From: Schaalia sp. HMT-172
GTDB taxonomy: Bacteria; Actinomycetota; Actinomycetes; Actinomycetales; Actinomycetaceae
Assembly (NCBI RefSeq): GCF_030644365.1
Contig: NZ_CP130058.1
Span: forward strand, 1,922,001-1,986,000
Direction: 5' to 3'
DNA: 64,000 bases
Position 1 is the first letter of the stretch. Every line of letters starts with the position of its first letter. Position numbers and translations under genes: made by a program. Below the pieces are notes generated by a model. The model ran no database searches, was not told the DNA's origin, and saw nothing but the letters and a program-made list of their open reading frames with translations. Shown piece by piece: positions 1 to 64,000 of this stretch.

Positions 1-193
1 GCCCCTTAATACGGCAGGGAACCCACACGCTCTCCCAGGCCTCGCCCATGATCTCGCGGGAAATCTCCTCCGGCGCACGCACCTCCTGCATGAGCAGCAC
101 GTCTGTACCGCTCCCCTCCAGCCAGTCGAGGAAGCCGCGCTTGTGGGCGGCGCGGATCCCGTTCAGGTTCACGGTGGTCACCGTCAGAGTCAT
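1..193 (-). CDS. xth: Exodeoxyribonuclease III, N-terminal fragment (cut by window edge)
   Basis: Reading down from an ATG at 193 gives MTLTVTTVNLNGIRAAHKRG and continues past the window edge; 64 codons are visible. The opening TVNLNGIRAA and the later LLMQEVRA match the start of ExoIII/AP endonucleases (usually WNVNGIRA and LCLQETKA). The Asn of NLNGIR is an active-site residue in this family, and the Glu of QEVRA is the usual metal ligand. The enzyme acts on abasic sites and 3' blocked ends in base excision repair. The rest of the protein lies outside the window, so substrate preference cannot be judged. Confidence 0.85.
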   Translation of the reverse strand, partial: MTLTVTTVNLNGIRAAHKRGFLDWLEGSGTDVLLMQEVRAPEEISREIMGEAWESVWVPCRIKG

Positions 194-324
194 CGTTTTC
201 TCCTTAACAAGAGTTTTCTTCAGTCTAGATGAACGAGGAGGCGCGGCGAGGAATGGGTATCCTCACCGCGCCTCCGCTACGTTCGCGGGCAACAGCCCCG
301 TTTCTTGAGGCTACGCACCGCCGG

Positions 325-1233
325 TCAGCTCGCGCCGATTCCCGCCTGGCGTTCCGCGGCCTCGACGACGTTCGTGACGAGCAGGGCCCGCGTCATCGGG
401 CCGACGCCGCCGGGGTTCGGGCTGATCCACGCGGCGACCTGGTCCACTCCGTCGGCGACGTCGCCCTTCAGGCGAGCCTTGCCGTCTGCGTCTCTCACGC
501 GGCTCACGCCCACATCGAGGACGACAGCGCCGGGGGCGACCATGTCGGCGGTGATGATCCCAGCGGACCCCGCCGCTGCGACGATCACGTCCGCCCGGCG
601 CACGTGCTCTGCGAGGTTTTCGGTGCCCGTGTGGCACACGTCGACCGTGGCATTGACTTCCTTGCGCATGAGGAGCAAGCCGATCGAGCGACCCACGGTC
701 ACGCCACGGCCGACGACGCATACGTTCTTTCCGGCCAGGTCGATCCCGTGGCGCTCCACGAGCTCGATGACCGCGCGCGGAGTGCACGGCAGCGGCGACT
801 CGATGGGACCCGAGCCTCGCAGCACGAGGCGTCCGAGATTCATCGGATGCAGACCATCCGCATCCTTCGCGGGATCGATACGCTCCAGAACGGCGTTCGT
901 GTCGATCCCGCGAGGCAACGGCAGCTGCACGATGTAGCCCGTGCACGCGGGGTCAGCGTTAAGCTGATCGATCGCGGCCTCCACCTGCTCCTGCGTTGCG
1001 TCGGCGGGCAGATCCACGCGGATCGACTCGGCGCCGATCTCGGCGCAGTCGCGGTGCTTGCCCGCGACGTAGGCGACCGAGCCGGGGTCCTCGCCTACCA
1101 AGATCGTCCCGAGGCCCGGGACAACCCCGGCCTCGCGCAGGCGACCCACGCGCTCCTTGAGCTCCGCCTTAATGGCGGCCGCGGTCGCGGTGCCGTCCAG
1201 GACGCGTGCGCCGCCCTCCCAGGGAGCCCTCAC
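325..1233 (-). CDS. folD: Bifunctional methylenetetrahydrofolate dehydrogenase / methenyltetrahydrofolate cyclohydrolase FolD
   Basis: 302 residues, the usual FolD length. It interconverts 5,10-methylene-THF, methenyl-THF and 10-formyl-THF in the cytosol. Visible landmarks are YVAGKHRDC with the catalytic Lys near residue 59, the folate-site motif QLPLP, a dinucleotide loop [14 protein letters not shown] typical of the actinobacterial branch, and the C-terminal [12 protein letters not shown] signature. The GTG start at 1233 shares a GTGA overlap with the glyA stop, so the two are translationally coupled and both lie behind the ZTP riboswitch upstream of glyA. No terminator hairpin stands out between its stop and the xth start. 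Confidence 0.97.
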
Positions 1234-2519
1234 TGCTCGAGCCCCGCGTAGAGGGGATGCTTGTCCGTGAGCTTCTTGACGCGGGCGCGCAGCGCATCCA
1301 CCTCAACGTTGCCGCCGGAGGCACCCTGCGTCAGCGTCGTGCCGATGATATCCGCGACCTCCGCGAAGTCCTCCGCGTCGAATCCGCGCGAGGCCAGGGC
1401 GGGCGTGCCGATGCGCAGGCCCGAGGTGACGGCCGGCGGACGCGGGTCGAAGGGCACCGCGTTGCGGTTGACCGTAATACCGACCTCGTGCAGCAGATCC
1501 TCGGCCTGCTGGCCGTTGAGCTCGGACTCGACCAAGTCGACCAGGACCAGGTGGACGTCGGTGCCGCCGGTGACCAGCTTGATACCGGCATTCTTGGCGT
1601 CGTCGGCGCCCAGGCGCTCGGCCAGGATCTGCGCACCTTCGAGCGTGCGGCGCTGGCGATCCTTGAACTCCTCGGTCTGAGCGACCTTCATGGCAATGGC
1701 CTTCGCGGCGATCACGTGCATGAGGGGGCCGCCCTGCTGGCCGGGGAACACGGCAGAATTGAGCTTCTTGCCCCACTGCTCGCCGCGCGAGGAGAGGATC
1801 ATGCCGGAACGAGGCCCGCCCAGGGTCTTGTGGACCGTCGTCGTGACGACGTCGGCGTAGGGAACGGGGTTCGGGTGCAGGCCGGCGGCCACGAGGCCGG
1901 CGAAGTGCGCCATGTCAACCCAGAGGGCGGCGCCGACCTCGTCCGCGATATCGCGGAAGGCTTGGAAGTCGAGGTGACGAGGGTAGGCCGACCAGCCGGC
2001 GATGATGACGCGCGGGCGCTCCGCCAGGGCGGCCTCACGCACCTTTTCGGGTTCGATGCGCATCGTCTCACGATCCACCTCATAGGCGACTGCACGATAG
2101 TTCTTACCCGAGAAGTTCAGGCGCATGCCGTGGGTGAGGTGGCCACCGTGGGCCAGGGACAGGCCCAGAATAGGGTCACCGACGTTCGCCATCGCCATCA
2201 GCGCGGCCGCGTTGGCCTGAGCTCCCGCGTGGGGCTGGACATTGACGTAGTCGCCACCGAAAACCTGCTTGGCGCGCTCGATCGCGAGCGACTCGGCGAC
2301 GTCCACAAACTCACAGCCGCCGTAGTAGCGGCGACCCGGGTAGCCCTCCGCATACTTGTTCGTGAGGACCGAGCCCTGCGCCTGCAAAACGGCGCGCGGA
2401 ACGAAGTTCTCCGAGGCGATCATCTCGAGGGTGCCGCGCTGACGCTCCAGTTCGGAGTCCAGCACTGCCTGGATCTCGGGGTCCAGTTGCGCCAGCGTCA
2501 TGTCGTTGAGGGAATCCAT
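1230..2519 (-). CDS. glyA: Serine hydroxymethyltransferase
   Basis: 429 residues from the ATG at 2519, which has AGGAG at a good distance; an in-frame upstream ATG at 2558 lacks one and is less likely. The PLP enzyme converts serine plus THF to glycine plus 5,10-methylene-THF, the main C1 input for purines. The PLP-lysine motif [15 protein letters not shown] is intact near residue 230, and the N-terminal SENFVP and [13 protein letters not shown] motifs are typical. First gene of a glyA-folD operon; FolD takes the product methylene-THF onward. Control is most likely through the ZTP riboswitch in its leader. Confidence 0.97.
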
Positions 2520-2560
2520 CGGGTTCTCCTGTTGATCATTCGATTGTGATAACAGCAACT

Positions 2561-2640
2561 TGTAGCCCAGGCGGGCGGCTATCGATGCCGATGCGTCGCT
2601 CCCCGGTGGTTGCCCACCTCAATCGCCAGTCACGACACGT
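2561..2640 (-). promoter_or_regulatory. ZTP (pfl motif) riboswitch upstream of glyA-folD
   Basis: On the minus strand the leader reads GACTGGCG, then a short GGTGGGCAACCACC hairpin, then GGGGAGCGACGC, a variable linker, and the pseudoknot partner CCGCCTGGGC (plus-strand 2565-2574). These are the conserved blocks of the pfl/ZTP aptamer in the right order and spacing. The class senses ZMP/ZTP, which accumulate when 10-formyl-THF is short, and switches on folate and purine genes; glyA and folD are classic targets. The aptamer ends about 45 nt before the glyA start. I see no clear terminator stem after it, so control may be at translation. Confidence 0.93.
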
Positions 2641-2776
2641 CTTCAAGTCTATCTCGTGGCGTTTAGCTGCGCATTCTTCCACCATGTCAGGAAGCTACCA
2701 CTTGGTCATCAGAGATCTTTGGCCACACTGCGAGACCGCTCCGGTGTAGGAAATCACAGCCCATTTTCGCTTGTAC

Positions 2777-2828
2777 TTAACCCTTTGGTTAGCAAATAAG
2801 TTAACCGTATGGATAGACTAGGGTTAAC
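2777..2828 (+). promoter_or_regulatory. Promoter/operator region upstream of the priming sugar transferase
   Basis: A local AT-rich patch contains the palindrome-like TAACCCTTTGGTTAG (2778-2792) and a second inverted repeat, GTTAACC (2800-2806) with GGTTAAC (2822-2828). A possible -10 TAGACT lies at 2814-2819. The first palindrome resembles sites upstream of the two large surface-protein genes, TAACCAAGTGGTTGA and TGACCAACCGGTTGA on their coding strands. Promoter assignment is by eye; the leader to the ATG at 2952 would be about 125 nt. Confidence 0.5.
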
Positions 2829-2951
2829 ACCTAACGGTGACTGAGGCGCACAAGGGTTATTTACTCGGTAAATATCCCGATCTGGAGGGAAAAGCTCCCT
2901 CTAACCGACCTACAGTATTTGAGTTTGAGGAAGTAGAAGGAAGACGCACAG

Positions 2952-3647
2952 ATGACAACTTTGACGAAGCCAACTGCACGCGCCGCATCGACGGCACTCG
3001 CGCTCGAGCATGCGTCGGATTTTGCCGCGTCCGCCGACAACGCGATCAAGCGGATGTGCGACATTTTCGCCTCGCTTCTGGGCATTATTCTGCTGACCCC
3101 GGTCTGGATCATCGTCGCCCTGGCGGTGCGCCTGAACGACGGAGGTCCCGCCTTCTTCACGCAGGAGCGCGTGGGCCTCAACGGGACGACTTTTACCATG
3201 TTTAAGTTCCGCACCATGCGAGTGGACGCAGAGGCCATGAAGGCCTCCCTGGTGGAGGCCAACGAGGCCGACTCCAGCGCGGGAAATTCGATCATGTTCA
3301 AAATGACTAACGACCCCCGTATCACCCGCATCGGCGCCTTCCTGCGCAAGACCTCGATTGACGAGCTTCCCCAGCTTTTCAACGTTCTTCGCGGTGACAT
3401 GTCTCTCGTCGGCCCACGCCCCCCGCTCCCCAGCGAGGTCGCTCAGTACGAGCCTCGCGTCATGGGCAAGTTCGCCGTGCGTCCGGGCATCACCGGCCTG
3501 TGGCAGATTTCGGGCCGCTCGAACCTCTCCTGGGATGAGACGGTCCACCTGGACCTGTCCTACGCCCAGCACCGTTCCCTCACGCTCGATGCGTGGATCA
3601 TGCTGCAGACGGTTCCCGCTCTGCTGCGTCACGAGGGGGCCTACTGA
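2952..3647 (+). CDS. Polyprenyl-phosphate sugar-1-phosphate transferase (priming enzyme, Bac_transf family)
   Basis: 231 residues. It has the minimal monotopic phosphoglycosyltransferase core as in PglC, without the long multi-spanning N-terminus of WbaP. A hydrophobic re-entrant segment lies at about 40-60, followed by KFRTM (85-89), the catalytic Asp-Glu pair in DELPQ (137-141), SLVGPRP and RPGITGLWQISGRS. The family moves a sugar-1-phosphate from a UDP-sugar to undecaprenyl phosphate at the inner face of the membrane, the first step of glycopolymer assembly. It is monocistronic with its own terminator and probably primes the polymer built by the genes at 12.5-21 kb. The sugar cannot be told from sequence. 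Confidence 0.9.
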   Translation: MTTLTKPTARAASTALALEHASDFAASADNAIKRMCDIFASLLGIILLTPVWIIVALAVRLNDGGPAFFTQERVGLNGTTFTMFKFRTMRVDAEAMKASLVEANEADSSAGNSIMFKMTNDPRITRIGAFLRKTSIDELPQLFNVLRGDMSLVGPRPPLPSEVAQYEPRVMGKFAVRPGITGLWQISGRSNLSWDETVHLDLSYAQHRSLTLDAWIMLQTVPALLRHEGAY

Positions 3648-3670
3648 TTCTTTCTGCGTGTGTGTGATTG

Positions 3671-3710
3671 GGTGAGGCCCGAGCCATCCGGCTCGGGCCT
3701 CACCCTTTCT
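3671..3710 (+). terminator. Rho-independent terminator after the sugar transferase gene
   Basis: Perfect 15-bp stem (3671-3685 with 3690-3704), 4-nt loop, followed by CTTTCT, 23 nt after the stop codon. Confidence 0.85.
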
Positions 3711-4407
3711 CTGCGCTTGATGCCCTGCGCTTGATGCCCGTTCCCTCGGGTGCCGTCGCGAGCCGTATCCGCGCCCTTCACGGCGGCATGGACGACCGCG
3801 GCACCCTTCCGTCCCCCGCGCTGTGAGACACTGCGTGGGCGGCGATCACCGCGGCGTTCTTCGCCACCCACCGGCCGCAGAGGGGCACTCAACCCTACAG
3901 CTCGCCTCACAGGCGTGCGGCGCCGCCCTCCGGGCCGCCAGAGGCTCACTCGTGGACGCGCCGGCAGTGCAGCGAGAGAGTAATTCGTGCTGCGCGGGCG
4001 GTCACATGTTTGACAGCTTCGAGAGCGTGAGGCCGAAACTGAGGCGTTCAACACCACTGTCAATCATCAGATAACGGTTATTCCCCAAACATGAGGGACG
4101 TCTCAAGACACACCCCCGGCCCCGATCGCAGGGCTCCCCAATCGAGCGAACACTGACCTGCTGACCTGCTGCTTTTGCCCCTACGGGCTCCCTTCACGAC
4201 AGACCAGCCGGACGTTGAAGGTACCCCTGCACTCCCAGACTCCTGACCGAGAGGACGCTGCGTATCGGCGTGTCGCCGGCGTGTCGAGGCTCTCATGCTG
4301 CAATTCCCCCTTGGCGGCCCGAGGGCGGCCGGATTCTAGGGTTGGCACCCAACGCACGCACCCACCGGGCGGACCTCCGCCACGCACGGCCCACAGAGCA
4401 TACAAAA
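3711..4407. other. About 700 bp without a convincing gene
   Basis: Short frames exist on both strands, but none has a ribosome site with a plausible start, a recognisable motif or sensible composition. A 13-bp direct repeat (GCGCTTGATGCCC) lies near 3713-3739 and a small palindrome ATAACGGTTAT near 4072. The stretch separates the convergent sugar transferase and WecG-type genes and may be decayed sequence. Confidence 0.5.
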
Positions 4408-4443
4408 GGGGCGGGCCGGACCACACAAGGTCCGGCCCGCCCC
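4408..4443 (-). terminator. Rho-independent terminator of the surface protein / WecG-type operon
   Basis: Perfect 15-bp GC-rich stem (4408-4422 with 4429-4443) and a 6-nt loop. On the minus strand it is followed by TTTTGTA, 33 nt after the stop at 4476. Confidence 0.9.
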
Positions 4444-4475
4444 TGCCGCTCACACGCGCGGGCGGAGCGCCCTGC

Positions 4476-5252
4476 TCAGGCCTGGCGACTCACGGCGAGC
4501 CCCAGATCGAAGAAGGAGCCCATCGCCTCAAGGCGGCTCACGAGCTGCGGCGCGTGAGCGATGAAGTCGAGGGCCTCGACCGTGTAGCGCTTCGTCAAAC
4601 GCTTGGGCTCGTGCGCGATGCGCCACGCCCAGCCCAGGCGGGCGGCATGCACCCAGTCCGGGAAGTAGTTGTCCGCTGCACGCGCGTACTGGTCGATCCA
4701 TCCGCCCGCCGTGCACACGGATGCCTCGGGCACGAGCCCGAGTGCGACCGAGGCGACGACCTCCTGCAAGCCAGCGCCCAGGCCCACGATGACGAGCCGG
4801 GGGTCGAAGTCTGCCAGTACGGAAGGCTGCGCCTTGAAGCGGCGCAGTCCGTCGTAGCCGTCGATGACCTGGACGTCGAAACGCTCCAGGCGCTGCGCTG
4901 CCGCCTCGCCGGCCTCGGGAACGGCACCGATCAGGGTGATTCGAGTGCCGTCGTCAAGGCGAGAGAAGACGTGGGGCAGGACAAGGTCCGCCGACGTGCG
5001 AGCCACTTCGTGTCCGGCTGCGCGCAGTCGCATCTGCAAGAGCGTGCCGTCGAAACCGACGGTGTTCATGCGCGCCAACGCACGGAAGTCGGCGTGCAGC
5101 AGCGACCAGTGGTTGAGCCACGTGGTGGCGTGCCCACGGGTGAGCACGCGCTGCGCCATCGCGTCGAAGGCAGGATCGTCAGCGCTGGCGCCGACCGCGC
5201 TGGCGGCCTCGCTCTGGTCGAGGCCGCCAGCGTTGGGCGACTGGTGAGTCAT
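4476..5252 (-). CDS. WecG/TagA/CpsF-family glycosyltransferase
   Basis: 258 residues. The C-terminal half carries the family signature in altered form: VGLGAGLQE, then GGWID (183-187), then LGWAWRIAHEPKRLTKRY, equivalent to the GLEWxYRLxxEPxRLxxRY end of TagA/WecG. Asp68 in VGFDG is in the position of the proposed catalytic base. Family members add ManNAc, ManNAcA or glucosyl units to a lipid-linked sugar. The usual GxGxPKQE loop is replaced by GLGAGLQE, so the donor may differ. It starts 5 nt after the upstream large surface protein with its AGG ribosome site inside that gene's end, so they form an operon. Confidence 0.8.
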   Translation of the reverse strand: MTHQSPNAGGLDQSEAASAVGASADDPAFDAMAQRVLTRGHATTWLNHWSLLHADFRALARMNTVGFDGTLLQMRLRAAGHEVARTSADLVLPHVFSRLDDGTRITLIGAVPEAGEAAAQRLERFDVQVIDGYDGLRRFKAQPSVLADFDPRLVIVGLGAGLQEVVASVALGLVPEASVCTAGGWIDQYARAADNYFPDWVHAARLGWAWRIAHEPKRLTKRYTVEALDFIAHAPQLVSRLEAMGSFFDLGLAVSRQA

Positions 5253-5257
5253 GTCGA

Positions 5258-8200
5258 TTACCTCAGCAGGCTTGCTTTGAGATCGAAGGAAACGGACACA
5301 GCTCCAGCGTAGTTCGCGTGCTCTTCGACCGCGATGCGATTGACACCATCTTTCAGGAGATCACGCGGAACGGTGATGGTCTGGAGGTTGTTCTTGGCCG
5401 TGCCCAGCGAGACGTTGGACTTGGCGTTCGTGTTCGGGGTGATGGTTCCTTCCGGCATGTTGATGCGCTTGACTTCGGTTCCGTTGATGTAGACAACGGC
5501 TCCGTCGTCGGCGCGGACATTGAGCGTGAGCTCGAAGTCGGCGCTGATGGTACCGAGGTTGACGTCGCGGGCGAAGTAGTTCGTGATCGCGCGGTCGGAG
5601 GGGGCCAGGTCGAAGGGGGTACCGGCGTCACGGTCGCCCCAGCCGAGCGGGCTGGCGCCATGCTTCCACTTGGACAGGTCGCCGGTGGAGTTCCAGTCGG
5701 CGCCCGGGTTGTCCTTGGAGTTCCAGTAGTTCCAATACATACCGGTGGGCAGGAACTCACCGAAGTTGACGCCGGAGACGTCGAGGACCTCGAGCGGCTT
5801 GTCCGGGTCGGGCACGATCGGCTCGTCGGGCTGCGGCTGGGGCTGCGGCTCGGGTTCGGGCTGCGGCTCGGGCGTGGGCTCGGCGCCCTTGGCGACGACC
5901 TTGACCGTGCCATCGACGCTCATCGAGGAGCTGGAACGGTAGTTCAGGTGGGTTTCCACGGCGAGCGTGTTGGTGCCGGCGACCAGCGAGGACGCGGGTA
6001 CGAAGACCAGCTGTCGGTCGGCGCGTGCGGAGGCGCTCGACACCGAGGCGGAGGCGTAGGTGGAGCCGTCGACGGCGCCCTCGCTCATGCGCTGACGCAC
6101 GACCTCGGTTCCGTTGACGTAGACCACGGCCCCGTCATCAGCCGTCACGGCGACGTTGACGCCGCCGATGGCGGAGGGGTCAGCGACCGTGAAGGTGGTA
6201 CGCGCGTAGGTGGTGATGGGGCGGGTCTTGGCCGCGCCGGGCTTGAGGACGGTGCCCAGTCCGGTCGCGCCGTAGCCGATCGGGGCGGTGCCGCGGCTCC
6301 AGGAGGAGTCGTCGAACGAGGTCTGGGCCCAGTCGCTCGCGACCGCGTCGGTCGACCAGTGGTACGCCCAGGTGGCGTCTTCGTCGACGAGCAGGGTCGC
6401 GTCGTCGGACTGGTCGGGCTTGCCGTTGGAGTCGACCACGTAGGCGTGGGTCGAGGCGCCGACCAGGCCGTCGGAGGCGACGGCGCGCACGAAGAAGCGG
6501 TTGTTGCCGCCCAGGGGCACGGTGACGGACGTCGAGGTCGTGGTGGCGATCGTGCGGTCATCGCGCAGGATCTGGTACGAGTCGGCACCCGGCACAGAGG
6601 ACCACTTGAGGGTCACCTGCTGGGAGTTGCCGTCGGAGGCGCGCAGGTTGGCGGGCACCGCGGGGGCGGTGGCGTTGCGGGCGGGCATGCGCACGAAGCC
6701 ACCGGACCATTGCCCGTCCGTCTTGGAGGTGTAGGAGTAGTTGAAGTCGCCGCCGGCCCACAGGGCGCCGTCGTCGGCCATTTCCAGGGACCACGCGCCG
6801 GTGGAGCGCAGGGAGGACAGGCGGTAGGGGGTCCAGCCGAGCTGGCGGCCGGTGGCCTCGTCCCATCCGCCGACCCACTGGATCTCGTCGGCGCGGGTCC
6901 AGGTGTTACCGAGCGCCAGGTAGTGGTAGGCGTCCTGGAAGGTGAAGTCGGAGCAGTGGCACGAGCCGTAGATGACTCCGGTGGCGGAGCGCGTCGTGGC
7001 CTGCAGGTCGCCGCCGTTTTGCATCGTGATGGACCCGGAGGTGCGGGTCATGTCGGACGTGTTGTAGCCGAACAGCGAGTGCTGGGAGCCACCGAAGTAG
7101 GCGCGGCCGTTACCGACCGTCACCGCCTGCTGGTACTTGCCGATCAGGTAGGAGTGACGGAAGGACCAGGACTGGTCGAGCGTGGCACCCGCGGACGTCT
7201 CGACGCGGGCGGCGTTCTCGGCGACGCGATCGTGGATACGCGTGAAGAATCCGGCCGCGTAGAGGTACGTGTCGGCCTCGTCGACGTCGATATCGATGAC
7301 GGTGCCGTTGATATCGGGGTTCCAGGAGCGGTCGGGTGTGCCGTTCAGGTCAAGGCGCCCGGCGTTACGGGCGTAGACGGAGGAAACGCCGTTGCCCGAC
7401 AGGTGGGTGAAGGCACCGGCCAAGTAGATGCGTCCGTCGATCACCTTCGCGGACTTCACGCTGACGCGCCCGCCGCTGCCGTTGCGCACCTGGAGGTTCC
7501 ACGAGGGGTCGATCTGCCCGGTCGCGGGGTCGATGAGGACGGTGCCCACGTGGGTTTCGCCGTTGACCTTGGTGAAGTCACCGACGGCGAGGAGCTTGCC
7601 GCTGGGCAGCTCGACGAGGTCCTTCACCTGGTTGTTGAAGTCGAAGGTCTGGCCGGTCCACACTCCCGTGGTCGCGTCGAAGGCGGCGAGGCCGTTGGAG
7701 GTGATCGCCGAACCGTTCTTGCCCTTCTGGACGCCGGTGAAGTTACCGCCGACGTACATGGTCGAGCCGATCTGCTCGAAGGCCTGGACCTGAATGTTGC
7801 CCTCTTGGATGGAGCCGTTCAGGTTACCGGTCACACCCCACATGGTGGGGGCGGCGTACTCGGAGACGGAGGCCTTCTGGGTCTCGGCCGCGGTGCCGCC
7901 ATCACCGATGGCGCGGAAAGAGGAGTCCGTGGAGCGCAGCTCAGGGCGGACGTAGACCTCGGCGTAGGGGTTAATGATGGAGCCGTTGCGGTGGAAGAAC
8001 GACGTCGAGGAGGAGGTGTCGTACCACGAGGATGCCAGCGGCCCGTAGCCCCAGCCCATCGTGTACTTGTTCTGGGGGGAGGCCGTCAGGTTGACGTATC
8101 CCCAGCCGGTGTTGGTGCCGAAGCCCGACCAGACGATGCCGCCGTTGACCCACCACTCGCGGTTGAACTTGACGTTCACGGGGTGAGCGCTCTTGAACGG

Positions 8201-8722
8201 CCAGATGAAGTCACTCATCTTGGGGAACTGCATGCGCACGGTCTGGTAGGCGGTGCCGCGGTAGTTCCAGGCGCGCTGGACCATGACGCCGTCGGCCAGG
8301 TCGGAGACCTTGGTGCCGCCGAGCAGGCCGTTGACGGTCTCGTGGGAGGCCTGGATCACCTCGAAGTCGCCGGGGGTACGCGAGCGGGTCGCGAGCTTGG
8401 ACTCGTCACCCTTACCCTGGCTCCACGTCTCCCAGCCCTCACGGCCTCGACCGATGAGGACCCAGCCACCGCCGTCCGTGCTCTGGTCACAGAAAAACTG
8501 GCGCGGGGCATCCATGGTGGCCGTCTGGAGCCAGTAGGTGCCGTTTTCCGAGCGCGGATCGTTCTGCTTGATCTCCCAGCACGAGGCGGCCGCGGTGGCC
8601 TCGGAGAGGCCGTCGTGGAGGGGGTCAACAGCAGCCTGAGCTGCGACGGGACTGAGTGCAAGCACTCCGAAACCGGTTATCGATGCCAGGCCGAGGGCGA
8701 GGCAGCGGCGGAGAAATTTCAT
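5258..8722 (-). CDS. Large secreted surface protein: fibrinogen-like domain, delta-60-type propeller, FN3 and two beta-sandwich modules (paralogue 1)
   Basis: 1154 residues. A Sec signal peptide ends near AQAA (about 31). Residues ~47-265 resemble a fibrinogen-related (FReD) domain: SCWEIKQ, QFFCDQ and DGGGWVLIGRGREGW. Residues ~300-680 carry repeats such as GKLLAVGDFTKVNG and YVGGNFTG, like DUF5122/delta-60 propeller strands. An FN3 domain lies at ~685-765. Two related beta-sandwich domains (~766-944 and ~975-1154), both with ADDGAVVYxNGTEV, are joined by a Pro-Glu-Gln linker at ~946-970. There is no LPXTG-type sorting signal or C-terminal membrane segment, so it is probably secreted or held non-covalently. 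It is a paralogue of the next gene upstream. Role unknown; adhesion or glycan binding is a guess. Confidence 0.85.
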   Translation of the reverse strand: MKFLRRCLALGLASITGFGVLALSPVAAQAAVDPLHDGLSEATAAASCWEIKQNDPRSENGTYWLQTATMDAPRQFFCDQSTDGGGWVLIGRGREGWETWSQGKGDESKLATRSRTPGDFEVIQASHETVNGLLGGTKVSDLADGVMVQRAWNYRGTAYQTVRMQFPKMSDFIWPFKSAHPVNVKFNREWWVNGGIVWSGFGTNTGWGYVNLTASPQNKYTMGWGYGPLASSWYDTSSSTSFFHRNGSIINPYAEVYVRPELRSTDSSFRAIGDGGTAAETQKASVSEYAAPTMWGVTGNLNGSIQEGNIQVQAFEQIGSTMYVGGNFTGVQKGKNGSAITSNGLAAFDATTGVWTGQTFDFNNQVKDLVELPSGKLLAVGDFTKVNGETHVGTVLIDPATGQIDPSWNLQVRNGSGGRVSVKSAKVIDGRIYLAGAFTHLSGNGVSSVYARNAGRLDLNGTPDRSWNPDINGTVIDIDVDEADTYLYAAGFFTRIHDRVAENAARVETSAGATLDQSWSFRHSYLIGKYQQAVTVGNGRAYFGGSQHSLFGYNTSDMTRTSGSITMQNGGDLQATTRSATGVIYGSCHCSDFTFQDAYHYLALGNTWTRADEIQWVGGWDEATGRQLGWTPYRLSSLRSTGAWSLEMADDGALWAGGDFNYSYTSKTDGQWSGGFVRMPARNATAPAVPANLRASDGNSQQVTLKWSSVPGADSYQILRDDRTIATTTSTSVTVPLGGNNRFFVRAVASDGLVGASTHAYVVDSNGKPDQSDDATLLVDEDATWAYHWSTDAVASDWAQTSFDDSSWSRGTAPIGYGATGLGTVLKPGAAKTRPITTYARTTFTVADPSAIGGVNVAVTADDGAVVYVNGTEVVRQRMSEGAVDGSTYASASVSSASARADRQLVFVPASSLVAGTNTLAVETHLNYRSSSSMSVDGTVKVVAKGAEPTPEPQPEPEPQPQPQPDEPIVPDPDKPLEVLDVSGVNFGEFLPTGMYWNYWNSKDNPGADWNSTGDLSKWKHGASPLGWGDRDAGTPFDLAPSDRAITNYFARDVNLGTISADFELTLNVRADDGAVVYINGTEVKRINMPEGTITPNTNAKSNVSLGTAKNNLQTITVPRDLLKDGVNRIAVEEHANYAGAVSVSFDLKASLLR

Positions 8723-8759
8723 CGGATCCTCACAGGTATCACGTTAATGGTTACCACTA

Positions 8760-8799
8760 ATAGTGTCACGAAAACCCCCGTCACTCAACCACTTGGTTA
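8760..8799 (-). promoter_or_regulatory. Promoter and operator-like palindrome of surface protein gene 1
   Basis: On the minus strand, TTGAGT (plus 8783-8788) and CACTAT (plus 8760-8765) lie 17 nt apart. The palindrome TAACCAAGTGGTTGA (plus 8785-8799) covers the -35. The same word sits at the same offset in the promoter of the paralogue at 12.4 kb. A GAGGA ribosome site precedes the ATG at 8722. Confidence 0.55.
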
Positions 8800-8831
8800 G
8801 CGGAAAATTAGAGTCCTTGACCACATATAAG

Positions 8832-8860
8832 GGAGCCCTCGCCGCGAGGGCGAGGGCTCC
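8832..8860 (-). terminator. Terminator hairpin after surface protein gene 2
   Basis: 12-bp stem (8832-8843 with 8849-8860) and 5-nt loop, about 90 nt past the stop at 8951 on the minus strand, followed by CTTATATG. The U-tract is weak. Confidence 0.6.
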
Positions 8861-8950
8861 ACCTGTCAACAGATTTTCACGAGGAAGTGCGGATCGCGTC
8901 AAGCGATGACAACCTCGCGCAAACCGCCGCGAAGCGACACGATAGTCGCA

Positions 8951-11900
8951 TTATTTGACCATGTTTGCAGTCAGATCGAAGGTCATCGACGCGGTGCCCT
9001 TGTAGTTGACATGCTCCTCAACACCGATGCGGTTCACCCCGTCTGTCAAGGAGCTCGCAGGGATGGAGACCTCGAGCAGATCGGAGGACGCCTTGGAGAC
9101 GGTGACCGCCTCGTTCGCATAGGTTGTGTGAGTAATGTTTCCATCCGACATACGCTTCGTATCGACGATGGTCCCATTGATCCGCAGGACGACACCATCG
9201 TCCGCGCGTACCTTGACGACCAGGGAGGTCGCGGGCGTAATGGTGCCCAGGTCGATATCGCGTGCGAAGTAGTAGGTGACGGCCCGGTCCTTCTTCGCGA
9301 TGTCGAGGGTGGTGGCAGCGTTCGCGTCGCCCCAGCCGATGGGCCCGGCGCCGCGCGACCAGTCGGCCAGGGAGCCGGTGGTCGCCCAGTCGGAGGCGGG
9401 CGCGCTCGTCGAGGTCCAGTAGTTCCACTGGGTGGTGCCCGAGGGGATGACCTCGCCCGAGGTCATGCCGCGCACGTCGATCGGCTGGGTGGCGTCACCG
9501 AGGTTCTGGGGCTCCGCCGGCAGCGAGGGCTCATGGGAGTCGGAATTGTCCGGGGTGCCCTCCACTCGGAAGATCGACGCCTGCATACCAACGGTCGCGG
9601 TGCGCATGTAGTTCACGTGCGTCTCGACCGCGATGACGTTGTCGCCGCTGTGCAGCAGGGCCGCGGGCACGAAGACCTCGGACATGGAGTCGACGGCGGC
9701 GCTGTAGGAGGGGGCGTAATCCGCTCGGGTCTGGTAGCTGACCGTGCCGCTTCCCATGCGGGTGCGGTCGACCTCGTGGCCGTTGATGTAGACCACGGCG
9801 CCGTCGTCGGCCATGTACCTGACGGTCACGCCCTTGATGGCGCTGGCGTCTCCGACCTGGAAGTGGCTGCGGAAGTAGGAAGTGACGGGGCGCGAGTCCT
9901 TCGAGCCCAGGACAGTCGCGATGCGCGAGTCGCCGTAGCCGAGCGGTGCGGCGCCGGTGGGCCACTGGGAGTCGTCGAACGAGGTGCGGGCCCAGTCCTC
10001 GGAAGCGGGGCTGTTCTCCGCGCGGTAGCGCCACGTGGCTCCCGCGTCCAGCAGGACCGGGTTGGCCGGATCGACCTGGCCGTAGGCCGGGGGAACGTAG
10101 ACCGGGGTGGTGGCCGAACGGTTCCCCGCGGCGTCGACGGCGCGCACGAAGAAGCGGTTCTCGCCGCCGCGCGGGACCTCAATGCTGGTCGACTCGGTGG
10201 AGCCGATGGCGCGATCGTCGCGCAGGACCTCGTAGGAGACCGCGTCGGAGACGCCTTCCCAGGTGAGGGTCACGGTCGAGGCCGTGGCCGAGGAGGTGCG
10301 CAGGTAGGTCGGGGCCTCGGGCGCGACGTTGTCACGCTTGTCGTAGCGGGCGAAGCCGCCGTTCCACTGGCTATGCGTCGAGTCGGTGAAGGACAGGGTG
10401 AAGTCGCCGCCGGCCCACAGGTTGCCGTTGGTGTCGGTCGTGAGCGCCCATGCGCCGGTCTTGCGGCGCGAGGAGAGCTCGAAGGGGGTCCAGTGCAGGT
10501 TTTCGCCGGTGGTGGCGTCCCACGCGCCGACCCACTTGATCTCATCGATGCGCGACCAGTTCTCGTTGACTCCCCAGTCGTACTTGTCCTGGTAGGAGCC
10601 GTCGGAGCAGTGGCACGAGCCGTAGATGACGCCGTTGGCGGAGATGGTCGAGGCCTGCAGGTCGCCACCATTACTGAGCATCAGGGAGCCCGAGGTGCGC
10701 AGGTTGGTACCGGTGTCGTAGCCGAAGAGGGAGTGCTCGGAGCCACCAATGAAGACGCGTTTGCCCGCGGCGGAGATGGTCTGCTGGTACTTCCCGGCGC
10801 TGACGGTGGAGGGTTGGAAGTCGAAGCTCGTATCCTGCGCGGCGCCGGGCGCGGTGGAGAACTTGGCGGCGTACCAGGCGCGATCGTTGCCATGGGCGCG
10901 GGTGAAGTGTCCGCCGGCGTAGAAGGCGCCGTTGTCCTCGCTGACGGCGACGGCCTGCACGGAGCCGCTCAGCTCGGGGTTCCAGGCACGGTCGGGGCGT
11001 GCGTTCAGGGCCACGCGGGCCGCGTTACGGCCGTAGACGTTCGAGACCCCGCCGCCACTGAGGTGGGTGAAGACACCGCCGAGGTAGACGTAGCCGTCGT
11101 AGTAGTCGAGGGCGCGCACGCTGACCGTGCCACCGCGCAGGGCGTTCTTAATGCTCAGATCCCACGAGGGGTCGATCGCGCCGGTGGACGGATCGATGAC
11201 GACGGTGCCGATGTGGGCCTCGCCGTTGACGCGGGTGAAGTCGCCGGCCACGAGGAGGCGGCCGTCGGGCAGTGCGAGGAGGGCCTTGACCTGCGCATTG
11301 AAGTCGAAGGCCTGGCCGGTCCAGTCGCCGGTGTTCACGTCGAATGCGGCCAGGCCGCGCGAGGACGTCTCGGCGCCGTTCTCACCCTGCTTGACGCCGG
11401 TGAAGTTGCCGCCCACGTACATGGTGGACCCGACCTGCGCGAAGGCCTGAACCTGGATATTGCCTTCCTTCACGGAACCGTTGAGGTTACCGCTCACGCC
11501 CCACGAGGTCTTGGCCGCGTAGTTGGAGACGGCGCGGCTCACGGTCTGCTCGGCGCCGCCCGTGTCCGGCAGGCGGGCGAAGTCCGAGGAGTCGGAGGAG
11601 ATACGCGGACGCACGTAGGCCTCGGAGTAGGGGAAGATCGTCTGTCCGCTCTTGTGGAAGAAGGAAGTCGAGGACGAGACGTCTCCACCCCAGCTGGCCG
11701 CGCCCGTGCCGTAACCCCAGCCGATGGTCCAGTCGGTGCGGCTCGAGGGGTAGACCTGGAGCGCGTTCCACGCCTGGTCGTAGCCGGGGGTATTCCACAT
11801 GTAGGTGTAGATGCTCGCTCGGTTGTCGAGGGAGACGTGGACCGGGTGGGCCATCTTGAAGGGCCACACGAAGTCCGTCATCTTGGTGAACTTCAGGTCG

Positions 11901-12403
11901 ACCGTCTGGTACGAGCGACCCGAGGCACTCCAGGAGCGAAGGACGCGCACGCCGTCCGCCTGATCCTTGACGTTTTCGTTGTTGAGCAGCTGGTTGACGG
12001 TGGCGTTGGAGTACTGGACAACGTCGAAGGCGTCGGTGTTGCGCACGCGCGTGGTCAGCTTCGAGGTGTCGCCCTTGCCGCCGCTCCAGCCTTCCCAGCC
12101 CTCACGGCCGCGGCCGATGAGGACCCACCCGCCGCCGTCTGTCGTCTGGTCACAAAAGAACTGCGCCGGGGCGTCCATCGCGGGGGTCTGCAGCCAGTAG
12201 GTACCGTCGGAAGCCGCAGGATTGCGCTGCTTAATGTCCCAGCAGGACGCCGCGGCAGTGGCGGCACTCAGGCCGTCATGCGTGACGGACTGACCGGGCT
12301 GACGGATATTATCTGCGTGCGCCATCGGGGCGAACGCGAGGGACGCACACGCAACAATCGGCGCGGTTGCAACGATTGCAAGGCGCGAAATTGCAGAAGC
12401 CAT
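8951..12403 (-). CDS. Large secreted surface protein, tandem paralogue 2 (fibrinogen-like domain, propeller, FN3, two beta-sandwich modules)
   Basis: 1150 residues from the ATG at 12403, chosen because AAAGG precedes it and because the predicted promoter would start the message near 12436, leaving no leader for the in-frame ATG at 12439. Domain order matches the downstream paralogue: signal peptide ending near AHAD, FReD-like domain with SCWDIKQ and DGGGWVLIGRGREGW, propeller repeats with YVGGNFTG, FN3 (~693-771), and two ADDG(A/V)V beta-sandwich modules ending at the C-terminus. The Pro-Gln-Glu linker of paralogue 1 is replaced by a short SDSHEPSLPAEPQ stretch. No wall-sorting motif. Its target on host, bacterial or self glycans cannot be read from sequence. 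Confidence 0.85.
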   Translation of the reverse strand: MASAISRLAIVATAPIVACASLAFAPMAHADNIRQPGQSVTHDGLSAATAAASCWDIKQRNPAASDGTYWLQTPAMDAPAQFFCDQTTDGGGWVLIGRGREGWEGWSGGKGDTSKLTTRVRNTDAFDVVQYSNATVNQLLNNENVKDQADGVRVLRSWSASGRSYQTVDLKFTKMTDFVWPFKMAHPVHVSLDNRASIYTYMWNTPGYDQAWNALQVYPSSRTDWTIGWGYGTGAASWGGDVSSSTSFFHKSGQTIFPYSEAYVRPRISSDSSDFARLPDTGGAEQTVSRAVSNYAAKTSWGVSGNLNGSVKEGNIQVQAFAQVGSTMYVGGNFTGVKQGENGAETSSRGLAAFDVNTGDWTGQAFDFNAQVKALLALPDGRLLVAGDFTRVNGEAHIGTVVIDPSTGAIDPSWDLSIKNALRGGTVSVRALDYYDGYVYLGGVFTHLSGGGVSNVYGRNAARVALNARPDRAWNPELSGSVQAVAVSEDNGAFYAGGHFTRAHGNDRAWYAAKFSTAPGAAQDTSFDFQPSTVSAGKYQQTISAAGKRVFIGGSEHSLFGYDTGTNLRTSGSLMLSNGGDLQASTISANGVIYGSCHCSDGSYQDKYDWGVNENWSRIDEIKWVGAWDATTGENLHWTPFELSSRRKTGAWALTTDTNGNLWAGGDFTLSFTDSTHSQWNGGFARYDKRDNVAPEAPTYLRTSSATASTVTLTWEGVSDAVSYEVLRDDRAIGSTESTSIEVPRGGENRFFVRAVDAAGNRSATTPVYVPPAYGQVDPANPVLLDAGATWRYRAENSPASEDWARTSFDDSQWPTGAAPLGYGDSRIATVLGSKDSRPVTSYFRSHFQVGDASAIKGVTVRYMADDGAVVYINGHEVDRTRMGSGTVSYQTRADYAPSYSAAVDSMSEVFVPAALLHSGDNVIAVETHVNYMRTATVGMQASIFRVEGTPDNSDSHEPSLPAEPQNLGDATQPIDVRGMTSGEVIPSGTTQWNYWTSTSAPASDWATTGSLADWSRGAGPIGWGDANAATTLDIAKKDRAVTYYFARDIDLGTITPATSLVVKVRADDGVVLRINGTIVDTKRMSDGNITHTTYANEAVTVSKASSDLLEVSIPASSLTDGVNRIGVEEHVNYKGTASMTFDLTANMVK

Positions 12404-12442
12404 GACACGACCTTTCGACTGAACGATAACTTGTTGCATAAA

Positions 12443-12482
12443 TAATTACACAACAAGTGCCATCTGATCAACCGGTTGGTCA
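12443..12482 (-). promoter_or_regulatory. Promoter and operator-like palindrome of surface protein gene 2
   Basis: On the minus strand, TTGATC (plus 12466-12471), a 17-nt spacer, then TAATTA (plus 12443-12448). The palindrome TGACCAACCGGTTGA (plus 12468-12482) overlaps the -35 exactly as in the paralogue's promoter (12 of 15 bases shared). Confidence 0.65.
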
Positions 12483-12518
12483 AGCAGGACTTTCACAGGA
12501 GCCCCACGCGCCCCATGG

Positions 12519-14006
12519 TTAACCCCGTCGGTTCCTCGCGAGGGACCCAAGTCCCGTCAGATGCAGGCGATCGCGGAAAAGCCAGCAAACACAGGCAAAA
12601 ACCAGGACCGAGAGGGCTGAGCCCGCGACGGTCGCCACGAAGGAGTCACGCCCCAGCGCCCACGCTATACAACCGCCCGGAATCACCGCAGATGCGCCCA
12701 CAACGAGAATCGGCTTGACCACCTCGGACAATTTCGGTGTCACACCGATGAAGCGCGAGACCTGAACAGTCGCCATGGCCGCGTCAAGCACCATGCACAC
12801 CGCCCACACGACGGCAGCCGCCACCATTCCTCCACGCGGAATAAAGATGAGGTTACCCACAACGTTGAGGCTCAGCACCACGATCTTGTTGACCGCGGCC
12901 CAACCCGAACGCCCGCTCATGATGAGCAGCGAGTGAATGTTGCCCGCCATGAACGTGACGATGGAACCGATACACAGCACCACGAGGACGGTAGCCCCCG
13001 GGGCGAAGCTCTCGCCCAAGATCCGCATGAGCGCGGGTGCAAAGATCGCCATCAAGGCGTAGATCGGAGCGGCGAAGAGAACCAGCCAAATCGACGCCGT
13101 GCTGTACAGGTCCCGCAAGTCCTTCGTGCGCCCCTGATGCAGGAGCTTGGAGAACTGGGGAGACACGACGACGCGCAGGGCCGTGTCCACGACCATGCCA
13201 GCCTGAATGAAACGAATCGCGCCACCGTAGATGCCCGAGGCCGCGTCGCCGGCGAGCAAGCCGACCAGCAGAACATCAAGCCACTGCAGGGCCTGCTCCA
13301 ACCCCGCCGTCAGGGTGCGCGGCAGCGCAAAAGCGATGACCTGACGACGACGCGCGGCCCCGGGCCAACGCCCCACCGAATCCGCGACCGATGGCATGTG
13401 ACGCAGCAACAGCCACCACGAGGCGACCAGAACGATGACGAACGGAAGCGCCCACGCGACCGACACGAAGGCCAGCGACCCGGTCAGAGCGGCCGCGAGG
13501 GCGACGAGCAGAGGACGCAGGCCCGGCAGGAGCAGGTTTTGGACGAGGACGTACTCGCGCATGTTGCCCAGAGCCCGCAGCGCGGCTGACGCAACCAACG
13601 TCAGGGCACCGATCGGCACGAACCAGAGGACTGCACGGGTGGCCCCCGCGACCTCCTCATTCCAGATCAACGGGGCCACGGCCTCGAGAACGAGCACGCA
13701 GACGGTGGACACGCCCACCGTCATCGTCGCCATGAACGACAGGGTCGCGCGGATCTCCTCGGGCGCATCCAGGGACAGGCGGGGCATCAGGTAGATCGCC
13801 GTGGAGTCGAGGCCAACCTTCGCCAACGCCATGACGATCGCGAAGACGCCCGTCGCCTGGGTGACGACGCCCGCACCCTGCGCCCCCAGCATCCGAGACA
13901 GGATGATCGTGAACGCGAAGCCCAGAATCGCCGACGCCGCCGCTCCGACGAAGCCGACGATGCCCCCGCGCGCGAGGGAACGCCTGGCTTGATTTGTCTC
14001 ACTCAT
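12519..14006 (-). CDS. Lipid-linked oligosaccharide flippase (Wzx/MATE-like, polysaccharide biosynthesis family)
   Basis: 495 residues, almost wholly hydrophobic, with about 12-14 predicted membrane segments and the typical opening ARGGIVGFVGAAASAILGF followed by SRMLGAQGAGV. Members flip undecaprenyl-linked repeat units across the membrane. It opens the minus-strand set that continues with the two surface proteins and the WecG-type enzyme. With the polymerase and Wzz-like protein further along, it supplies a Wzx/Wzy-type route. Confidence 0.88.
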   Translation of the reverse strand: MSETNQARRSLARGGIVGFVGAAASAILGFAFTIILSRMLGAQGAGVVTQATGVFAIVMALAKVGLDSTAIYLMPRLSLDAPEEIRATLSFMATMTVGVSTVCVLVLEAVAPLIWNEEVAGATRAVLWFVPIGALTLVASAALRALGNMREYVLVQNLLLPGLRPLLVALAAALTGSLAFVSVAWALPFVIVLVASWWLLLRHMPSVADSVGRWPGAARRRQVIAFALPRTLTAGLEQALQWLDVLLVGLLAGDAASGIYGGAIRFIQAGMVVDTALRVVVSPQFSKLLHQGRTKDLRDLYSTASIWLVLFAAPIYALMAIFAPALMRILGESFAPGATVLVVLCIGSIVTFMAGNIHSLLIMSGRSGWAAVNKIVVLSLNVVGNLIFIPRGGMVAAAVVWAVCMVLDAAMATVQVSRFIGVTPKLSEVVKPILVVGASAVIPGGCIAWALGRDSFVATVAGSALSVLVFACVCWLFRDRLHLTGLGSLARNRRG

Positions 14007-14065
14007 GAGTAACCTTCCCGCTACCGCGCGGTAGCCTTTCCCTATAACCGATCGATGGGATACAC

Positions 14066-14713
14066 ATGGACTTCAAACTCGATTCGCTCTCGCCCGCCCG
14101 CAAGAAAATTCTCCTGGCGGCCGCGATTCTCCTGATCATCGCCCTCGTCATCGCGGGTATCCTGCGCCTGACGGGCTCCTCCGACTCCGAGACGTCGGCA
14201 GCCTCGGGCATCCAGTCCTCCCCGGAGGACCAGTCGGCCGGGCCACAGTCCGTCGCCAAGACCATTACGCCGCAGTCCGCGGGTCCGGCCAACGCGTCGG
14301 GCTCGATGGGCACCGCGACGGAAGCCGGCGAGCAGGCCCAGTACGTCGCCAACACCCTGTGGAACGCGTACGCCGACCCCGAGCAGGCCCAGGCCACCGA
14401 CCTGTCCTCCGTCCTGACTGAGTCCGCGCTCGAAGAATTCGATGCGCAGGCCCTGGAGTGGTCGAGGGACGGCACCCACGCCGAGGGCACGCCCACCCTG
14501 GAGAACCCGCAGATCATCTCCGATGACGGCGCTGGAAACGTCACCGTCTCGGTGTGCGTGGACTCCTCCTCCGTGCGCCTCCTCAACGACGCCGGGACCG
14601 CGCTGACGGACGAGACGCGCATGACCCGCGCCCTCACCTATTTTCAGTTTGTGAAGGAGGGAGAGAACTGGAAGCTTGCCGGTTTCTCCTTCCCCGACGA
14701 CCCGACCTGTTGA
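14066..14713 (+). CDS. Membrane-anchored extracytoplasmic protein of unknown function
   Basis: 215 residues. Membrane segment at ~16-37 after KK, then a Ser/Ala/Gln-rich spacer (~40-90), then a compact domain of about 120 residues with YVANTLWNAYAD and a C-terminal YFQFVKEGENWKLAGFSF. This arrangement resembles NTF2-like domains seen in actinobacterial membrane-anchored proteins, but I do not recognise a family. Divergent from the flippase gene and embedded in the glycopolymer island. Its last 80 bp overlap the 3' end of the opposing polymerase gene. Confidence 0.75.
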   Translation: MDFKLDSLSPARKKILLAAAILLIIALVIAGILRLTGSSDSETSAASGIQSSPEDQSAGPQSVAKTITPQSAGPANASGSMGTATEAGEQAQYVANTLWNAYADPEQAQATDLSSVLTESALEEFDAQALEWSRDGTHAEGTPTLENPQIISDDGAGNVTVSVCVDSSSVRLLNDAGTALTDETRMTRALTYFQFVKEGENWKLAGFSFPDDPTC

Positions 14714-16151
14714 GCCGCTCAAGCATCTGCGTGGCGAAAGCCCCGTCGTTCGCGGCGGGGCTTTGCCATTGCCCGAGGCGGACCGCCCGCGCGGCGCGCA
14801 CGGTTCCGGCGACGCTGCCCGCCGTCGGCGCACCCTGCTCCACTGCGTTGGCGCGACGCAGAGGATCGCTCTCCTCCTCGAGGTGGCGCGACAGCAGGCT
14901 CACGGCAACAACGGAAATCATGAGGCCCGTGTTCATGCCGTAGTAGAACTGCTCCACGAGGGTCGCCAGGATGATGCCACCCAGAATCGAGCCGTACACG
15001 TCCTTGGCGCGCCAGATGCGCGGGAACATGCGCACGAAGAAGACGAGGAACAGGACCAGGCCGACCAGGCCGTAGGAGAAGATGACCGTCCAGAACTGGC
15101 CCTGCGTGCCCAGGGAGGGCAGCCACGGCGACGCCGAGGGACGCGGCGCGCCGAACCCGAGGAACGGGGACTGCTGGAGCTCGTACAGCGTCTCCAGGTA
15201 GTTCGAGGCGCGGTCCTCCGTCGACGAGGAGGCGGCGACGCGCTCAAGGAGCGACTGCGAGGCCGGGGTTGCCAGCCACGCGATGATGCCCACTGCGACG
15301 GCCGCGACGATGCCGAGCACCGTGCGCCAGGCCCCCGCGCGCAGACGCTGAAAACCCACCCACACGACGACGACGATCAGACCGATGTACATGCCACGAT
15401 TGAGGGTCGCGGCGGCCGGAATCACCGACAGGGCGCACACGGCGGCCACGAGGAAACGCCACTTGGAGCGCTCGCGCCACAGCACGTAGGCGAAGACCAG
15501 CGCCAGCGGGAAGATCAGCGAGTAGACGTTGCCGTAGGTGTTGGAGTAGATGAAGGGCGCAGAGGGGCGCGGGTCGGAGAGGATCCACGACGACGGATTC
15601 CACTGGGTGGTCGCGCGCTTGGTGAACTCCTTGACGAAGTCGTTGGAGTGCAGGGCGCGCGGCACCAGGTAGTACATGAGTGTCTTGAATCGCAGCGTCG
15701 GGGCCGCCATGGCGATGAAGCCGCCGATGGTCGTCGAGGCCAGGAAGCCCCACATGGTGCCCACGATCGCGCGCACACTCAGCGTCTGACGCGCGTTATA
15801 CGCGTAGACGGCGAAGATGCCGGGCGCCAGCTGAAGCAGGAAGCGGTAGAACGCGCCGATGACGCGCCCTCCCGAGTCGAGCATCGTCATGGAGGCCAGC
15901 ACCCACGCCAGGAAGAACGTCCAGATGATCGTCCCGGGCGGGAAGCGCAGGCCGTGGCGGCCGATCATGAACACGACCATGATGATGGCGAAGAGCGGCC
16001 ACATGAGGTCGCCGGAGCCGAGCACCCACCACAGGAAATACGCCGCATAGGCCACGACGAAGGGCCACGCCGGCAGCTCCTGCGCGTCCTCTCGCAGCGG
16101 CCCGATACGCGCGGCGGCGGGCTTCGTCCAGATTCCTCGGTGCGGACTCAC
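14634..16151 (-). CDS. O-antigen-ligase/polymerase-type membrane protein (Wzy-like)
   Basis: 505 residues with about 10-12 membrane segments and a large periplasmic loop (roughly 170-220, with WNPSSWILSDPRPSAPF). It also has RGMYIGL and, near the C-terminus, QSPFLGFGAPRP, like the short conserved stretch of the Wzy/WaaL superfamily. It probably polymerises or ligates the undecaprenyl-linked units. Start overlaps the stop of the upstream GT2 by ATGA. The hydrophilic basic C-terminal tail is antisense to the end of the convergent gene at 14066-14713 and holds that gene's terminator. Confidence 0.82.
   Translation of the reverse strand: MSPHRGIWTKPAAARIGPLREDAQELPAWPFVVAYAAYFLWWVLGSGDLMWPLFAIIMVVFMIGRHGLRFPPGTIIWTFFLAWVLASMTMLDSGGRVIGAFYRFLLQLAPGIFAVYAYNARQTLSVRAIVGTMWGFLASTTIGGFIAMAAPTLRFKTLMYYLVPRALHSNDFVKEFTKRATTQWNPSSWILSDPRPSAPFIYSNTYGNVYSLIFPLALVFAYVLWRERSKWRFLVAAVCALSVIPAAATLNRGMYIGLIVVVVWVGFQRLRAGAWRTVLGIVAAVAVGIIAWLATPASQSLLERVAASSSTEDRASNYLETLYELQQSPFLGFGAPRPSASPWLPSLGTQGQFWTVIFSYGLVGLVLFLVFFVRMFPRIWRAKDVYGSILGGIILATLVEQFYYGMNTGLMISVVAVSLLSRHLEEESDPLRRANAVEQGAPTAGSVAGTVRAARAVRLGQWQSPAANDGAFATQMLERLNRSGRRGRRNRQASSSLPPSQTENR
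14737..14764 (+). terminator. Terminator hairpin with UUCG loop, inside the opposing wzy-like gene
   Basis: 12-bp stem (14737-14748 with 14753-14764, one G-U pair) closed by TTCG, starting AAAGCCCC and ending GGGGCTTT, 23 nt after the stop of the plus-strand gene. It lies within the coding part of the minus-strand polymerase gene. Confidence 0.75.
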
Positions 16152-17497
16152 GTGTCCGAGCTCCCTTCGGGGGCGCCGCGCTCACCGGACGAGGCCGGGG
16201 CATCGTCACCGCCGCTCGCGCCGGTGGGCGCACCCTGGGCGGGATCAGCGGCGCGCGCGTCGCGGCTGGGTGCGACCAGCTTGTTGCGCCTGCGCGAGGA
16301 CAGGTACAGGAAGGGACCCTCCAGGAAGCCCTTGATCTCAGACCTGGTGAGGGAGCCGGGCACGTCGTCGTCGGTGCCCGCGACGCGGGCGCCGCCGGGC
16401 TTGATACGGTTCAGGATGGCGGGGACGCGGCCGATGAGGGTGCCGAGGACGGAGGGCTTGTCGATGATCGCCTTCGTGAGCAGGGCGGCCATGCCGGAGC
16501 CGTTGCCGCGGATCTGCTTGTCCAGGCCGGCCTCGTCGACGCGGTGGCGGTGATGCACCAGGGCGTCGGGCGTGTGGACGATGACGTCACCCGTGGCCAG
16601 GATGCGTGCGAACATGTCGAGATCTTCGCCGCCACGCGTGGAGGTTCCAGCGCCGAGAGCCGGGTCGAAGGGGCCGACCTCCATGAGGACGTCGCGGCGT
16701 ATCGCCATGCACACGCCGGCACCCACGCGCGCGGTCGTGATCGGGAACAGCGGGCCACCGTCACCCTTTTCTCCCAGGGCCTCCAGGCCGCTGGGCACGT
16801 CGCCGACGCACCAGACGCGCGGACTCATGTCCTTGGGGAAGCCGCCGCGCGACTCGAACCAGCGCTGCGCCTTGTAGCGTTCCTCCAGGGGCAGGGCGAT
16901 GCCCGTCGTCGCGGCCACGTAGGGCGAGGCCGTGAAGGGGTCGATCATGGCGGTCAGCCAGTGGGGATCGACGATGGCGTCGTCGTCCGTGAAGACGATG
17001 ACTTCGCCGCGCGCCGCCAGGACGCCGCGGTTACGGGCGCGCGACAGGCCAGGGCGAGACGCGGAGACAATACTCATGCGCGTGTCGGTGATGCCGGCGA
17101 GCTTCTCGCGGGTCTGCCCGGTGTGCGGTGCGTTGTCCACGACGACGAGCGAGAAACGCTGGTGATCCTGGGCCAGGATGGCGCGCACCGCGTCCTGAAG
17201 CATGTCGCAGGAGCCGACCGTGCACATGATGACGGTGGCGTCGATGTCCGCCCCCGCGCCTTCTTCCCAGCCGCGGGCGCAGGCCGCCTCGACCTCGAGC
17301 ACGCGCGGATCGTTCTCCGGGTGATCCGTGCCCTCAATCTCGACGAACGCGGAGTTTCGGCCGTTGTCGCGCACGAGAACGAGCGCGCGCGGGGACGTCG
17401 GGTCCCCCGAGACGAGCTGGCTGACGCGAGCGGTGCGGTCCACGTGCCAGATCGAGGCGGCCTTGTCGTCGAGAGTGGTGATCTCCTCGGCGCTCAC
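16148..17497 (-). CDS. GT2-family glycosyltransferase
   Basis: 449 residues. A variable N-terminal region of about 90 residues is followed by a GT-A domain: VIMCTVG, VVVDNAP, LSRARNRGV, the metal-binding FTDDDAIVDPHWL, and GGEDLDMFARIL with the ED acceptor-site pair. The last ~60 residues are Ala/Gly/Asp-rich and probably disordered. It likely extends the undecaprenyl-linked repeat unit. Coupled by ATGA to both neighbours (Wzz-like gene upstream, polymerase gene downstream). Confidence 0.88.
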   Translation of the reverse strand: MSAEEITTLDDKAASIWHVDRTARVSQLVSGDPTSPRALVLVRDNGRNSAFVEIEGTDHPENDPRVLEVEAACARGWEEGAGADIDATVIMCTVGSCDMLQDAVRAILAQDHQRFSLVVVDNAPHTGQTREKLAGITDTRMSIVSASRPGLSRARNRGVLAARGEVIVFTDDDAIVDPHWLTAMIDPFTASPYVAATTGIALPLEERYKAQRWFESRGGFPKDMSPRVWCVGDVPSGLEALGEKGDGGPLFPITTARVGAGVCMAIRRDVLMEVGPFDPALGAGTSTRGGEDLDMFARILATGDVIVHTPDALVHHRHRVDEAGLDKQIRGNGSGMAALLTKAIIDKPSVLGTLIGRVPAILNRIKPGGARVAGTDDDVPGSLTRSEIKGFLEGPFLYLSSRRRNKLVAPSRDARAADPAQGAPTGASGGDDAPASSGERGAPEGSSDT

Positions 17498-18927
17498 TTC
17501 TTACCCTTCTTACCCTTGGTGTCGGTCGAATTCTTCTTCGTCGAACCCTTCGTGTCGGTCGAATTCTTCTTCGTCGAACCCTTCTTGTCCGCGGTGTCCT
17601 CGGTGGCCTTGTCGGGCATCGACTCCTTCGCAGGCGCAGCTTCCGTCGCCTCCTCCGAGGCCGGCTCCACGACCGGCTCCACGGCCTCGTCCTCGGGCTC
17701 GATGACCTCGAAGGCGGGCGCGGCGACGGCCTCGGCGCTGCCGGCGACCTGCCCACCCAGGTAGATCATGCCGTTGACCTCGCGGTTGATGAGCGCGAGC
17801 TCGTCGAGGAGGGCATGCAGCTTCGACAGGTCGTGGCCCTTACGCACGGCGATGAGGACGTGGCGGGAGGGACGAACCTCGTCGAGGAGGGAGGCGAGAG
17901 GCTGGTGAATGTCGATGAGGCGCGGCGCCGGAACGCGGGTTTCAGCCAGGGAGCGCGACAGGACGCGGTGCAGCTGACGGGCCTCGGGGTCCGACGCGTC
18001 GACGATCAGGTCGACCCAGTGGTCGCGGTCGATCGCCATCGCGAGCATGCGCGTGGGGGCCAGCCACGGCTCGGGCACGTTCTCTTCCGCGCTCCACACC
18101 GGCAGGGCAGTCAGGTCCGCCAACTGCGTGGGAGAGGTCAACGAGCGTGCGCGTGTCTCGCGCAGGAGCACCAGCACGAGGCCGGCGAAAACACCGACGA
18201 CGGTGAAAATCAGGATGAGGCGAGCCTTGGAGGGCTCCACCGTGTCGCTCGAGGCGTCAGCGCTCGTAATCACGAGGCCGGCGCTGGCGTGGTACGGCTC
18301 CAGCTGGGCGACCTGCTCCTTGAGCTTGTTGATCTCCTTCGTCACCTCGTCGGCGCGCGGATCCTCCGTCACCTTGCCGTCCTCGTCGACGGTGGGCTGC
18401 AGGGTCCCCAGCTCGGCCTCCAGGGCGGAGATGTCCTCGTTCGCGGCGGCGGCCATCTCGTCGGCGCGCTGCTCCACGAGGGCTGTGCGCTGCTGCAGGT
18501 AGAACTCGGCGATCGCGTCCGCGGCCGCGACGGCCTCGGCGCGGGTCGGCGCCGAATACTCAATCTTCACGATCGTGCCATTCGTGTCGCCCGACACGTC
18601 CATGTTGGAGCGCAGTTCGGAAGCGGTCACGCCGCCGCCGAGCTTCTCAGCCGCCGCATCCAGGACCGTCGCGGACTTCGCGATGCCCTGCTCGGTGACC
18701 ATGTCCGTCGTATTCGACAGGGAGGCGCGCACGACGGGGGCGGGAGTGATAGTCGGAGACGTGACGGTCATCGACACCGTCGCCGTGTGCGTAGCCGGAA
18801 CACCGAAGGCAGCGACGACGCCGAGAACCAAACCAGCCGCGGTCCCCGCAGCAATCGACCTCCAGCGGCGCGCCAGGGCGTGACGCAGGATCTGCTGGCC
18901 GCCCGTGGGCGGAGGGGTAAGGATCAT
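17494..18927 (-). CDS. Wzz/Wzc-type polysaccharide chain-length (co-polymerase) protein
   Basis: 477 residues from the ATG at 18927, which overlaps the upstream GT2 stop by ATGA; the frame stays open for 87 codons further, but that part is out-of-frame shadow of the GT2 gene. Membrane segments at ~20-40 and ~240-260 flank a coiled-coil extracellular part (repeated EL and EINKLKEQVAQLE heptads), the polysaccharide co-polymerase plan. The cytoplasmic C-terminus lacks an intact Walker kinase and ends in an acidic then Lys-rich tail containing two 11-residue repeats (STKKNSTDTKG). It probably sets polymer length with the Wzy-like protein. Confidence 0.85.
   Translation of the reverse strand: MILTPPPTGGQQILRHALARRWRSIAAGTAAGLVLGVVAAFGVPATHTATVSMTVTSPTITPAPVVRASLSNTTDMVTEQGIAKSATVLDAAAEKLGGGVTASELRSNMDVSGDTNGTIVKIEYSAPTRAEAVAAADAIAEFYLQQRTALVEQRADEMAAAANEDISALEAELGTLQPTVDEDGKVTEDPRADEVTKEINKLKEQVAQLEPYHASAGLVITSADASSDTVEPSKARLILIFTVVGVFAGLVLVLLRETRARSLTSPTQLADLTALPVWSAEENVPEPWLAPTRMLAMAIDRDHWVDLIVDASDPEARQLHRVLSRSLAETRVPAPRLIDIHQPLASLLDEVRPSRHVLIAVRKGHDLSKLHALLDELALINREVNGMIYLGGQVAGSAEAVAAPAFEVIEPEDEAVEPVVEPASEEATEAAPAKESMPDKATEDTADKKGSTKKNSTDTKGSTKKNSTDTKGKKGKK
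17519..17584. repeat. 33-bp tandem repeat in the 3' end of the Wzz-like gene
   Basis: Two identical 33-bp copies (17519-17551, 17552-17584) encode duplicated STKKNSTDTKG units in the Lys-rich tail. The period is a multiple of three, so copy number can change without a frameshift. Confidence 0.9.
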
Positions 18928-19832
18928 GACTGTTCTCCTTGGATGGTCGAGCGCACCCACGCGGCGCGCGCATTCAGCCGACGCTCGAGGGCGCGGCGGG
19001 GCTTGGCGGGTCGAGACGCGACCCCCTGAGTGTAGACCTGCACGAAGCGGTCGAGCTCGCGCTCGGCCTCCTCGCGAGGAAGCGAAACGATGGACACCAG
19101 GCGCGGCAGTGCCTCTCCCGTCAGCGACGTCGACAGGTCGGCGAAGGCCTGGGCCTGCTCCGGGCTCTTCCACGAATCCGCGCGCCACGCCTTATTGCCC
19201 GTGACCTGGCCCGGGTGGATGCGATACAGGAGGCCCCACGCCGCCAGGCGGCGGATGCGCCCACCGGCGGCGGCGACGCGCAACCACAGGTCGTAGTCCT
19301 CGGCAGGCACCGACCGGTAGCCGCCGACGCGGTCGATGACCTCTCGCGTCGCCAGCATGGTGGGGTGACACACGGGGTTGGTGAGTAGCAGGTGCCAGCC
19401 CATGTCCTCGGGCGTGATCTCGTAGGGTACGCGCGGCACCGGGCGAGAACCGCGCAGTTCAATCATCTGCGTGAACACCATGTCGTCACCGCGCTCAATC
19501 GCGCGCTGCGTGCGCCTGAAGCGGCCCTTCAGGGAGATGTCATCGGCGTCCATGCGGCCCACCAGGCGCGAATCCGTGCGCTCCATCAGCTGCGTCAAGA
19601 CGCGCGAGACGCCGCCCTCACCCGGGGTGATGTCCTCAATGCGCAGGCGCGGATCGACCACGCCGCCGCGCGACGCGCCACGGATCGCCTCGCCCACCGT
19701 CGAATCGGAGGAGGAGTCGTTACCGACGACCAGCTCAGAGTCGCGGGGCATGGCGGCCAGCGTCGAGGCCACGGCGCGCCGGATCGTGCCCGCCGCGTTG
19801 CGCGCGGGCAGGATGACGGACAACTCAGGCAC
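18924..19832 (-). CDS. GT2-family glycosyltransferase
   Basis: 302 residues from a GTG at 19832 with a GGGGGAG ribosome site, overlapping the upstream gene by 8 bp; the frame is open further up but only as shadow. GT-A fold: PELSVILPARNAAGTIRRAV, DSELVVGNDSSSD, the metal site RMDADDIS and the acceptor-side PAEDYDLWLRV. Likely adds a sugar to the lipid-linked repeat unit. Fourth gene from the polymer end of a tightly overlapped operon. Confidence 0.88.
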   Translation of the reverse strand: MPELSVILPARNAAGTIRRAVASTLAAMPRDSELVVGNDSSSDSTVGEAIRGASRGGVVDPRLRIEDITPGEGGVSRVLTQLMERTDSRLVGRMDADDISLKGRFRRTQRAIERGDDMVFTQMIELRGSRPVPRVPYEITPEDMGWHLLLTNPVCHPTMLATREVIDRVGGYRSVPAEDYDLWLRVAAAGGRIRRLAAWGLLYRIHPGQVTGNKAWRADSWKSPEQAQAFADLSTSLTGEALPRLVSIVSLPREEAERELDRFVQVYTQGVASRPAKPRRALERRLNARAAWVRSTIQGEQS

Positions 19833-20595
19833 GGGACTCCCCCTGCTTCGCGGCGGCGTCGAGGGCCCGCAGGTCGCGGAAGCGGCGGCGCAGCGAGATC
19901 GACGAGTGCGCAACAGCGACCACGGCGAGGAACGTGTACAGCACCATGAAAGGAACGCCGAAGCCCCACAGGACGAAGGACCAGCACAGGACGCCCGGGT
20001 CGGTGGGCAGCAGCACGAAGGAACGCAGGTTACCGCCGCGCGTCTGCTTGCGTCCGGCCGCGCGCACGAACTGCTCGGCCAGGATCTGGCTCATAAACTG
20101 GCCCGACGTCACCCAGCCGTAAACGAGGGCCATGATCGCGAGCCACCAGGACTCGGGACGGTACACCATGACGGCGGCCGCCGTGCAGAAGTGAATCGCG
20201 GGCGAGCGGAACGCGTCAGCGACGTGGTCCACCCACTCCCCCGTCTTCGACGACGCGCCGGTCACGCGCGACACCTGGCCGTCCGCCGAGTCAAACATGA
20301 AGCCGACCGCCAGGGCCGTACCCACGATCAGGCCGCTCCACCACGCAGGGTCACACGCGACGAGAACGATGAGGCCGATCGTCGAGAAGCACACGGAGAT
20401 GAAGCTGACGAAGTTCGGCGTCCAGCCGAAGGCCGCGCAGGCGGCCGCCACGACGCGCGCGGCACCGCGGTTCACCCAACGCATGTACGCGGGAACGCCC
20501 GCGCCCGGCTTCTGGGCGGCAGCCAGCGCTCTGCGATACGTCGTAAAACGTGTGCCCCACGAGGAGCCCGGCTCAAGCACCACGGGAAGGCTCAC
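19825..20595 (-). CDS. CDP-alcohol phosphotransferase family membrane enzyme
   Basis: 256 residues with several membrane segments. The CDP-OH-P motif is present as D102xxD105GxxS109R110 followed by G119xxxD123xxxD127 (family form DxxDGxxARxnGxxxDxxxD); the usual Ala is Ser. The family transfers a phospho-alcohol from a CDP-alcohol to an acceptor hydroxyl. Direct overlap (ATGA) with a TagD-like cytidylyltransferase and placement among GT2 genes suggest it decorates or links the glycopolymer by a phosphodiester rather than making phospholipid. The actual alcohol is unknown. Confidence 0.82.
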   Translation of the reverse strand: MSLPVVLEPGSSWGTRFTTYRRALAAAQKPGAGVPAYMRWVNRGAARVVAAACAAFGWTPNFVSFISVCFSTIGLIVLVACDPAWWSGLIVGTALAVGFMFDSADGQVSRVTGASSKTGEWVDHVADAFRSPAIHFCTAAAVMVYRPESWWLAIMALVYGWVTSGQFMSQILAEQFVRAAGRKQTRGGNLRSFVLLPTDPGVLCWSFVLWGFGVPFMVLYTFLAVVAVAHSSISLRRRFRDLRALDAAAKQGESRA

Positions 20596-21089
20596 TGCTG
20601 CTCCCCTTCCGTCGCCTGCTCCGGCTTCTCAGCCGATGCCTCGTCAGTGAAATCCTCGGGCGCGATGAAGCGGCGCAGCTTCGTCGACGACGTCGACGGC
20701 GTGTAGGGCAGGTAGACGACGCGCGCGCCGACCTCCGCCATCTCCGCTTCGAGCTGAGCGCCCTTGGGAGTGTCCTTCCAGTCATCTCCCTTGAAGAGCA
20801 CGTCGAAAGGCTGGAGGCGCCAGGCCAGGCGCTTGTCCTGATCCAGGTCCACGACCACCGCGTCCACGAAACGCAGCGACGACACGAGGTCGCAGCGCTC
20901 CTTGAGCGGAATGACGGGGGCGCGGCCCTTCATGCGGATGAGCGCCTCGTCGGAGGTCACGCCGACGACCAGTCGATCGCAGCGCTCGCGGGCGGCGCGC
21001 AGGATGTTGAGGTGTCCCTGATGGAACATGTCAAAACCACCGGGCACGTAGCCGGTGACAGGAGCGTGTTGCTGAGTCGTTTCGTCCAC
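20592..21089 (-). CDS. TagD/RfaE-type cytidylyltransferase (probable CDP-alcohol synthase)
   Basis: 165 residues, GTG start. Nucleotidyltransferase motif GGFDMFHQGH with HxGH at 23-26, RMKGRAPVIPLKERCDLV in the middle, and a C-terminal STSSTKLRRF loop where TagD has RTxGISTT. Glycerol-3-phosphate cytidylyltransferases have this build and make CDP-glycerol, the likely feed for the next gene's CDP-alcohol phosphotransferase. The last ~20 residues are acidic and variable. First gene of a six-gene operon with five overlaps running down to 14634. Confidence 0.85.
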   Translation of the reverse strand: MDETTQQHAPVTGYVPGGFDMFHQGHLNILRAARERCDRLVVGVTSDEALIRMKGRAPVIPLKERCDLVSSLRFVDAVVVDLDQDKRLAWRLQPFDVLFKGDDWKDTPKGAQLEAEMAEVGARVVYLPYTPSTSSTKLRRFIAPEDFTDEASAEKPEQATEGEQQ

Positions 21090-21416
21090 GTAACAAGTGT
21101 GCCATTTATCAGACGGTCAATGCGACGCTTACCCGCTAAATGACCGAAAGATCACGTCTCAGCGTTGCCCACCAAGTGACAAATAGAGCCGCGGAAGCTT
21201 GCAAACACAAGCAAATATGACCAGATGGCCGCACACCTTCTTGTTACAGGCTCCGACACGCCAGAGTTATCCTCCACCCACCCGTCGAGTCGCGGCGCGG
21301 TCAGCATCCACACAGATAGGGGGATGTCGGCGGGAGAACCAGAGGAGGCCTCGCCAGTGGGCGCGTCTACCCGCGCCGCCCCGCAGGGTCCTCGCAAGCT
21401 GCCCGAACGGCGGACG
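21090..21416. other. Intergenic region between the glycopolymer operon and purU
   Basis: About 330 bp. The part nearest 21089 must hold the operon promoter; TTGACC (minus strand) about 25 nt upstream of the GTG is a candidate -35, but no good -10 pairs with it. A weak hairpin GGCGCG/CGCGCC at 21360-21377 may end purU. No gene seen. Confidence 0.4.
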
Positions 21417-22271
21417 TCAACGCGAGAAGACGACCGTGCGGTTGCCGTTCATGAGGACGCGGCGCTCCGCGTGGAAGCGGACGGCCTGGGCGAGGACGCG
21501 GCGCTCCACGTCCTGCCCGAGCGCCACCATGTCCGGCGTCGAGTCGGCGTGAGAGACGCGAGTGACGTCCTGCTCGATGATCGGCCCCTCGTCCAGGTCG
21601 GCGGTCACGTAGTGGGCGGTCGCGCCGATCAGCTTGACGCCGCGATCGTGGGCCTGCGCGTAGGGGCGCGCCCCCTTGAAGGAGGGCAGGAACGAGTGGT
21701 GGATGTTGATGACGCGGCCCTGCATGGCGCGGCAGACCTGGTCGGAGAGGATCTGCATGTAGCGGGCCAGGACGACGAGTTCCACCTTTTCGGAGGCGAT
21801 CAGGTCGAGGAGCTGGCGCTCCGCCTGGGACTTCGTGTCCTTCGTGACGGGGATGTTGAGGAAGGGAACGCCGTAGAACTGGGCGACGGGCGCCAGGTCC
21901 GGGTGGTTGCCGACGACCGCGATCACGTCGATGGGCAGGCCCTGCGTCTGCTGGCGGTACAGGAGGTCGGTGAGGCAGTGGCCTTCGCGCGAGACCATGA
22001 TGATGGTGCGCAGCTTGCGGCCCAGGTCGTCGACGCGGTAGGTGGCGCCGAAATCCTCGGCGACGCGGGCCAGGCCCTCGTCGATCGGGGCGCGCCCCTT
22101 CGGAGAGTCGACCTCGACGCGCATGAAGAAGGTGCCCATGTCGGCATCGCCGAACTGCTGAGACTGGATGACGTTGCCGCCGGCCCCGCCGATCACGCCG
22201 GTCACGGCGTGCACGATCCCGGGGCGGTCCGGGCAGGACAGGGTCACAACAAGCTGCGCATTTTCAGTCAT
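21417..22271 (-). CDS. purU: Formyltetrahydrofolate deformylase
   Basis: 284 residues from the ATG at 22271. N-terminal ACT domain (TLSCPDRPGIVHAVTGVI) and C-terminal formyltransferase fold with VGNHPDL, HHSFLPSFKGARPY and GATAHYVTADLDEGPIIEQ, which matches PurU and separates it from PurN. It hydrolyses 10-formyl-THF to formate and THF, balancing the C1 pool also fed by glyA-folD. No ribosome site is visible; a TAGACT hexamer on the minus strand (plus 22279-22284) sits 7 nt before the ATG, so the message may be leaderless. Confidence 0.95.
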   Translation of the reverse strand: MTENAQLVVTLSCPDRPGIVHAVTGVIGGAGGNVIQSQQFGDADMGTFFMRVEVDSPKGRAPIDEGLARVAEDFGATYRVDDLGRKLRTIIMVSREGHCLTDLLYRQQTQGLPIDVIAVVGNHPDLAPVAQFYGVPFLNIPVTKDTKSQAERQLLDLIASEKVELVVLARYMQILSDQVCRAMQGRVINIHHSFLPSFKGARPYAQAHDRGVKLIGATAHYVTADLDEGPIIEQDVTRVSHADSTPDMVALGQDVERRVLAQAVRFHAERRVLMNGNRTVVFSR

Positions 22272-22675
22272 GCGTTCCAGTCTAACTAGGTTCATACCCA
22301 CGAACGAGGCCGGGGCAGGGTTTGCGGGCGAAGCCACGGGGTTGCGGGGTGGTGCTATTGCTGGACGTGGCGAGGTCGCGTCGTTGCGGGCGGGGTTGTC
22401 GTCTGGACAGGCACCGCCACGGTTTCACGCGCGTTTCACGAACCGCCCGAGCCGGCGACCAAGTTTCACGCGCGTTTCACGCTCGCAGCCCGCGCACATC
22501 GACCCGCTCAGGGCACCTCGGCCCGATACCGAGCTTCAAGCCTTAGGACTGCGACACCAGGACCCCGCATGAACGTTCACTTGACACCAAAGCTGATTTG
22601 GATAGCAGCGCATAACCCTTCCCCTAGACAGGCTGCTACGATGCAAGGCAGTGAACCCAGAGCAAAGGAGCCACC
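22272..22675. other. Intergenic region between purU and the AT-rich membrane gene
   Basis: About 400 bp. Contains an ACGAGGCCGGGG word (22304-22315), the TTTCACG repeats at 22422-22481, and a TTGACA at 22580-22585 that could serve the downstream gene with a TAGCAG 16 nt on. No gene seen. Confidence 0.4.
22422..22481. repeat. Paired GTTTCACGCGCGTTTCACG repeats
   Basis: The 19-bp word occurs at 22422-22440 and 22463-22481 (41 bp apart) and is itself built of two TTTCACG units, so four units lie in 60 bp. A related double unit (GTGAAACTGCCGTGAAAC) occurs upstream of the SdpI-like gene near 48850. Confidence 0.7.
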
Positions 22676-24325
22676 ATGGTCCGCGCCGACGATGAACACA
22701 AGAGCGCTAACGAGGCGGAGAAGAACACCTCGACGCAAAAGAACTTCGTCGAGAAACTGAAGTTCTGGAAGCGCTGCAAACAGGAAGACGACAAGACCGC
22801 ACGACTAACCCACATGCCCGCCTGTCTGATGCACTGGTGGACCCCACTGCTCGTAGCGTTCATCCTGTTTAGCCTGAGTTTCATCTGCGCATTGGGGTGG
22901 GGATGGCAATGGCATTGGCCATCATCTAACGCAATGAAACTCTGCTTGACGATTGCTGGCGCAGGCCTTGCATTTTCAGCGTGGCAGCAGAGGAGCCACG
23001 AAAATTCCGCAAAAGAATACGAGCGACGCGAGCAGGTTCAACGTGATGAATACTGGAAGCGCCGCGAACAGGCATACCACCTCCTAACCTCCCCTAACCC
23101 CAGCACCCGACTAGGCGCAGTTGCACTCCTGCAAGAACTTGCTGAGATAGCACCAGGACTTCAAGAAAACTCCCACAGCGAGAAACACAACTTCCAGCAG
23201 CACATCATTACAACATTATGTAGCCAGGCGCGACACGAAGGTCTACTACTTGAGGAGGAAGGAAACAGGGATGAGCACGCTGCCATACAGAACGAAATCC
23301 TCACCTACCTATTCACCCCGTCGAGGCGTTCCGACAACGAACAAAATTCGGACGCTCCGAACACATTTCATATCAATCTATCGCACACCAACTTCTACAC
23401 CCCACTTATTCTCCACAGCCTTCACATCGCGCAAAGTATCGACGTCAGAAATTCGACTTTTCACTCTCACGTCACCATCACGGATTCAACACTAAACTCT
23501 CTCCACTGGGCACACGCAAGTTTTCTATCACAACTTAACATCTCTGACTGCACAGTCATTCATGATCGCTTTCCTGACCGCCTAAAAGAGGCCACTTTTT
23601 CACACGTCATCTTCAAGTTAATCAAACTCAAAGAGACAGAACATCAGCTACAACTATCCGAACACAAGAAGAAACAAAGCGAAACCAACATCATCACATT
23701 CGAAAACGAGTGCCGCCTTTACGGAAGGCTAAAGCTAATCACTAAAGTGGGGTATGGAGACTACAGCTCAGAGAACATAACAATAACTAACTCCACTCTT
23801 GATTCAATCGAAATCACGAGCGGACAAGGCCACCCAAAGGACTTCCATGCAATTCTAACAATTACTGGATGCAAGATACTGGAAAGCCTTTACATACACA
23901 ACATCAACTACTGGTTTCCAGCAGCTGAGGCTCTCACAGAATGGGAGCTAATGCAGATGTCAGATCAAGACATTCAGGACCTACAGTACGAACTAAATGG
24001 AATGTACTCACCTTTCCTTGGGGATGACCCCGCATACACCGATGCCACTTACACTCAACAAAGCGCAATTTACCTCATCAACAATTCATTTTCCGATACG
24101 CCACTTGAACACAATCCACAGTTTGAAAGCGTAAACGGATACGAGCACGGAGAAGGATGCCAAAGCGAAAAGTTCATAACATTTAAAGATAACGCAACAC
24201 TCAGCAGAAGGCCTCTTAGGATTAGCGAGTGGTTCAACGACGAGGACGCATGCGATGATTCTGGCGATAATCGACGCATCGAGCTCCTTCCCACAGCCAA
24301 CACTGAGTATCATCACCTGACTTAA
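22676..24325 (+). CDS. AT-rich orphan: two-segment membrane protein with solenoid-like C-terminal region
   Basis: 549 residues with GGAG before the ATG. A charged N-terminus of ~45 residues, two membrane segments (~55-75 and ~85-105), a basic helical stretch with YERREQVQRDEYWKRREQAYHLL, a helical part (AVALLQELAEIAPGLQ), then a long region of loosely repeating short strands such as NLSHTNFYTPL, VRNSTFHSHVTITDSTLNSL and ITITNSTLDSIEI, like pentapeptide-type or beta-solenoid repeats. Base composition is visibly lower in GC than all neighbours, and codon use differs, which points to recent acquisition. No enzyme motif recognised. Function unknown; a phage-defence or membrane-effector role is possible but unsupported. 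Confidence 0.8.
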   Translation: MVRADDEHKSANEAEKNTSTQKNFVEKLKFWKRCKQEDDKTARLTHMPACLMHWWTPLLVAFILFSLSFICALGWGWQWHWPSSNAMKLCLTIAGAGLAFSAWQQRSHENSAKEYERREQVQRDEYWKRREQAYHLLTSPNPSTRLGAVALLQELAEIAPGLQENSHSEKHNFQQHIITTLCSQARHEGLLLEEEGNRDEHAAIQNEILTYLFTPSRRSDNEQNSDAPNTFHINLSHTNFYTPLILHSLHIAQSIDVRNSTFHSHVTITDSTLNSLHWAHASFLSQLNISDCTVIHDRFPDRLKEATFSHVIFKLIKLKETEHQLQLSEHKKKQSETNIITFENECRLYGRLKLITKVGYGDYSSENITITNSTLDSIEITSGQGHPKDFHAILTITGCKILESLYIHNINYWFPAAEALTEWELMQMSDQDIQDLQYELNGMYSPFLGDDPAYTDATYTQQSAIYLINNSFSDTPLEHNPQFESVNGYEHGEGCQSEKFITFKDNATLSRRPLRISEWFNDEDACDDSGDNRRIELLPTANTEYHHLT

Positions 24326-24378
24326 AATTGGGCACGTAGCATAGCCGTTTCCACTCCCAACTCAGAGAAAACTTCGAT

Positions 24379-24927
24379 ATGCCTGAACTGCAGCATGGTG
24401 TTCATATACAAATTCGAATTGCATCCCATGAAGACCTCGAGTTTATCGAGGGGGCGTATGAGCATGCCCGGGCTTTCATGCAGGCGAATGGGAATGCGAC
24501 TCAGTGGCCCGACGGGTACCCCGGCCGGATTGACGCTGAGGAAGACATCGCACGCGGACACTGCTTCCTTGTGGCTGACGACGAGGGACCTCTTGCTGTC
24601 TTCACCCTCGCTCCAGGGCCAGACGAGACCTACGCCCAGATCGATGGCGCGTGGCATTCCGACGCCGACTACCACGTGATTCACCGCGTGGCCGCGGTGC
24701 GCGGGCACGGCGTTGCTCGGGCGATCTTCACGTTCGCGGCTGAGCGCGCGGACTACCTGCGCTGCGACACCCACGAGGACAACGCACCAATGCGGCGCGC
24801 GCTTAGGTCCTTCGGATTCCGCGAATGTGGATTGATCACGGTCGCCAACGGCACGCAGCGCGTCGCCTACGACTGGCTCAAGGAACCACTAGACGGCGGC
24901 GCCTCGGCTAGCCCCACGACACGCTAG
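24379..24927 (+). CDS. GNAT-family N-acetyltransferase
   Basis: 182 residues. GNAT landmarks: IRIASHEDLEFI at the start, a central strand FLVADDEGPLAVFTL, acetyl-CoA loop HRVAAVRGHGVARAIF (degenerate RxxGxG/A), and a C-terminal THEDNAPMRRALRSFGFRECG. Acetylates an unknown amine. GC content is normal for the window, unlike the gene 53 bp upstream. No conserved partner. Confidence 0.82.
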   Translation: MPELQHGVHIQIRIASHEDLEFIEGAYEHARAFMQANGNATQWPDGYPGRIDAEEDIARGHCFLVADDEGPLAVFTLAPGPDETYAQIDGAWHSDADYHVIHRVAAVRGHGVARAIFTFAAERADYLRCDTHEDNAPMRRALRSFGFRECGLITVANGTQRVAYDWLKEPLDGGASASPTTR

Positions 24928-24958
24928 GCTCTCACCCTTACGCACTTACCCAACAATC

Positions 24959-25064
24959 TCGCATGCAATTCCCTGCAGACGCAGATCGGCAATGCCTCAT
25001 AAACCGCATGATTTCAACGTTTCGGTTTCAAAATCTGAAATACTGGTGGGGGAATTGCATGCGA
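24959..25064. repeat. 106-bp intergenic element with 15-bp inverted ends (copy A)
   Basis: Starts TCGCATGCAATTCCC (24959-24973) and ends with its exact reverse complement (25050-25064). The interior is AT-richer than the surroundings and non-coding. A second element with the same 12-bp ends and almost the same length is at 44436-44542. Resembles a small MITE or a paired binding-site element. Confidence 0.75.
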
Positions 25065-25115
25065 CTTTTCCGGCGCCACGCCCGTTAAGGAACATTGCAT
25101 CCGATCAGAGCGGGT

Positions 25116-25172
25116 GCATCGTCACTGATGAGGCGCATCGTCACTGATGAGGCGCATCGTCACTGATGGGAT
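25116..25172. repeat. Three tandem copies of a 19-bp repeat
   Basis: Units start at 25116, 25135 and 25154, each reading GCATCGTCACTGATGAGGC or a close variant. Imperfect inverted flanks (CGGGTGCATC and GATGCACGCCCC) bracket the array, and CGATCAG words lie just outside. Similar CGATCAGC and GCGCATCGTCA words recur at 44310-44370 beside the second 106-bp element. Confidence 0.85.
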
Positions 25173-25326
25173 GCACGCCCCGATCAGCAACAAGCTCTTT
25201 CGAGGACGCGCACCTCTTGCAGTTCGAATACCTTGCCTAGGCCCTGGGCCGCTCACCAAAGCGCGGTGGGCATCAGACCACAATCGCGCATACAACACCG
25301 CCATCACACCACAACCCCATACATGC

Positions 25327-25362
25327 GGGTGCGCGCCCGGCCAAACAGCCGGGCGCGCACCC
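25327..25362 (-). terminator. Terminator hairpin after mdh
   Basis: Perfect 15-bp stem (25327-25341 with 25348-25362) and 6-nt loop, 31 nt past the mdh stop. No U-run on the minus strand. Confidence 0.75.
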
Positions 25363-25392
25363 TTCCCACCAACCGCCGCGAGGGCGGTAGCC

Positions 25393-26469
<1,077 letters not shown>

Positions 26470-26584
26470 TCACACTCAGACCCGGGCACCCAGTCCCAAC
26501 AGGGCACCACACCCGCGTGATCTACAACATACGAGGCTGGTGCGGGGTCTGTCTTTCGGCGTGACAGGGTTGTAGAGTGGGGGC

Positions 26585-27616
26585 ATGTCGCGCACTATCC
26601 CTTCGCCCCCGCCCGGCGGCACCGGGTCAGAGAAGACCGCCCCCGCCTCGTCCCACGTCGACGAGGCCGTGGCCCACTCCCACAATCACGTGCACTCTCC
26701 GGGCACCGGGCACGGCGCGCACTCGCACGATCACTCCCATTCGTCGGCGTCTGCGGCGCGCCTGGGGTGGGCGCTCGTGGTGACGGGGACGGTTGTCGCA
26801 GCCGAGCTAATCGGCGCCTTCTGGTCGGGTTCCCTGTCCCTGGCGGCGGACGCGGGACACATGGTCGTGGACGCCTCCGGCCTCGTTATCGCGCTGGTCG
26901 CCACGCGCCTCATGCGCCGCCCGCGCGACGAGAAGCACACGTGGGGGTGGGCGCGCTCCGAGGTCTTGGCCGCCGCCCTGCAGGCCGGTATGCTCCTCGT
27001 CATCTGCGTCATGGTCGCGTGGGAAGGCGCGTGGCGTCTGGCATCCCCGCCCGAGGTCGAGGCCGGCCCCATGCTCCTCGTCGGCGTCATCGGCCTGGTC
27101 GCGAACGTTGTGTCGTTGGCGATCCTCGCGGGCGGGCGCGAGGCGAACCTCAACATGAAAGCTGCGTTCCTGGAGGTCGCGAACGACGCGCTCGGATCCC
27201 TCGCGGTCATTGTCGCGGCCGGCGCCGAGTGGGCCTTCGGCTGGGCGCGCGCCGACGCGATCGCCTCACTCCTGATCGCCGTCCTCATGGCACCGCGAGC
27301 GCTCACGCTCCTGCGCCGCTCCGTTGCGATCCTCATGGAGGAGACGCCGGCCAGCGTGGACGTGAGCGAGCTGCGCGCGCACATGCTGGGCGTCGACGGC
27401 GTGCTGGGCGTGCACGACCTGCACGTGGTGGCCGTCTCCTCCCACCTCGTCACCGTCACGGCGCACGTGACTGTCACGCACGAGGCCGACGGGCCTTCGC
27501 GCGACCACATCATCCACGAGCTGGGCGAATGCGCGTGCCACCACTTCCCCATCGCGCACTCCACGTTCCAGCTCGAATGCCCCGAACACGCGAGCCACGA
27601 GCACATGGAGCACTAA
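26585..27616 (+). CDS. Cation diffusion facilitator (zinc-type metal exporter)
   Basis: 343 residues: a His-rich cytoplasmic N-terminus (HSHNHVHSPGTGHGAHSHDH, ~31-50), six membrane segments, and a C-terminal CDF domain (VHDLHVVAVSSHLVTVTAHV) ending in a second His-rich tail. The transport site has H92xxxD96 in the second segment, but the fifth has E197xxxD201 where CzcD/ZitB have HxxxD, so metal preference may differ from strict zinc. Expected to export Zn or a similar divalent ion by proton antiport. Confidence 0.9.
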   Translation: MSRTIPSPPPGGTGSEKTAPASSHVDEAVAHSHNHVHSPGTGHGAHSHDHSHSSASAARLGWALVVTGTVVAAELIGAFWSGSLSLAADAGHMVVDASGLVIALVATRLMRRPRDEKHTWGWARSEVLAAALQAGMLLVICVMVAWEGAWRLASPPEVEAGPMLLVGVIGLVANVVSLAILAGGREANLNMKAAFLEVANDALGSLAVIVAAGAEWAFGWARADAIASLLIAVLMAPRALTLLRRSVAILMEETPASVDVSELRAHMLGVDGVLGVHDLHVVAVSSHLVTVTAHVTVTHEADGPSRDHIIHELGECACHHFPIAHSTFQLECPEHASHEHMEH

Positions 27617-27641
27617 GCGACGCCTCGTCCCCACATACAGC

Positions 27642-27674
27642 GAGGCGGCGGGAGCGTCACGCTCCCACCGCCTC
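27642..27674 (+). terminator. Terminator hairpin after the CDF gene
   Basis: 16-bp arms (27642-27657, 27659-27674; one mismatch) with almost no spacer, 26 nt after the stop. Confidence 0.7.
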
Positions 27675-27685
27675 CCCCAGATACG

Positions 27686-27721
27686 ACGTGGGGGCCGCGC
27701 CTCACGGCGCGGCCCCCACGT
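27686..27721 (-). terminator. Terminator hairpin after pgi
   Basis: Perfect 16-bp stem (27686-27701 with 27706-27721) and TCAC loop, 20 nt past the pgi stop on the minus strand. Confidence 0.8.
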
Positions 27722-27741
27722 GCGGCTACAAGAGCCAGAGA

Positions 27742-29421
27742 CTACTTCGTGCGATTCGCGCGGTAGTACTCAATGAGAGCGCGGGTGGACTGATCCTGCG
27801 CATCCAGGGCCTCGGACGAGCCCTCGATCGCGGGAAGAATCTGCTTAGCCAGCACCTTGCCCAGCTCGACGCCCCACTGATCAAAGGAATCGATACCCCA
27901 CACGGCACCCTCGACGAAGGTGATGTGCTCGTACAGGGCGATCAGCTGGCCCAGGACCGAAGGAGTCAAGGCCGGAGCCATGATCGAGGTCGTGGGACGG
28001 TTGCCGGTGAATACGCGGGCAGAGACGATGGCCTCGGGCGTACCCTCGGCGCGTACCTCCTCGCTGGTCTTACCGAAGGCCAGGGCCTTGGTCTGGGCGA
28101 AGAAGTTCGACAGGAACAGCTCGTGCATGTCGGCGTCGCCATCGCCCAGCGCCCACGTCGGGTTCGCAAACGCGATGAAGTCGGCGGGAACCATGCGGGT
28201 GCCCTGGTGGATCAGCTGGTAGAAGGCGTGCTGGCCGTTGGTGCCGGGCTCACCCCAGAAGACCTCGCCGGTCTCGTAGGTGACGGGGCTGCCATCGCGG
28301 CGCACGGACTTGCCGTTGGACTCCATGGTCAGCTGCTGCAGGTACGCCGGGAAGCGGTGCAGGTACTGCGAGTAGGGCAGAACCGCGTGCGTGTCGGCGC
28401 CCAGGAAGTTCGAGTACCACACGTTGAGCAGACCCATCAGCAGGGGCACGTTCTTCTCGGGCTCGGCCTCAACGAAGTGACGGTCCATCACGTTAAAGCC
28501 GGAGAGGAAGTCCGCGAAGCCCTCCGGGCCAATCGCGACGGCCAGGGAGGTGCCCACCGCGGAGTCCACCGAGTAGCGGCCGCCCACCCAGCTCCAGAAG
28601 CCGAAGGCGTTGTCCGGGTCGATGCCGAACTCGGCGACCTTGTCCAGGGCGGTGGACACGGCGACGAAGTGCTTGGCGATCGCTTCCTTCTCGGAGGCCT
28701 CGTCGGTGACGATGCCGCGCTCACGCAGGGCGTCCAGCAGCCAGGCGCGCACGACCTTCGCGTTCGTGATGGTCTCCAGCGTCGTGAAGGTCTTGGAGGC
28801 GACGATCACGAGGGTCGTCTCGGGGTCCAGGTCCTTCGTGATCTCGCCCGCGTCGGTGGGGTCGATGTTGGAGATGAAGCGGCACTCCAGGCCCTCCTGC
28901 ACGTAGGGCTTGAGGGCCTCGTACGCCATGACGGGGCCCAGGTCAGAGCCGCCGATGCCGACGTTGACGACCGTCTTGACGGGCTTGCCGGTGATACCCA
29001 CCCACTCGCCGGAGCGGACGCGGCGGGCGAAGGCGTAGACCTTCTCCAGGACCTCGTGCACGTCGGCAATCGCATCCTGGCCGTCCACGGTCAGGGAGTC
29101 GGTCGCGGGGCGGCGCAGCGCAGTATGCAGAACGGCGCGATCCTCGGTGACGTTGATATGCTCGCCGGCGAACATGCGATCGCGCAGGTCCACCACACCC
29201 GTCTGCTCGGCCAGGGCAAGGAGGTGACCCACCAACGTGGGGCACACGAGGTTCTTCGACAGGTCAACGTGCAGGTCTCCTGCCTGGAAGGTGAACTTCT
29301 TGGTGCGCTCGGGATCGTCCGCAAACATCGCGCGAAGATCGGGCTCAAAGGTGTCGGCCAGCTGGTCGAGCTTGTCCCACGCGGGGGTCATCGTCGGGTC
29401 GATCACGGGGATATCACTCAT
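27742..29421 (-). CDS. pgi: Glucose-6-phosphate isomerase
   Basis: 559 residues from the ATG at 29421 (AGGAG upstream; the open frame extends 37 codons further without support). Full-length PGI with [19 protein letters not shown], the TFTTLET phosphate loop, [11 protein letters not shown] and the C-terminal [11 protein letters not shown] signature. Interconverts glucose 6-phosphate and fructose 6-phosphate. It lies just downstream of the phosphofructokinase gene, with a strong hairpin between them. Confidence 0.97.
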
Positions 29422-29504
29422 GGGTGCTCCTGACAGTAGAGGTAGGTACCCACCCAGTTTAGCTGCGAATGCGCGCTCGGTCACCCTCGTTTTCCCTGAC
29501 GACG

Positions 29505-29549
29505 GACGAGGCCGTGGCCCGTGAGCGGTCACGGAACCACGGCCTCGTC
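29505..29549 (-). terminator. Long two-part terminator hairpin between pfk and pgi
   Basis: Outer 13-bp perfect stem, GACGAGGCCGTGG (29505-29517) with CCACGGCCTCGTC (29537-29549), and an inner 6-bp stem CCGTGA/TCACGG around GCGG. It begins 27 nt past the pfk stop. The outer arm is the GACGAGGCC word that recurs across the window. Confidence 0.75.
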
Positions 29550-29576
29550 AATCCCTGGGAAACCGGGACGAACTTC

Positions 29577-31832
29577 CTACTCGACGGGATCGTCGATGGG
29601 AATAGGGGACGCCTCGATGCCCGGGTTCTGCAGGGAAACGATGCGCTGGACGGGGAGGAGGTCGAGCCACCACTGGACGAAGGGACGGCGGTTCTCGATG
29701 TCCAGGTCGTCGAACATGTTCTTCACCGGGCGCGCCTCGATGGCGTTGCCGACCTGGCCGATGTAGTAGGCGCCGCGGTCGCCGCGCTCGAACTGGCCGA
29801 CGAGCTGCTCGAAGGCGCGTGCCACGAGGCGCGTGGCGAGCAGGCGGTCGTACGGCGAGGGCGCGCCGCCCTGCTGCATGTGGCCGAGTGCCTGATGCCG
29901 CACGTCGTAGATGCCCTCGGACTCGGCGTTGAACACGTCGGCCAGGAAATCCCGGTCGTAATACTGCGACGCCGACTCGTTGACGAGCGTCAAGAAGAGG
30001 CGGCGGCCCGACTTGAAGGAGCCAACCATGCGCTCTGCGTCCGCGGCGATCTGCTGGAGGGAGGGGGACTCCTCGTTGATGTACATGTACTCGGCGCCGC
30101 TGGACAGGGCGCTCATGAACGTCAGGTAGCCGCATCGGCGCCCCATCGTCTCCGCGATGAAGCAACGCTTGGAGGCGGCCGCGCTCTCCTTGATGCGGTC
30201 GATCGCCCACGTCGCATTGTTGATCGCCGTGTCCGTGCCAATCGCGAGCTCGCAGCCGGGCAGGTTGTTATCGATGGAAGCGGGGATGAGCAGCATCGGG
30301 ATGCGGAACGCCGGGTAGCGGTCCGTCTCCGCCTGGATCGCGTGCACACCCAGGTAGGCGTTCATGCCGCCGATGACGAGAAGCGCGTCGATCTCGTTAC
30401 GCTCGATCGCGCGACCCAGCGCGTAGAACTGCTCGACCGGCGGCACGTCGCGCTTGGTCCCCAGCTCGGCGCCACCCTTGAAGGCCCAGCCTTCAACGTC
30501 CGACCAGCTCAGCTCGCGCACCCGATCATCGGCCAGGCCACTCCACGAGCCGTCGACGCCCAGCATCGTCCAGCCGCGCGCGATGCCCAGGCGCACGGCG
30601 ACGCGGGCCGCCGTGTTCATGCCGGGGGCCAGGCCGCCCGCGTGCAGGATCGCGACGCGCTTGATGTCGCCCGTGGGCTCGGGAATCAGCTGCGGGGGCG
30701 TGGACAGCAGGTGATAGATGCTCACCATCGAGGAGAAGGACGAGCCGCGCGCCGCCTGAGCAGTCACGTAGTCGCCGGCCGCAATGTAGTCCTTGACCGC
30801 GCGCGTATCGTGGACGGCCTTCATGAGGGGGACGCGAGTGATGCGGTTGCGACGAACGCCCAGGATCACAGGTTCGTCCTCGCCCGTGGACGCCAGGATC
30901 TCCTGGACCGCCGCGTAGCCGAGCAGAGTCGACATCCAGCGGTCGTAGGCCGAGGGAGTGCCGCCGCGCTGCACGTGCCCAAGGATCGTCACGCGGGCAT
31001 CCTCGCCCGTACGCTCCTGGATCGTGTCCGCGATCAGCTGGGTCAACAGCTCGTTGCCATCACGGTCGTGAGCGCCCTCCGCGACCAGGACAATCGACTC
31101 GCGGCGCCCAGCCTCGCGCCCCAGGCGCAGGTGCTCGGCCAGATCGTCCTGCCAGCCCTGCCCCACCGGATCTTCGGGGGTGAAGACGTAGTCGGCGCCG
31201 CCCGCGACGGCCGCCATGAGGGGCAGGTAGCCGCAGTGGCGTCCCATGACCTCGACGACGAATGTCCGCTGGTGCGAGGCAGCGGTGCTGGTCAGCTGGT
31301 CGATCGCGTCCAGGATGCGGTGCAGGGCGGTGTCCGCGCCGATCGTCATGTCGGTGCCGACCATGTCGTTGTCGATCGAACCGACCAGGCCGACGATGAT
31401 GAGGGCAGGATGAGCGTCCGCGAACTCCTGCGTGATGGCGCCCTCAGCAACCAATTCGGCCAGGTGCTGGGACCATTCGCCGCGGAACTCATTCGTGCCC
31501 GACAGGGAGCCATCGCCGCCGATCACGACCAGGTGATCGATGCCGTGCTCCAGCAGGTTCGCGGCAGCGCGATGACGGCCCTCGTAGGTGCGGAATTCGG
31601 CGGAACGAGCGGTGCCGATGACGGTGCCACCCTCGGCGAGAATCGAAGACACGTCCGACCAGCCCATCTTCTTGATGGAATCGCCCCCGTCGCACGCCCC
31701 CTGCCAGCCTTCCAGGATCGCATAGGGCTGCGCGCCCTTCGCCAACGCCGTGCGCACCACTGCGCGGACGGTCGCGTTCATGCCCTGGGCGTCGCCGCCC
31801 GAGGTCAGGACACCGATACGGACTGTGCTCAT
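29577..31832 (-). CDS. Double-length (duplicated and fused) 6-phosphofructokinase
   Basis: 751 residues, about twice bacterial PfkA, made of two PFK units. The N-half keeps the active site: TSGGDAQGMN, GGDGSLSG (Gly at the ATP-type position), SIDNDMVGTD with the catalytic Asp, and MGRHCGYLPL. The C-half (from ~395) keeps the fold but has GGLAPGMN, GGMNAYLG instead of GGDGS, and SIDNN instead of SIDND, so it is probably not catalytic and may bind effector, as in eukaryotic PFK. Predicted ATP-dependent. ATG at 31832 used; an in-frame ATG at 31850 is possible. Upstream of pgi on the same strand. Confidence 0.92.
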   Translation of the reverse strand: MSTVRIGVLTSGGDAQGMNATVRAVVRTALAKGAQPYAILEGWQGACDGGDSIKKMGWSDVSSILAEGGTVIGTARSAEFRTYEGRHRAAANLLEHGIDHLVVIGGDGSLSGTNEFRGEWSQHLAELVAEGAITQEFADAHPALIIVGLVGSIDNDMVGTDMTIGADTALHRILDAIDQLTSTAASHQRTFVVEVMGRHCGYLPLMAAVAGGADYVFTPEDPVGQGWQDDLAEHLRLGREAGRRESIVLVAEGAHDRDGNELLTQLIADTIQERTGEDARVTILGHVQRGGTPSAYDRWMSTLLGYAAVQEILASTGEDEPVILGVRRNRITRVPLMKAVHDTRAVKDYIAAGDYVTAQAARGSSFSSMVSIYHLLSTPPQLIPEPTGDIKRVAILHAGGLAPGMNTAARVAVRLGIARGWTMLGVDGSWSGLADDRVRELSWSDVEGWAFKGGAELGTKRDVPPVEQFYALGRAIERNEIDALLVIGGMNAYLGVHAIQAETDRYPAFRIPMLLIPASIDNNLPGCELAIGTDTAINNATWAIDRIKESAAASKRCFIAETMGRRCGYLTFMSALSSGAEYMYINEESPSLQQIAADAERMVGSFKSGRRLFLTLVNESASQYYDRDFLADVFNAESEGIYDVRHQALGHMQQGGAPSPYDRLLATRLVARAFEQLVGQFERGDRGAYYIGQVGNAIEARPVKNMFDDLDIENRRPFVQWWLDLLPVQRIVSLQNPGIEASPIPIDDPVE

Positions 31833-31954
31833 GATTCTGCCATCTTTCATTGACGGAGCGGGCCGCGAGGCCCAGTGTGCCTAGCGTGTCCTATTCTACG
31901 TGACCTGCGCCTCCACCACTAGGGCCAAACTCCCATTTACCGAGAAAACGACAA

Positions 31955-31986
31955 GTGCGCGCCCACCGGAATCGGCGGGCGCGCAC
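31955..31986 (-). terminator. Terminator hairpin after the symporter gene
   Basis: 14-bp stem (31955-31968 with 31973-31986, one G-U) and 4-nt loop, 18 nt past the stop on the minus strand. Confidence 0.7.
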
Positions 31987-32004
31987 AGGGCGGATCAACG
32001 GGAA

Positions 32005-33336
32005 CTACGCGGTGGCGTCCGCGCCGTTGCGGGCGGCGGAGTCGGCGAGCTCCTCGGGGCTGACGACGCCCTCGACCGACACGCGGTCCAGGTAGGCCAT
32101 GCCGTCAAACGCCAGCTCGCGGGCGTTCTCCGGGTCACCCTCGTTGCCGATGGAACCGTGCGCCATGCGATCAATAATGAGCGCGATCGCGCCGTCGCCC
32201 GTCACGTTCGTCGCGGTGCCGAAGGAATCCAGCGCGATGTAGGTGGCGATCATGAGCGCGACCTGCGCGTCGTCGAAGCCCAGCATCGAGCTGAGCAGGC
32301 CGGTGGCCGCCATGATGGCGCCACCGGGCACGCCGGGGGCGGCGACCATCGTGATGCCGAGCATGAAGATGAAGCCGACCCACTGGAGGGTGGACACCGT
32401 CAGGCCCTGGGTCAGGACGATCGCGAACGCGAACGCGAAGATCTTCGAGGTTGAGCCCGCCAGGTGGATCGTCGCGCACAGCGGGATAGTGAAGGACGCA
32501 ACCGCGTCGGACACGCCGTTCTTCTTCGTCTGACGCAGCGTCACCGGGATGGTCGCGGCCGAGGAAGACGTGCCGAGCGCCGTCAGGTAGGCGGGCATCA
32601 TCGTGAGCAGCGACTTAATGGGGTTGCGGCGGGCGACGGCACCGGCGAAGCAGAACTGGGTCAGCAGGATGACGACCTCGAGGACCAGGACCACGACCAC
32701 GACGCGTAGCAGGGTGCGGATAACGGAGGCGGCCTCGCCCGTGTACGTCAGGTTCAGGAAGATACCGAAGATGTGCAGGGGCAGCAGCGGGATGATGATC
32801 GTCTCGATGAGGCGCGTGATGATGGCGCGGAACTCGATGAAGCCCTTACGCAGGACGCCGCGCGGCACCATCGACAGGCCCAGGCCGACCACGAAGGAGA
32901 GCAGCAGCGCCGTCATGACCTGCAGAGGCGCCGGCATCTCGATCGTGAAGTAGGACTCGAGCGCGCTGCCAGGCTCGGACACCGAGCCCAGCTGCGTGGA
33001 GGCGAGCAGGCGCGGGAAGAGCGATGCGCACACCAGGAAGGTCAGGAAGCCCGAAAAGAGCGTCGAGCCGTAGGCGATGGCCGTCGTAATACCCAGCCAC
33101 TTTCCGGCGCCGCGTCCCAGGTCGGCGATCGCGGGGGTCACCAGGCCGACGATGATGAGCGGAATAGAGAAGGAGAGGAACTGGCTGAAGATAGCCGAGA
33201 AGGTCGCGAAGATACGACCGATTTCCACGGGGACCAGGTGGTCGCCGCCGATGCGGATCGATCCAAGGATGATCGCGAGGATGATCGCAGCGATCACCCA
33301 CACGAGGATTCCGGACTTACGCAGGAACGCGCGCAT
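32005..33336 (-). CDS. Dicarboxylate/amino acid:cation symporter (DAACS family)
   Basis: 443 residues from the ATG at 33336, which has AAGG 8 nt upstream; a GTG three codons earlier is less likely. About eight membrane segments. Family landmarks: the Ser-rich loop GTSSSAATIPVTLRQ, PLCATIHLAGS, the APGVPGGAIMA turn and DSFGTATNVTGDGA in the last helix. The usual Arg of the substrate-binding DxxRTxxNVxGD is Phe-Gly here, so the substrate may be Ser/Thr or a neutral amino acid rather than a C4 acid. C-terminal ~40 residues are acidic. Confidence 0.88.
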   Translation of the reverse strand: MRAFLRKSGILVWVIAAIILAIILGSIRIGGDHLVPVEIGRIFATFSAIFSQFLSFSIPLIIVGLVTPAIADLGRGAGKWLGITTAIAYGSTLFSGFLTFLVCASLFPRLLASTQLGSVSEPGSALESYFTIEMPAPLQVMTALLLSFVVGLGLSMVPRGVLRKGFIEFRAIITRLIETIIIPLLPLHIFGIFLNLTYTGEAASVIRTLLRVVVVVLVLEVVILLTQFCFAGAVARRNPIKSLLTMMPAYLTALGTSSSAATIPVTLRQTKKNGVSDAVASFTIPLCATIHLAGSTSKIFAFAFAIVLTQGLTVSTLQWVGFIFMLGITMVAAPGVPGGAIMAATGLLSSMLGFDDAQVALMIATYIALDSFGTATNVTGDGAIALIIDRMAHGSIGNEGDPENARELAFDGMAYLDRVSVEGVVSPEELADSAARNGADATA

Positions 33337-33506
33337 GTGTTTCACCTTGAGATTAGGGATGATGGGTCACCCATAGCATGCCCGACCTTTACGCATTCTT
33401 GAACTCGAAACCACGATACGGGATGTGGGTCACGTTGGACACCCGATCGCTCCCCCTCATTGACGAGGCCGGGGATTCCGCACGAATTCAACGTTCCTCG
33501 GGAGGT

Positions 33507-33776
33507 TCAGCGCACCGCCATCGTCGCAACATAGGGCCCTAGATACCAGATAATCGCGGCGAGAATCACGTAGACGATCGCATCCGCGACGCGCCCCCGC
33601 GACGCAAACCACGGGCGCCCGGGCGTCCACAGGCGCACGAGCCCCATGCCCAGAAGGACCGCCGCAATGAGGACGACCGCACGATGGCGGTGATCCGTCA
33701 CTGCCAACGCGACGATGCCGAGGACTCCGACCGCGCTCAGGGCAGCACCAACCCACGCGCCCAGTCGCGCGCGCAC
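33507..33776 (-). CDS. DUF3017-type small membrane protein
   Basis: 89 residues from a GTG at 33776 preceded by GAGGAGAGG; the frame continues upstream to 33854 without support. Three hydrophobic segments with LVRLWTPGRPWFASRGRVADAIVYV between the second and third, the DUF3017 pattern. This actinobacterial family commonly sits near folD and mdh in related genomes; here it is alone. Function unknown. Confidence 0.75.
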   Translation of the reverse strand: MRARLGAWVGAALSAVGVLGIVALAVTDHRHRAVVLIAAVLLGMGLVRLWTPGRPWFASRGRVADAIVYVILAAIIWYLGPYVATMAVR

Positions 33777-33974
33777 GGTCCTCTCCTCACTCTTCACGCT
33801 CCATACCCTAGCGTATGATCGACCATAATCGGCCCGCGATGACGCTTGTTCCACTGTCCCCCGCCCCGGAGCCGTCCCGTGTGATCGTCACAAAAAGCCC
33901 GTACGCGGGTTTAGGATAGGACGAAAGGCTTTTCGGCCACAGCATATCGTCCTCGTCCCAAAGGAGTATTTCGA

Positions 33975-35453
33975 GTGTCTCGTTTCATCGTCGTCGCCCC
34001 CGGTTCGTCGGAGGCAGCAGCCCTCGCCACCGAAGAGCTGGCGCGTGTCCTCGGCGTCACCACCGTTGAGGCCCTGGCCGGCACGACCGCCACCGATGCC
34101 GCCCTGCGCCCCGCCACCGCGCTGCCCGCCGCCGTCGAGGCCGTGCGCGCCGCCGGCGACGACGCGCTCATCGTGCCCGCCCGTGAGGCCTCGAACCGTG
34201 CCTTCGACCACGTCGCTTGGAACCTGAGCCTGGCCGCCTCCACCCGCGCCGGCGTCGTCCTCGCCTTCGATGCGGAGGGCGCCAGCGCGGAGCTCCTCGT
34301 CGAGGAAATCGCCGCCGCCCGCCTGCGCGCCGAGGCCTCGGCTGCCACCGTCGTCGCCGTGGCCTTCACCGGCGGAGCCCCCGAGGTCGCCTCCGACCTG
34401 CCCGTCCTGACCCTGCCCCTCGGCGAGGACGCCGCCGCCACGCTGCGCGCTACCGCCGCCCCCACGGCGGTCACGCCGCTCGCCTTCCAGGCCGACCTCA
34501 TCGAACGCGCCCGCGGCGACCGCAAGCGCATCGTCCTGCCCGAGCCCGACGACGACCGCGTCCTGCAGGCCGCCGCCCAGGTCCTCGCCGCCGGCATCGC
34601 CGACATCACCTTCGTGGGCGACGCCGACTACGTCGCCAAGCGCGCCGGCGAGCTCGGCCTCGACCTGAGCGCCGCCCAGGTCGTCTCCGTGAACGACCCC
34701 GCCTACCTCGAGCGCTACGCCGAAGAGTTCGCGCGCCTGCGCGCCAAGAAGGGCGTCACCCTCGAGCAGGCCCGTGAGAAGGTCACCGACGTGTCCTACT
34801 TCGGCACCATGATGGTTCACATGGGCGACGCCGACGGCATGGTCTCGGGCGCTGCCCACACGACCGCGCACACGATCGTTCCCTCCTTCCAGATCATCAA
34901 GACCGCCCCCGGCGTCTCCGTCGTCTCCTCCATCTTCCTCATGGCGATGAAGGACCGCGTGTGGGCATTCGGCGACTGCGCCGTCAACCCCAACCCCACA
35001 CCCGAGCAGCTCGCCGACATCGCCGTGACATCTGCGCACACCGCCGCCCAGTTCGGCGTCACCCCGCGCGTCGCCATGCTGTCCTATTCCACCGGCACCT
35101 CCGGGGCCGGCCCGGACGTTGACGCCGTCGTCGAGGCGACCCGCCTCGCCCGCGAGAAGGCCCCCGAGCTGGCCATCGAAGGCCCCATCCAGTTCGACGC
35201 GGCCGTCGACGCGGCCGTCGCCTCCAAGAAGCTGCCCGGCTCCGACGTCGCCGGCAAGGCCACCGTCTTCGTCTTCCCCTCCCTGGAAGCCGGAAACATC
35301 GGCTACAAGGCCGTCCAGCGTTCCTCCGGCGCCGTGGCCGTCGGCCCGGTCCTACAGGGCCTCAACAAGCCCGTCAACGACCTGTCGCGCGGCGCCCTCG
35401 TCGAAGACATCGTCAACACCGTCGCCCTGACCGCCGTTCAAGCCCAGGGCTGA
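33975..35453 (+). CDS. pta: Phosphate acetyltransferase (short actinobacterial form)
   Basis: 492 residues, GTG start with AAAGGAG. The C-terminal ~320 residues are the PTA_PTB catalytic domain: RKRIVLPEPDDDRVLQAA, VSYFGTMMVHMGDADGMVSGAAHTTAHT, MLSYSTGTSGAGPDVD, FVFPSLEAGNIGYKAVQR and GPVLQGLNKPVNDLSRG. The N-terminal ~165 residues are a reduced Ala-rich domain in place of the P-loop and DRTGG domains of long Pta. Makes acetyl phosphate from acetyl-CoA. A hairpin lies between it and ackA. Confidence 0.95.
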   Translation: MSRFIVVAPGSSEAAALATEELARVLGVTTVEALAGTTATDAALRPATALPAAVEAVRAAGDDALIVPAREASNRAFDHVAWNLSLAASTRAGVVLAFDAEGASAELLVEEIAAARLRAEASAATVVAVAFTGGAPEVASDLPVLTLPLGEDAAATLRATAAPTAVTPLAFQADLIERARGDRKRIVLPEPDDDRVLQAAAQVLAAGIADITFVGDADYVAKRAGELGLDLSAAQVVSVNDPAYLERYAEEFARLRAKKGVTLEQAREKVTDVSYFGTMMVHMGDADGMVSGAAHTTAHTIVPSFQIIKTAPGVSVVSSIFLMAMKDRVWAFGDCAVNPNPTPEQLADIAVTSAHTAAQFGVTPRVAMLSYSTGTSGAGPDVDAVVEATRLAREKAPELAIEGPIQFDAAVDAAVASKKLPGSDVAGKATVFVFPSLEAGNIGYKAVQRSSGAVAVGPVLQGLNKPVNDLSRGALVEDIVNTVALTAVQAQG

Positions 35454-35467
35454 ACGGGACCCAGGTC

Positions 35468-35505
35468 CCGGGGTCCGGTTACTATTGACGGTAACCGGGC
35501 CCCGG
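35468..35505 (+). terminator. Hairpin between pta and ackA
   Basis: 15-bp stem (35468-35482 with 35491-35505, one G-U) and 8-nt loop, followed by GCCTCGTACTTTTCCT. Probably a partial terminator or mRNA-processing stem that lets the two genes differ in expression. Confidence 0.6.
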
Positions 35506-35550
35506 CCTCGTACTTTTCCTCCCCATCCCCCCAACACGAAAGGCGAACGC

Positions 35551-36750
35551 GTGTCCTCGTCCTCCGTTCTCGTCATTAACTCCGGTTCCTCCTCCATCAA
35601 GTACCAGCTCGTCGACCCCGAGACCGGCGACGCCATCGCCAAGGGCCTCGTCGAGCGCATCGGCGACCCAATGGGCCTCATCAAGCACGTGTACGGCGAC
35701 GCCGTCACCGAGGAAGAGCTGCCGGTTCCCGACCACACCGTCGGCATGCGCGAAGTGCTGCGCCTCTTCGACACCGAGGGCCCGTCCCTGGCAGAAGCCG
35801 GCATCCTCGCCGTCGGCCACCGCGTCGTTCAGGGCGGCCGTTACTTCGACGGCCCAGCCCTCATCACCGACGAGGTCCGTAACCTCATCGAAGAGCTGTG
35901 CCCGCTGGCTCCCCTGCACAACCCCGCCCACCTCAAGGGCATCGACGTGGCGCGCGAGCTCATGCCCGACGTCCCCCACGTCGCCGTCTTCGACACCGCG
36001 TTCTTCCAGCAGCTGCCCGCCCGCTCGGCCCTGTACGCCCTGGAGACTGAGACCGCCGAGAAGTACTCGGTTCGTCGCTACGGCGCCCACGGCACCTCCC
36101 ACCAGTTCGTCTCCCAGGAGATCGCGAAGCTGGAAGGCCGCGACGACCTCAAGCAGATCGTCATGCACCTGGGAAACGGCGCGTCCGTGTCCGCCGTCAA
36201 GAACGGCAAGCCGATCGACACGTCCATGGGCCTGACCCCCCTCGAGGGCCTCATGATGGGCACCCGCACCGGCGACATCGATCCCGCCGTCGTGTTCCAC
36301 CTGCAGCGCGTGGCCGGCATGAGCGTCGACGAGGTCGACACCCTTTTCAACAAGAAGTCCGGCATGAAGGGCATGACGGGCGAGTCCGACATGCGCTCCG
36401 TGTGGGACATGATCCACAACGATGACGACCCCGAGGCCCAGCAGCGCGCCCGTACCGCCATGGACGTCTACATCAACCGCCTGCTGAAGTACGTGGGTTC
36501 CTACACCGCGGAGCTGGGTGGCCTGGACGTCATCACCTTCACCGCCGGCATCGGCGAAAACGACGCAGCAGTGCGCCGCGAGCTGGCCGAGGCCCTCGCT
36601 CCCTTCGGCGTCAAGATCGACGTGGAGGCGAACCAGGTTCGCTCCGGCGAGCCGCGCGTCGTCTCCACGCCCGACTCGGCCGTGACAATCTACGTCTTCC
36701 CGACCAACGAGGAGCTGGCGATCGCCCGCCAGGCGCTGACCTTCGCCTGA
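35551..36750 (+). CDS. ackA: Acetate kinase
   Basis: 399 residues from a GTG at 35551 with AAAGG upstream; the open frame reaches back to 35485 but covers the hairpin. Typical AckA: VLVINSGSSSIKYQL, GHRVVQGG, VFDTAFFQ, RRYGAHGTSHQFV, HLGNGASVSAV, GLMMGTRTGDIDP and FTAGIGEND. Converts acetyl phosphate plus ADP to acetate plus ATP. Its last 20 bp and the following terminator are duplicated at 37964-38030, flanking the DUF3800 island. Confidence 0.97.
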   Translation: MSSSSVLVINSGSSSIKYQLVDPETGDAIAKGLVERIGDPMGLIKHVYGDAVTEEELPVPDHTVGMREVLRLFDTEGPSLAEAGILAVGHRVVQGGRYFDGPALITDEVRNLIEELCPLAPLHNPAHLKGIDVARELMPDVPHVAVFDTAFFQQLPARSALYALETETAEKYSVRRYGAHGTSHQFVSQEIAKLEGRDDLKQIVMHLGNGASVSAVKNGKPIDTSMGLTPLEGLMMGTRTGDIDPAVVFHLQRVAGMSVDEVDTLFNKKSGMKGMTGESDMRSVWDMIHNDDDPEAQQRARTAMDVYINRLLKYVGSYTAELGGLDVITFTAGIGENDAAVRRELAEALAPFGVKIDVEANQVRSGEPRVVSTPDSAVTIYVFPTNEELAIARQALTFA

Positions 36751-36797
36751 TTCTGTCGTACCAACGAGGCCGGGGTTCCCACGTGGGGCCCCGGCCT
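36731..36797. repeat. 67-bp direct repeat, left copy (ackA end plus terminator)
   Basis: Covers the last 20 bases of ackA and its terminator. Matches 37964-38030 at 66 of 67 positions, the difference being A versus G in CCC(A/G)CGTG. The two copies bracket 1166 bp containing the DUF3800 gene. Confidence 0.95.
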
Positions 36798-36799
36798 CG
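36765..36799 (+). terminator. ackA terminator
   Basis: Stem CGAGGCCGGGG (from 36765) with CCCCGGCCTCG (ending 36799), 14 nt after the stop. The arm is the recurrent GAGGCCGGGG word. Confidence 0.8.
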
Positions 36800-36818
36800 G
36801 GCGTATCCGTCGCGCGTA

Positions 36819-36848
36819 TTGACTTCACCCCCACACACCGACTACGAT
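36819..36848 (+). promoter_or_regulatory. Promoter of the DUF3800 island
   Basis: TTGACT (36819-36824), 18-nt spacer, TACGAT (36843-36848). It would start a transcript near 36855, about 100 nt before the DUF3800 start. Confidence 0.6.
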
Positions 36849-36860
36849 CAAGAGTGGTAA

Positions 36861-36930
36861 CGGCGAGCAAGTCCTCGCAGAGTGCCAATCCGCGGGCCCA
36901 CGAGCGCACACGTTGCGCCGTGGGTCTTTG
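36861..36930 (+). ncRNA. Candidate structured RNA upstream of the DUF3800 gene
   Basis: In the ~100-nt leader, a 5-bp hairpin GCGAG/CTCGC (36863-36878) is followed by a bulged hairpin: outer GCCCACG/CGTGGGT (36896-36902 with 36919-36925, one G-U) and inner GCGCA/TGCGC (36904-36908 with 36914-36918), then TTTGCG. Conserved RNA motifs named DUF3800 RNAs have been described next to genes of this family. I infer kinship from position and structure only and have not matched a specific motif. Confidence 0.5.
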
Positions 36931-36951
36931 CGTCTCTCAGTGAGGAGGAAC

Positions 36952-37902
36952 ATGCTCATCGCTTATATCGACGAAGTTGGCGAAGCTGGCGCTTTCATTT
37001 CAAAGGATCACAAGAGGTTTAAAATATCCCCTGCATTCGGCTATGCCGGCTTTGTTGTTCCTGAACAGCATGTCCATGCTTTATCTCGAGATGTCGCGAT
37101 AACCAAGCAGAAGTTCTACTCACTTCTCTGCAGCGACGGCGAGGAAAATCCCAGAAACTACGCTCCTACATGGGAGCGTAAAGGGTCTGACCTCCTGAGC
37201 AAACACGCAATGGGGAGAGCAGGACGACAGGAAGTAATTGAGCTGCGCTCGCTTCTCACACGAATATCGAGTAATTACGGTGGAAAGCTCTTCTACTTCG
37301 TCCGCGAAAAACCGATCGGTTCCCCCGGACAGGTATGGGGAAAGGATATTGACAACAACTGGGAAAATAAACGCGAGGAGAGAACCCTTGAATGTTTGAG
37401 CGAGGCGATCAACCGACTCTGCACTTATGCTGAACACGAAGAACAGAACATCCTTCTTTTTCAGGACATGATCAACGAAAATGAGCGCTATCAGCAGGTT
37501 CGACGCAGTTACGCTCATGTCTACAGCCGCATCAGAGAACATCAGGAGATGCGTCGTATCCTAGAAGCGCCTGCATACATCGACTCAGAGCTTTCCACGA
37601 ATATCCAGTGCGCAGACTGGATCGCAGCTCTCATCGGCCGGGCGTGCGACTACCAGCTGATTCCCGGCAGCTCGTACAAGTGGGTGGCTGAGACATTTTA
37701 CCGCTATCTTCATGGTCATTTCACGTACGAGTCAACACTCCAGTTTAATATGCGCAGCATCGACAACATTCACAATATCAAGATTCTTGATAGAGCCAGA
37801 CCAGCTCTCGACTCCATCGCTGGCATGTCTCCCGAGAATCTCCGGCTTCTTCAGAAGGTACATGCTCGCACGAGTGCCCCTACTCCTCGTAAACCGTCGT
37901 AA
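36952..37902 (+). CDS. DUF3800 domain protein on a small inserted island
   Basis: 316 residues from the ATG at 36952 with GAGGAGG; upstream in-frame codons overlap the structured leader. Starts LIAYIDEVGEAG with acidic residues D7 and E8, then GYAGFVVPEQHV, and later YIDSELSTNIQCADWIAALIGRACDY, matching the DUF3800 plan of an N-terminal YxDESG strand and a distal QxADxxA helix; an RNase H-like fold with nuclease activity has been suggested for the family. GC is clearly lower than pta-ackA and codon use differs. Bounded by 67-bp direct repeats, with no recombinase inside. Function unknown. Confidence 0.85.
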   Translation: MLIAYIDEVGEAGAFISKDHKRFKISPAFGYAGFVVPEQHVHALSRDVAITKQKFYSLLCSDGEENPRNYAPTWERKGSDLLSKHAMGRAGRQEVIELRSLLTRISSNYGGKLFYFVREKPIGSPGQVWGKDIDNNWENKREERTLECLSEAINRLCTYAEHEEQNILLFQDMINENERYQQVRRSYAHVYSRIREHQEMRRILEAPAYIDSELSTNIQCADWIAALIGRACDYQLIPGSSYKWVAETFYRYLHGHFTYESTLQFNMRSIDNIHNIKILDRARPALDSIAGMSPENLRLLQKVHARTSAPTPRKPS

Positions 37903-37963
37903 CTGACACTGTCTGACACTTTCACTGGCCGATAGGCAGTAACACTGGACCACGCCTACAACG

Positions 37964-38030
37964 AGGCGCTGACCTTCGCCTGATTCTGTCGTACCAACGA
38001 GGCCGGGGTTCCCGCGTGGGGCCCCGGCCT
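37964..38030. repeat. 67-bp direct repeat, right copy (duplicated ackA end plus terminator)
   Basis: Copies the ackA codons AGGCGCTGACCTTCGCCTGA and the terminator, but no ackA reading frame leads into it. It still folds as a terminator (arms 37999-38008 and 38021-38030) and now ends the DUF3800 transcript. Confidence 0.95.
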
Positions 38031-38186
38031 TTCGGTGTTAGAGGCAGACAGCGTTGGGGGCGTAGCGTTGCGTCACTGTGCTGGCTGGGGAGAATTGGTC
38101 GTGAAGGCGGTTATGGCCCAGGTGCGGGGCGTCAGGCTCAGGTGCGGGGCATTGCTCCGCGCCCCTGCTTGTCAGATGCTGCTTGT

Positions 38187-38284
38187 GGATAGGAACGGCG
38201 CATCTGGATAGGAAACGACATATCCGGATAGGTTAATAACCTATCCGGATGCCCATAACCTATCCGGATGCACGCAACCTATCC
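38187..38284. repeat. Inverted array of 19-bp repeats, left of the sirtuin gene
   Basis: GGATAGG starts at 38187, 38206 and 38226; its complement CCTATCC starts at 38240, 38259 and 38278. Spacing is 19-20 bp within each arm with 7 bp at the centre. The right-arm unit reads CCTATCCGGATG plus seven variable bases. The whole can fold into a long hairpin. It matches the array at 39233-39329 in number, spacing and orientation. The rest of 38031-38404 holds no gene. Confidence 0.9.
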
Positions 38285-38404
38285 GGGTGTCGGGAGTACC
38301 CCTCATGCCGGGAGAGGCTCCCAGCAACATGACTCGTCCTGTGAGCCAGGGGCGCGCGGGCGCCGGGCGTATCCTGGGATGGTAGCGCGAGCGAGGAGGC
38401 CCTC

Positions 38405-39160
38405 ATGAACGACGACGTATCGACACTGGCGGAGTGGATCACATCTTCCCCGTCCACCGTGTTTTTCGGCGGTGCGGGCGTGTCCACTGAGTCGGGAATC
38501 CCCGATTTTCGCGGGGCGAACGGCTTCTACTTCCAGGAGCGCGAAATTCCTCTGGAGACGGTGCTGAGCATCGATTTCTTTGAGCGGCATCCGCAGGCCT
38601 ACTGGGAGTGGTTTCACGAGATCTACCGTCCCGTCGACCCCAATGGGGCGCACAGGGCCCTGGCCGCCCTGGAGGCAGCCGGTCGGCTGGACGCGGTCGT
38701 TACACAGAACATCGACGGCCTGCATCAGCGGGCTGGGTCGCGGACCGTGTGGGAGCTGCACGGCAACTGGGAGCGCCTCGTATGCACGCGCTGTGGGACC
38801 GTCGCGGCGCTCGGGGATGCCACCTGGGTCGACGGGGATCCCGTGCCCGCGTGCCCGTCGTGCGGAGGGCAGATGCGCCCGGACATCGTCATGTACGGCG
38901 AGTCCCTGGACGAGGGTGTCATCGAGGCCGCCGTGTCTGCCATCGCGCGGGCGTCCACGCTGATCGTGGCCGGCACGTCCCTCGTGGTCTACCCGGCGGC
39001 GGGCCTCATCAACTACTTCTCGGGGGACCACCTGGTGCTCATGAACGCCACCCCGACCTCGGCCGACGCGCACGCCGACCTGATCGTCCGCGCCCCGGTC
39101 GCCCGCACATTCGACCAGGTTATGGCCGAGTTGCGCGAGGAGGGCGTCGTGTCTGCGTAG
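38405..39160 (+). CDS. Sir2-family NAD-dependent protein deacylase (sirtuin)
   Basis: 251 residues. FFGGAGVSTESGIPDFRG (NAD loop), TQNIDGLHQRAG, the catalytic His119 in ELHG, a zinc site C127xxC130 and C150xxC153, VAGTSLVVYPAAGL and LMNATPTSAD. It removes acyl groups from lysines using NAD. The stand-alone catalytic domain of normal length argues for metabolic deacylation; no defence partner gene is adjacent. It sits in a neighbourhood of NAD genes and is bracketed by two matching repeat arrays. Confidence 0.93.
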   Translation: MNDDVSTLAEWITSSPSTVFFGGAGVSTESGIPDFRGANGFYFQEREIPLETVLSIDFFERHPQAYWEWFHEIYRPVDPNGAHRALAALEAAGRLDAVVTQNIDGLHQRAGSRTVWELHGNWERLVCTRCGTVAALGDATWVDGDPVPACPSCGGQMRPDIVMYGESLDEGVIEAAVSAIARASTLIVAGTSLVVYPAAGLINYFSGDHLVLMNATPTSADAHADLIVRAPVARTFDQVMAELREEGVVSA

Positions 39161-39232
39161 GGCTTGCGGCGCACGGGATTCACTCACATGCCACGGCCCC
39201 AACGCACAGGCGCCTCTCCCCTGCACACATGC

Positions 39233-39329
39233 GGATAGGTTGTGCGCATATGGATAGGTTATCCGCATGCGGATAGGTTATTTTCCTATCCGGATGTTCG
39301 TAACCTATCCGGATGTTCGTAACCTATCC
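39233..39329. repeat. Inverted array of 19-bp repeats, right of the sirtuin gene
   Basis: GGATAGG starts at 39233, 39252 and 39271; CCTATCC at 39285, 39304 and 39323. Exact 19-bp spacing within each arm. The right-arm unit is CCTATCCGGATGTTCGTAA. Outer GCATGCGG/CCGCATGC words add to the symmetry. It lies between the sirtuin stop and the end of the convergent NAD-kinase-like gene, so it may also stop transcription from both sides. Confidence 0.9.
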
Positions 39330-39357
39330 AGATAATGCCGCATGCGAACCCGCAGGA

Positions 39358-40263
39358 TCATCCCTCCCCCAGGCCGGCGGGGTCGACGAGGGACAGGGCG
39401 CGCGGGGCGCGCGAAATCCGCACGCTTTGGCCCCACGTGAGGGTGAGCCGGTCGGATTCCATGCCGTCGCCGAACAGGACGAGGGATTCGGAGCCGACGA
39501 CGAGGCTCAGCTCCTCGCCCTCGTCCAGGATGCCCTCGGTGTAGTCCACGCCTGTGAAGGGCGAGGGCCACGCCTCGCGCACGAACCACGCGAGGGAGCG
39601 CGAGGTCGGGGCGGGCAGGTCCCCCATGTGGCGTCCGCGCTTGAGGGAGGCTCCCCACCCGGTCGCCCCGGTCCCGGTCGAGACGACGACGCCCGAGGAG
39701 GACTGACGCTCGACGCGAGATCCGAAGGTGAGTTCGTATCGGGCGCTCTGGTGGCTCGGGTGCCCAATGAAGACCTCGTTGAGGGCGGTGAGCGTGCGCG
39801 AGTCATCGGCTGCCGCGCGCACCATCGTCAGCTGGTCCACGCGCAGGTCGCCGCCCTCGTCGATGCGGCGCAACGCGCCAACCCCCTGGTCGGGCGTGCA
39901 GCGCACGAGCACCCCCGCGTTGGACTGGGGAACCGAGTTGACGCCGACCACGGCCTGCTCGCCCGCGTACTTGGCGACGTTGGCGACCAGGCCATCGGGT
40001 CCCACAACGACGATGACGTCCTCGGGGGCGAAGAGGAAACGCGACAGGGAGTCGCGCTCCACGTCGGCGCTCGCCCACCCCTCCGGGATGCCCGCGCGCA
40101 CGCGCGCCAGCGCCGCCACGTGGGACTCGTGGGCGGTCTCGACGGAGGCGAGGGTTCGCCCGCGGCTCCTCAGGACGAATTCGACCTGGCCGCGCGTGGA
40201 GTAGCGGTCCATGAGCTCGTCGAGCTCGGTGGGGCGCCGGACGATGACGGCTCGGCGGCGCAC
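39358..40263 (-). CDS. NAD-kinase-like protein (ATP-NAD kinase fold)
   Basis: 301 residues. NAD kinase landmarks occur in shifted form: VVVGPDGLVANVAKY at the GGDGT loop (second Gly replaced by Pro), the substrate-site ALNEVFIG, and STGTGATGWGAS where NADK has TPTGSTAY. The fold and likely NAD or NADP-type ligand fit, but the altered loop leaves activity open. Immediately downstream of an SPFH gene on the same strand (2 nt gap), so the two probably work together. Confidence 0.72.
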   Translation of the reverse strand: MRRRAVIVRRPTELDELMDRYSTRGQVEFVLRSRGRTLASVETAHESHVAALARVRAGIPEGWASADVERDSLSRFLFAPEDVIVVVGPDGLVANVAKYAGEQAVVGVNSVPQSNAGVLVRCTPDQGVGALRRIDEGGDLRVDQLTMVRAAADDSRTLTALNEVFIGHPSHQSARYELTFGSRVERQSSSGVVVSTGTGATGWGASLKRGRHMGDLPAPTSRSLAWFVREAWPSPFTGVDYTEGILDEGEELSLVVGSESLVLFGDGMESDRLTLTWGQSVRISRAPRALSLVDPAGLGEG

Positions 40264-40265
40264 GG

Positions 40266-41276
40266 CTACTTCCCCGCCTTCGAGGCGCCCGTGAAGGCGG
40301 CCACGAGATCGCTGAGCACGTCGGCGGTGATGGTGATGTTACCGAAGGAAGGCATGTTCTTGGCCATTTCCTTCAGGGCGAGGGCACGGGCCACCTCGGG
40401 TCCGGCGTCGGCCAGGGCCTGAATGTATGCCGTGTCGTTGCCGATGCGGGCGCGTCCCGCCGTGTTCCAGTCGGCCTCGTAGGCCTTGGCTTTTTCGACG
40501 ATGCGACGCGACTCCGCCTCAACCGCGATCGCGTCGGCGGCCGCCTTTTCCTCGGCCTCGCGCCGGGCGTTGTGCCCCTCCTGGTCGACCAGGTCGGCGC
40601 GTTTGCGGGCCAGATCGAGCTTGGACTGCATCTCGTTTTCGGAGATCTGGGACTCGCGTTCGACGGCGAGGGCGCGGCGTTCGTAGAGCGCGCGGTCGGC
40701 CTCGGCCTGGAGTTGCTCGAGGAGCGGGGCGCGCAGGGAGGATTCCACGCCCTCGTCGGGGCGTAGGCTCAGCAGGCGCGCGTCGACGACGGCTACGCCG
40801 GTGGCGCGCAGCTGGTCGTCGTCCGCGAAGGCTCCGACGAGCAGGGCACCGACCCTTTCGAGAGACCCGCTGATAGCGTCGGTGAGCGTCATCCCTCCGA
40901 TCGCCGAGGCCAGGGCGGAGTGGGCGATGCGGGTGACGGTTTCGTCGATCTGCCAGAGCCCCTGCGCGTCGGCCCCCGCCTGACGCGGGTACAGGCCGAA
41001 GTCGTAGTGTTCGGCGGCGGCTTCGGCGTCCTCGATGTGGTAGGTGATGGCGACCTGCGCGTTGATGTTCTGCTGGTCAGCGGTCGTGGCCTGCACGAGG
41101 AAGCTGTGGGCGCGGTTGGCGGTGGGTACTTCCGCGAGCGCGCAGCGCCCGGCTCGCAGCCAGAAGGACTGGCCGACGCCGGATCGAAGCGTGCGTCCGG
41201 CGCGGATCTGGACGACGTGGTCTCCGGCGCCACCCTGGTAGCGGATGAAGAAGGGGTGGTGGTGAAGAGTTCCCAT
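40266..41276 (-). CDS. SPFH/band-7 domain protein
   Basis: 336 residues with AAGGAG before the ATG. Residues ~20-200 form an SPFH domain (ADQQNINAQVAITYHIED, LTDAISGSLERVGALL). Residues ~205-290 are a long charged helix (ISENEMQSKLDLARKRADLV, NARREAEEKAAADAIAVEAE), as in prohibitin/flotillin relatives. No clear N-terminal membrane anchor. Cotranscribed with the NAD-kinase-like gene and divergent from nrtR-nadE, with the operator-like repeats between them, so it may share NAD-responsive control. Confidence 0.82.
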   Translation of the reverse strand: MGTLHHHPFFIRYQGGAGDHVVQIRAGRTLRSGVGQSFWLRAGRCALAEVPTANRAHSFLVQATTADQQNINAQVAITYHIEDAEAAAEHYDFGLYPRQAGADAQGLWQIDETVTRIAHSALASAIGGMTLTDAISGSLERVGALLVGAFADDDQLRATGVAVVDARLLSLRPDEGVESSLRAPLLEQLQAEADRALYERRALAVERESQISENEMQSKLDLARKRADLVDQEGHNARREAEEKAAADAIAVEAESRRIVEKAKAYEADWNTAGRARIGNDTAYIQALADAGPEVARALALKEMAKNMPSFGNITITADVLSDLVAAFTGASKAGK

Positions 41277-41311
41277 GATGGCTCCTTGGTCGTGTGGTCA
41301 CCCACTCGTTT

Positions 41312-41373
41312 GTGTCACTATGACGATAACTCCCTCGACAATTAATGTCAACTCGACGCGAATAAGTTATGCT
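41312..41373 (+). promoter_or_regulatory. Divergent SPFH/nrtR promoter region with candidate NrtR operators
   Basis: Two inverted repeats: GTGTCActaTGAC (41312-41324) and GACAattaaTGTC (41337-41349). A TATGCT hexamer (41368-41373) lies 6 nt before the nrtR ATG, and the second repeat covers the -35 position. GACA/TGTC palindromes fit NrtR-type sites; assignment is by eye. Confidence 0.5.
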
Positions 41374-41379
41374 GACACC

Positions 41380-42135
41380 ATGATTGAACCCCTGACCATC
41401 CCCGTCGCGGTCGACATCGTCGCCCTGACCGTCATCGACCACACGCTTCACGCGCTCGTCGTGCGCCGAGGAATCGAACCCTTCACAGACCACCTGGCCC
41501 TGCCCGGCGGCTTCCTGCGCGAGGGCGAACAAACAGACGAGGCGGCCGCGCGCGAGCTTGAGGAAGAAACGGGCATCATTCCGCCGGGACATCTCGAACA
41601 ACTGCGTTCCTACGGACCGGAAGGCCGCGACCCCCGAGGCCCCGTTCTCTCTGTCGCCTACCTCCTCCTCGCCCCATCTTTTTCACCCACCCGCGCGGGA
41701 GGCGACGCCGCCGGAGCCCTCTGGCACCCCGTCGACGCACTCCTCACATCCCCCTCACCCCTCGCCTTCGACCACGCACACATCCTCGCGGACGGCGTCG
41801 AGCGCGCCCGCTCCAAGATCGAATACTCCCCCCTGGCCACCTCCTTCTGCGGCCCCGAATTCACGATCACACAGCTGCGCACCACCTACGAGGCCATCTG
41901 GGGATCAGCCCTCGACCCGCGCAACTTCCACCGAAAGGCCACCAAAACGGCCTCGTTTATCGAGCCGACGGGCGGCACCGTGCGAGAGAGCGCCGGGCGT
42001 CCGGCAGCCCTCTACCGCCTCGTCCCGGGCGTCGACGAAACCGCCTTCGTCCTCGACCCACCCCTGCGCCGACCCGCCTCCCCAGCCCCGGCCTCGTCGA
42101 CGAAGAGCGCGAGCGCGCCGAGTACGCAAGAATAA
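41380..42135 (+). CDS. nrtR: NrtR-type Nudix transcriptional regulator of NAD synthesis
   Basis: 251 residues from the ATG at 41380. N-terminal Nudix domain with a complete GX5EX7REUXEEXGU box (44-66), so hydrolase activity may be retained, unlike many NrtR proteins. It is followed by a C-terminal winged-helix region (SPLATSFCGPEFTITQLRTTYEAIWG, DPRNFHRK). NrtR represses NAD genes and responds to ADP-ribose. It is followed by nadE 21 nt on. No ribosome site; the -10-like TATGCT 6 nt upstream suggests a leaderless message. The last ~30 residues are low-complexity. Confidence 0.87.
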   Translation: MIEPLTIPVAVDIVALTVIDHTLHALVVRRGIEPFTDHLALPGGFLREGEQTDEAAARELEEETGIIPPGHLEQLRSYGPEGRDPRGPVLSVAYLLLAPSFSPTRAGGDAAGALWHPVDALLTSPSPLAFDHAHILADGVERARSKIEYSPLATSFCGPEFTITQLRTTYEAIWGSALDPRNFHRKATKTASFIEPTGGTVRESAGRPAALYRLVPGVDETAFVLDPPLRRPASPAPASSTKSASAPSTQE

Positions 42136-42156
42136 GCCCAGTACCGAAGGAGAACC

Positions 42157-44238
42157 ATGAACTTCCATTCCCTCTACGACCAGGGTTTTGCGCGCGTCGC
42201 CGCCGTCACCCTGCCCGTGCACCCCGCTCGCCCGTTCGAGAACGCGCGCGAGATCATCGACGCCGCCCGCGAGCTCGATACGCGCGGCGTCGCGATAGGC
42301 GTTTTCCCCGAACTGTGCGTGTCCGGCTATGCCATCGACGACCTCTTCCTGCAGGACGTGCTGCTCGATAACGTCGAGAAGGCTCTCGCCGACATCGTCG
42401 AGGCCAGCGCCGACCTGCTGCCGCTCCTCATCGTCGGTGCGCCCCTGCGCAAGGACAACGCCCTGTACAACTGCGCCGTCGCCATCCACCGCGGCCGCGT
42501 GCTGGCAATCGTCCCGAAGTCGCACCTGCCCAACTACCGCGAGTTCTACGAGAAGCGCCACTTCGTCACCATGCCCCCGCGCGCCTGCGAGCGCATCGAA
42601 GTGCCGTGGGGAGGCGTCGAAGAATTCAGCGGCGGCCCCGCGTGGGTCCCCTTCGGCCAGGTCCTCCTCTCCGCCGACGACGTTCCCGGCCTGACCATCG
42701 GCATCGAGATCTGCGAAGACATGTGGGTGCCCGCCACCCCGGCCACCGAGCTGGCGCTCGCGGGCGCGACCGTCCTGGCGAACCTGTCCGCCTCCCCCAT
42801 CACCGTCGGGCGCGGCGCGGACCGCGAGCTCATGGTCCGCTCGGTGTCCGCGCGCTGCTCGGCCGCCTACATCTACACGGCGGCCGGCATGGGCGAATCC
42901 AGCACGGATCTCGCATGGGACGGCGAGACCATGATTTACGAGGCCGGGGACCTCCTCGCGATCGGCGAGCGCTTCCAGGAGGGCACGCACATCACGATCG
43001 CCGACGTGGACCTGGAGCGCCTGCGCACCGAGCGCAAGCGCCAGAACTCGTTCACGGACAACGCGCAGCGCTACTTCGCGGGGGATGAGCGCTTGTCCCC
43101 GCAGGAGGTCGAGTTCACCCTCGATCCGCCGCGCACCGACCTGGGCTTGGAGCGAGCGGTGAACCGCTTCCCCTTCGTCCCCAACGACCCCACGCGCCTG
43201 GAGCAGGACTGCTACGAGGCCTACAACATTCAGGTGGCTGGCCTGGTCCAGCGCCTGCGCGCGATCGGCAACCCGAAGGTCGTCATCGGCGTCTCGGGCG
43301 GCCTGGATTCGACGCACGCGCTGGTTGTGGCCTCCCGCGCGATGGACCTGCTCGGCCGTCCACGCACGGACATCCTGTGCTACACGTTGCCCGGCTTCGC
43401 GACCTCCGAGCGCACGAAGACGAACGCGACGCTGCTGTGCCGCTACCTGGGCACGTCGTTCCAGGAGATCGACATCCGTCCGGCAGCCACGCAGATGCTG
43501 GCCGACATCGGCCACCCCTACGGAGAGGGCGAGGCCACCTACGACGTGACCTTCGAAAACGTCCAGGCGGGCCTGCGCACCGACTACCTGTTCCGCTTGG
43601 CCAACCATCTGGGCGGCATCGTGCTGGGCACGGGCGACCTGTCCGAGCTGGCACTGGGCTGGTGCACCTACGGCGTGGGCGACCAGATGAGCCACTACGC
43701 TGTCAACACGGGCGTGCCCAAGACCCTCATGCAGCACCTGATCCGCTGGGTGGTGGCCTCCAAGCAGTTCGACGACCACGTCGGCGAGGTCCTCCTGTCG
43801 ATCCTCCACACGGAGATCTCCCCGGAGCTGGTTCCCGCCAAGCCGGGCGAGAAGATGCAGTCCACGCAGGACAAGATCGGCCCCTACAACCTGCAGGACT
43901 TCACGCTCTACCACGTGCTGCGTCGTGGCGCGCGCCCCTCGAAGATCGCGTTCCTGGCGGAGAAGGCCTGGTCGGACGCCTCGGTCGGTTCCTGGCCGGT
44001 CGGCTTCCCCGAGGAGGACAAGGTCGCGTATTCGCTGGAAGAGATCGTCAAGTGGGAGCGCCTGTTCCTGTGGCGTTTCTTCAGCCAGCAGTTCAAGCGC
44101 AGCGCCCTGCCCAACGGCCCGAAGGTCATGGCCGGCGGCTCCCTGTCCCCGCGCGGGGACTGGCGCATGCCCGCCGACGTGTCGGGCGCGGATTGGGTCG
44201 CCGAACTCGACGAGGCCGTGAAGGGCCTGGTCGACTGA
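42157..44238 (+). CDS. nadE: Glutamine-dependent NAD(+) synthetase
   Basis: 693 residues, the long two-domain form. The N-terminal nitrilase-type glutaminase has its Glu52-Lys121-Cys186 triad ([27 protein letters not shown]). The C-terminal NAD synthase has the PP-loop SGGLDST near 379-385 and [17 protein letters not shown]. Converts NaAD, ATP and glutamine to NAD. GAAGGAG precedes the ATG; second gene of the nrtR operon, ending at a strong hairpin. Confidence 0.97.
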
Positions 44239-44273
44239 CCCGACGTTTCGCTCGACAATCCGAGCCGTTCTCC

Positions 44274-44305
44274 GGGGGGCGGTGCTCACGTGAGCACCGC
44301 CCCCC
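44274..44305 (+). terminator. nadE terminator
   Basis: Perfect 32-bp palindrome (16-bp arms meeting at CACGTG), starting 35 nt after the stop. No U-run. Confidence 0.75.
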
Positions 44306-44749
44306 ATTCATCCCCTGCGATCAGCGCATCGTCATTCCCTGCAATCAGTTCATCCCCAGCGATCAGCAGCGCACACCACGCGCCTCTCTTCAGCGCCGGT
44401 TCCAGCCCACACCAGACGCTCCACGCCCACAATTTCGCATGCAATTCCCCAAACACATCACAACCATACAGAGCACAAACGTTAGAATTCCGCCGTTTTT
44501 CAACGAGCTAACAAATATTAGGGAAACCAAATTGCATGCGAGATTTCTACAAAGCGTGAGCTTTACAACAAGCGACAAAGTCGGCGGGAGGAAGGTGCGG
44601 CCGACGAGGGAGAGACGCAGCCAGCGGGAGGGAGACACGGCCGACGAGGGAGGTACGGCCGACGAACGCGTGAACGGAGAACCCCGACGGGGCGCGAAAC
44701 TATGCGCACACTCACACGCTTGCGCGCTCAAATTTCTGTAAGGTTGGTT
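44306..44749. other. Repeat-rich intergenic region
   Basis: About 440 bp without a gene. Three imperfect 18-bp words (44307, 44331, 44349; consensus TTCATCCCCTGCGATCAG), then the 107-bp inverted-end element, then three CGGCCGACGAGGG words (44598, 44638, 44656). A 113-codon minus-strand frame here has no ribosome site or motif and is not called. Confidence 0.6.
44436..44542. repeat. 107-bp intergenic element with 12-bp inverted ends (copy B)
   Basis: Begins TCGCATGCAATTCCC and ends AATTGCATGCGA. Termini are shared with copy A at 24959-25064; the interior is AT-rich, non-coding and mostly different in sequence. Confidence 0.7.
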
Positions 44750-44780
44750 TTGACAGTTAGGTAAGCCTAGCTTTTCCTAT
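44750..44780 (+). promoter_or_regulatory. Iron-box promoter of the siderophore transporter operon
   Basis: TTGACA (44750-44755) is followed by TTAGGTAAGCCTAGC (44757-44771), a close match to the DtxR/IdeR box TTAGGTTAGCCTAACCTAA, then TCCTAT (44775-44780) as a possible -10. A bound iron-loaded repressor would block the promoter. Confidence 0.82.
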
Positions 44781-44816
44781 TTCAGTCTCACCGCAAGCAC
44801 CTATGACGGAGAAATG

Positions 44817-45824
44817 ATGTCTCGCACGACCACCTCCCTGGCCGCCATCGCCGCCATCGCCGCCCTCGGCCTCGCCGCATGCTCCTCCGGCGCCACCACC
44901 TCCCAGTCCTCCGCCGCCTCGAGCGAGACCACGCAGGCCACCCAGGCCTCGTCCGTGTCCATCGACGCGAACGACGGAACGGTCGAGATCAAGCTGCCCG
45001 TGACCCGCGCCGCCTCCCTCGACAATCGCACCTTCGAGGTCCTCGCGCAGTGGGACGTGCCGCTCGTCGCCGCCCCCAAGAAGCTGATCCCCTCCACCAT
45101 CACCGCGTACAACGGTGAGGACATCGCCGACGTGGGCATGCACCGCGACCCCAACCTGGAGGCCCTGGTCGCCGCCGAACCCGACCTCATCATCTCCGGT
45201 CAGCGCTTCTCCAAGTACGACGCGCAGATCAAGGAACTGGCGCCCGACGTCCCGCTCATCAACCTGGAGCCGCGCGAGGGCCAGCCCTTCGACCAGGAGC
45301 TCATCCGCGAGGTCACCGACCTGGGTGAGATCTTCGGCAAGCAGGCCGAGGCCAAGCAGCTCGTCGACGACTTCAACGCCTCGATCGAGCGCGCGAAGAA
45401 CGCCTACGACGGATCCTCCACCGTCATGGCGGTGGACGTCTCCGGCGGCAACATCGGCTACGTGGCGCCCGGCAAGGGCCGCACGTGGGGACCGGTCTTC
45501 GACCTGCTCGGCCTCAAGCCCGCCCTCGAGGTAGAGGGGGCGACCGACTCGCACACCGGTGACGACATCTCCGTCGAGGCGATCGCGCAGGCCAACCCGG
45601 CGTGGATCTTCGTCCTCGACCGCGACGCCGCCATCACCAAGGACGGCTCCAACACTCCGGCCGAAACGGTCATCAACGACAACGCCGCCCTGCAAAACGT
45701 CGCCGCCCTGCAAAACAAGCACGTCGTGTACGCCCCCAACGACACGTACACCAACGAATCCATCATCACCTACACGGAGATCTTCAACTCCATCGCAGAC
45801 GCCTTCGAGGCCGCGAAGAAGTAA
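44817..45824 (+). CDS. Iron-siderophore-binding lipoprotein of an ABC transporter
   Basis: 335 residues; the second of two adjacent ATGs suits the GGAG better (the first is at 44814). Signal peptide with lipobox LAAC, then a Ser/Thr-rich linker. Periplasmic-binding fold of the FepB/FhuD type: VLAQWDVPLVAAPK, EALVAAEPDLIISGQRFS and VGMHRDPN. Delivers ferric siderophore to the permeases downstream. A 13-bp hairpin (45841-45868) after the stop probably reduces read-through. Confidence 0.93.
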   Translation: MSRTTTSLAAIAAIAALGLAACSSGATTSQSSAASSETTQATQASSVSIDANDGTVEIKLPVTRAASLDNRTFEVLAQWDVPLVAAPKKLIPSTITAYNGEDIADVGMHRDPNLEALVAAEPDLIISGQRFSKYDAQIKELAPDVPLINLEPREGQPFDQELIREVTDLGEIFGKQAEAKQLVDDFNASIERAKNAYDGSSTVMAVDVSGGNIGYVAPGKGRTWGPVFDLLGLKPALEVEGATDSHTGDDISVEAIAQANPAWIFVLDRDAAITKDGSNTPAETVINDNAALQNVAALQNKHVVYAPNDTYTNESIITYTEIFNSIADAFEAAKK

Positions 45825-45840
45825 TCCCCTGACACCCCAG

Positions 45841-45868
45841 CGGGTGCCGCCCCTCGGGGCGGCACCCG
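45841..45868 (+). terminator. Attenuating hairpin between binding protein and permease genes
   Basis: 13-bp perfect arms (45841-45853, 45856-45868) and a tiny loop, 16 nt past the binding-protein stop; no U-run, so read-through into the permease gene is expected. Confidence 0.65.
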
Positions 45869-45881
45869 CACCCCTGCTCCC

Positions 45882-46913
45882 ATGACGCACTCCCCCACCG
45901 CCCCCGCGCCCGCCCCTTCGTCGGCCGTCTCCGCCACGCGCGACGCCGCCCGGACCTCGTCGCGGCGCCCCCTGGCGCTCGCCCTCGCCACGCTCGCGGT
46001 CATCGCCCTGCTGGTCCTGTCCCTGGCCACCGGCGAATACTCGATCCTCTCCCAGGACGACGGCTGGCGCATCTTCCTCGCCGTGCGCGTCCCCCGCACG
46101 ATCGCCCTCATCCTCTCGGGCGCCGCCATGTCGATGAGCGGCCTCGTCATGCAGCTCGTCACCCAAAACCGTTTCGCCGAACCCTCCACGACCGGCACCA
46201 GCGAGTGGGCGGGACTGGGCCTGCTCGTCATCATGATCGCCTGGCCCAGCGCACCAATCCTCGTGCGCATGACCTGCGCGATTGTCTTCGCGTTCGTCGG
46301 AACCATGGTCTTCTTCGCCCTCCTGCGCCGCGTCTCCCTGCGCTCCTCGCTGCTCGTGCCCATCATGGGCATGATGCTCGGCGCCGTCGTCTCCGCAATC
46401 TCCACGTTCATCGCCCTGGAGACGAACACCATGCAGAGCGTCGCCGTGTGGTTCCAAGGCTCCTTCACCTCCGTGTACGAAGGCCAGTACGAGATCCTGT
46501 GGATCGTCGCCGCCGTCGTCGCCATCGTCTTCGTCATGGCGGACCGACTCACCGCCGTCTCCCTCGGCGAAGACATCGCCGTCTCCCTCGGTGTCAACTA
46601 CCACCGCATGGTCCTCATCGCGACCGGACTGGTGGCCGTCGCCACCGGCGTCGTCACCGTCGTCGTCGGCTCCCTGCCCTTCCTCGGGCTCATCGTCCCC
46701 AACCTGGTCTCCATGACGATGGGCGACAACCTGCGTACCAACCTTCCCTGGGTGTGCCTGGCGGGCGTCGCCCTGGTCACCGTCACCGACTTGCTCGCGC
46801 GCACCATCATCTCCCCCTTCGAGATGCCTGTCTCTGTCATCCTGGGCGTCCTCGGGGCCTTCGTCTTCATCGCGCTCGTCCTGCGCCAGGCACGCAAGGG
46901 GGCCGTCCTGTGA
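45882..46913 (+). CDS. FecCD-family iron-siderophore ABC permease
   Basis: 343 residues with about nine to ten membrane segments after a disordered Pro/Ala/Ser N-terminus. Family motifs: VRVPRTIALILSGAAMSMSG near the start, and the ATPase-coupling SLPFLGLIVPNLVSM. Pairs with the next permease, whose GTG overlaps this stop by GTGA. Confidence 0.93.
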   Translation: MTHSPTAPAPAPSSAVSATRDAARTSSRRPLALALATLAVIALLVLSLATGEYSILSQDDGWRIFLAVRVPRTIALILSGAAMSMSGLVMQLVTQNRFAEPSTTGTSEWAGLGLLVIMIAWPSAPILVRMTCAIVFAFVGTMVFFALLRRVSLRSSLLVPIMGMMLGAVVSAISTFIALETNTMQSVAVWFQGSFTSVYEGQYEILWIVAAVVAIVFVMADRLTAVSLGEDIAVSLGVNYHRMVLIATGLVAVATGVVTVVVGSLPFLGLIVPNLVSMTMGDNLRTNLPWVCLAGVALVTVTDLLARTIISPFEMPVSVILGVLGAFVFIALVLRQARKGAVL

Positions 46914-47992
46914 ACACCCTCTCCTCCCCCACCACCGAGGCCGTTTCCACCTCCCCCGCCACGGCCTCGTCCGCGTCCGCGAAGCGCCCCGCGCGGCGCA
47001 CCGGCGCCTTCGTCTCCCCGACCGCCCGGCGCCGCTGGTGGCTCATCTTCGGTCTCGTGTGCGCCATCGCGCTCCTGGCCTGCATCGGGCTGCTCACCTG
47101 GAAGAACCCCGCGCAATTCGGCACCCCCGTCTTCTGGAGGCTCGCCCGCAGGCGTGCCTTCTCGGTCCTCACGATCGCCCTCGTCGCGGTATGCCAGGGC
47201 ATGGCGACGGTCGCCTTCCAGACGGTGGCGAACAACCGCATCATTACGCCCTCGATCCTCGGTTTTGAGTCCCTCTACCGGGCGATCCACACCTCCACGA
47301 TCTTCTTCCTGGGCGTCGCCGGGCTCAACGCGTCGGCGACCGTCGGCAACTTCGTCGGCCAGCTCGCCCTCATGATCGCGCTCACGCTGCTCCTGTACTC
47401 GTGGCTGCTGACCTCCCAGCGCGCCTCGATGCACGCGATGCTCCTCATCGGCGTCATGCTGGGCGCGGGCCTGGGCTCAATCTCGACCTTCATGCAGCGC
47501 CTGCTCACACCCTCGGAGTTCGACGTGCTGACCGCGCGCCTCTTCGGGTCGATCGCGAACGCCCAGAAGGAGTATTTCCCCATCGCGATTCCCCTCGTCG
47601 CGGCCGCAGCCATCGCCCTCGTCGCTCTCACGCGGCGGCTGTCGGTCCTCTCGCTCGGACGCGAGACCGCCACGAACCTGGGCCTGAACCACCGCCGCAC
47701 CTCGGTCGTGGTCCTCGTCCTCGTGTCGATTCTCATGGCGACCTCCACGGCGCTCGTGGGGCCGATGACGTTCCTCGGCTTCCTCGTGGCCACGATGTCC
47801 TACCAGTTCTCCGACACGCACGACCACCGCTACATCTTCGCGATGGCCACAGGCCTGGGCGCCGCGATCCTGTCCACCGCCTATTTCTTCATGAATCACG
47901 TGTTCAACACGCAGGGCGTCGTCTCCATCATCATCGAGTTCGTCGGCGGGCTCGCGTTCATCGTCACTATTCTGCGGAAGGGCCGCCTGTGA
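46910..47992 (+). CDS. FecCD-family iron-siderophore ABC permease, second subunit
   Basis: 360 residues from the GTG at 46910, overlapping the previous stop; the longer open frame from 46205 is shadow. Hydrophilic N-terminus of ~45 residues, then multiple membrane segments with TPSILGFESLY, LLIGVMLGAGLGSISTF and the coupling segment GPMTFLGFLVATMSYQ. Stop overlaps the ATPase gene by GTGA. Confidence 0.93.
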   Translation: MNTLSSPTTEAVSTSPATASSASAKRPARRTGAFVSPTARRRWWLIFGLVCAIALLACIGLLTWKNPAQFGTPVFWRLARRRAFSVLTIALVAVCQGMATVAFQTVANNRIITPSILGFESLYRAIHTSTIFFLGVAGLNASATVGNFVGQLALMIALTLLLYSWLLTSQRASMHAMLLIGVMLGAGLGSISTFMQRLLTPSEFDVLTARLFGSIANAQKEYFPIAIPLVAAAAIALVALTRRLSVLSLGRETATNLGLNHRRTSVVVLVLVSILMATSTALVGPMTFLGFLVATMSYQFSDTHDHRYIFAMATGLGAAILSTAYFFMNHVFNTQGVVSIIIEFVGGLAFIVTILRKGRL

Positions 47993-48744
47993 TCTCCATC
48001 GATTCCGTCGTCAAGCAGTACTCGCCGTCGGTGCGCATCGGTTCCATTTCGCTCGACATCCCCGCGGGCGGCATCACGGCGCTCGTGGGTCCCAACGGGG
48101 CGGGCAAGTCCACGCTCCTGACGATGGTCGGGCGCCTCCTCGGCATCGACGAGGGAACCATCGAGGTCGGCGGCCTCAACGTGGCCACGACGAAGTCCTC
48201 CGAGCTGGCGCGCACCCTGTCGATCCTGCGCCAGGAGAACCACTTCATCTCTCGCCTGACGGTGCGTCAGCTCGTGGGCTTCGGGCGCTTCCCCCACTCG
48301 AAGGGGCGCCTGAGCGCCGAGGACGAGGCCATCATCGACCGCTACATCGGCTTCCTCGACCTGGAGGAGTTGGAGGGCCGCTACCTGGACCAGCTGTCGG
48401 GCGGCCAGCGTCAGCGCGCCTACGTCGCCATGGTCCTCGCGCAGGAAACGGACTACGTCCTGCTGGACGAGCCCCTCAACAACCTGGACATCGCGCGCAG
48501 CGTCGAGATGATGACGATGCTGGAGCGCGCGGCGCGCGAGTTTTCACGCACGATCGTCATCGTCCTGCATGACATCAACTTCGCGGCGCGCTACGCCTCG
48601 CAGATTTGCGCCCTCAAGGATGGGACGGTCGCCTTCATGGGGACACCCGAGGAAATCATGCGCGACGAGGTCCTCACCGACATCTTCGATACGCCCGTCA
48701 CCGTCGTCCCGGGCCCGAACGGCCCGATCGCCTGCTACTTCTAA
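47989..48744 (+). CDS. Iron-siderophore ABC transporter ATPase
   Basis: 251 residues from the GTG at 47989. Walker A GPNGAGKST, Q-loop LRQENHF, signature LSGGQRQRAYVAM, Walker B DYVLLDEPLNNLD and the H-loop VLHDINFAARYA. Powers the two FecCD permeases. Last gene of the four-gene operon, followed by a short hairpin. Confidence 0.95.
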   Translation: MISIDSVVKQYSPSVRIGSISLDIPAGGITALVGPNGAGKSTLLTMVGRLLGIDEGTIEVGGLNVATTKSSELARTLSILRQENHFISRLTVRQLVGFGRFPHSKGRLSAEDEAIIDRYIGFLDLEELEGRYLDQLSGGQRQRAYVAMVLAQETDYVLLDEPLNNLDIARSVEMMTMLERAAREFSRTIVIVLHDINFAARYASQICALKDGTVAFMGTPEEIMRDEVLTDIFDTPVTVVPGPNGPIACYF

Positions 48745-48799
48745 GCGTGCACGCGCTCCTCGACGGCTCAACTCAGGTCGGTCCCCCGACGCTCCCTTC

Positions 48800-48818
48800 G
48801 CCTCGTCAGTGACGAGGC
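48800..48818 (+). terminator. Terminator hairpin after the iron transporter operon
   Basis: 8-bp stem GCCTCGTC (48800-48807) with GACGAGGC (48811-48818), 56 nt after the stop. The right arm is the start of a GACGAGGCCGGGG word. Confidence 0.55.
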
Positions 48819-48889
48819 CGGGGCCGGGTAGAATGGTCGCGCGGCCCGCGTGAAACTGCCGTGAAACATCCACCGTCCCTGGGGGTCCC

Positions 48890-49246
48890 GTGTCCGTCGC
48901 CCTGACAGTCCTCTTCGTCCTCGTCGCCCTCGTGCTCGTCGCGGGCGGGCTTTACCTCTTCATCTCGGGCATCGCTGCGCGCGCGGGCGTGTGCCGCCCT
49001 CCCCTGGGCCTGCGCCTGCGAGGCGTCGAACCGGGCTCTGGGGCCTGGGAGCGCGCCCACCGCGCCGCCTGGCCCATCCTCTTCGGCGGAGGCGTCCTGG
49101 GTACCGCTCACGGCATCGCGCTGGCGGCGATGGCCATTCTCGGCGCCCGCGTCTCGGTTCCCCTGGTCTTCGTTGTCTCCGGCATTATCGTCGAGGCGGG
49201 CCTGTGGGTGGTCGCGCGCGGCGCCGGCAAGGCGTCGGCGGCGTAA
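48890..49246 (+). CDS. Small SdpI-like membrane protein
   Basis: 118 residues, GTG start with a GGGGG ribosome site. Three membrane segments; between the first and second LGLRLRGVEPGSGAWERAHRAAWP follows the G(L/Y)RTxxT...AWxxAHRxA pattern of SdpI/YhfL-type proteins. Function unknown. A TAGAAT hexamer (48829-48834) is a plausible -10 ahead of GTGAAAC repeats near 48850. Confidence 0.65.
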   Translation: MSVALTVLFVLVALVLVAGGLYLFISGIAARAGVCRPPLGLRLRGVEPGSGAWERAHRAAWPILFGGGVLGTAHGIALAAMAILGARVSVPLVFVVSGIIVEAGLWVVARGAGKASAA

Positions 49247-49295
49247 CGCTGCGCTAGTCGCCCGCGCGCCCGCCCTCCCGAGCCTTCACGCAGCA

Positions 49296-49338
49296 GGGAA
49301 CCCCGGCCTCGTTGCTCTCAAACGAGGTCAGGGTTCCC
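49296..49338. terminator. Bidirectional terminator between convergent genes
   Basis: 18-bp arms (49296-49313 with 49321-49338, two mismatches) and 7-nt loop, between the SdpI-like stop and the cupin stop. Its arm carries CCCCGGCCTCGTT, the recurrent word in reverse. Confidence 0.7.
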
Positions 49339-49353
49339 GGGTTGAGACGGCGC

Positions 49354-49725
49354 TCAGGCCGTGGGGCGCTCGCGGCGATCCAGCATGTACAGGGCCAGCT
49401 TCGATGGCTCGAGCGCGCGCACGGCGTGCGGCAGGCGCGTGCCGAAGTGGATGACGTCACCGGGCCGCAGGACCACGGTGCGGCCGTCGGCCTCGATCTC
49501 GAGGGCACCCTCGAGGGTGTGCAGGATGACGGGCATCGCGGCGGTGTGCTCGCTGAGGATCTCGTCCTTGTCGAAGCTGAAGAGGACCAGGCGCACGCCC
49601 TCGGCGTGCATGACCGTGCGCGAGACGGTGGCCTCCTCGTTGACCTGGATCATCGAGGCGATGTCCTGCAGGTCCGTCATAATGGGGGTGGGGACCTCGG
49701 TGTTGGATTCGGGCGAGAGACTCAT
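49354..49725 (-). CDS. Cupin-domain protein
   Basis: 123 residues from the ATG at 49725 with AAGGAG. Single cupin barrel: SEHTAAMPVILHTLEGALEIEADGR (metal-type His and Glu) then LRPGDVIHFGTRLPHAV. Likely a small metal-binding sensor or isomerase; ligand unknown. Start overlaps the upstream methyltransferase stop by ATGA, so the two form an operon. Confidence 0.85.
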   Translation of the reverse strand: MSLSPESNTEVPTPIMTDLQDIASMIQVNEEATVSRTVMHAEGVRLVLFSFDKDEILSEHTAAMPVILHTLEGALEIEADGRTVVLRPGDVIHFGTRLPHAVRALEPSKLALYMLDRRERPTA

Positions 49726-50543
49726 TCGTTCTCCTTGGGTTTGCGTGCGACGATGGCGACGCCGCACAGGTGTCGGTCGTATTTCTTGAACGTGCGCGCC
49801 ATCGTGGTGACGCGTTCGCGCAGATCTTTGTCGCGGGCGACGTTGCGGGCGATGCGCAGCGCCCCGCGCACGCCCTCGTCGGCGATCAGGCGGCCGGGCT
49901 TGAGCAGGGCCATGGCGGCCATGCGCGTCTCTTCGACGACCAGGCCGACATCCTCGAGGGCGCGCCGCCAGTCGGCGACGGTCAGGGGCCGGGCGTTGAC
50001 GCTGATGGCACGCGCGAGGGCTTTTCTGATCTCGGTGGCAGGCTCCTCGCCGATGGAATCGGGACGCATCGCCAGCTCGTGGATGACGTAGCGGCCTCCG
50101 GGGCGCAGGATACGCGCGGCCTCACCCATGATGGCGCGCTTGGCTTTCTCTCCTTGCATCGAGAGCATTGCTTCGCCGACGACGACGTCCGCACTCTCGT
50201 CCGGCAGTCCGGTCTGCCCCGCGTCCGCGTTGACGCAGCGGCCCACGCCCGAGGCGATGGCGTCCACGCGCGCGCAGGCGTCGGGGTCGCGCTCAACGCC
50301 GGTGTAGGAGGCGGGACCCACCCCGATGATCGCCCTGGCCGTGACCCCCAGGCCCGGGGCAAACTCGACGACGTCAGCGCCGGGCAGGACGGCTCGCTTG
50401 AGCGCCCACATGCTCAGGGCCAGGCCGCCGGGGCGTAGGACCGTCTTGCCCGCTCGCGCGAGCACCCAGTGTCCGGGCGTCTTCTCGACGGGGCGGTCGG
50501 CGAAGGGGAGGGTCTCCGCCGACGATTCAGTGTGAGGTGACAT
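49722..50543 (-). CDS. Class I SAM-dependent methyltransferase
   Basis: 273 residues. SAM-binding motif VVEFAPGLGVTARAIIG, the acidic YTGVERDPDACARV, DVVVGEAMLSMQ and LRPGGRYVIHEL. Substrate unknown. No ribosome site; on the minus strand TATACT (plus 50551-50556) lies exactly 7 nt before the ATG, so the message is probably leaderless. Confidence 0.85.
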   Translation of the reverse strand: MSPHTESSAETLPFADRPVEKTPGHWVLARAGKTVLRPGGLALSMWALKRAVLPGADVVEFAPGLGVTARAIIGVGPASYTGVERDPDACARVDAIASGVGRCVNADAGQTGLPDESADVVVGEAMLSMQGEKAKRAIMGEAARILRPGGRYVIHELAMRPDSIGEEPATEIRKALARAISVNARPLTVADWRRALEDVGLVVEETRMAAMALLKPGRLIADEGVRGALRIARNVARDKDLRERVTTMARTFKKYDRHLCGVAIVARKPKENE

Positions 50544-50625
50544 ATACGCAAGTATAGCGTTATCTATTTTCGTGCGCAGGGATGCACCCCATTGAAATCG
50601 ACGAACGGAGGCCGCCCATCAGCGC

Positions 50626-52299
50626 TTACAGGCCGATAATCTGACCAAACTCGCGCTTTATCAACTCGAGACGCTCGCGCGCCGCCTCCCACGGAACCGG
50701 CTCACCCTCGGGGGCGGGCAGGATGACCTCGAGGTAGCACTTGAGTTTCGGCTCGGTGCCCGACGGACGCGCGATCACGCGGTCCCCCGCCTCGGTGAGC
50801 ACCAGGACCCCGTCCGTGGGCGGCAGGCCCTGGTAGCCCTCCGCCAGGTCAGACACCTCAACGACCGGCGAGCCCGCGAGCTCGCTCGGCGGCTGGGCGC
50901 GCAGGCGCGCCATGCCCGTGTCAATCTGAGCGATCTCTTCGACGCGGAAGGTCAGCGGGCCGGTCACGTGCAGGCCGTGGGCGTGGGCCAAGCGGTCCAG
51001 CTCATCCCAGGCGGTGCGCCCCTCGGTCTTGAGCGCAGCGAACAGCGACGCGGCGACCACGGACGAGGCGATCCCGTCCTTGTCACGCGCGACGGAGGGA
51101 TTCGGGCAAAAGCCGATGGCCTCCTCGTAGCCGAAAGCCAGCTGAGGGGCGCGCGCGATCCACTTGAAGCCCGTGAGCGTCGTGTGGTGTTCGAGCCCGT
51201 GAGAGCGGGCGATGCGCGCCAGCAGGCGCGAGGACACGATCGAGTTGGCAAGCGAGCCCTCAAGACCGCGCGCCGCGAGGAACTCGCCCAGCAGGCACCC
51301 GATCTGGTCGCCGCTGAGCGGACTCCACCCGGCCTCGGCACCCGGATCAGGCACCGCGAGCGCGCAACGGTCCGCGTCGGGGTCGACCGCGATGATCAGG
51401 TCGGCATCCTCTGCCCGTGCCTGCTCGATCGCCATGTCGAGGGCGCCGGCCTCCTCGGGGTTCGGGAAGGGCACGGTCGGGAAGTCGGGGTCGGGCTCGG
51501 CCTGCGCGGCGACGAGCGAGACCTTCGCGAAGCCGGCCTCGGCCAGCACGCGCGCGGTCATCGCGGCGCCCACGCCGTGCATGGCGGTCAGGACGATACG
51601 CAGGTCCGCGCGGGCGTCGGCCTCGCCGGAGGCCAGCTTAATTGCTTCGGCGACGTACTCGTCGCGCGGGTCCACGGCCTCGACCAGGTCATCGTTCATG
51701 GGGATCTCGTCGGCGGGGGGCGCGACCTCGATGGCCGCGGCGATCTCGGCGTCGAAGGGCGGGACGATCTGGACGCCCTGCCCGTCGCCGGTGACGACGC
51801 TGCCACCCAGGTAGACCTTGTAGCCGTTGTCCGGGGCGGGGTTGTGCGAGGCGGTCACCATGACGCCCGCGTCCGCGCCGTAGTGGCGCACCGCGAAGGA
51901 GGTCAGCGGGGTCGGGTTGGCCTGGGGCAGCGCGAGGACGCGCACGCCGGCGGCGGAGGCGACGCGGCAGGCGGCCGTGGCGAACTCGGAGGAGCCGTAG
52001 CGGGCATCGCAGCCCACGACCAGGGTGGGGGTGCCCGTCGCGTGGGCCTTGACGACCTGGCACAGGCCGGCGGTCGCGCGGATGACGACAGCCAGGTTCA
52101 TGCGGGACTCACCGGGGCCGACGACGCCGCGCAGGCCGGCCGTGCCGAACTCGAGGGGGCCGTTCATGGCGGCGCCCACGCGGGCGAGCGCCTCCTCGTC
52201 GCCGCGCTCCGCGGCCTCGATGTCGGCCTTCAGGGACGAGGCCGTGGCCGGGTCCGGGTCATGGTCGGCCCAGCGCTGAGCCTTGTCAAGTAGCTCCAC
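50626..52299 (-). CDS. Phosphohexomutase/phosphopentomutase (PGM2-like alpha-D-phosphohexomutase)
   Basis: 557 residues. Phosphoserine loop TASHNP (Ser151), metal loop DPDADR, sugar loop GYEEAIGFCPNPS and phosphate-binding RPSGTEPKLKCY. Position directly after deoC suggests its job here is to isomerise (deoxy)ribose 1-phosphate to the 5-phosphate for DeoC. PGM2-type enzymes do this as well as act on glucose 1-phosphate. Last gene of the nucleoside set. Confidence 0.9.
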   Translation of the reverse strand: MELLDKAQRWADHDPDPATASSLKADIEAAERGDEEALARVGAAMNGPLEFGTAGLRGVVGPGESRMNLAVVIRATAGLCQVVKAHATGTPTLVVGCDARYGSSEFATAACRVASAAGVRVLALPQANPTPLTSFAVRHYGADAGVMVTASHNPAPDNGYKVYLGGSVVTGDGQGVQIVPPFDAEIAAAIEVAPPADEIPMNDDLVEAVDPRDEYVAEAIKLASGEADARADLRIVLTAMHGVGAAMTARVLAEAGFAKVSLVAAQAEPDPDFPTVPFPNPEEAGALDMAIEQARAEDADLIIAVDPDADRCALAVPDPGAEAGWSPLSGDQIGCLLGEFLAARGLEGSLANSIVSSRLLARIARSHGLEHHTTLTGFKWIARAPQLAFGYEEAIGFCPNPSVARDKDGIASSVVAASLFAALKTEGRTAWDELDRLAHAHGLHVTGPLTFRVEEIAQIDTGMARLRAQPPSELAGSPVVEVSDLAEGYQGLPPTDGVLVLTEAGDRVIARPSGTEPKLKCYLEVILPAPEGEPVPWEAARERLELIKREFGQIIGL

Positions 52300-52302
52300 G
52301 GG

Positions 52303-52956
52303 TCAGTCCTCCAGTCCTGCCAGGATGGCGGTGGTGGCGGAGACACCCAGTCGGGAGGCTCCGGCCTCGATCATGGCGAGCGCCGTCTCGGCGTCGCGGA
52401 TGCCGCCCGAGGCCTTGACGCCGAGCGCGTCGCCGACGGTGGCGCGCATGAGGGCGACGGCGTGGACGGACGCGCCGCCCGCGGGGTGGAAGCCCGTGGA
52501 CGTCTTGACGAAGTCCGCGCCCGCGGCCATCGAGGCGGTGCAGGCGGCGACGATCTCGTCGTCGCTCAGGGCGGCCGACTCGATGATGACCTTGAGGACG
52601 CGCGGGGCGGGCACCACCCGTCGCACGGCCTTGATCTCCTCCTCGAGCTCGTGGAGGCGCGCGTCCTTGACCAGCTCGATGTTGATGACCATGTCGATCT
52701 CGTCGGCGCCGTCGGCCACCGCCTGGGCAGCCTCGAATGCCTTCACCTGGGGCTTGACAGCGCCCGAGGGGAAACCCACGACGCAGGCGACCTTCAGTCC
52801 CTCGGGCACGTCCAGGGGAAGCATCGAGGGGGACACGCACACCGAGAAGGTGCCGGCGGCGGCGCCCTCCTCGACGATGCGCGCCACGTCCGCAGTCGTT
52901 GCCTCGGGCTTGAGGATCGTGTGGTCGATCATCGCCGCCACGTCACGCTTGTTCAT
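52303..52956 (-). CDS. deoC: Deoxyribose-phosphate aldolase
   Basis: 217 residues from the ATG at 52956; the open frame above it is shadow. Asp88 (ADEIDMVIN), the Schiff-base Lys151 (DFVKTSTGF) and Lys181 (GVKASGGIR) match the DERA catalytic residues. Splits deoxyribose 5-phosphate into acetaldehyde and glyceraldehyde 3-phosphate. It lies 20 nt after deoD and 3 nt before the mutase gene. Confidence 0.96.
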
Positions 52957-52976
52957 AGATCTACTTTCTGTTCGTG

Positions 52977-53684
52977 TCAGAGGGTGGCCAGGGGCAGGGC
53001 CAGCTCCATCATGGTCGTGAAGGACGTTTGGCGTGCCTGGGCGTCCGTCGCCTCGCCCGTCACCAGGGAATCGGAGACCGTGAAGATGCCCAGGGCCTCG
53101 ACGCCCGCGTGGGCGGCGGTCGCGTACAGGCCGGCGGTCTCCATCTCGACTGCGAGCACGCCCATGCGCTGCCAGGCCTCGTTGAAGGTCGGGTTCGCGT
53201 TGTAGAACGTATCGGAGGACAAGACGTTGCCGACGTGGACCGGCACGTCGGCCTCGCGGGCACGGCGCACCACGTCCTCGATGAGGCGGTAGGAGCCGAT
53301 CGGCGCGTAGGAGCCGGGTAGCTGGTACTGGTCGAGGAACGCGGAGTTCGAGCACGCGGCCTGGGCGACGACGACGTCGTAGAGGTGCATGTCGGGCTGC
53401 ATCGCCCCGCAGGTGCCCACGCGCACGAGGCGCGTGCAGCCGAATTCGTGGATGAGCTCGTAGGCGTACAGGGAGATCGAGGGGATGCCCATGCCCGACC
53501 CCATGACGGAGACGGGGGTCCCCTGGTAGGTGCCGGTGAAGCCCAGCATGTTGCGCACGGCGTTGAATTGCTGGACGTCCTCCAGGTAGTTCTCGGCAAT
53601 GAATTTCGCGCGCAGCGGGTCTCCGGGTAGGAGGATCGTCGGCGCGATGGGTGCAGTGGGGTTGATGTGCGGTGTCGAGCGCAT
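52977..53684 (-). CDS. deoD: Purine-nucleoside phosphorylase, hexameric DeoD type
   Basis: 235 residues from the ATG at 53684 (GGAGG upstream). [47 protein letters not shown], the ribose-site VEMETAGLY and the catalytic Asp in SDSLVTGE. Splits purine (deoxy)nucleosides to base plus (deoxy)ribose 1-phosphate. First gene of deoD-deoC-mutase. Confidence 0.96.
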
Positions 53685-53766
53685 GTGTCCTCCGTTGGGT
53701 CGTCGAGCGGTGGTCCGCTCAGGCTTCGTTACCTGTTCCACAAGGCTATGCCCTGCATTGTCATAG

Positions 53767-53786
53767 TGTCAACGATTGAATTGACA
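53767..53786 (-). promoter_or_regulatory. Candidate operator/promoter of deoD, overlapping the end of the regulator gene
   Basis: TGTCAA (53767-53772) and TTGACA (53781-53786) form an inverted repeat with 8-nt spacing, extended outward by TTGTCA/TGACAA words. On the minus strand a TTGACA here is followed 17 nt on by ATAGCC. Likely site for the SorC-type regulator or overlapping RNA polymerase site. Confidence 0.45.
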
Positions 53787-54779
53787 AGTGTTCCCATCCG
53801 TCGGGGGGCGTCGTTGCCCGCCCGCCGACGGGGATGCCTCGCCCTGCCTCTCCAGCAGCGCGGCGGCCAGGTCCTGGTCGACCACAAGATGCGTAGCCAA
53901 CCCCATGCGCAACGCGGTGTCCAGCGCGCTCGCCTTGACGCGGCCGCCGGCCACGAGCACACGCACGGGACGAGCGCGCAGCTCCTCCAGCCGAATGCCG
54001 ACCGTGCGCTCGTCGACCGCGGGCGCAGCGACGACGCCGTCGCGCGTGAAGAAGCGCGAGCAGGCGTCGCCCACGGCGTCGCGCAGCAGCGCCTCCACCT
54101 CGCCCACCTCCAGCTGACCCAGGTTCAGTGACAGCGCCTCCTCGTTGATCGCGCCGACCGTGAACACCGCCACGTCCACGCCGCGCCCCTCCTCCAGGAT
54201 CCGCGCGATAGCCCGGTCCGCTCGCACGATCGAGGCCGTAGCGGTGTCCTCGAAAATGGCGGGCAGCGGAAGGTACCTGGGCTCGGCGCATAGCGCCTCA
54301 CAAAAGGAACGCATGATCTCGTAGTCGTGCGTCGCCCGCTCGGAGTAGGAGGTCCCGCCCTTGAGCTGGACGACGCGCACGCCCTGGCGTGGGGCTCGCG
54401 CCAGGTGGGAGGCGAGCGCGCTCATCGTGCGCCCCCACGAGATTCCCACGCTCATGTCGTCGCGCACCAGCTGAACCACCAGGGCGGCGCCGACGCGCCC
54501 CACCTGGTCGATGGCCTCCGCCTCATCCGCGGCGTGCCCGTAGGCGACGCGCGCGCAGGCCAGGCCGAAGCGTTCCTCGAGGCGCGAGGCCAGCTCGGAG
54601 GCGTCGTCGCGCGGGTCGTGGATCTCGACGGTCACGAAGCCGCGCGCGCGGCCGTGGGCCAGCAGCTTGGCGACCGTGGGGCGCGAGATGCCCATGCGGG
54701 CGGCGACCTCGGCCTGGCTCAGATCCTGCTGATAGTAGGCCTTGACCGCCTCAATCGCCTGCTCGTCACGCTTATCCAC
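53769..54779 (-). CDS. SorC/DeoR(Bacillus)-type sugar-phosphate-binding transcriptional regulator
   Basis: 336 residues. N-terminal HTH at ~20-44 (LSQAEVAARMGISRPTVAKLL) and a C-terminal SorC sugar-binding domain with VGISWGRTMSALASHL, VVQLKGGTS, FTVGAINEE, FFTRDG and VLVAGGRVKASALDTALRMGLATHLVVDQ. Bacillus DeoR, of this family, senses deoxyribose 5-phosphate, the substrate of DeoC encoded next door. Placed between deoA and deoD, so it probably controls these genes. Confidence 0.9.
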   Translation of the reverse strand: MDKRDEQAIEAVKAYYQQDLSQAEVAARMGISRPTVAKLLAHGRARGFVTVEIHDPRDDASELASRLEERFGLACARVAYGHAADEAEAIDQVGRVGAALVVQLVRDDMSVGISWGRTMSALASHLARAPRQGVRVVQLKGGTSYSERATHDYEIMRSFCEALCAEPRYLPLPAIFEDTATASIVRADRAIARILEEGRGVDVAVFTVGAINEEALSLNLGQLEVGEVEALLRDAVGDACSRFFTRDGVVAAPAVDERTVGIRLEELRARPVRVLVAGGRVKASALDTALRMGLATHLVVDQDLAAALLERQGEASPSAGGQRRPPTDGNTCQFNR

Positions 54780-54818
54780 GTCGCTTCCTTCCCCGTGCGA
54801 TCTGCGCTGAGCCTCCGC

Positions 54819-56105
54819 TCAGGAGACGGTCTCCAGGACGACGCGACGCGGCTCGGGTGCCACCCCGTCGGCGATCTCGATGGCGCCCGAGAGGGCCTCG
54901 AGGGCGCGCGGGATGCGCCACTCGTCCTCCGTGTGGAGCGTGAGCAGGGGCGCTCCCTTGGTGACGCTCTCCCCCGGCTTGGCGTGGATCTCGACGCCGG
55001 CTCCTGCCTGCACCGGGTCCTCCTTGACGGCGCGGCCAGCGCCCAGCCTCCACGAGGCAACCCCCACGGCCAGCGCATCCATGCCCGCGACGGTCCCGTC
55101 GGCCTCGGCGAGGACCCGGTGGGTGTGCGCGGCGCGCGGCAGGGGCGCGTCCGGATCACCGCCCTGCTCGCGGATCATCGCTCGCCAGCGGTCCATGGCG
55201 CGACCGTCCGCCAGGGCCGCCTCGACGTCGGCGTCGCGAACCCCGGCCAGGTCCAGCATGTTGCGCGCGAGCTCGCAGGTGAGCTCAACGACGTCGGCGG
55301 GGCCACCCCCGGCCAGGACCTCGACGGATTCCTCCACCTCGAGGGCGTTGCCGATCTTCCTGCCCAGCGGCACGGACATGTCGGTGAGGAGCGCGCGCGT
55401 GGCGACCCCCGCATCACGCCCGAGGTCGACCATCGTGCGGGCGAGCTCACGAGCGGCGTCCAGGTCCTTCATGAAGGCGCCCGATCCGACCTTGACGTCC
55501 AGGACGAGGGCACCCGTTCCCTCCGCGATCTTCTTGCTCATGATGGAACTGGCGATCAGCGCGATCGACTCCACGGTCGACGTGATGTCGCGCAGCGCGT
55601 AGAGCTTCTTGTCCGCCGGCGCCAAGCCCGAGCCCGCCGCGCAGATGACCGCGCCGCACCCGGACCCCAGCTGCGCCATGATCTCCTCATTGCTCAGCTG
55701 CGCGCGCCACCCCGGGATCGCCTCGAGCTTGTCGAGGGTGCCGCCCGTGTGCCCCAGGCCTCGGCCCGACAGCTGCGGGACGGCCACGCCGAAGCACGCG
55801 ACCAGCGGCGCCAGGGGCAGCGTGATCTTGTCGCCCACACCGCCCGTGGAGTGCTTGTCTGCGGTCGGCTTGCCGATGCCGGAAAAGTCCATGCGCGCCC
55901 CCGAGCGGATCATCGCGTCCGTCCAGCGGGCGATCTCGGCGCGGTCCATGCCGCGCAGGAAGATCGCCATGGCCAGGGCGGCCATCTGCTCGTCCTTGAT
56001 GATGCCCTTCGTGTAGGCGTCGATCGTCCAGTCGATCTGATCGGGGGTCAGCGCACCCCCGTCGCGCTTGACGCGGATGATGTCAACGGCATCAAAGAGT
56101 GCCAT
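54819..56105 (-). CDS. deoA: Thymidine/pyrimidine-nucleoside phosphorylase
   Basis: 428 residues from the ATG at 56105 (AAGGA upstream). DKHSTGGVGDKITLPLAPLVA (phosphate site), SGRGLGHTGGTLDKLEAIPG, ALRDITSTVESIALIASSIMSKKIAEG and LDVKVGSGAFMK. Splits thymidine, deoxyuridine or uridine to base plus sugar 1-phosphate. Its start overlaps the end of the cytidine deaminase gene by 14 bp. Confidence 0.95.
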   Translation of the reverse strand: MALFDAVDIIRVKRDGGALTPDQIDWTIDAYTKGIIKDEQMAALAMAIFLRGMDRAEIARWTDAMIRSGARMDFSGIGKPTADKHSTGGVGDKITLPLAPLVACFGVAVPQLSGRGLGHTGGTLDKLEAIPGWRAQLSNEEIMAQLGSGCGAVICAAGSGLAPADKKLYALRDITSTVESIALIASSIMSKKIAEGTGALVLDVKVGSGAFMKDLDAARELARTMVDLGRDAGVATRALLTDMSVPLGRKIGNALEVEESVEVLAGGGPADVVELTCELARNMLDLAGVRDADVEAALADGRAMDRWRAMIREQGGDPDAPLPRAAHTHRVLAEADGTVAGMDALAVGVASWRLGAGRAVKEDPVQAGAGVEIHAKPGESVTKGAPLLTLHTEDEWRIPRALEALSGAIEIADGVAPEPRRVVLETVS

Positions 56106-56574
56106 CAGTTCCTTCTTTCGTCGTGGACGAGGCCGGGGCCACCCCGTGTGCGTCGCGCAGCCCCGCGTCGGTCTGGGACCCCAGCTCCTCCAAGTCGTGG
56201 GGGCCAAAGGCCCCGGGCAGGACCTGCGTCATGTCGGCGACGCCGCCGGGCATGAGGACCAGGCAGGAGGGCCCGCCGTGCTCGTAGATGAGCTGACGGC
56301 ACCGGCCGCACGGGGCCACCGGGACCCGGTCCCCATTGACGGCGACGACGGCGAGGAGCGCGCCGCCGCCGGAGCGGATGAGGTCGGAAACCATGCCGCA
56401 CTCGGCGCACAGCGTCACCCCGTACCCCGCGTTCTCCACGTTGCAGCCGCTCACGATCCGCCCGTCGCTGGCCAGACCGGCGGCCCCCACCGGGAAATGC
56501 GAGTAGGGGCAGTAGGCGTGGGTCATCGCCTCGATGGCCGCGCCCAGCAGGGCGTCCCAGTCGATCTGCGTCAT
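56092..56574 (-). CDS. cdd: Cytidine deaminase
   Basis: 160 residues. Tetrameric CDA type: YSHFPVGAAGL, GCNVENAGYG, zinc site C56AE58 and PC89GRC92RQ. The last ~30 residues exceed the usual length and run across the deoA start. Makes uridine/deoxyuridine for the phosphorylase encoded next. Confidence 0.95.
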   Translation of the reverse strand: MTQIDWDALLGAAIEAMTHAYCPYSHFPVGAAGLASDGRIVSGCNVENAGYGVTLCAECGMVSDLIRSGGGALLAVVAVNGDRVPVAPCGRCRQLIYEHGGPSCLVLMPGGVADMTQVLPGAFGPHDLEELGSQTDAGLRDAHGVAPASSTTKEGTDGTL

Positions 56575-56586
56575 CGTCGCGGCCCC

Positions 56587-57867
56587 TCACTTCACGTAGG
56601 GGACGTTCTCGGCGGCGGGCGCGCGAGACTTGCCGACGAAACCGGCCACCGCGACGATCGTCACCACGTAGGGGATCATCGAGACCAAGTCGGCGGGGAT
56701 CGCGGGCTCGATGTTGGGCAGCATGCGGGCCAGGGCCTGCGCGAAACCGAACATGACGGCCGCCCCCATGGCACCCACGGGGTTCCACTTGCCCAGGATC
56801 ATCGCCGCCAGCGCGATGTAGCCGTTGCCCGCGGAAATGTTGTCCGTGAAGGCCAGGCCCGACCCGATCGTGAAGAAGGCGCCCCCCAGGCCCGCGAAGG
56901 CGGAGCCGAGGATCGTGTTGAGCGTGCGCGTGCGCCCCACATTGATGCCGACCGTGTCCGCCGCCCGCGGGTGCTCACCGCAGGCGCGTAGGCGTAGCCC
57001 CCAGCGGGAACGGAACAGGAAGAAGGCCAGCGCGATGACGGCCGCGTACATGAGGTAGACGAGGATCGTCTGATTGAACAGCACCGGGCCGATCACCGGG
57101 ATCTCGGCGAGGCCGGGAATCTTGATCGGGGACAGCGAGAACTGGTTGGTGTTCAGGCTCCCCGGAGTTTCCTTCATGACCGTCCCGTACAGGAAGGTGG
57201 TCAGGCCCAGCGCCAGCACGTTCAAGACGACGCCGACGATGATCTGGTCCACCCCGCACTTGACCGAGAAAAGGGCCAGCAGCGCCCCCAGGGCCGCGCC
57301 CGCGAGGGGCGCCGCAATGACGCCCGCGTAGGGCATCTGGAAGTACGAGGCCGCCATGACGCCCGCGAAGGCCCCCACCAGGAGGTCACCTTCGATCGCG
57401 ATGTTGACGACGCCGACGCGCTCGGAGACGACGCCCGACAGGGAGCCGAAAATGAGCGGCGTTGAGATCGCCACCGTCGAGACGAGCGTCGAGGTCAGGG
57501 TCACCGCCCCTGTCGAATCCGAGCCCGCGTAGAACAGGAATCCCAGGATCGTCGATAGGCCGACAAGGACCATCCCACCCACGCGCGCCCACGTGCTGCG
57601 CGTCATGCGCCGCGCGGTCGCCAGAATCGTCCACGCGGTGATGGCGATCGTCAAGGCAGCAAGCACCCACACGATGGGGGCACCGGCGGTGACGATGTCG
57701 GGGATCTCGTAGGACTGCGACTTGTCGTTCAGGCGGATCGTCACGTCGCCGCGCGTGGAGATCGCGAAGACAAGGAGCAGAACGGCGGCGGCCACGTAGA
57801 TGCCGGGGAGCTTCCAGGAACGCTTGACCTCTACCCGCGGGACTGCAACGGACTCACTTGTGCTCAT
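56587..57867 (-). CDS. Nucleoside ABC transporter permease (BPD_transp_2 family)
   Basis: 426 residues with about ten membrane segments. SERVGVVNIAIEGDLLVGAFAGV and VGINVGRTRTLNTILGSAFAGLGGA are typical of the permeases paired with BMP-type binding lipoproteins (YufQ/NupQ type). An extra N-terminal stretch of ~110 residues precedes the core. Start ATG shares its A with the upstream TGA stop. Confidence 0.92.
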   Translation of the reverse strand: MSTSESVAVPRVEVKRSWKLPGIYVAAAVLLLVFAISTRGDVTIRLNDKSQSYEIPDIVTAGAPIVWVLAALTIAITAWTILATARRMTRSTWARVGGMVLVGLSTILGFLFYAGSDSTGAVTLTSTLVSTVAISTPLIFGSLSGVVSERVGVVNIAIEGDLLVGAFAGVMAASYFQMPYAGVIAAPLAGAALGALLALFSVKCGVDQIIVGVVLNVLALGLTTFLYGTVMKETPGSLNTNQFSLSPIKIPGLAEIPVIGPVLFNQTILVYLMYAAVIALAFFLFRSRWGLRLRACGEHPRAADTVGINVGRTRTLNTILGSAFAGLGGAFFTIGSGLAFTDNISAGNGYIALAAMILGKWNPVGAMGAAVMFGFAQALARMLPNIEPAIPADLVSMIPYVVTIVAVAGFVGKSRAPAAENVPYVK

Positions 57868-58991
57868 CAGCCTTCTCCTTTCGCGCCTGCTCGGTCGCGT
57901 CGACGCCGGACAGCCGGAACGGCCACCGCAAGAGCATCCGGAACAGCAATCAGCAGGACGATCACCGACTGCAAGATGAGGATCATGTCGATCGGCACGC
58001 CCTTGGCCTGCATCGCGTAACCTCCCGCCTTGAAGGCCCCGAAGAGCAGCCCAGCCCCGAAGGTCCCCCAGGTCTTGTTGCGCCCCAGCAGGGCTACCGT
58101 GATCGCGTCGAAGCCGATCGAACCAGCCACGTCACGCGACACGTACCCGAGGGTCCCCAACGCCTCGTTCGCCCCGGCCAGGCCCAGGAACGCGCCCGAG
58201 ATCACCATCGTGACCGCCGTGATGCGCTCGACCGAAATGCCCGCCGTTCGGGCGGCCGCCGCGTTGGCGCCCACCGCGCGAATCTGGAAGCCCAGCGTGG
58301 AGCGTTCCATCAGCCACCAGAACAACGCCAGCGCGACGAGCGCGACGATGAGGCCCGCATGCAGCTTGATCGGCCCCTTAAAAAACGCCGTGAGGGCCGC
58401 CGAATCGGCGACGTTAGGGGTGATCGGCTGGTTCGAACCGGGCTTTTGCCACGCCGGCTGCGTCAACACGTAGCCTAGCGCCAGGGCTGCGATCGAGTTC
58501 AACATGATCGTCACGATCACCTCGTTCGCGCCCGTCTTCGCTTTCAGGACGCCAGCGATGCCGCCATACGCGGCGCCCGCGACGATCGCCGCCGCCAGGG
58601 CAACGAGCGTGTGCACCACCGGCGGCAGGCTCAGCGAAAAACCCACCCACACGGCCGCGAGCGCGCCCATGATCATCTGGCCCTTGCCGCCGATGTTGAA
58701 CAGACCCGCGCGGAAACCGAAGGCCAGGCCCAACCCCGAGATGATCAGGGGGATCGCATAGAACAGGGAGTCTGTCAGTGGCTTGACCATGCGCACAAAG
58801 GTCGGGGCCTGCGGATCCACGATAGCCCCGCGGAACATCGCGTAGTAGGCATCGAGGACGGAGGCGTCCGCCAGGACAATGAAGACCGCCCCGATGGCAA
58901 ACGCGATGACGACGGCCAACAGCGAGACGAGCCACCGGATACGAAAAACCTGTATCACGAAGCCCATCCCCTTACTCGCGCGTGCACTCAT
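57867..58991 (-). CDS. Nucleoside ABC transporter permease, second subunit (BPD_transp_2 family)
   Basis: 374 residues from the ATG at 58991 (GGAGGAG upstream); the open frame above it is shadow. FGFRAGLFNIGGKGQMIMGALAAVW, GANEVIVTIMLNSIA and IRAVGANAAAARTAGISVERI match the YufP/NupP-type permease. Pairs with the subunit downstream. Overlaps the ATPase gene by ATGA. Confidence 0.92.
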   Translation of the reverse strand: MSARASKGMGFVIQVFRIRWLVSLLAVVIAFAIGAVFIVLADASVLDAYYAMFRGAIVDPQAPTFVRMVKPLTDSLFYAIPLIISGLGLAFGFRAGLFNIGGKGQMIMGALAAVWVGFSLSLPPVVHTLVALAAAIVAGAAYGGIAGVLKAKTGANEVIVTIMLNSIAALALGYVLTQPAWQKPGSNQPITPNVADSAALTAFFKGPIKLHAGLIVALVALALFWWLMERSTLGFQIRAVGANAAAARTAGISVERITAVTMVISGAFLGLAGANEALGTLGYVSRDVAGSIGFDAITVALLGRNKTWGTFGAGLLFGAFKAGGYAMQAKGVPIDMILILQSVIVLLIAVPDALAVAVPAVRRRRDRAGAKGEG

Positions 58992-60553
58992 CGCTCCTCC
59001 TTCCCGGCTGCCCCGCGCTCTAGCGTTGATCCGCAGGAAGCGGCCACGGCCTCGTCCACGGGGACACCCGCCATCATGAGGCCCAGCACGTCGCGGCTCG
59101 TGTCCGGGGGCACGATGCCGACGATGCGACCGCGGTACATGACGGCGATCCGGTCGGCCAGCGCCACGACCTCGTCCAGCTCCGAGGAGATCAGCAGCAC
59201 CGCGCACCCCTGGTCGCGCACGTCCACGATCCTGCGGTGAATAAACTCGATCGACCCGACGTCGACGCCGCGGGTGGGCTGGTTGGCCACCAGCACCGTC
59301 AGGTCACGCGACATCTCGCGCGCCACGACGACCTTTTGCTGGTTACCGCCCGACAGGGAGGAGACCGGGTCGTCGATCGAGGTCAGGCGAATGTCGTATT
59401 CCTCCTGCTTCTCGCGCGCGTTGCGGGCCACCGCGCCGAGCCTGCGCGAGGGGCCGAGCGCGAACTCGCCCGCGTCGAACTGATCCAACACCAGGTTGTC
59501 GGCGATCGAGAAGGAGGAAATGATGCCGTCCGTCGAACGGTCCTCGGGGATGAAGCCCAGGCCCGCATCCAGGGACTTGCGCGGTTTCGCGCGCGTGATG
59601 TCGGCGCCCGCGAGGGTGATGGTGCCGCTGTTGGGAATGCGCAGGCCCAGGATCGTCTCCGCGAGCTCCGTCTGCCCATTGCCCTGCACGCCTGCCACCG
59701 CGAGGATCTCCCCGCGCGCCACCTCGAGGGACACGTGGTCGAGTTCCGCGACGCCGCCGGCGCCCAGGAGCGACACGTCGTCGATGACGAGGCCCGGGCC
59801 GCCGGGCCGCGCGGGGGCCTTATCGACGCGCATGAGGACCTCGCGCCCCACCATCTGCGAGGCCAGGGACGCCTCGGAGTCCTTCGGGGAGGCCTGTCCC
59901 ACGACCTTCCCGCGCCGGATCACGGTGATCTCGTCGGCGACCGCGCGCACCTCGCGCAGCTTGTGGGTGATGAAGACGATGGAGGTTCCGGAGTCGGCGA
60001 GCTGGCGCATGATCGCCATGAGCTCGTCCGTCTCCTGCGGTGTCAGCACCGCCGTCGGCTCGTCCAGGATCAGCACCTTCGCCTGGCGAGACAGGGCCTT
60101 GACGATCTCCACGCGCTGCTGAGCGCCCACCGGCAGATCCTCGATGAGCGCGTCGGGGTCGAGGTCGAAACCGAAACGAGCCGACACATCGAGCACCGTG
60201 CGGCGTGCCCGCTCCCGGTTGATGATGCCCGCGGGTCCGGTCGGCTCGAAGCCCAGCGCGATGGACTCGGCGACCGTGAAGACCGGGATCAGCATGAAGT
60301 GCTGGTGCACCATGCCGATGCCCGCCGCGACGGCGTCGTCCGGGCCCTTGAAGGTGACGGGCTCGCCGTCGATGAGAATCTGCCCCTCGTCGGGGGCGAG
60401 CATGCCGTACAGGACGTTCATCAGCGTGGACTTGCCCGCGCCGTTTTCTCCGAGCAGGGCGTGGATGTGCCCCTCCTCGATCGTCACGTCGATCGAGTCG
60501 TTGGCGATGAGGGGACCGAACCTCTTCGTGATCCCCCGCAGCTCTAGTTTCAT
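58988..60553 (-). CDS. Nucleoside ABC transporter ATPase with two nucleotide-binding domains
   Basis: 521 residues from the ATG at 60553 (GGGGAAGG upstream). First domain: Walker A GENGAGKST and Walker B VLILDEPTAVLTP. Second domain: VQGNGQTE in place of a classic Walker A, signature LSGGNQQKV, and TRGVDVGS. Fused double ATPases of this kind (YufO/NupO, MglA-like) serve BMP-type nucleoside and sugar importers. Confidence 0.94.
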   Translation of the reverse strand: MKLELRGITKRFGPLIANDSIDVTIEEGHIHALLGENGAGKSTLMNVLYGMLAPDEGQILIDGEPVTFKGPDDAVAAGIGMVHQHFMLIPVFTVAESIALGFEPTGPAGIINRERARRTVLDVSARFGFDLDPDALIEDLPVGAQQRVEIVKALSRQAKVLILDEPTAVLTPQETDELMAIMRQLADSGTSIVFITHKLREVRAVADEITVIRRGKVVGQASPKDSEASLASQMVGREVLMRVDKAPARPGGPGLVIDDVSLLGAGGVAELDHVSLEVARGEILAVAGVQGNGQTELAETILGLRIPNSGTITLAGADITRAKPRKSLDAGLGFIPEDRSTDGIISSFSIADNLVLDQFDAGEFALGPSRRLGAVARNAREKQEEYDIRLTSIDDPVSSLSGGNQQKVVVAREMSRDLTVLVANQPTRGVDVGSIEFIHRRIVDVRDQGCAVLLISSELDEVVALADRIAVMYRGRIVGIVPPDTSRDVLGLMMAGVPVDEAVAASCGSTLERGAAGKEER

Positions 60554-60599
60554 TCCGTGGGCCTTCCCCCTTGCGACTGGGCGGCACCCCACTGCCCGA

Positions 60600-60631
60600 G
60601 TGGGGCCGGCGGCCTCAGCCGCCAGCCCCAC
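60600..60631 (-). terminator. Hairpin between the BMP lipoprotein and ATPase genes
   Basis: 14-bp stem (60600-60613 with 60618-60631, one G-U) and CTCA loop, 10 nt past the bmp stop. Probably trims read-through so the binding protein is made in excess. Confidence 0.75.
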
Positions 60632-60641
60632 CCTCACAGCA

Positions 60642-61736
60642 TCACTTCGGGGCGTTTTGCGATTCGATCACGAGCTTGCCGGACTTGATGTCCTCGGTGA
60701 GCTTGGCCAGATCGGCCTTGAGCTCATCGGAGACCTTCGCGTCGAAATCGTGGAAGGGAGCCAGCGAGACGCCGCCGTTGGCGAGCGTACCCACGTAGGG
60801 GTCCGAGCTGAACTTACCCTCGACGGAATCCTTAATGGTCTGCTCGACCGACGCGCCGATCTCCTTCATGACGGAGGTCAGCACGATCGAGGAGTAGTCG
60901 GGGTTGGCCTCGTACCAGTCGGAGTCCACGCCGATGATCCAGGTGTTGCCGTCGGCCTTCGCGGCCGCCGCAGCGCCCAGGCCCACGGGGCCGGCCACCG
61001 GCATGATGATGTCGGCGCCCTGGGAGATGAACTGCTGCGCCTGCTCCTTGCCCAGCGTCTGGTTGTCGAAGTCCTGGGTGAAGGAGCCGTTCTGCGTGGC
61101 CTTGTCCCAGCCGAGCACCTGCACGCTGGTTCCCTTGGCCTTGTTGTAGGCATCGACGCCGTCGACGAATCCGTCCATGAAGACCGTGACCGACGGGATC
61201 TTCATGCCGCCGAAGGTGGCGACCTTGCCCGTCTTCGTCATGCCCGCGGCGGCGTATCCCGCGAGGAAGGCGGCCTCTGCAGTGTTGAACAGGAGCGGAC
61301 GGCCATTGTCAAGGGTGACGGTCTCTTGTCCGTCGGTGAAGCTGGAGTCGACGAGGGCGTAGTGCAGGTCCGTGTTCTGCTCCGCAGACTTGTGGATGGC
61401 CTGCTCGAGGTTGAAGCCGACGCCGATGATGAGGGTGCAGCCGTCGGAGACCATGGCCTCGACGTTGGGCACGAAGTCGGTGTCCGAGCTGGATTCGGCC
61501 GTGTTGATCTGGATGCCCAGGTTGTCCCGGGCAGCCGTGAGGCCGTTGTAAGCGGATTCGTTGAAGGACTTGTCGTCCCAGCCGCCGGCGTCGGAGACCG
61601 CGCATGCCTTGAAGGTGGAGGCGTCCTTGGCCTCGCTGGTTGTCCCTCCTCCGTTGGAGGTTGTGCCACCGCCGCATCCGGCCAGCGCGAGCGTGACGAT
61701 CCCCGCCGCAGCGACGAGCTTCGTGAGGTGCTTCAT
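60642..61736 (-). CDS. BMP-family (PnrA-like) nucleoside-binding lipoprotein
   Basis: 364 residues with AAAGGAA before the ATG. Lipobox LAGC, Gly/Thr-rich linker, then the BMP domain: GGWDDKSFNESAYNG, CTLIIGVGFNLEQAIHKSAEQ, AAFLAGYAAAGMTKTGKVATFGG, FMDGFVDGVDAYN and GADIIMPVAGPVG. The family captures purine and other nucleosides. Upstream lie a palindrome (61804-61820) and the 5'-nucleotidase gene. Confidence 0.95.
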   Translation of the reverse strand: MKHLTKLVAAAGIVTLALAGCGGGTTSNGGGTTSEAKDASTFKACAVSDAGGWDDKSFNESAYNGLTAARDNLGIQINTAESSSDTDFVPNVEAMVSDGCTLIIGVGFNLEQAIHKSAEQNTDLHYALVDSSFTDGQETVTLDNGRPLLFNTAEAAFLAGYAAAGMTKTGKVATFGGMKIPSVTVFMDGFVDGVDAYNKAKGTSVQVLGWDKATQNGSFTQDFDNQTLGKEQAQQFISQGADIIMPVAGPVGLGAAAAAKADGNTWIIGVDSDWYEANPDYSSIVLTSVMKEIGASVEQTIKDSVEGKFSSDPYVGTLANGGVSLAPFHDFDAKVSDELKADLAKLTEDIKSGKLVIESQNAPK

Positions 61737-61803
61737 GAGTGTGTTCCTTTGTTGATGTGGATTCTTCTGCGAATCGGTGGCGGCGCGGGCCGCGGACTCT
61801 GTC

Positions 61804-61820
61804 CGCGCAACCGTTGCGCG
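61804..61820 (-). promoter_or_regulatory. Operator-like palindrome upstream of bmp
   Basis: CGCGCAAC-C-GTTGCGCG, a perfect inverted repeat with a 1-nt centre, 68 nt before the bmp start and just downstream (in transcription) of an AT-rich CATACAAAT that may hold the -10. Resembles LacI-family operator half-sites, but the odd length is less usual. Confidence 0.5.
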
Positions 61821-61888
61821 AACATTTGTATGAGTCGACTTTTACGTCTGATCGAAGTGTCCCGCGCCGCCTCCTCCCATGTCAAGGG

Positions 61889-64000
61889 CTACTTGTTCTC
61901 GCTTTGGTAACGATTGCGGCGACGGGCCCACAACCCAGCCACCCCGATCGCGCCCATCGCAACGGCGACAGGCAGTCCCTGCGTGGTCGCGCCCGTGCGA
62001 GCCAACCCGCCGCGCGGCGCACCGGCGCTGCCCCGCTTGGAGGGGACGGGGGCGGGGGCGGCGCCGGGCTGCCCGCTATCCCCGGCGTCAGCCGACGGGG
62101 CGGGGGCGGCGCCCGCGCAGGTCACGGGAATCGTCACTCCGTCCGAGGCCTCGACGACCGTCGCGAAGTCGGTGGCCACCGTGACGGGAACGGTCACGAC
62201 CTCGCCGGCCGCCCTGCCCTCGCACGCGCCCACGACCGTCACGGTCACGCTCGCCTGCCCGGCGCCGTCCGTCGTAATGATTGCGGCAGCGTCGGAGGCG
62301 TGCGCGTCCACGAGGGAGTTATTGACCTCGGACACCGCCTGCGGCCCGCCCGCGCTCACGCGCACCTTGGAGGTGATGGAGGGTCCCTCGGAGAAGGACA
62401 GGCCGCGCAGCGGGATCGTCACCGTCGATCCGTCGGCCACCGCCTCTGTGGGCAGGGTCAGGCCGATGGAGGACTTGGCCTCGCGCGGGGTCAGGCCACC
62501 CGAGGCGCCCGCAGCCCGGTCCGCGACGCCCGAGTGGCGCGCCAAGTAATCGTTGAAGGAGTCGCGGTCCAGGTTCCCATTCGTGACCGCCGCACCCCCG
62601 CGGGTCAGGGCCTCGAAGGAGTCGCCACCCGCCAGGAGGAAGGTCACCGAACCCACCGTATAGGTCGCGTCGGCCTTCAGGGGCTCGCCGTTGATCATCA
62701 CCGAGGTAATACGCTCCCCGTAGGGCTTGGCAGGATCGTAGGTGTAGCGCACGTTCGAGGACAGGCCAAGCTTGAGCATCGGACGGGAATTCTGCGAGTT
62801 CAAATCCGTCTTCCACTGCTGCTCAAGCGCGTCCTTGACGTCCGATCCCTTCAGCGTCACATACCCCAGCTCGTTGGAAAATGGCTCGACCTCGTAGGTC
62901 TGCGCGTAGGTGATCGTGCCGTCCTCGCCGGGCACCAGGTCGGCTCGCAGGCCGCCCGCGTTGATCATGCCGATGTCGACGCTCTTCCCGTCCGGGGTGA
63001 GGATGGTCTCGCGCAGGGAATCGGCCACCAGGTCGCCCAGGGACGACTCGATGCCTCGGTTCGACCCCGGCTCGGTCGCGCCGTCAGGAGTGGTGAACAC
63101 GCCGCGCATGAAGGGGGTCCTATACCCGGTCGCGACGACGCGCTTGCCCGCTTCCTTCGAGTCGGCCTCGGCTTGATCGACGATTGCCTGCGTGGCCGGG
63201 TCGGCACCGCACTCGGCAACCGTGGCGGCCGGGATAAGGATCGAGTCGGCACTCGTCACCTGCCGCGTCGCCGGGTCAATCGTCAGGCGAATCAGGCCCA
63301 GGTTGTCTGTGTAGGAACCCGACGCGACGCCCGCCAGGCGCGGGTTCGCGGACTCGAAGTGCTCCACCGAGTTGACGTGGTCAAACTCGTAGGGCACGTG
63401 TGTGTCCCCGCCCATGAGGCCGTCGACGTCCTTGCCGACCTTGACGTAGTTGTTCTTCACGTCGTCGTCCAGCATGGCGATGACGACGTCGGCCCTGCCG
63501 CTCGTCTTCAGCTCTGCTGCCAGGGAGTTAATGCGAGCGATCGGATCCGTGAAGGTCAGGCCCGCCGTCGTTCCGGGGCTGAGCTTGTACGGCACATCCT
63601 GCGCGATCGCCCCAATGAAGGCGACCTTCACGCCCGAGGGCGACGTCCACACCTTGTAGTCCCCCAGGTAGGGGGTGCCGTCCCCGTAGGTGCCCATGCC
63701 CTCGATGTTGGCCCCCAGGTACGGGAAGGTCGCCTGCACATACTCGCTCGGGTTGGAGCCGTCGACACGCTGCTTAAAGACGGCCTGCCCCATGTCCAGC
63801 TCGTGGTTGCCGATCGTCGAGGCCAGGGGGTTCATCGTGTTCAGGGCCGCGATGGTCGGATTATCCTTGAGAGCCCCCGAGATGTAGGGGGAGGCACCGA
63901 TGTTGTCGCCCAGCAGCGTGAAGGACGAGTTCGGGTTGGCCTCCCGTGCCTTCTTCAGGTAGCAGTTCATCGCGGGCAGCCCAGCCTCGCGCACGCTTCC
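61889..64000 (-). CDS. Cell-wall-anchored bifunctional 5'-nucleotidase / UDP-sugar hydrolase (start outside window)
   Basis: At least 703 codons are visible; the frame is open to the window edge, so the N-terminus and signal peptide are missing. Metallophosphatase part with LLGDNIGASP, STIGNHELDMG and GLMGGDTHVPYEF. 5'-nucleotidase C-terminal domain with INAGGLRADL, EVEPFSNELGYVTLKGSDVKDALE and LLAGGDSFEAL. Then a beta-rich spacer and a sorting signal LARTG, hydrophobic segment and RRRNR tail, the LAXTG form used by class E sortases. It would release nucleosides outside the cell for the importer encoded next. Confidence 0.92.
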   Translation of the reverse strand, partial: GSVREAGLPAMNCYLKKAREANPNSSFTLLGDNIGASPYISGALKDNPTIAALNTMNPLASTIGNHELDMGQAVFKQRVDGSNPSEYVQATFPYLGANIEGMGTYGDGTPYLGDYKVWTSPSGVKVAFIGAIAQDVPYKLSPGTTAGLTFTDPIARINSLAAELKTSGRADVVIAMLDDDVKNNYVKVGKDVDGLMGGDTHVPYEFDHVNSVEHFESANPRLAGVASGSYTDNLGLIRLTIDPATRQVTSADSILIPAATVAECGADPATQAIVDQAEADSKEAGKRVVATGYRTPFMRGVFTTPDGATEPGSNRGIESSLGDLVADSLRETILTPDGKSVDIGMINAGGLRADLVPGEDGTITYAQTYEVEPFSNELGYVTLKGSDVKDALEQQWKTDLNSQNSRPMLKLGLSSNVRYTYDPAKPYGERITSVMINGEPLKADATYTVGSVTFLLAGGDSFEALTRGGAAVTNGNLDRDSFNDYLARHSGVADRAAGASGGLTPREAKSSIGLTLPTEAVADGSTVTIPLRGLSFSEGPSITSKVRVSAGGPQAVSEVNNSLVDAHASDAAAIITTDGAGQASVTVTVVGACEGRAAGEVVTVPVTVATDFATVVEASDGVTIPVTCAGAAPAPSADAGDSGQPGAAPAPVPSKRGSAGAPRGGLARTGATTQGLPVAVAMGAIGVAGLWARRRNRYQSENK

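What the first reader, a model, noticed from the sequence alone, without database searches (positions are those of the whole stretch)
36731..38030. DUF3800 island inserted at the 3' end of ackA between 67-bp direct repeats
The last 20 bp of ackA plus its terminator occur twice (36731-36797 and 37964-38030, 66 of 67 identical), bracketing 1166 bp that hold one promoter, a structured leader and one AT-richer DUF3800 gene. The insertion leaves ackA intact, and the displaced copy of its terminator serves the cargo. This is the footprint of site-specific integration or capture at a gene end, but there is no recombinase inside, so the unit looks non-autonomous and minimal.
Basis: partly seen in the sequence, partly recalled or inferred. 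Interest (0 to 1): 0.85.

Follow-up and report, generated by a model that had tools for sequence, protein, structure and literature searches.

The report
RNA-plus-DUF3800 unit at gene ends
Next to a housekeeping gene sits a tiny, apparently mobile unit made of one structured RNA and one nuclease-like gene; related units sit at the ends of other genes and transfer-RNA genes in many bacteria, in some cases between two copies of the gene end, and no integrase gene was seen inside.

Summary
In detail: 66/67-bp direct repeats bracket a promoter-like site, an RNA leader and an intact 316-aa DUF3800 gene. In two relatives the repeat is 98-99 bp; seven congeners have one copy at ackA, an empty site. 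The surprise is generality. Related units sit between direct repeats (19-282 bp) at 12 different sites (ackA, tRNA-Met, tRNA-Arg, protein-gene 3' ends and others): 10 of 79 loci against 0 of 439 shifted control windows. tRNA genes are 13-fold enriched beside units, 11 of 11 with the 3' end facing. Similar units in unrelated contexts share DNA only from the promoter to about the stop codon. Rathayibacter gives an exact empty site. Leaders of 27 other loci and the window form one covarying RNA without an Rfam match. No integrase lies in the window's unit; its genome has only two tyrosine recombinases (Xer-like by inference). I conclude it is a compact RNA-plus-DUF3800 mobile unit inserting at gene 3' ends. 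I infer, unproven, that DUF3800 with its RNA drives movement, as endonuclease mORFs do in fungal mitochondria. Against: 69 of 79 loci lack such repeats, and leader-target pairing was not significant. Rivals: an integrase in trans; passive recombination of cargo.

The parts
35551..36750 (+). ackA, the host gene whose 3' end is duplicated; intact
   Evidence: Pfam PF00871 484.8 bits
36731..36797 (+). direct repeat copy 1: last 20 bp of ackA plus hairpin; the equivalent repeat in relatives would span about 36711-36808
36819..36848 (+). promoter-like site TTGACT-18-TACGAT; the left end of the unit lies just before it
   Evidence: not above shuffles by itself; left edges of similar units elsewhere lie near the -35 region (by eye)
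36856..36930 (+). structured leader RNA: GGTAAC...GAGTGCC stem with inner hairpin, then GC hairpin
   Evidence: 13 of 19 consensus pairs with compensatory changes; no Rfam match at the gathering score, only one chance match at E 5.8
36952..37902 (+). DUF3800 gene, 316 aa, intact; start set by homology (the mechanical ORF begins at TTG 36913)
   Evidence: dN/dS 0.13 against G001
37964..38030 (+). direct repeat copy 2: displaced ackA 3' end and hairpin
38405..39160 (+). sir2-family gene, the downstream neighbour of ackA in single-copy genomes

Best explanation
The segment is a compact single-gene mobile unit (promoter, structured RNA, DUF3800 gene; about 1.0-1.2 kb) that has inserted at the 3' end of ackA. 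Units of this family insert at 3' ends of tRNA and protein genes; the host gene keeps a working 3' end, and in some cases the original 3' end is left beyond the unit as a second repeat. Shown: repeats, single-copy sites in relatives, related units at many unrelated sites, sharp unit ends in several pairs, ackA-site DUF3800s forming one clade. Inferred: that the DUF3800 protein (RNase H fold according to the literature), probably with its leader RNA, cuts or recombines the gene end and so moves its own gene, as endonuclease mORFs do in fungal mitochondria. Also inferred: repeats allow exact loss by homologous recombination, and gene conversion between copies keeps them alike.
For: Repeats flank 10 of 79 loci against 0 of 439 control window pairs and 5 of 30 against 0 of 91 (sets overlap; G001 was tested with a hand-set window because an IS splits it); 12 distinct sites in all. 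In the clear cases the repeat holds a gene 3' end with its stop codon or a tRNA 3' half. Exact empty site: Rathayibacter G939 against G937 and G935, 28-bp duplication, flanks collinear at 94 and 92% over about 900 bp. tRNA-Arg: one copy in G192, G193, G194, G195, two in G196. Similar units in unrelated contexts: L171/L174 90.1% over 973 bp from -142 to the stop, L116/L117 82%, L108/L110 77%. tRNA enrichment 13-fold, p 6e-7, 11 of 11 facing by the 3' end. ackA-site DUF3800s are one clade, 100/99. Between the window's repeats no recombinase; G000, G196, G124, G574 have only two PF00589 matches each, G196 no PF00239 match. Anatomy matches gene-end-duplicating mORFs (PMC3630166 passages).
Against: 69 of 79 loci show no repeat of score 18 or more. 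G019, G007, G931 and L128 have a unit at the same gene end with no second copy found. Of 11 tRNA-side units only L107, L133 and L159 (13 bp) show a second tRNA piece in the locus; L136 is cut off. No movement, excision or cleavage was observed. Leader-target pairing was not significant (p 0.08 complementary, 0.67 identical, 13 units). Clade-site agreement is confounded by descent within one genus, and several tRNA-side units are scattered over the tree. No collinear empty site was found for G574, and G063/G073 shows no clean junction. No structure could be predicted; no PDB relative was found by sequence.
Confidence: 0.5

Rival explanations
1. A trans-acting site-specific integrase (of a phage or ICE, past or present) inserts the unit; the repeats are attL and attR and the unit is a non-autonomous, CIME-like passenger.
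For: Targets (tRNA 3' halves, gene 3' ends, either orientation) and repeat anatomy are those of integrase att sites (att habits recalled). 11 of 22 unit-bearing genomes have three to seven PF00589 matches. G004 has DUF3800 beside a tyrosine integrase.
Against: The other 11 of 22 have only two PF00589 matches (Xer-like by inference), and G196 has no PF00239 match; 3 of 79 loci have a tyrosine recombinase-like ORF within the fetched flanks, none of them repeat-flanked (three usable seeds, so sensitivity is limited). The same minimal unit at 12 sites is not expected of random passengers.
Confidence: 0.25
2. The unit is ordinary cargo (for example a defence or RNA-antitoxin toxin gene) spread by homologous and illegitimate recombination anchored in conserved gene ends; duplications are by-products.
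For: In G019 the unit replaces the ackA-sir2 spacer of its near twin G016, with no second repeat; same gene end with different right flanks in Curtobacterium and Rathayibacter; no common right-end motif by eye.
Against: Homology ends sharply at unit edges in several pairs; exact target duplication with collinear flanks; tRNA enrichment. PADLOC has no match at E up to 1.
Confidence: 0.2
3. Vertical inheritance plus a local tandem duplication of the ackA end, or an assembly error.
For: G001 and G020 repeats have nearly the same edges; nadE joins G000 and G001 (98/100) and the sir2 tree does not separate the occupied genomes.
Against: Single-contig genome; same footprint in independent assemblies and at unrelated genes; the ackA tree groups occupied G020 with single-copy G022 and G026 (100/100).
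Confidence: 0.03

Closest known systems
mORF elements of fungal mitochondria (endonuclease ORF with duplicated C-terminal end; Glomus, Allomyces; PMC3630166, passages seen)
   Same: Gene keeps a 3' end brought with the element, endonuclease ORF follows, displaced native 3' end lies beyond it.
   Different: Those enzymes are LAGLIDADG or GIY-YIG, not DUF3800; no such leader RNA in the passages seen; bacterial units also use tRNA ends; cleavage untested here.
CIMEs and IMEs (PMC5704250, passages seen)
   Different: In the window no integrase, no transfer gene and no remains of a larger element between the repeats; one constant 1-kb unit at many sites.
IS110 with bridge RNA (PMC11208160, PMC11208158; search listing and start of abstract only)
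   Same: One protein plus a non-coding RNA in a compact element (RNA 5' of the gene in IS110: recalled).
   Different: Only DUF3800 is found by Pfam; long repeats of variable length; no RNA-target pairing shown.
DUF3800-associated RNA motifs of Rfam (RF02968, RF02969; names seen; the 2017 motif paper is recalled, not held)
   Same: Structured RNA just upstream of DUF3800 genes.
   Different: No Rfam family reaches its gathering score on this leader (permissive search of the window leader).

Membership tests
DUF3800 proteins (PF12686) | profile match above the curated cut-off | tested here: met
   51.5 bits, cut-off 21
DUF3800 proteins (PF12686) | RNase H nuclease fold | not testable with these tools
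   structure prediction switched off; fold stated in PMC10910872 and PMC12669027 (passages)
Rfam DUF3800 RNA motifs | covariance-model match | tested here: not met
   11 loci; window leader, E up to 10; 20 loci
Integrase-type genomic island (IME, CIME) | direct repeats holding the target-gene end | tested here: met
Integrase-type genomic island (IME, CIME) | integrase in the element, or remains of a larger element | tested here: not met
   window: only DUF3800 between the repeats; 3 of 79 loci with a tyrosine recombinase-like ORF in the flanks (limited seeds)
mORF-type gene-end homing element | duplicated gene 3' end around the ORF | tested here: met
mORF-type gene-end homing element | LAGLIDADG or GIY-YIG endonuclease | tested here: not met
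   Pfam shows DUF3800 only
mORF-type gene-end homing element | protein cleaves the empty allele | not testable with these tools
   needs biochemistry
IS110 | IS110 transposase domains | tested here: not met
   no such Pfam match
IS110 | guide RNA loops pair with the target | tested here: inconclusive
   permutation p 0.08
Classical IS or transposon | terminal inverted repeats and fixed-length target duplication | tested here: not met
   repeat length varies 19-282 bp; the only listed inverted pair at the window unit's edges is the self-complementary hairpin of the two repeat copies (I7; 25 of 36 pairs listed)
Known anti-phage defence system | PADLOC model match | tested here: not met
Type III toxin-antitoxin | tandem RNA repeats processed by the protein | not tested
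   no tandem repeat was noticed in the leader, but no dedicated test was run

The most novel reading that the evidence does not exclude
A previously undescribed class of minimal bacterial mobile element, made of one structured RNA and one DUF3800 RNase H-like protein, that uses the RNA-protein complex to recognise and cut or recombine gene and tRNA 3' ends and to insert its own 1-kb unit there, duplicating the gene end so that the host gene is unharmed.
Probability: 0.33. Interest if true: 0.9.

Novelty: new variant of a known kind. Interest (0 to 1): 0.72.

Why it matters
DUF3800 genes occur across Actinomycetota and Pseudomonadota here and have been linked to structured RNAs (PMC10910872 passage), but what they do is open. 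Evidence that RNA plus DUF3800 forms a self-contained unit that moves between gene ends turns a protein of unknown function into a testable candidate for an RNA-linked integration enzyme, and gives a bacterial parallel to gene-end homing in mitochondria.

Tried and rejected
Rfam at permissive threshold gave one chance match. Leader-to-target pairing not significant: dropped as evidence. Structure prediction off, so no fold comparison; PDB sequence search gave two unrelated weak hits. Class-level search added little (3 of 394 genomes). Serine recombinases exist in G000, 0.9-1.0 Mb away. Integron cassettes set aside: units carry their own promoter-like site and homology between units ends near the stop codon (by eye; attC was not searched for). 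Parts read G001, G007 and G004 loci unoriented or outside the ackA region, so only its G020, G019 and G018 results are used. The dN/dS value for G020 is impossible for 81% identical proteins (the stop-containing row was misaligned) and is not used. In one search two of five integrase seeds were wrong reading frames. In some searches and 59 genes with an early stop had their end set by hand (start + 900 or match end + 30), and G001 had a hand-set upstream window. The tRNA statistic uses the 79 genome-contig loci; other loci were scanned in part.

Full report
Observation. The repeats, ackA end, promoter-like site, leader and DUF3800 gene are as stated. GC of the gene is 50.2% against 66.4% for the window. 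The window lies in a single-contig 2.53-Mb genome, G000:C1:1922001-1986000.

The locus in the genus. DUF3800 matches in 9 of 35 genus genomes, ackA DNA in 32 of 35; the 31 other ackA regions were fetched and annotated with the window's. Both repeats and unit: G000, G001, G020. Unit after ackA without a second repeat found: G019, G007. Remnants: G008, with two DUF3800 pieces, one inverted. One repeat copy and sir2 directly after ackA: G005, G006, G013, G018, G022, G023, G026; G018 has a related unit downstream of nadK. The remaining ackA regions lack a match to this repeat. The repeat is 98 bp in G020 and 99 bp in G001 with nearly the same edges. Copies in G000 share a spacer seen in no other compared genome, those of G001 likewise with one difference; the G020 spacer is nearly that of single-copy G022. 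This fits recent duplication or gene conversion. The ackA tree groups G020 with single-copy G022 and G026 (100/100); the sir2 tree is unresolved; nadE joins G000 and G001. Three of the six copies at this site are broken: G001 by an IS with an 8-bp duplication, G020 by an internal stop, G008 by decay. G000 is intact, dN/dS 0.13 against G001. In G019 against its near twin G016 the unit replaces the ackA-sir2 spacer.

Generality. Matches occur in 36 of 213 family genomes, and with profiles in 18 of 396 order genomes and 3 of 394 class genomes, some of them weak fragments; so the family is patchy. A scan of named genomes found 98 relatives, of which the best 80, 79 distinct loci, were kept. A fixed test for a direct repeat (one copy 40-520 bp before the gene, one from 30 bp before to 320 bp after its stop, score 18 or more) was met by 10 of 79 loci and by 0 of 439 window pairs shifted along the same loci, highest control 15. 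A set of 30 loci from genus, family, order and class genomes, overlapping the first, gave 5 of 30 against 0 of 91. Together 12 distinct sites: ackA; tRNA-Met (L107); tRNA-Arg (G196); gene ends in Curtobacterium (L124), Rathayibacter (L132, L135), G416 and G063; L133; L140; L141; L161; L163. In the clear cases the repeat holds the last codons and stop of the host gene, or the tRNA 3' half, in L107 on to a terminator-like hairpin. In L107, L124 and G416 the second copy supplies the stop codon of DUF3800. Exceptions: L141 and L133 have the intact gene on the right; L140 looks like the 5' part of a gene (recalled, not searched); L161 and L163 are unassigned. Cases near threshold (L133, G416) could be chance singly.

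Empty sites elsewhere. In Rathayibacter 15 of 15 genomes have the host gene end. G937 and G935 have one copy and run on collinearly (94 and 92% over about 900 bp) into the sequence after copy 2 in G939: a 28-bp exact duplication with about 1.2 kb inserted. G574 has a 65-bp repeat at the same place, but its right flank matches none of the others. G931 has a unit with no second copy seen, G930 a 98-bp remnant; the other 11 show no unit in the 1.5 kb fetched. For tRNA-Arg, G196 has two identical 46-bp copies; G192, G193, G194 and G195 one each by exact match in about 3 kb; G190, G191, G197 and G198 have the tRNA but not that exact string. G063 against G073: no unit in G073; homology resumes 187 bp after copy 2 in G063 and about 709 bp after the gene end in G073, so no clean junction.

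Unit edges and mobility. Pairs of similar units without flank homology share DNA from about -75 to -155 before the start to near the stop codon: L171/L174 Pseudomonas 90.1% over 973 bp from -142 to the stop exactly; L116/L117 Mycobacterium 82%, -155 to 14 bp before the stop; L108/L110; L157/L168; others end 4-158 bp before it (21 pairs chosen from the longer, cut list). Some pairs keep flank homology on one side (L162/L163, L124/L128, L132/L135) or 165 bp past the stop (G110/G204). By eye the left edge lies near the -35 box. tRNA genes: 11 within 350 bp of the 79 units (54 kb), all with the 3' end facing, against 6 in 387 kb further out, p 6e-7. Insertion beside 3' ends may be partly selected because it spares promoters. 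Of these 11 only L107, L133 and L159 (13 bp) show a second tRNA piece in the locus, and L136 is cut off.

Leader RNA. Of 48 loci checked, 34 had the start motif and 14 did not; 27 of the 34 plus the window were aligned, seven being left out (Corynebacterium-type or shifted starts). 19 predicted pairs, 13 with compensatory change. No Rfam family reached its gathering score on leaders, and a permissive search of the window leader gave one chance match.

Who moves it? Phage_integrase in 22 genomes: 11 have exactly two matches, taken to be XerC and XerD (inference), among them G000, G196, G124 and G574; 11 have three to seven. Resolvase in 8 genomes: G000 three, 0.9-1.0 Mb away; G196, G101 and G001 none; G020, G063, G124 and G574 one to three. 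Only 3 of 79 loci had a tyrosine recombinase-like ORF in the flanks, with limited seeds. The ackA-site DUF3800s form one clade (100/99), and three of four members of another clade (G196, L107, L122) sit at tRNA genes, but L110, L118, L131, L133, L139 and L158, also beside tRNAs, are scattered. So site choice seems to travel with the unit at least at ackA, with shared ancestry as a confounder. A passage gives DUF3800 an RNase H fold and a link to ncRNAs (PMC10910872). Hence my reading that DUF3800, perhaps with its RNA, is the mobility factor. It is inference: no activity was shown, and leader-target pairing was not significant.

Literature. Of 11 papers holding 'DUF3800' (10 listed) I saw passages of three and only listings of the rest; two searches added none that describes DUF3800 units as mobile or their gene-end repeats, as far as listings show. 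Preprints and most subscription papers are not held, and the 2017 RNA-motif paper could not be read. The mORF parallel rests on passages of PMC3630166, the CIME definition on passages of PMC5704250.

Noticed in passing
window 38222-38290 and 39227-39335: Clustered GGATAGGTT/AACCTATCC repeats flank the sir2 gene as inverted copies (69 nt, 84% complementary); similar letters occur near the G018 DUF3800.
   Followed up: no
window 38031-38352: About 320 bp of extra sequence between repeat copy 2 and the sir2 leader, absent in G020 and G001, where GGGCGTATCC runs straight on to sir2.
   Followed up: partly
G000:C1 1186828, 1078332, 1187507, 1077062, 458164: The ackA terminator hairpin stem recurs at five other places in the genome (31-42 bp) and in several congeners.
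   Followed up: no
L057 in G001, between the leader and DUF3800: An IS-like insert with GGGTTATAGGACA ends and an 8-bp target duplication TCATCGCT sits at about codon 4 of DUF3800.
   Followed up: partly
L050 1964-2585 (G008): Two DUF3800 remnants facing each other: one of the ackA type, one inverted and like the nadK-site unit of G018.
   Followed up: partly
L108, L110, L118, L119, L131, L148: Corynebacterium-type leaders carry a different conserved stretch (CCGGGCA.CAACTCC); perhaps a second RNA class.
   Followed up: no
L171 1291-1487 and 3954-4030: Pseudomonas unit in a locus with C4 antisense RNA and a tRNA-Met, perhaps a P4-like satellite (link recalled).
   Followed up: no
L067 5970-8677 (G004): DUF3800 of A. 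culturomici lies beside a tyrosine integrase.
   Followed up: partly
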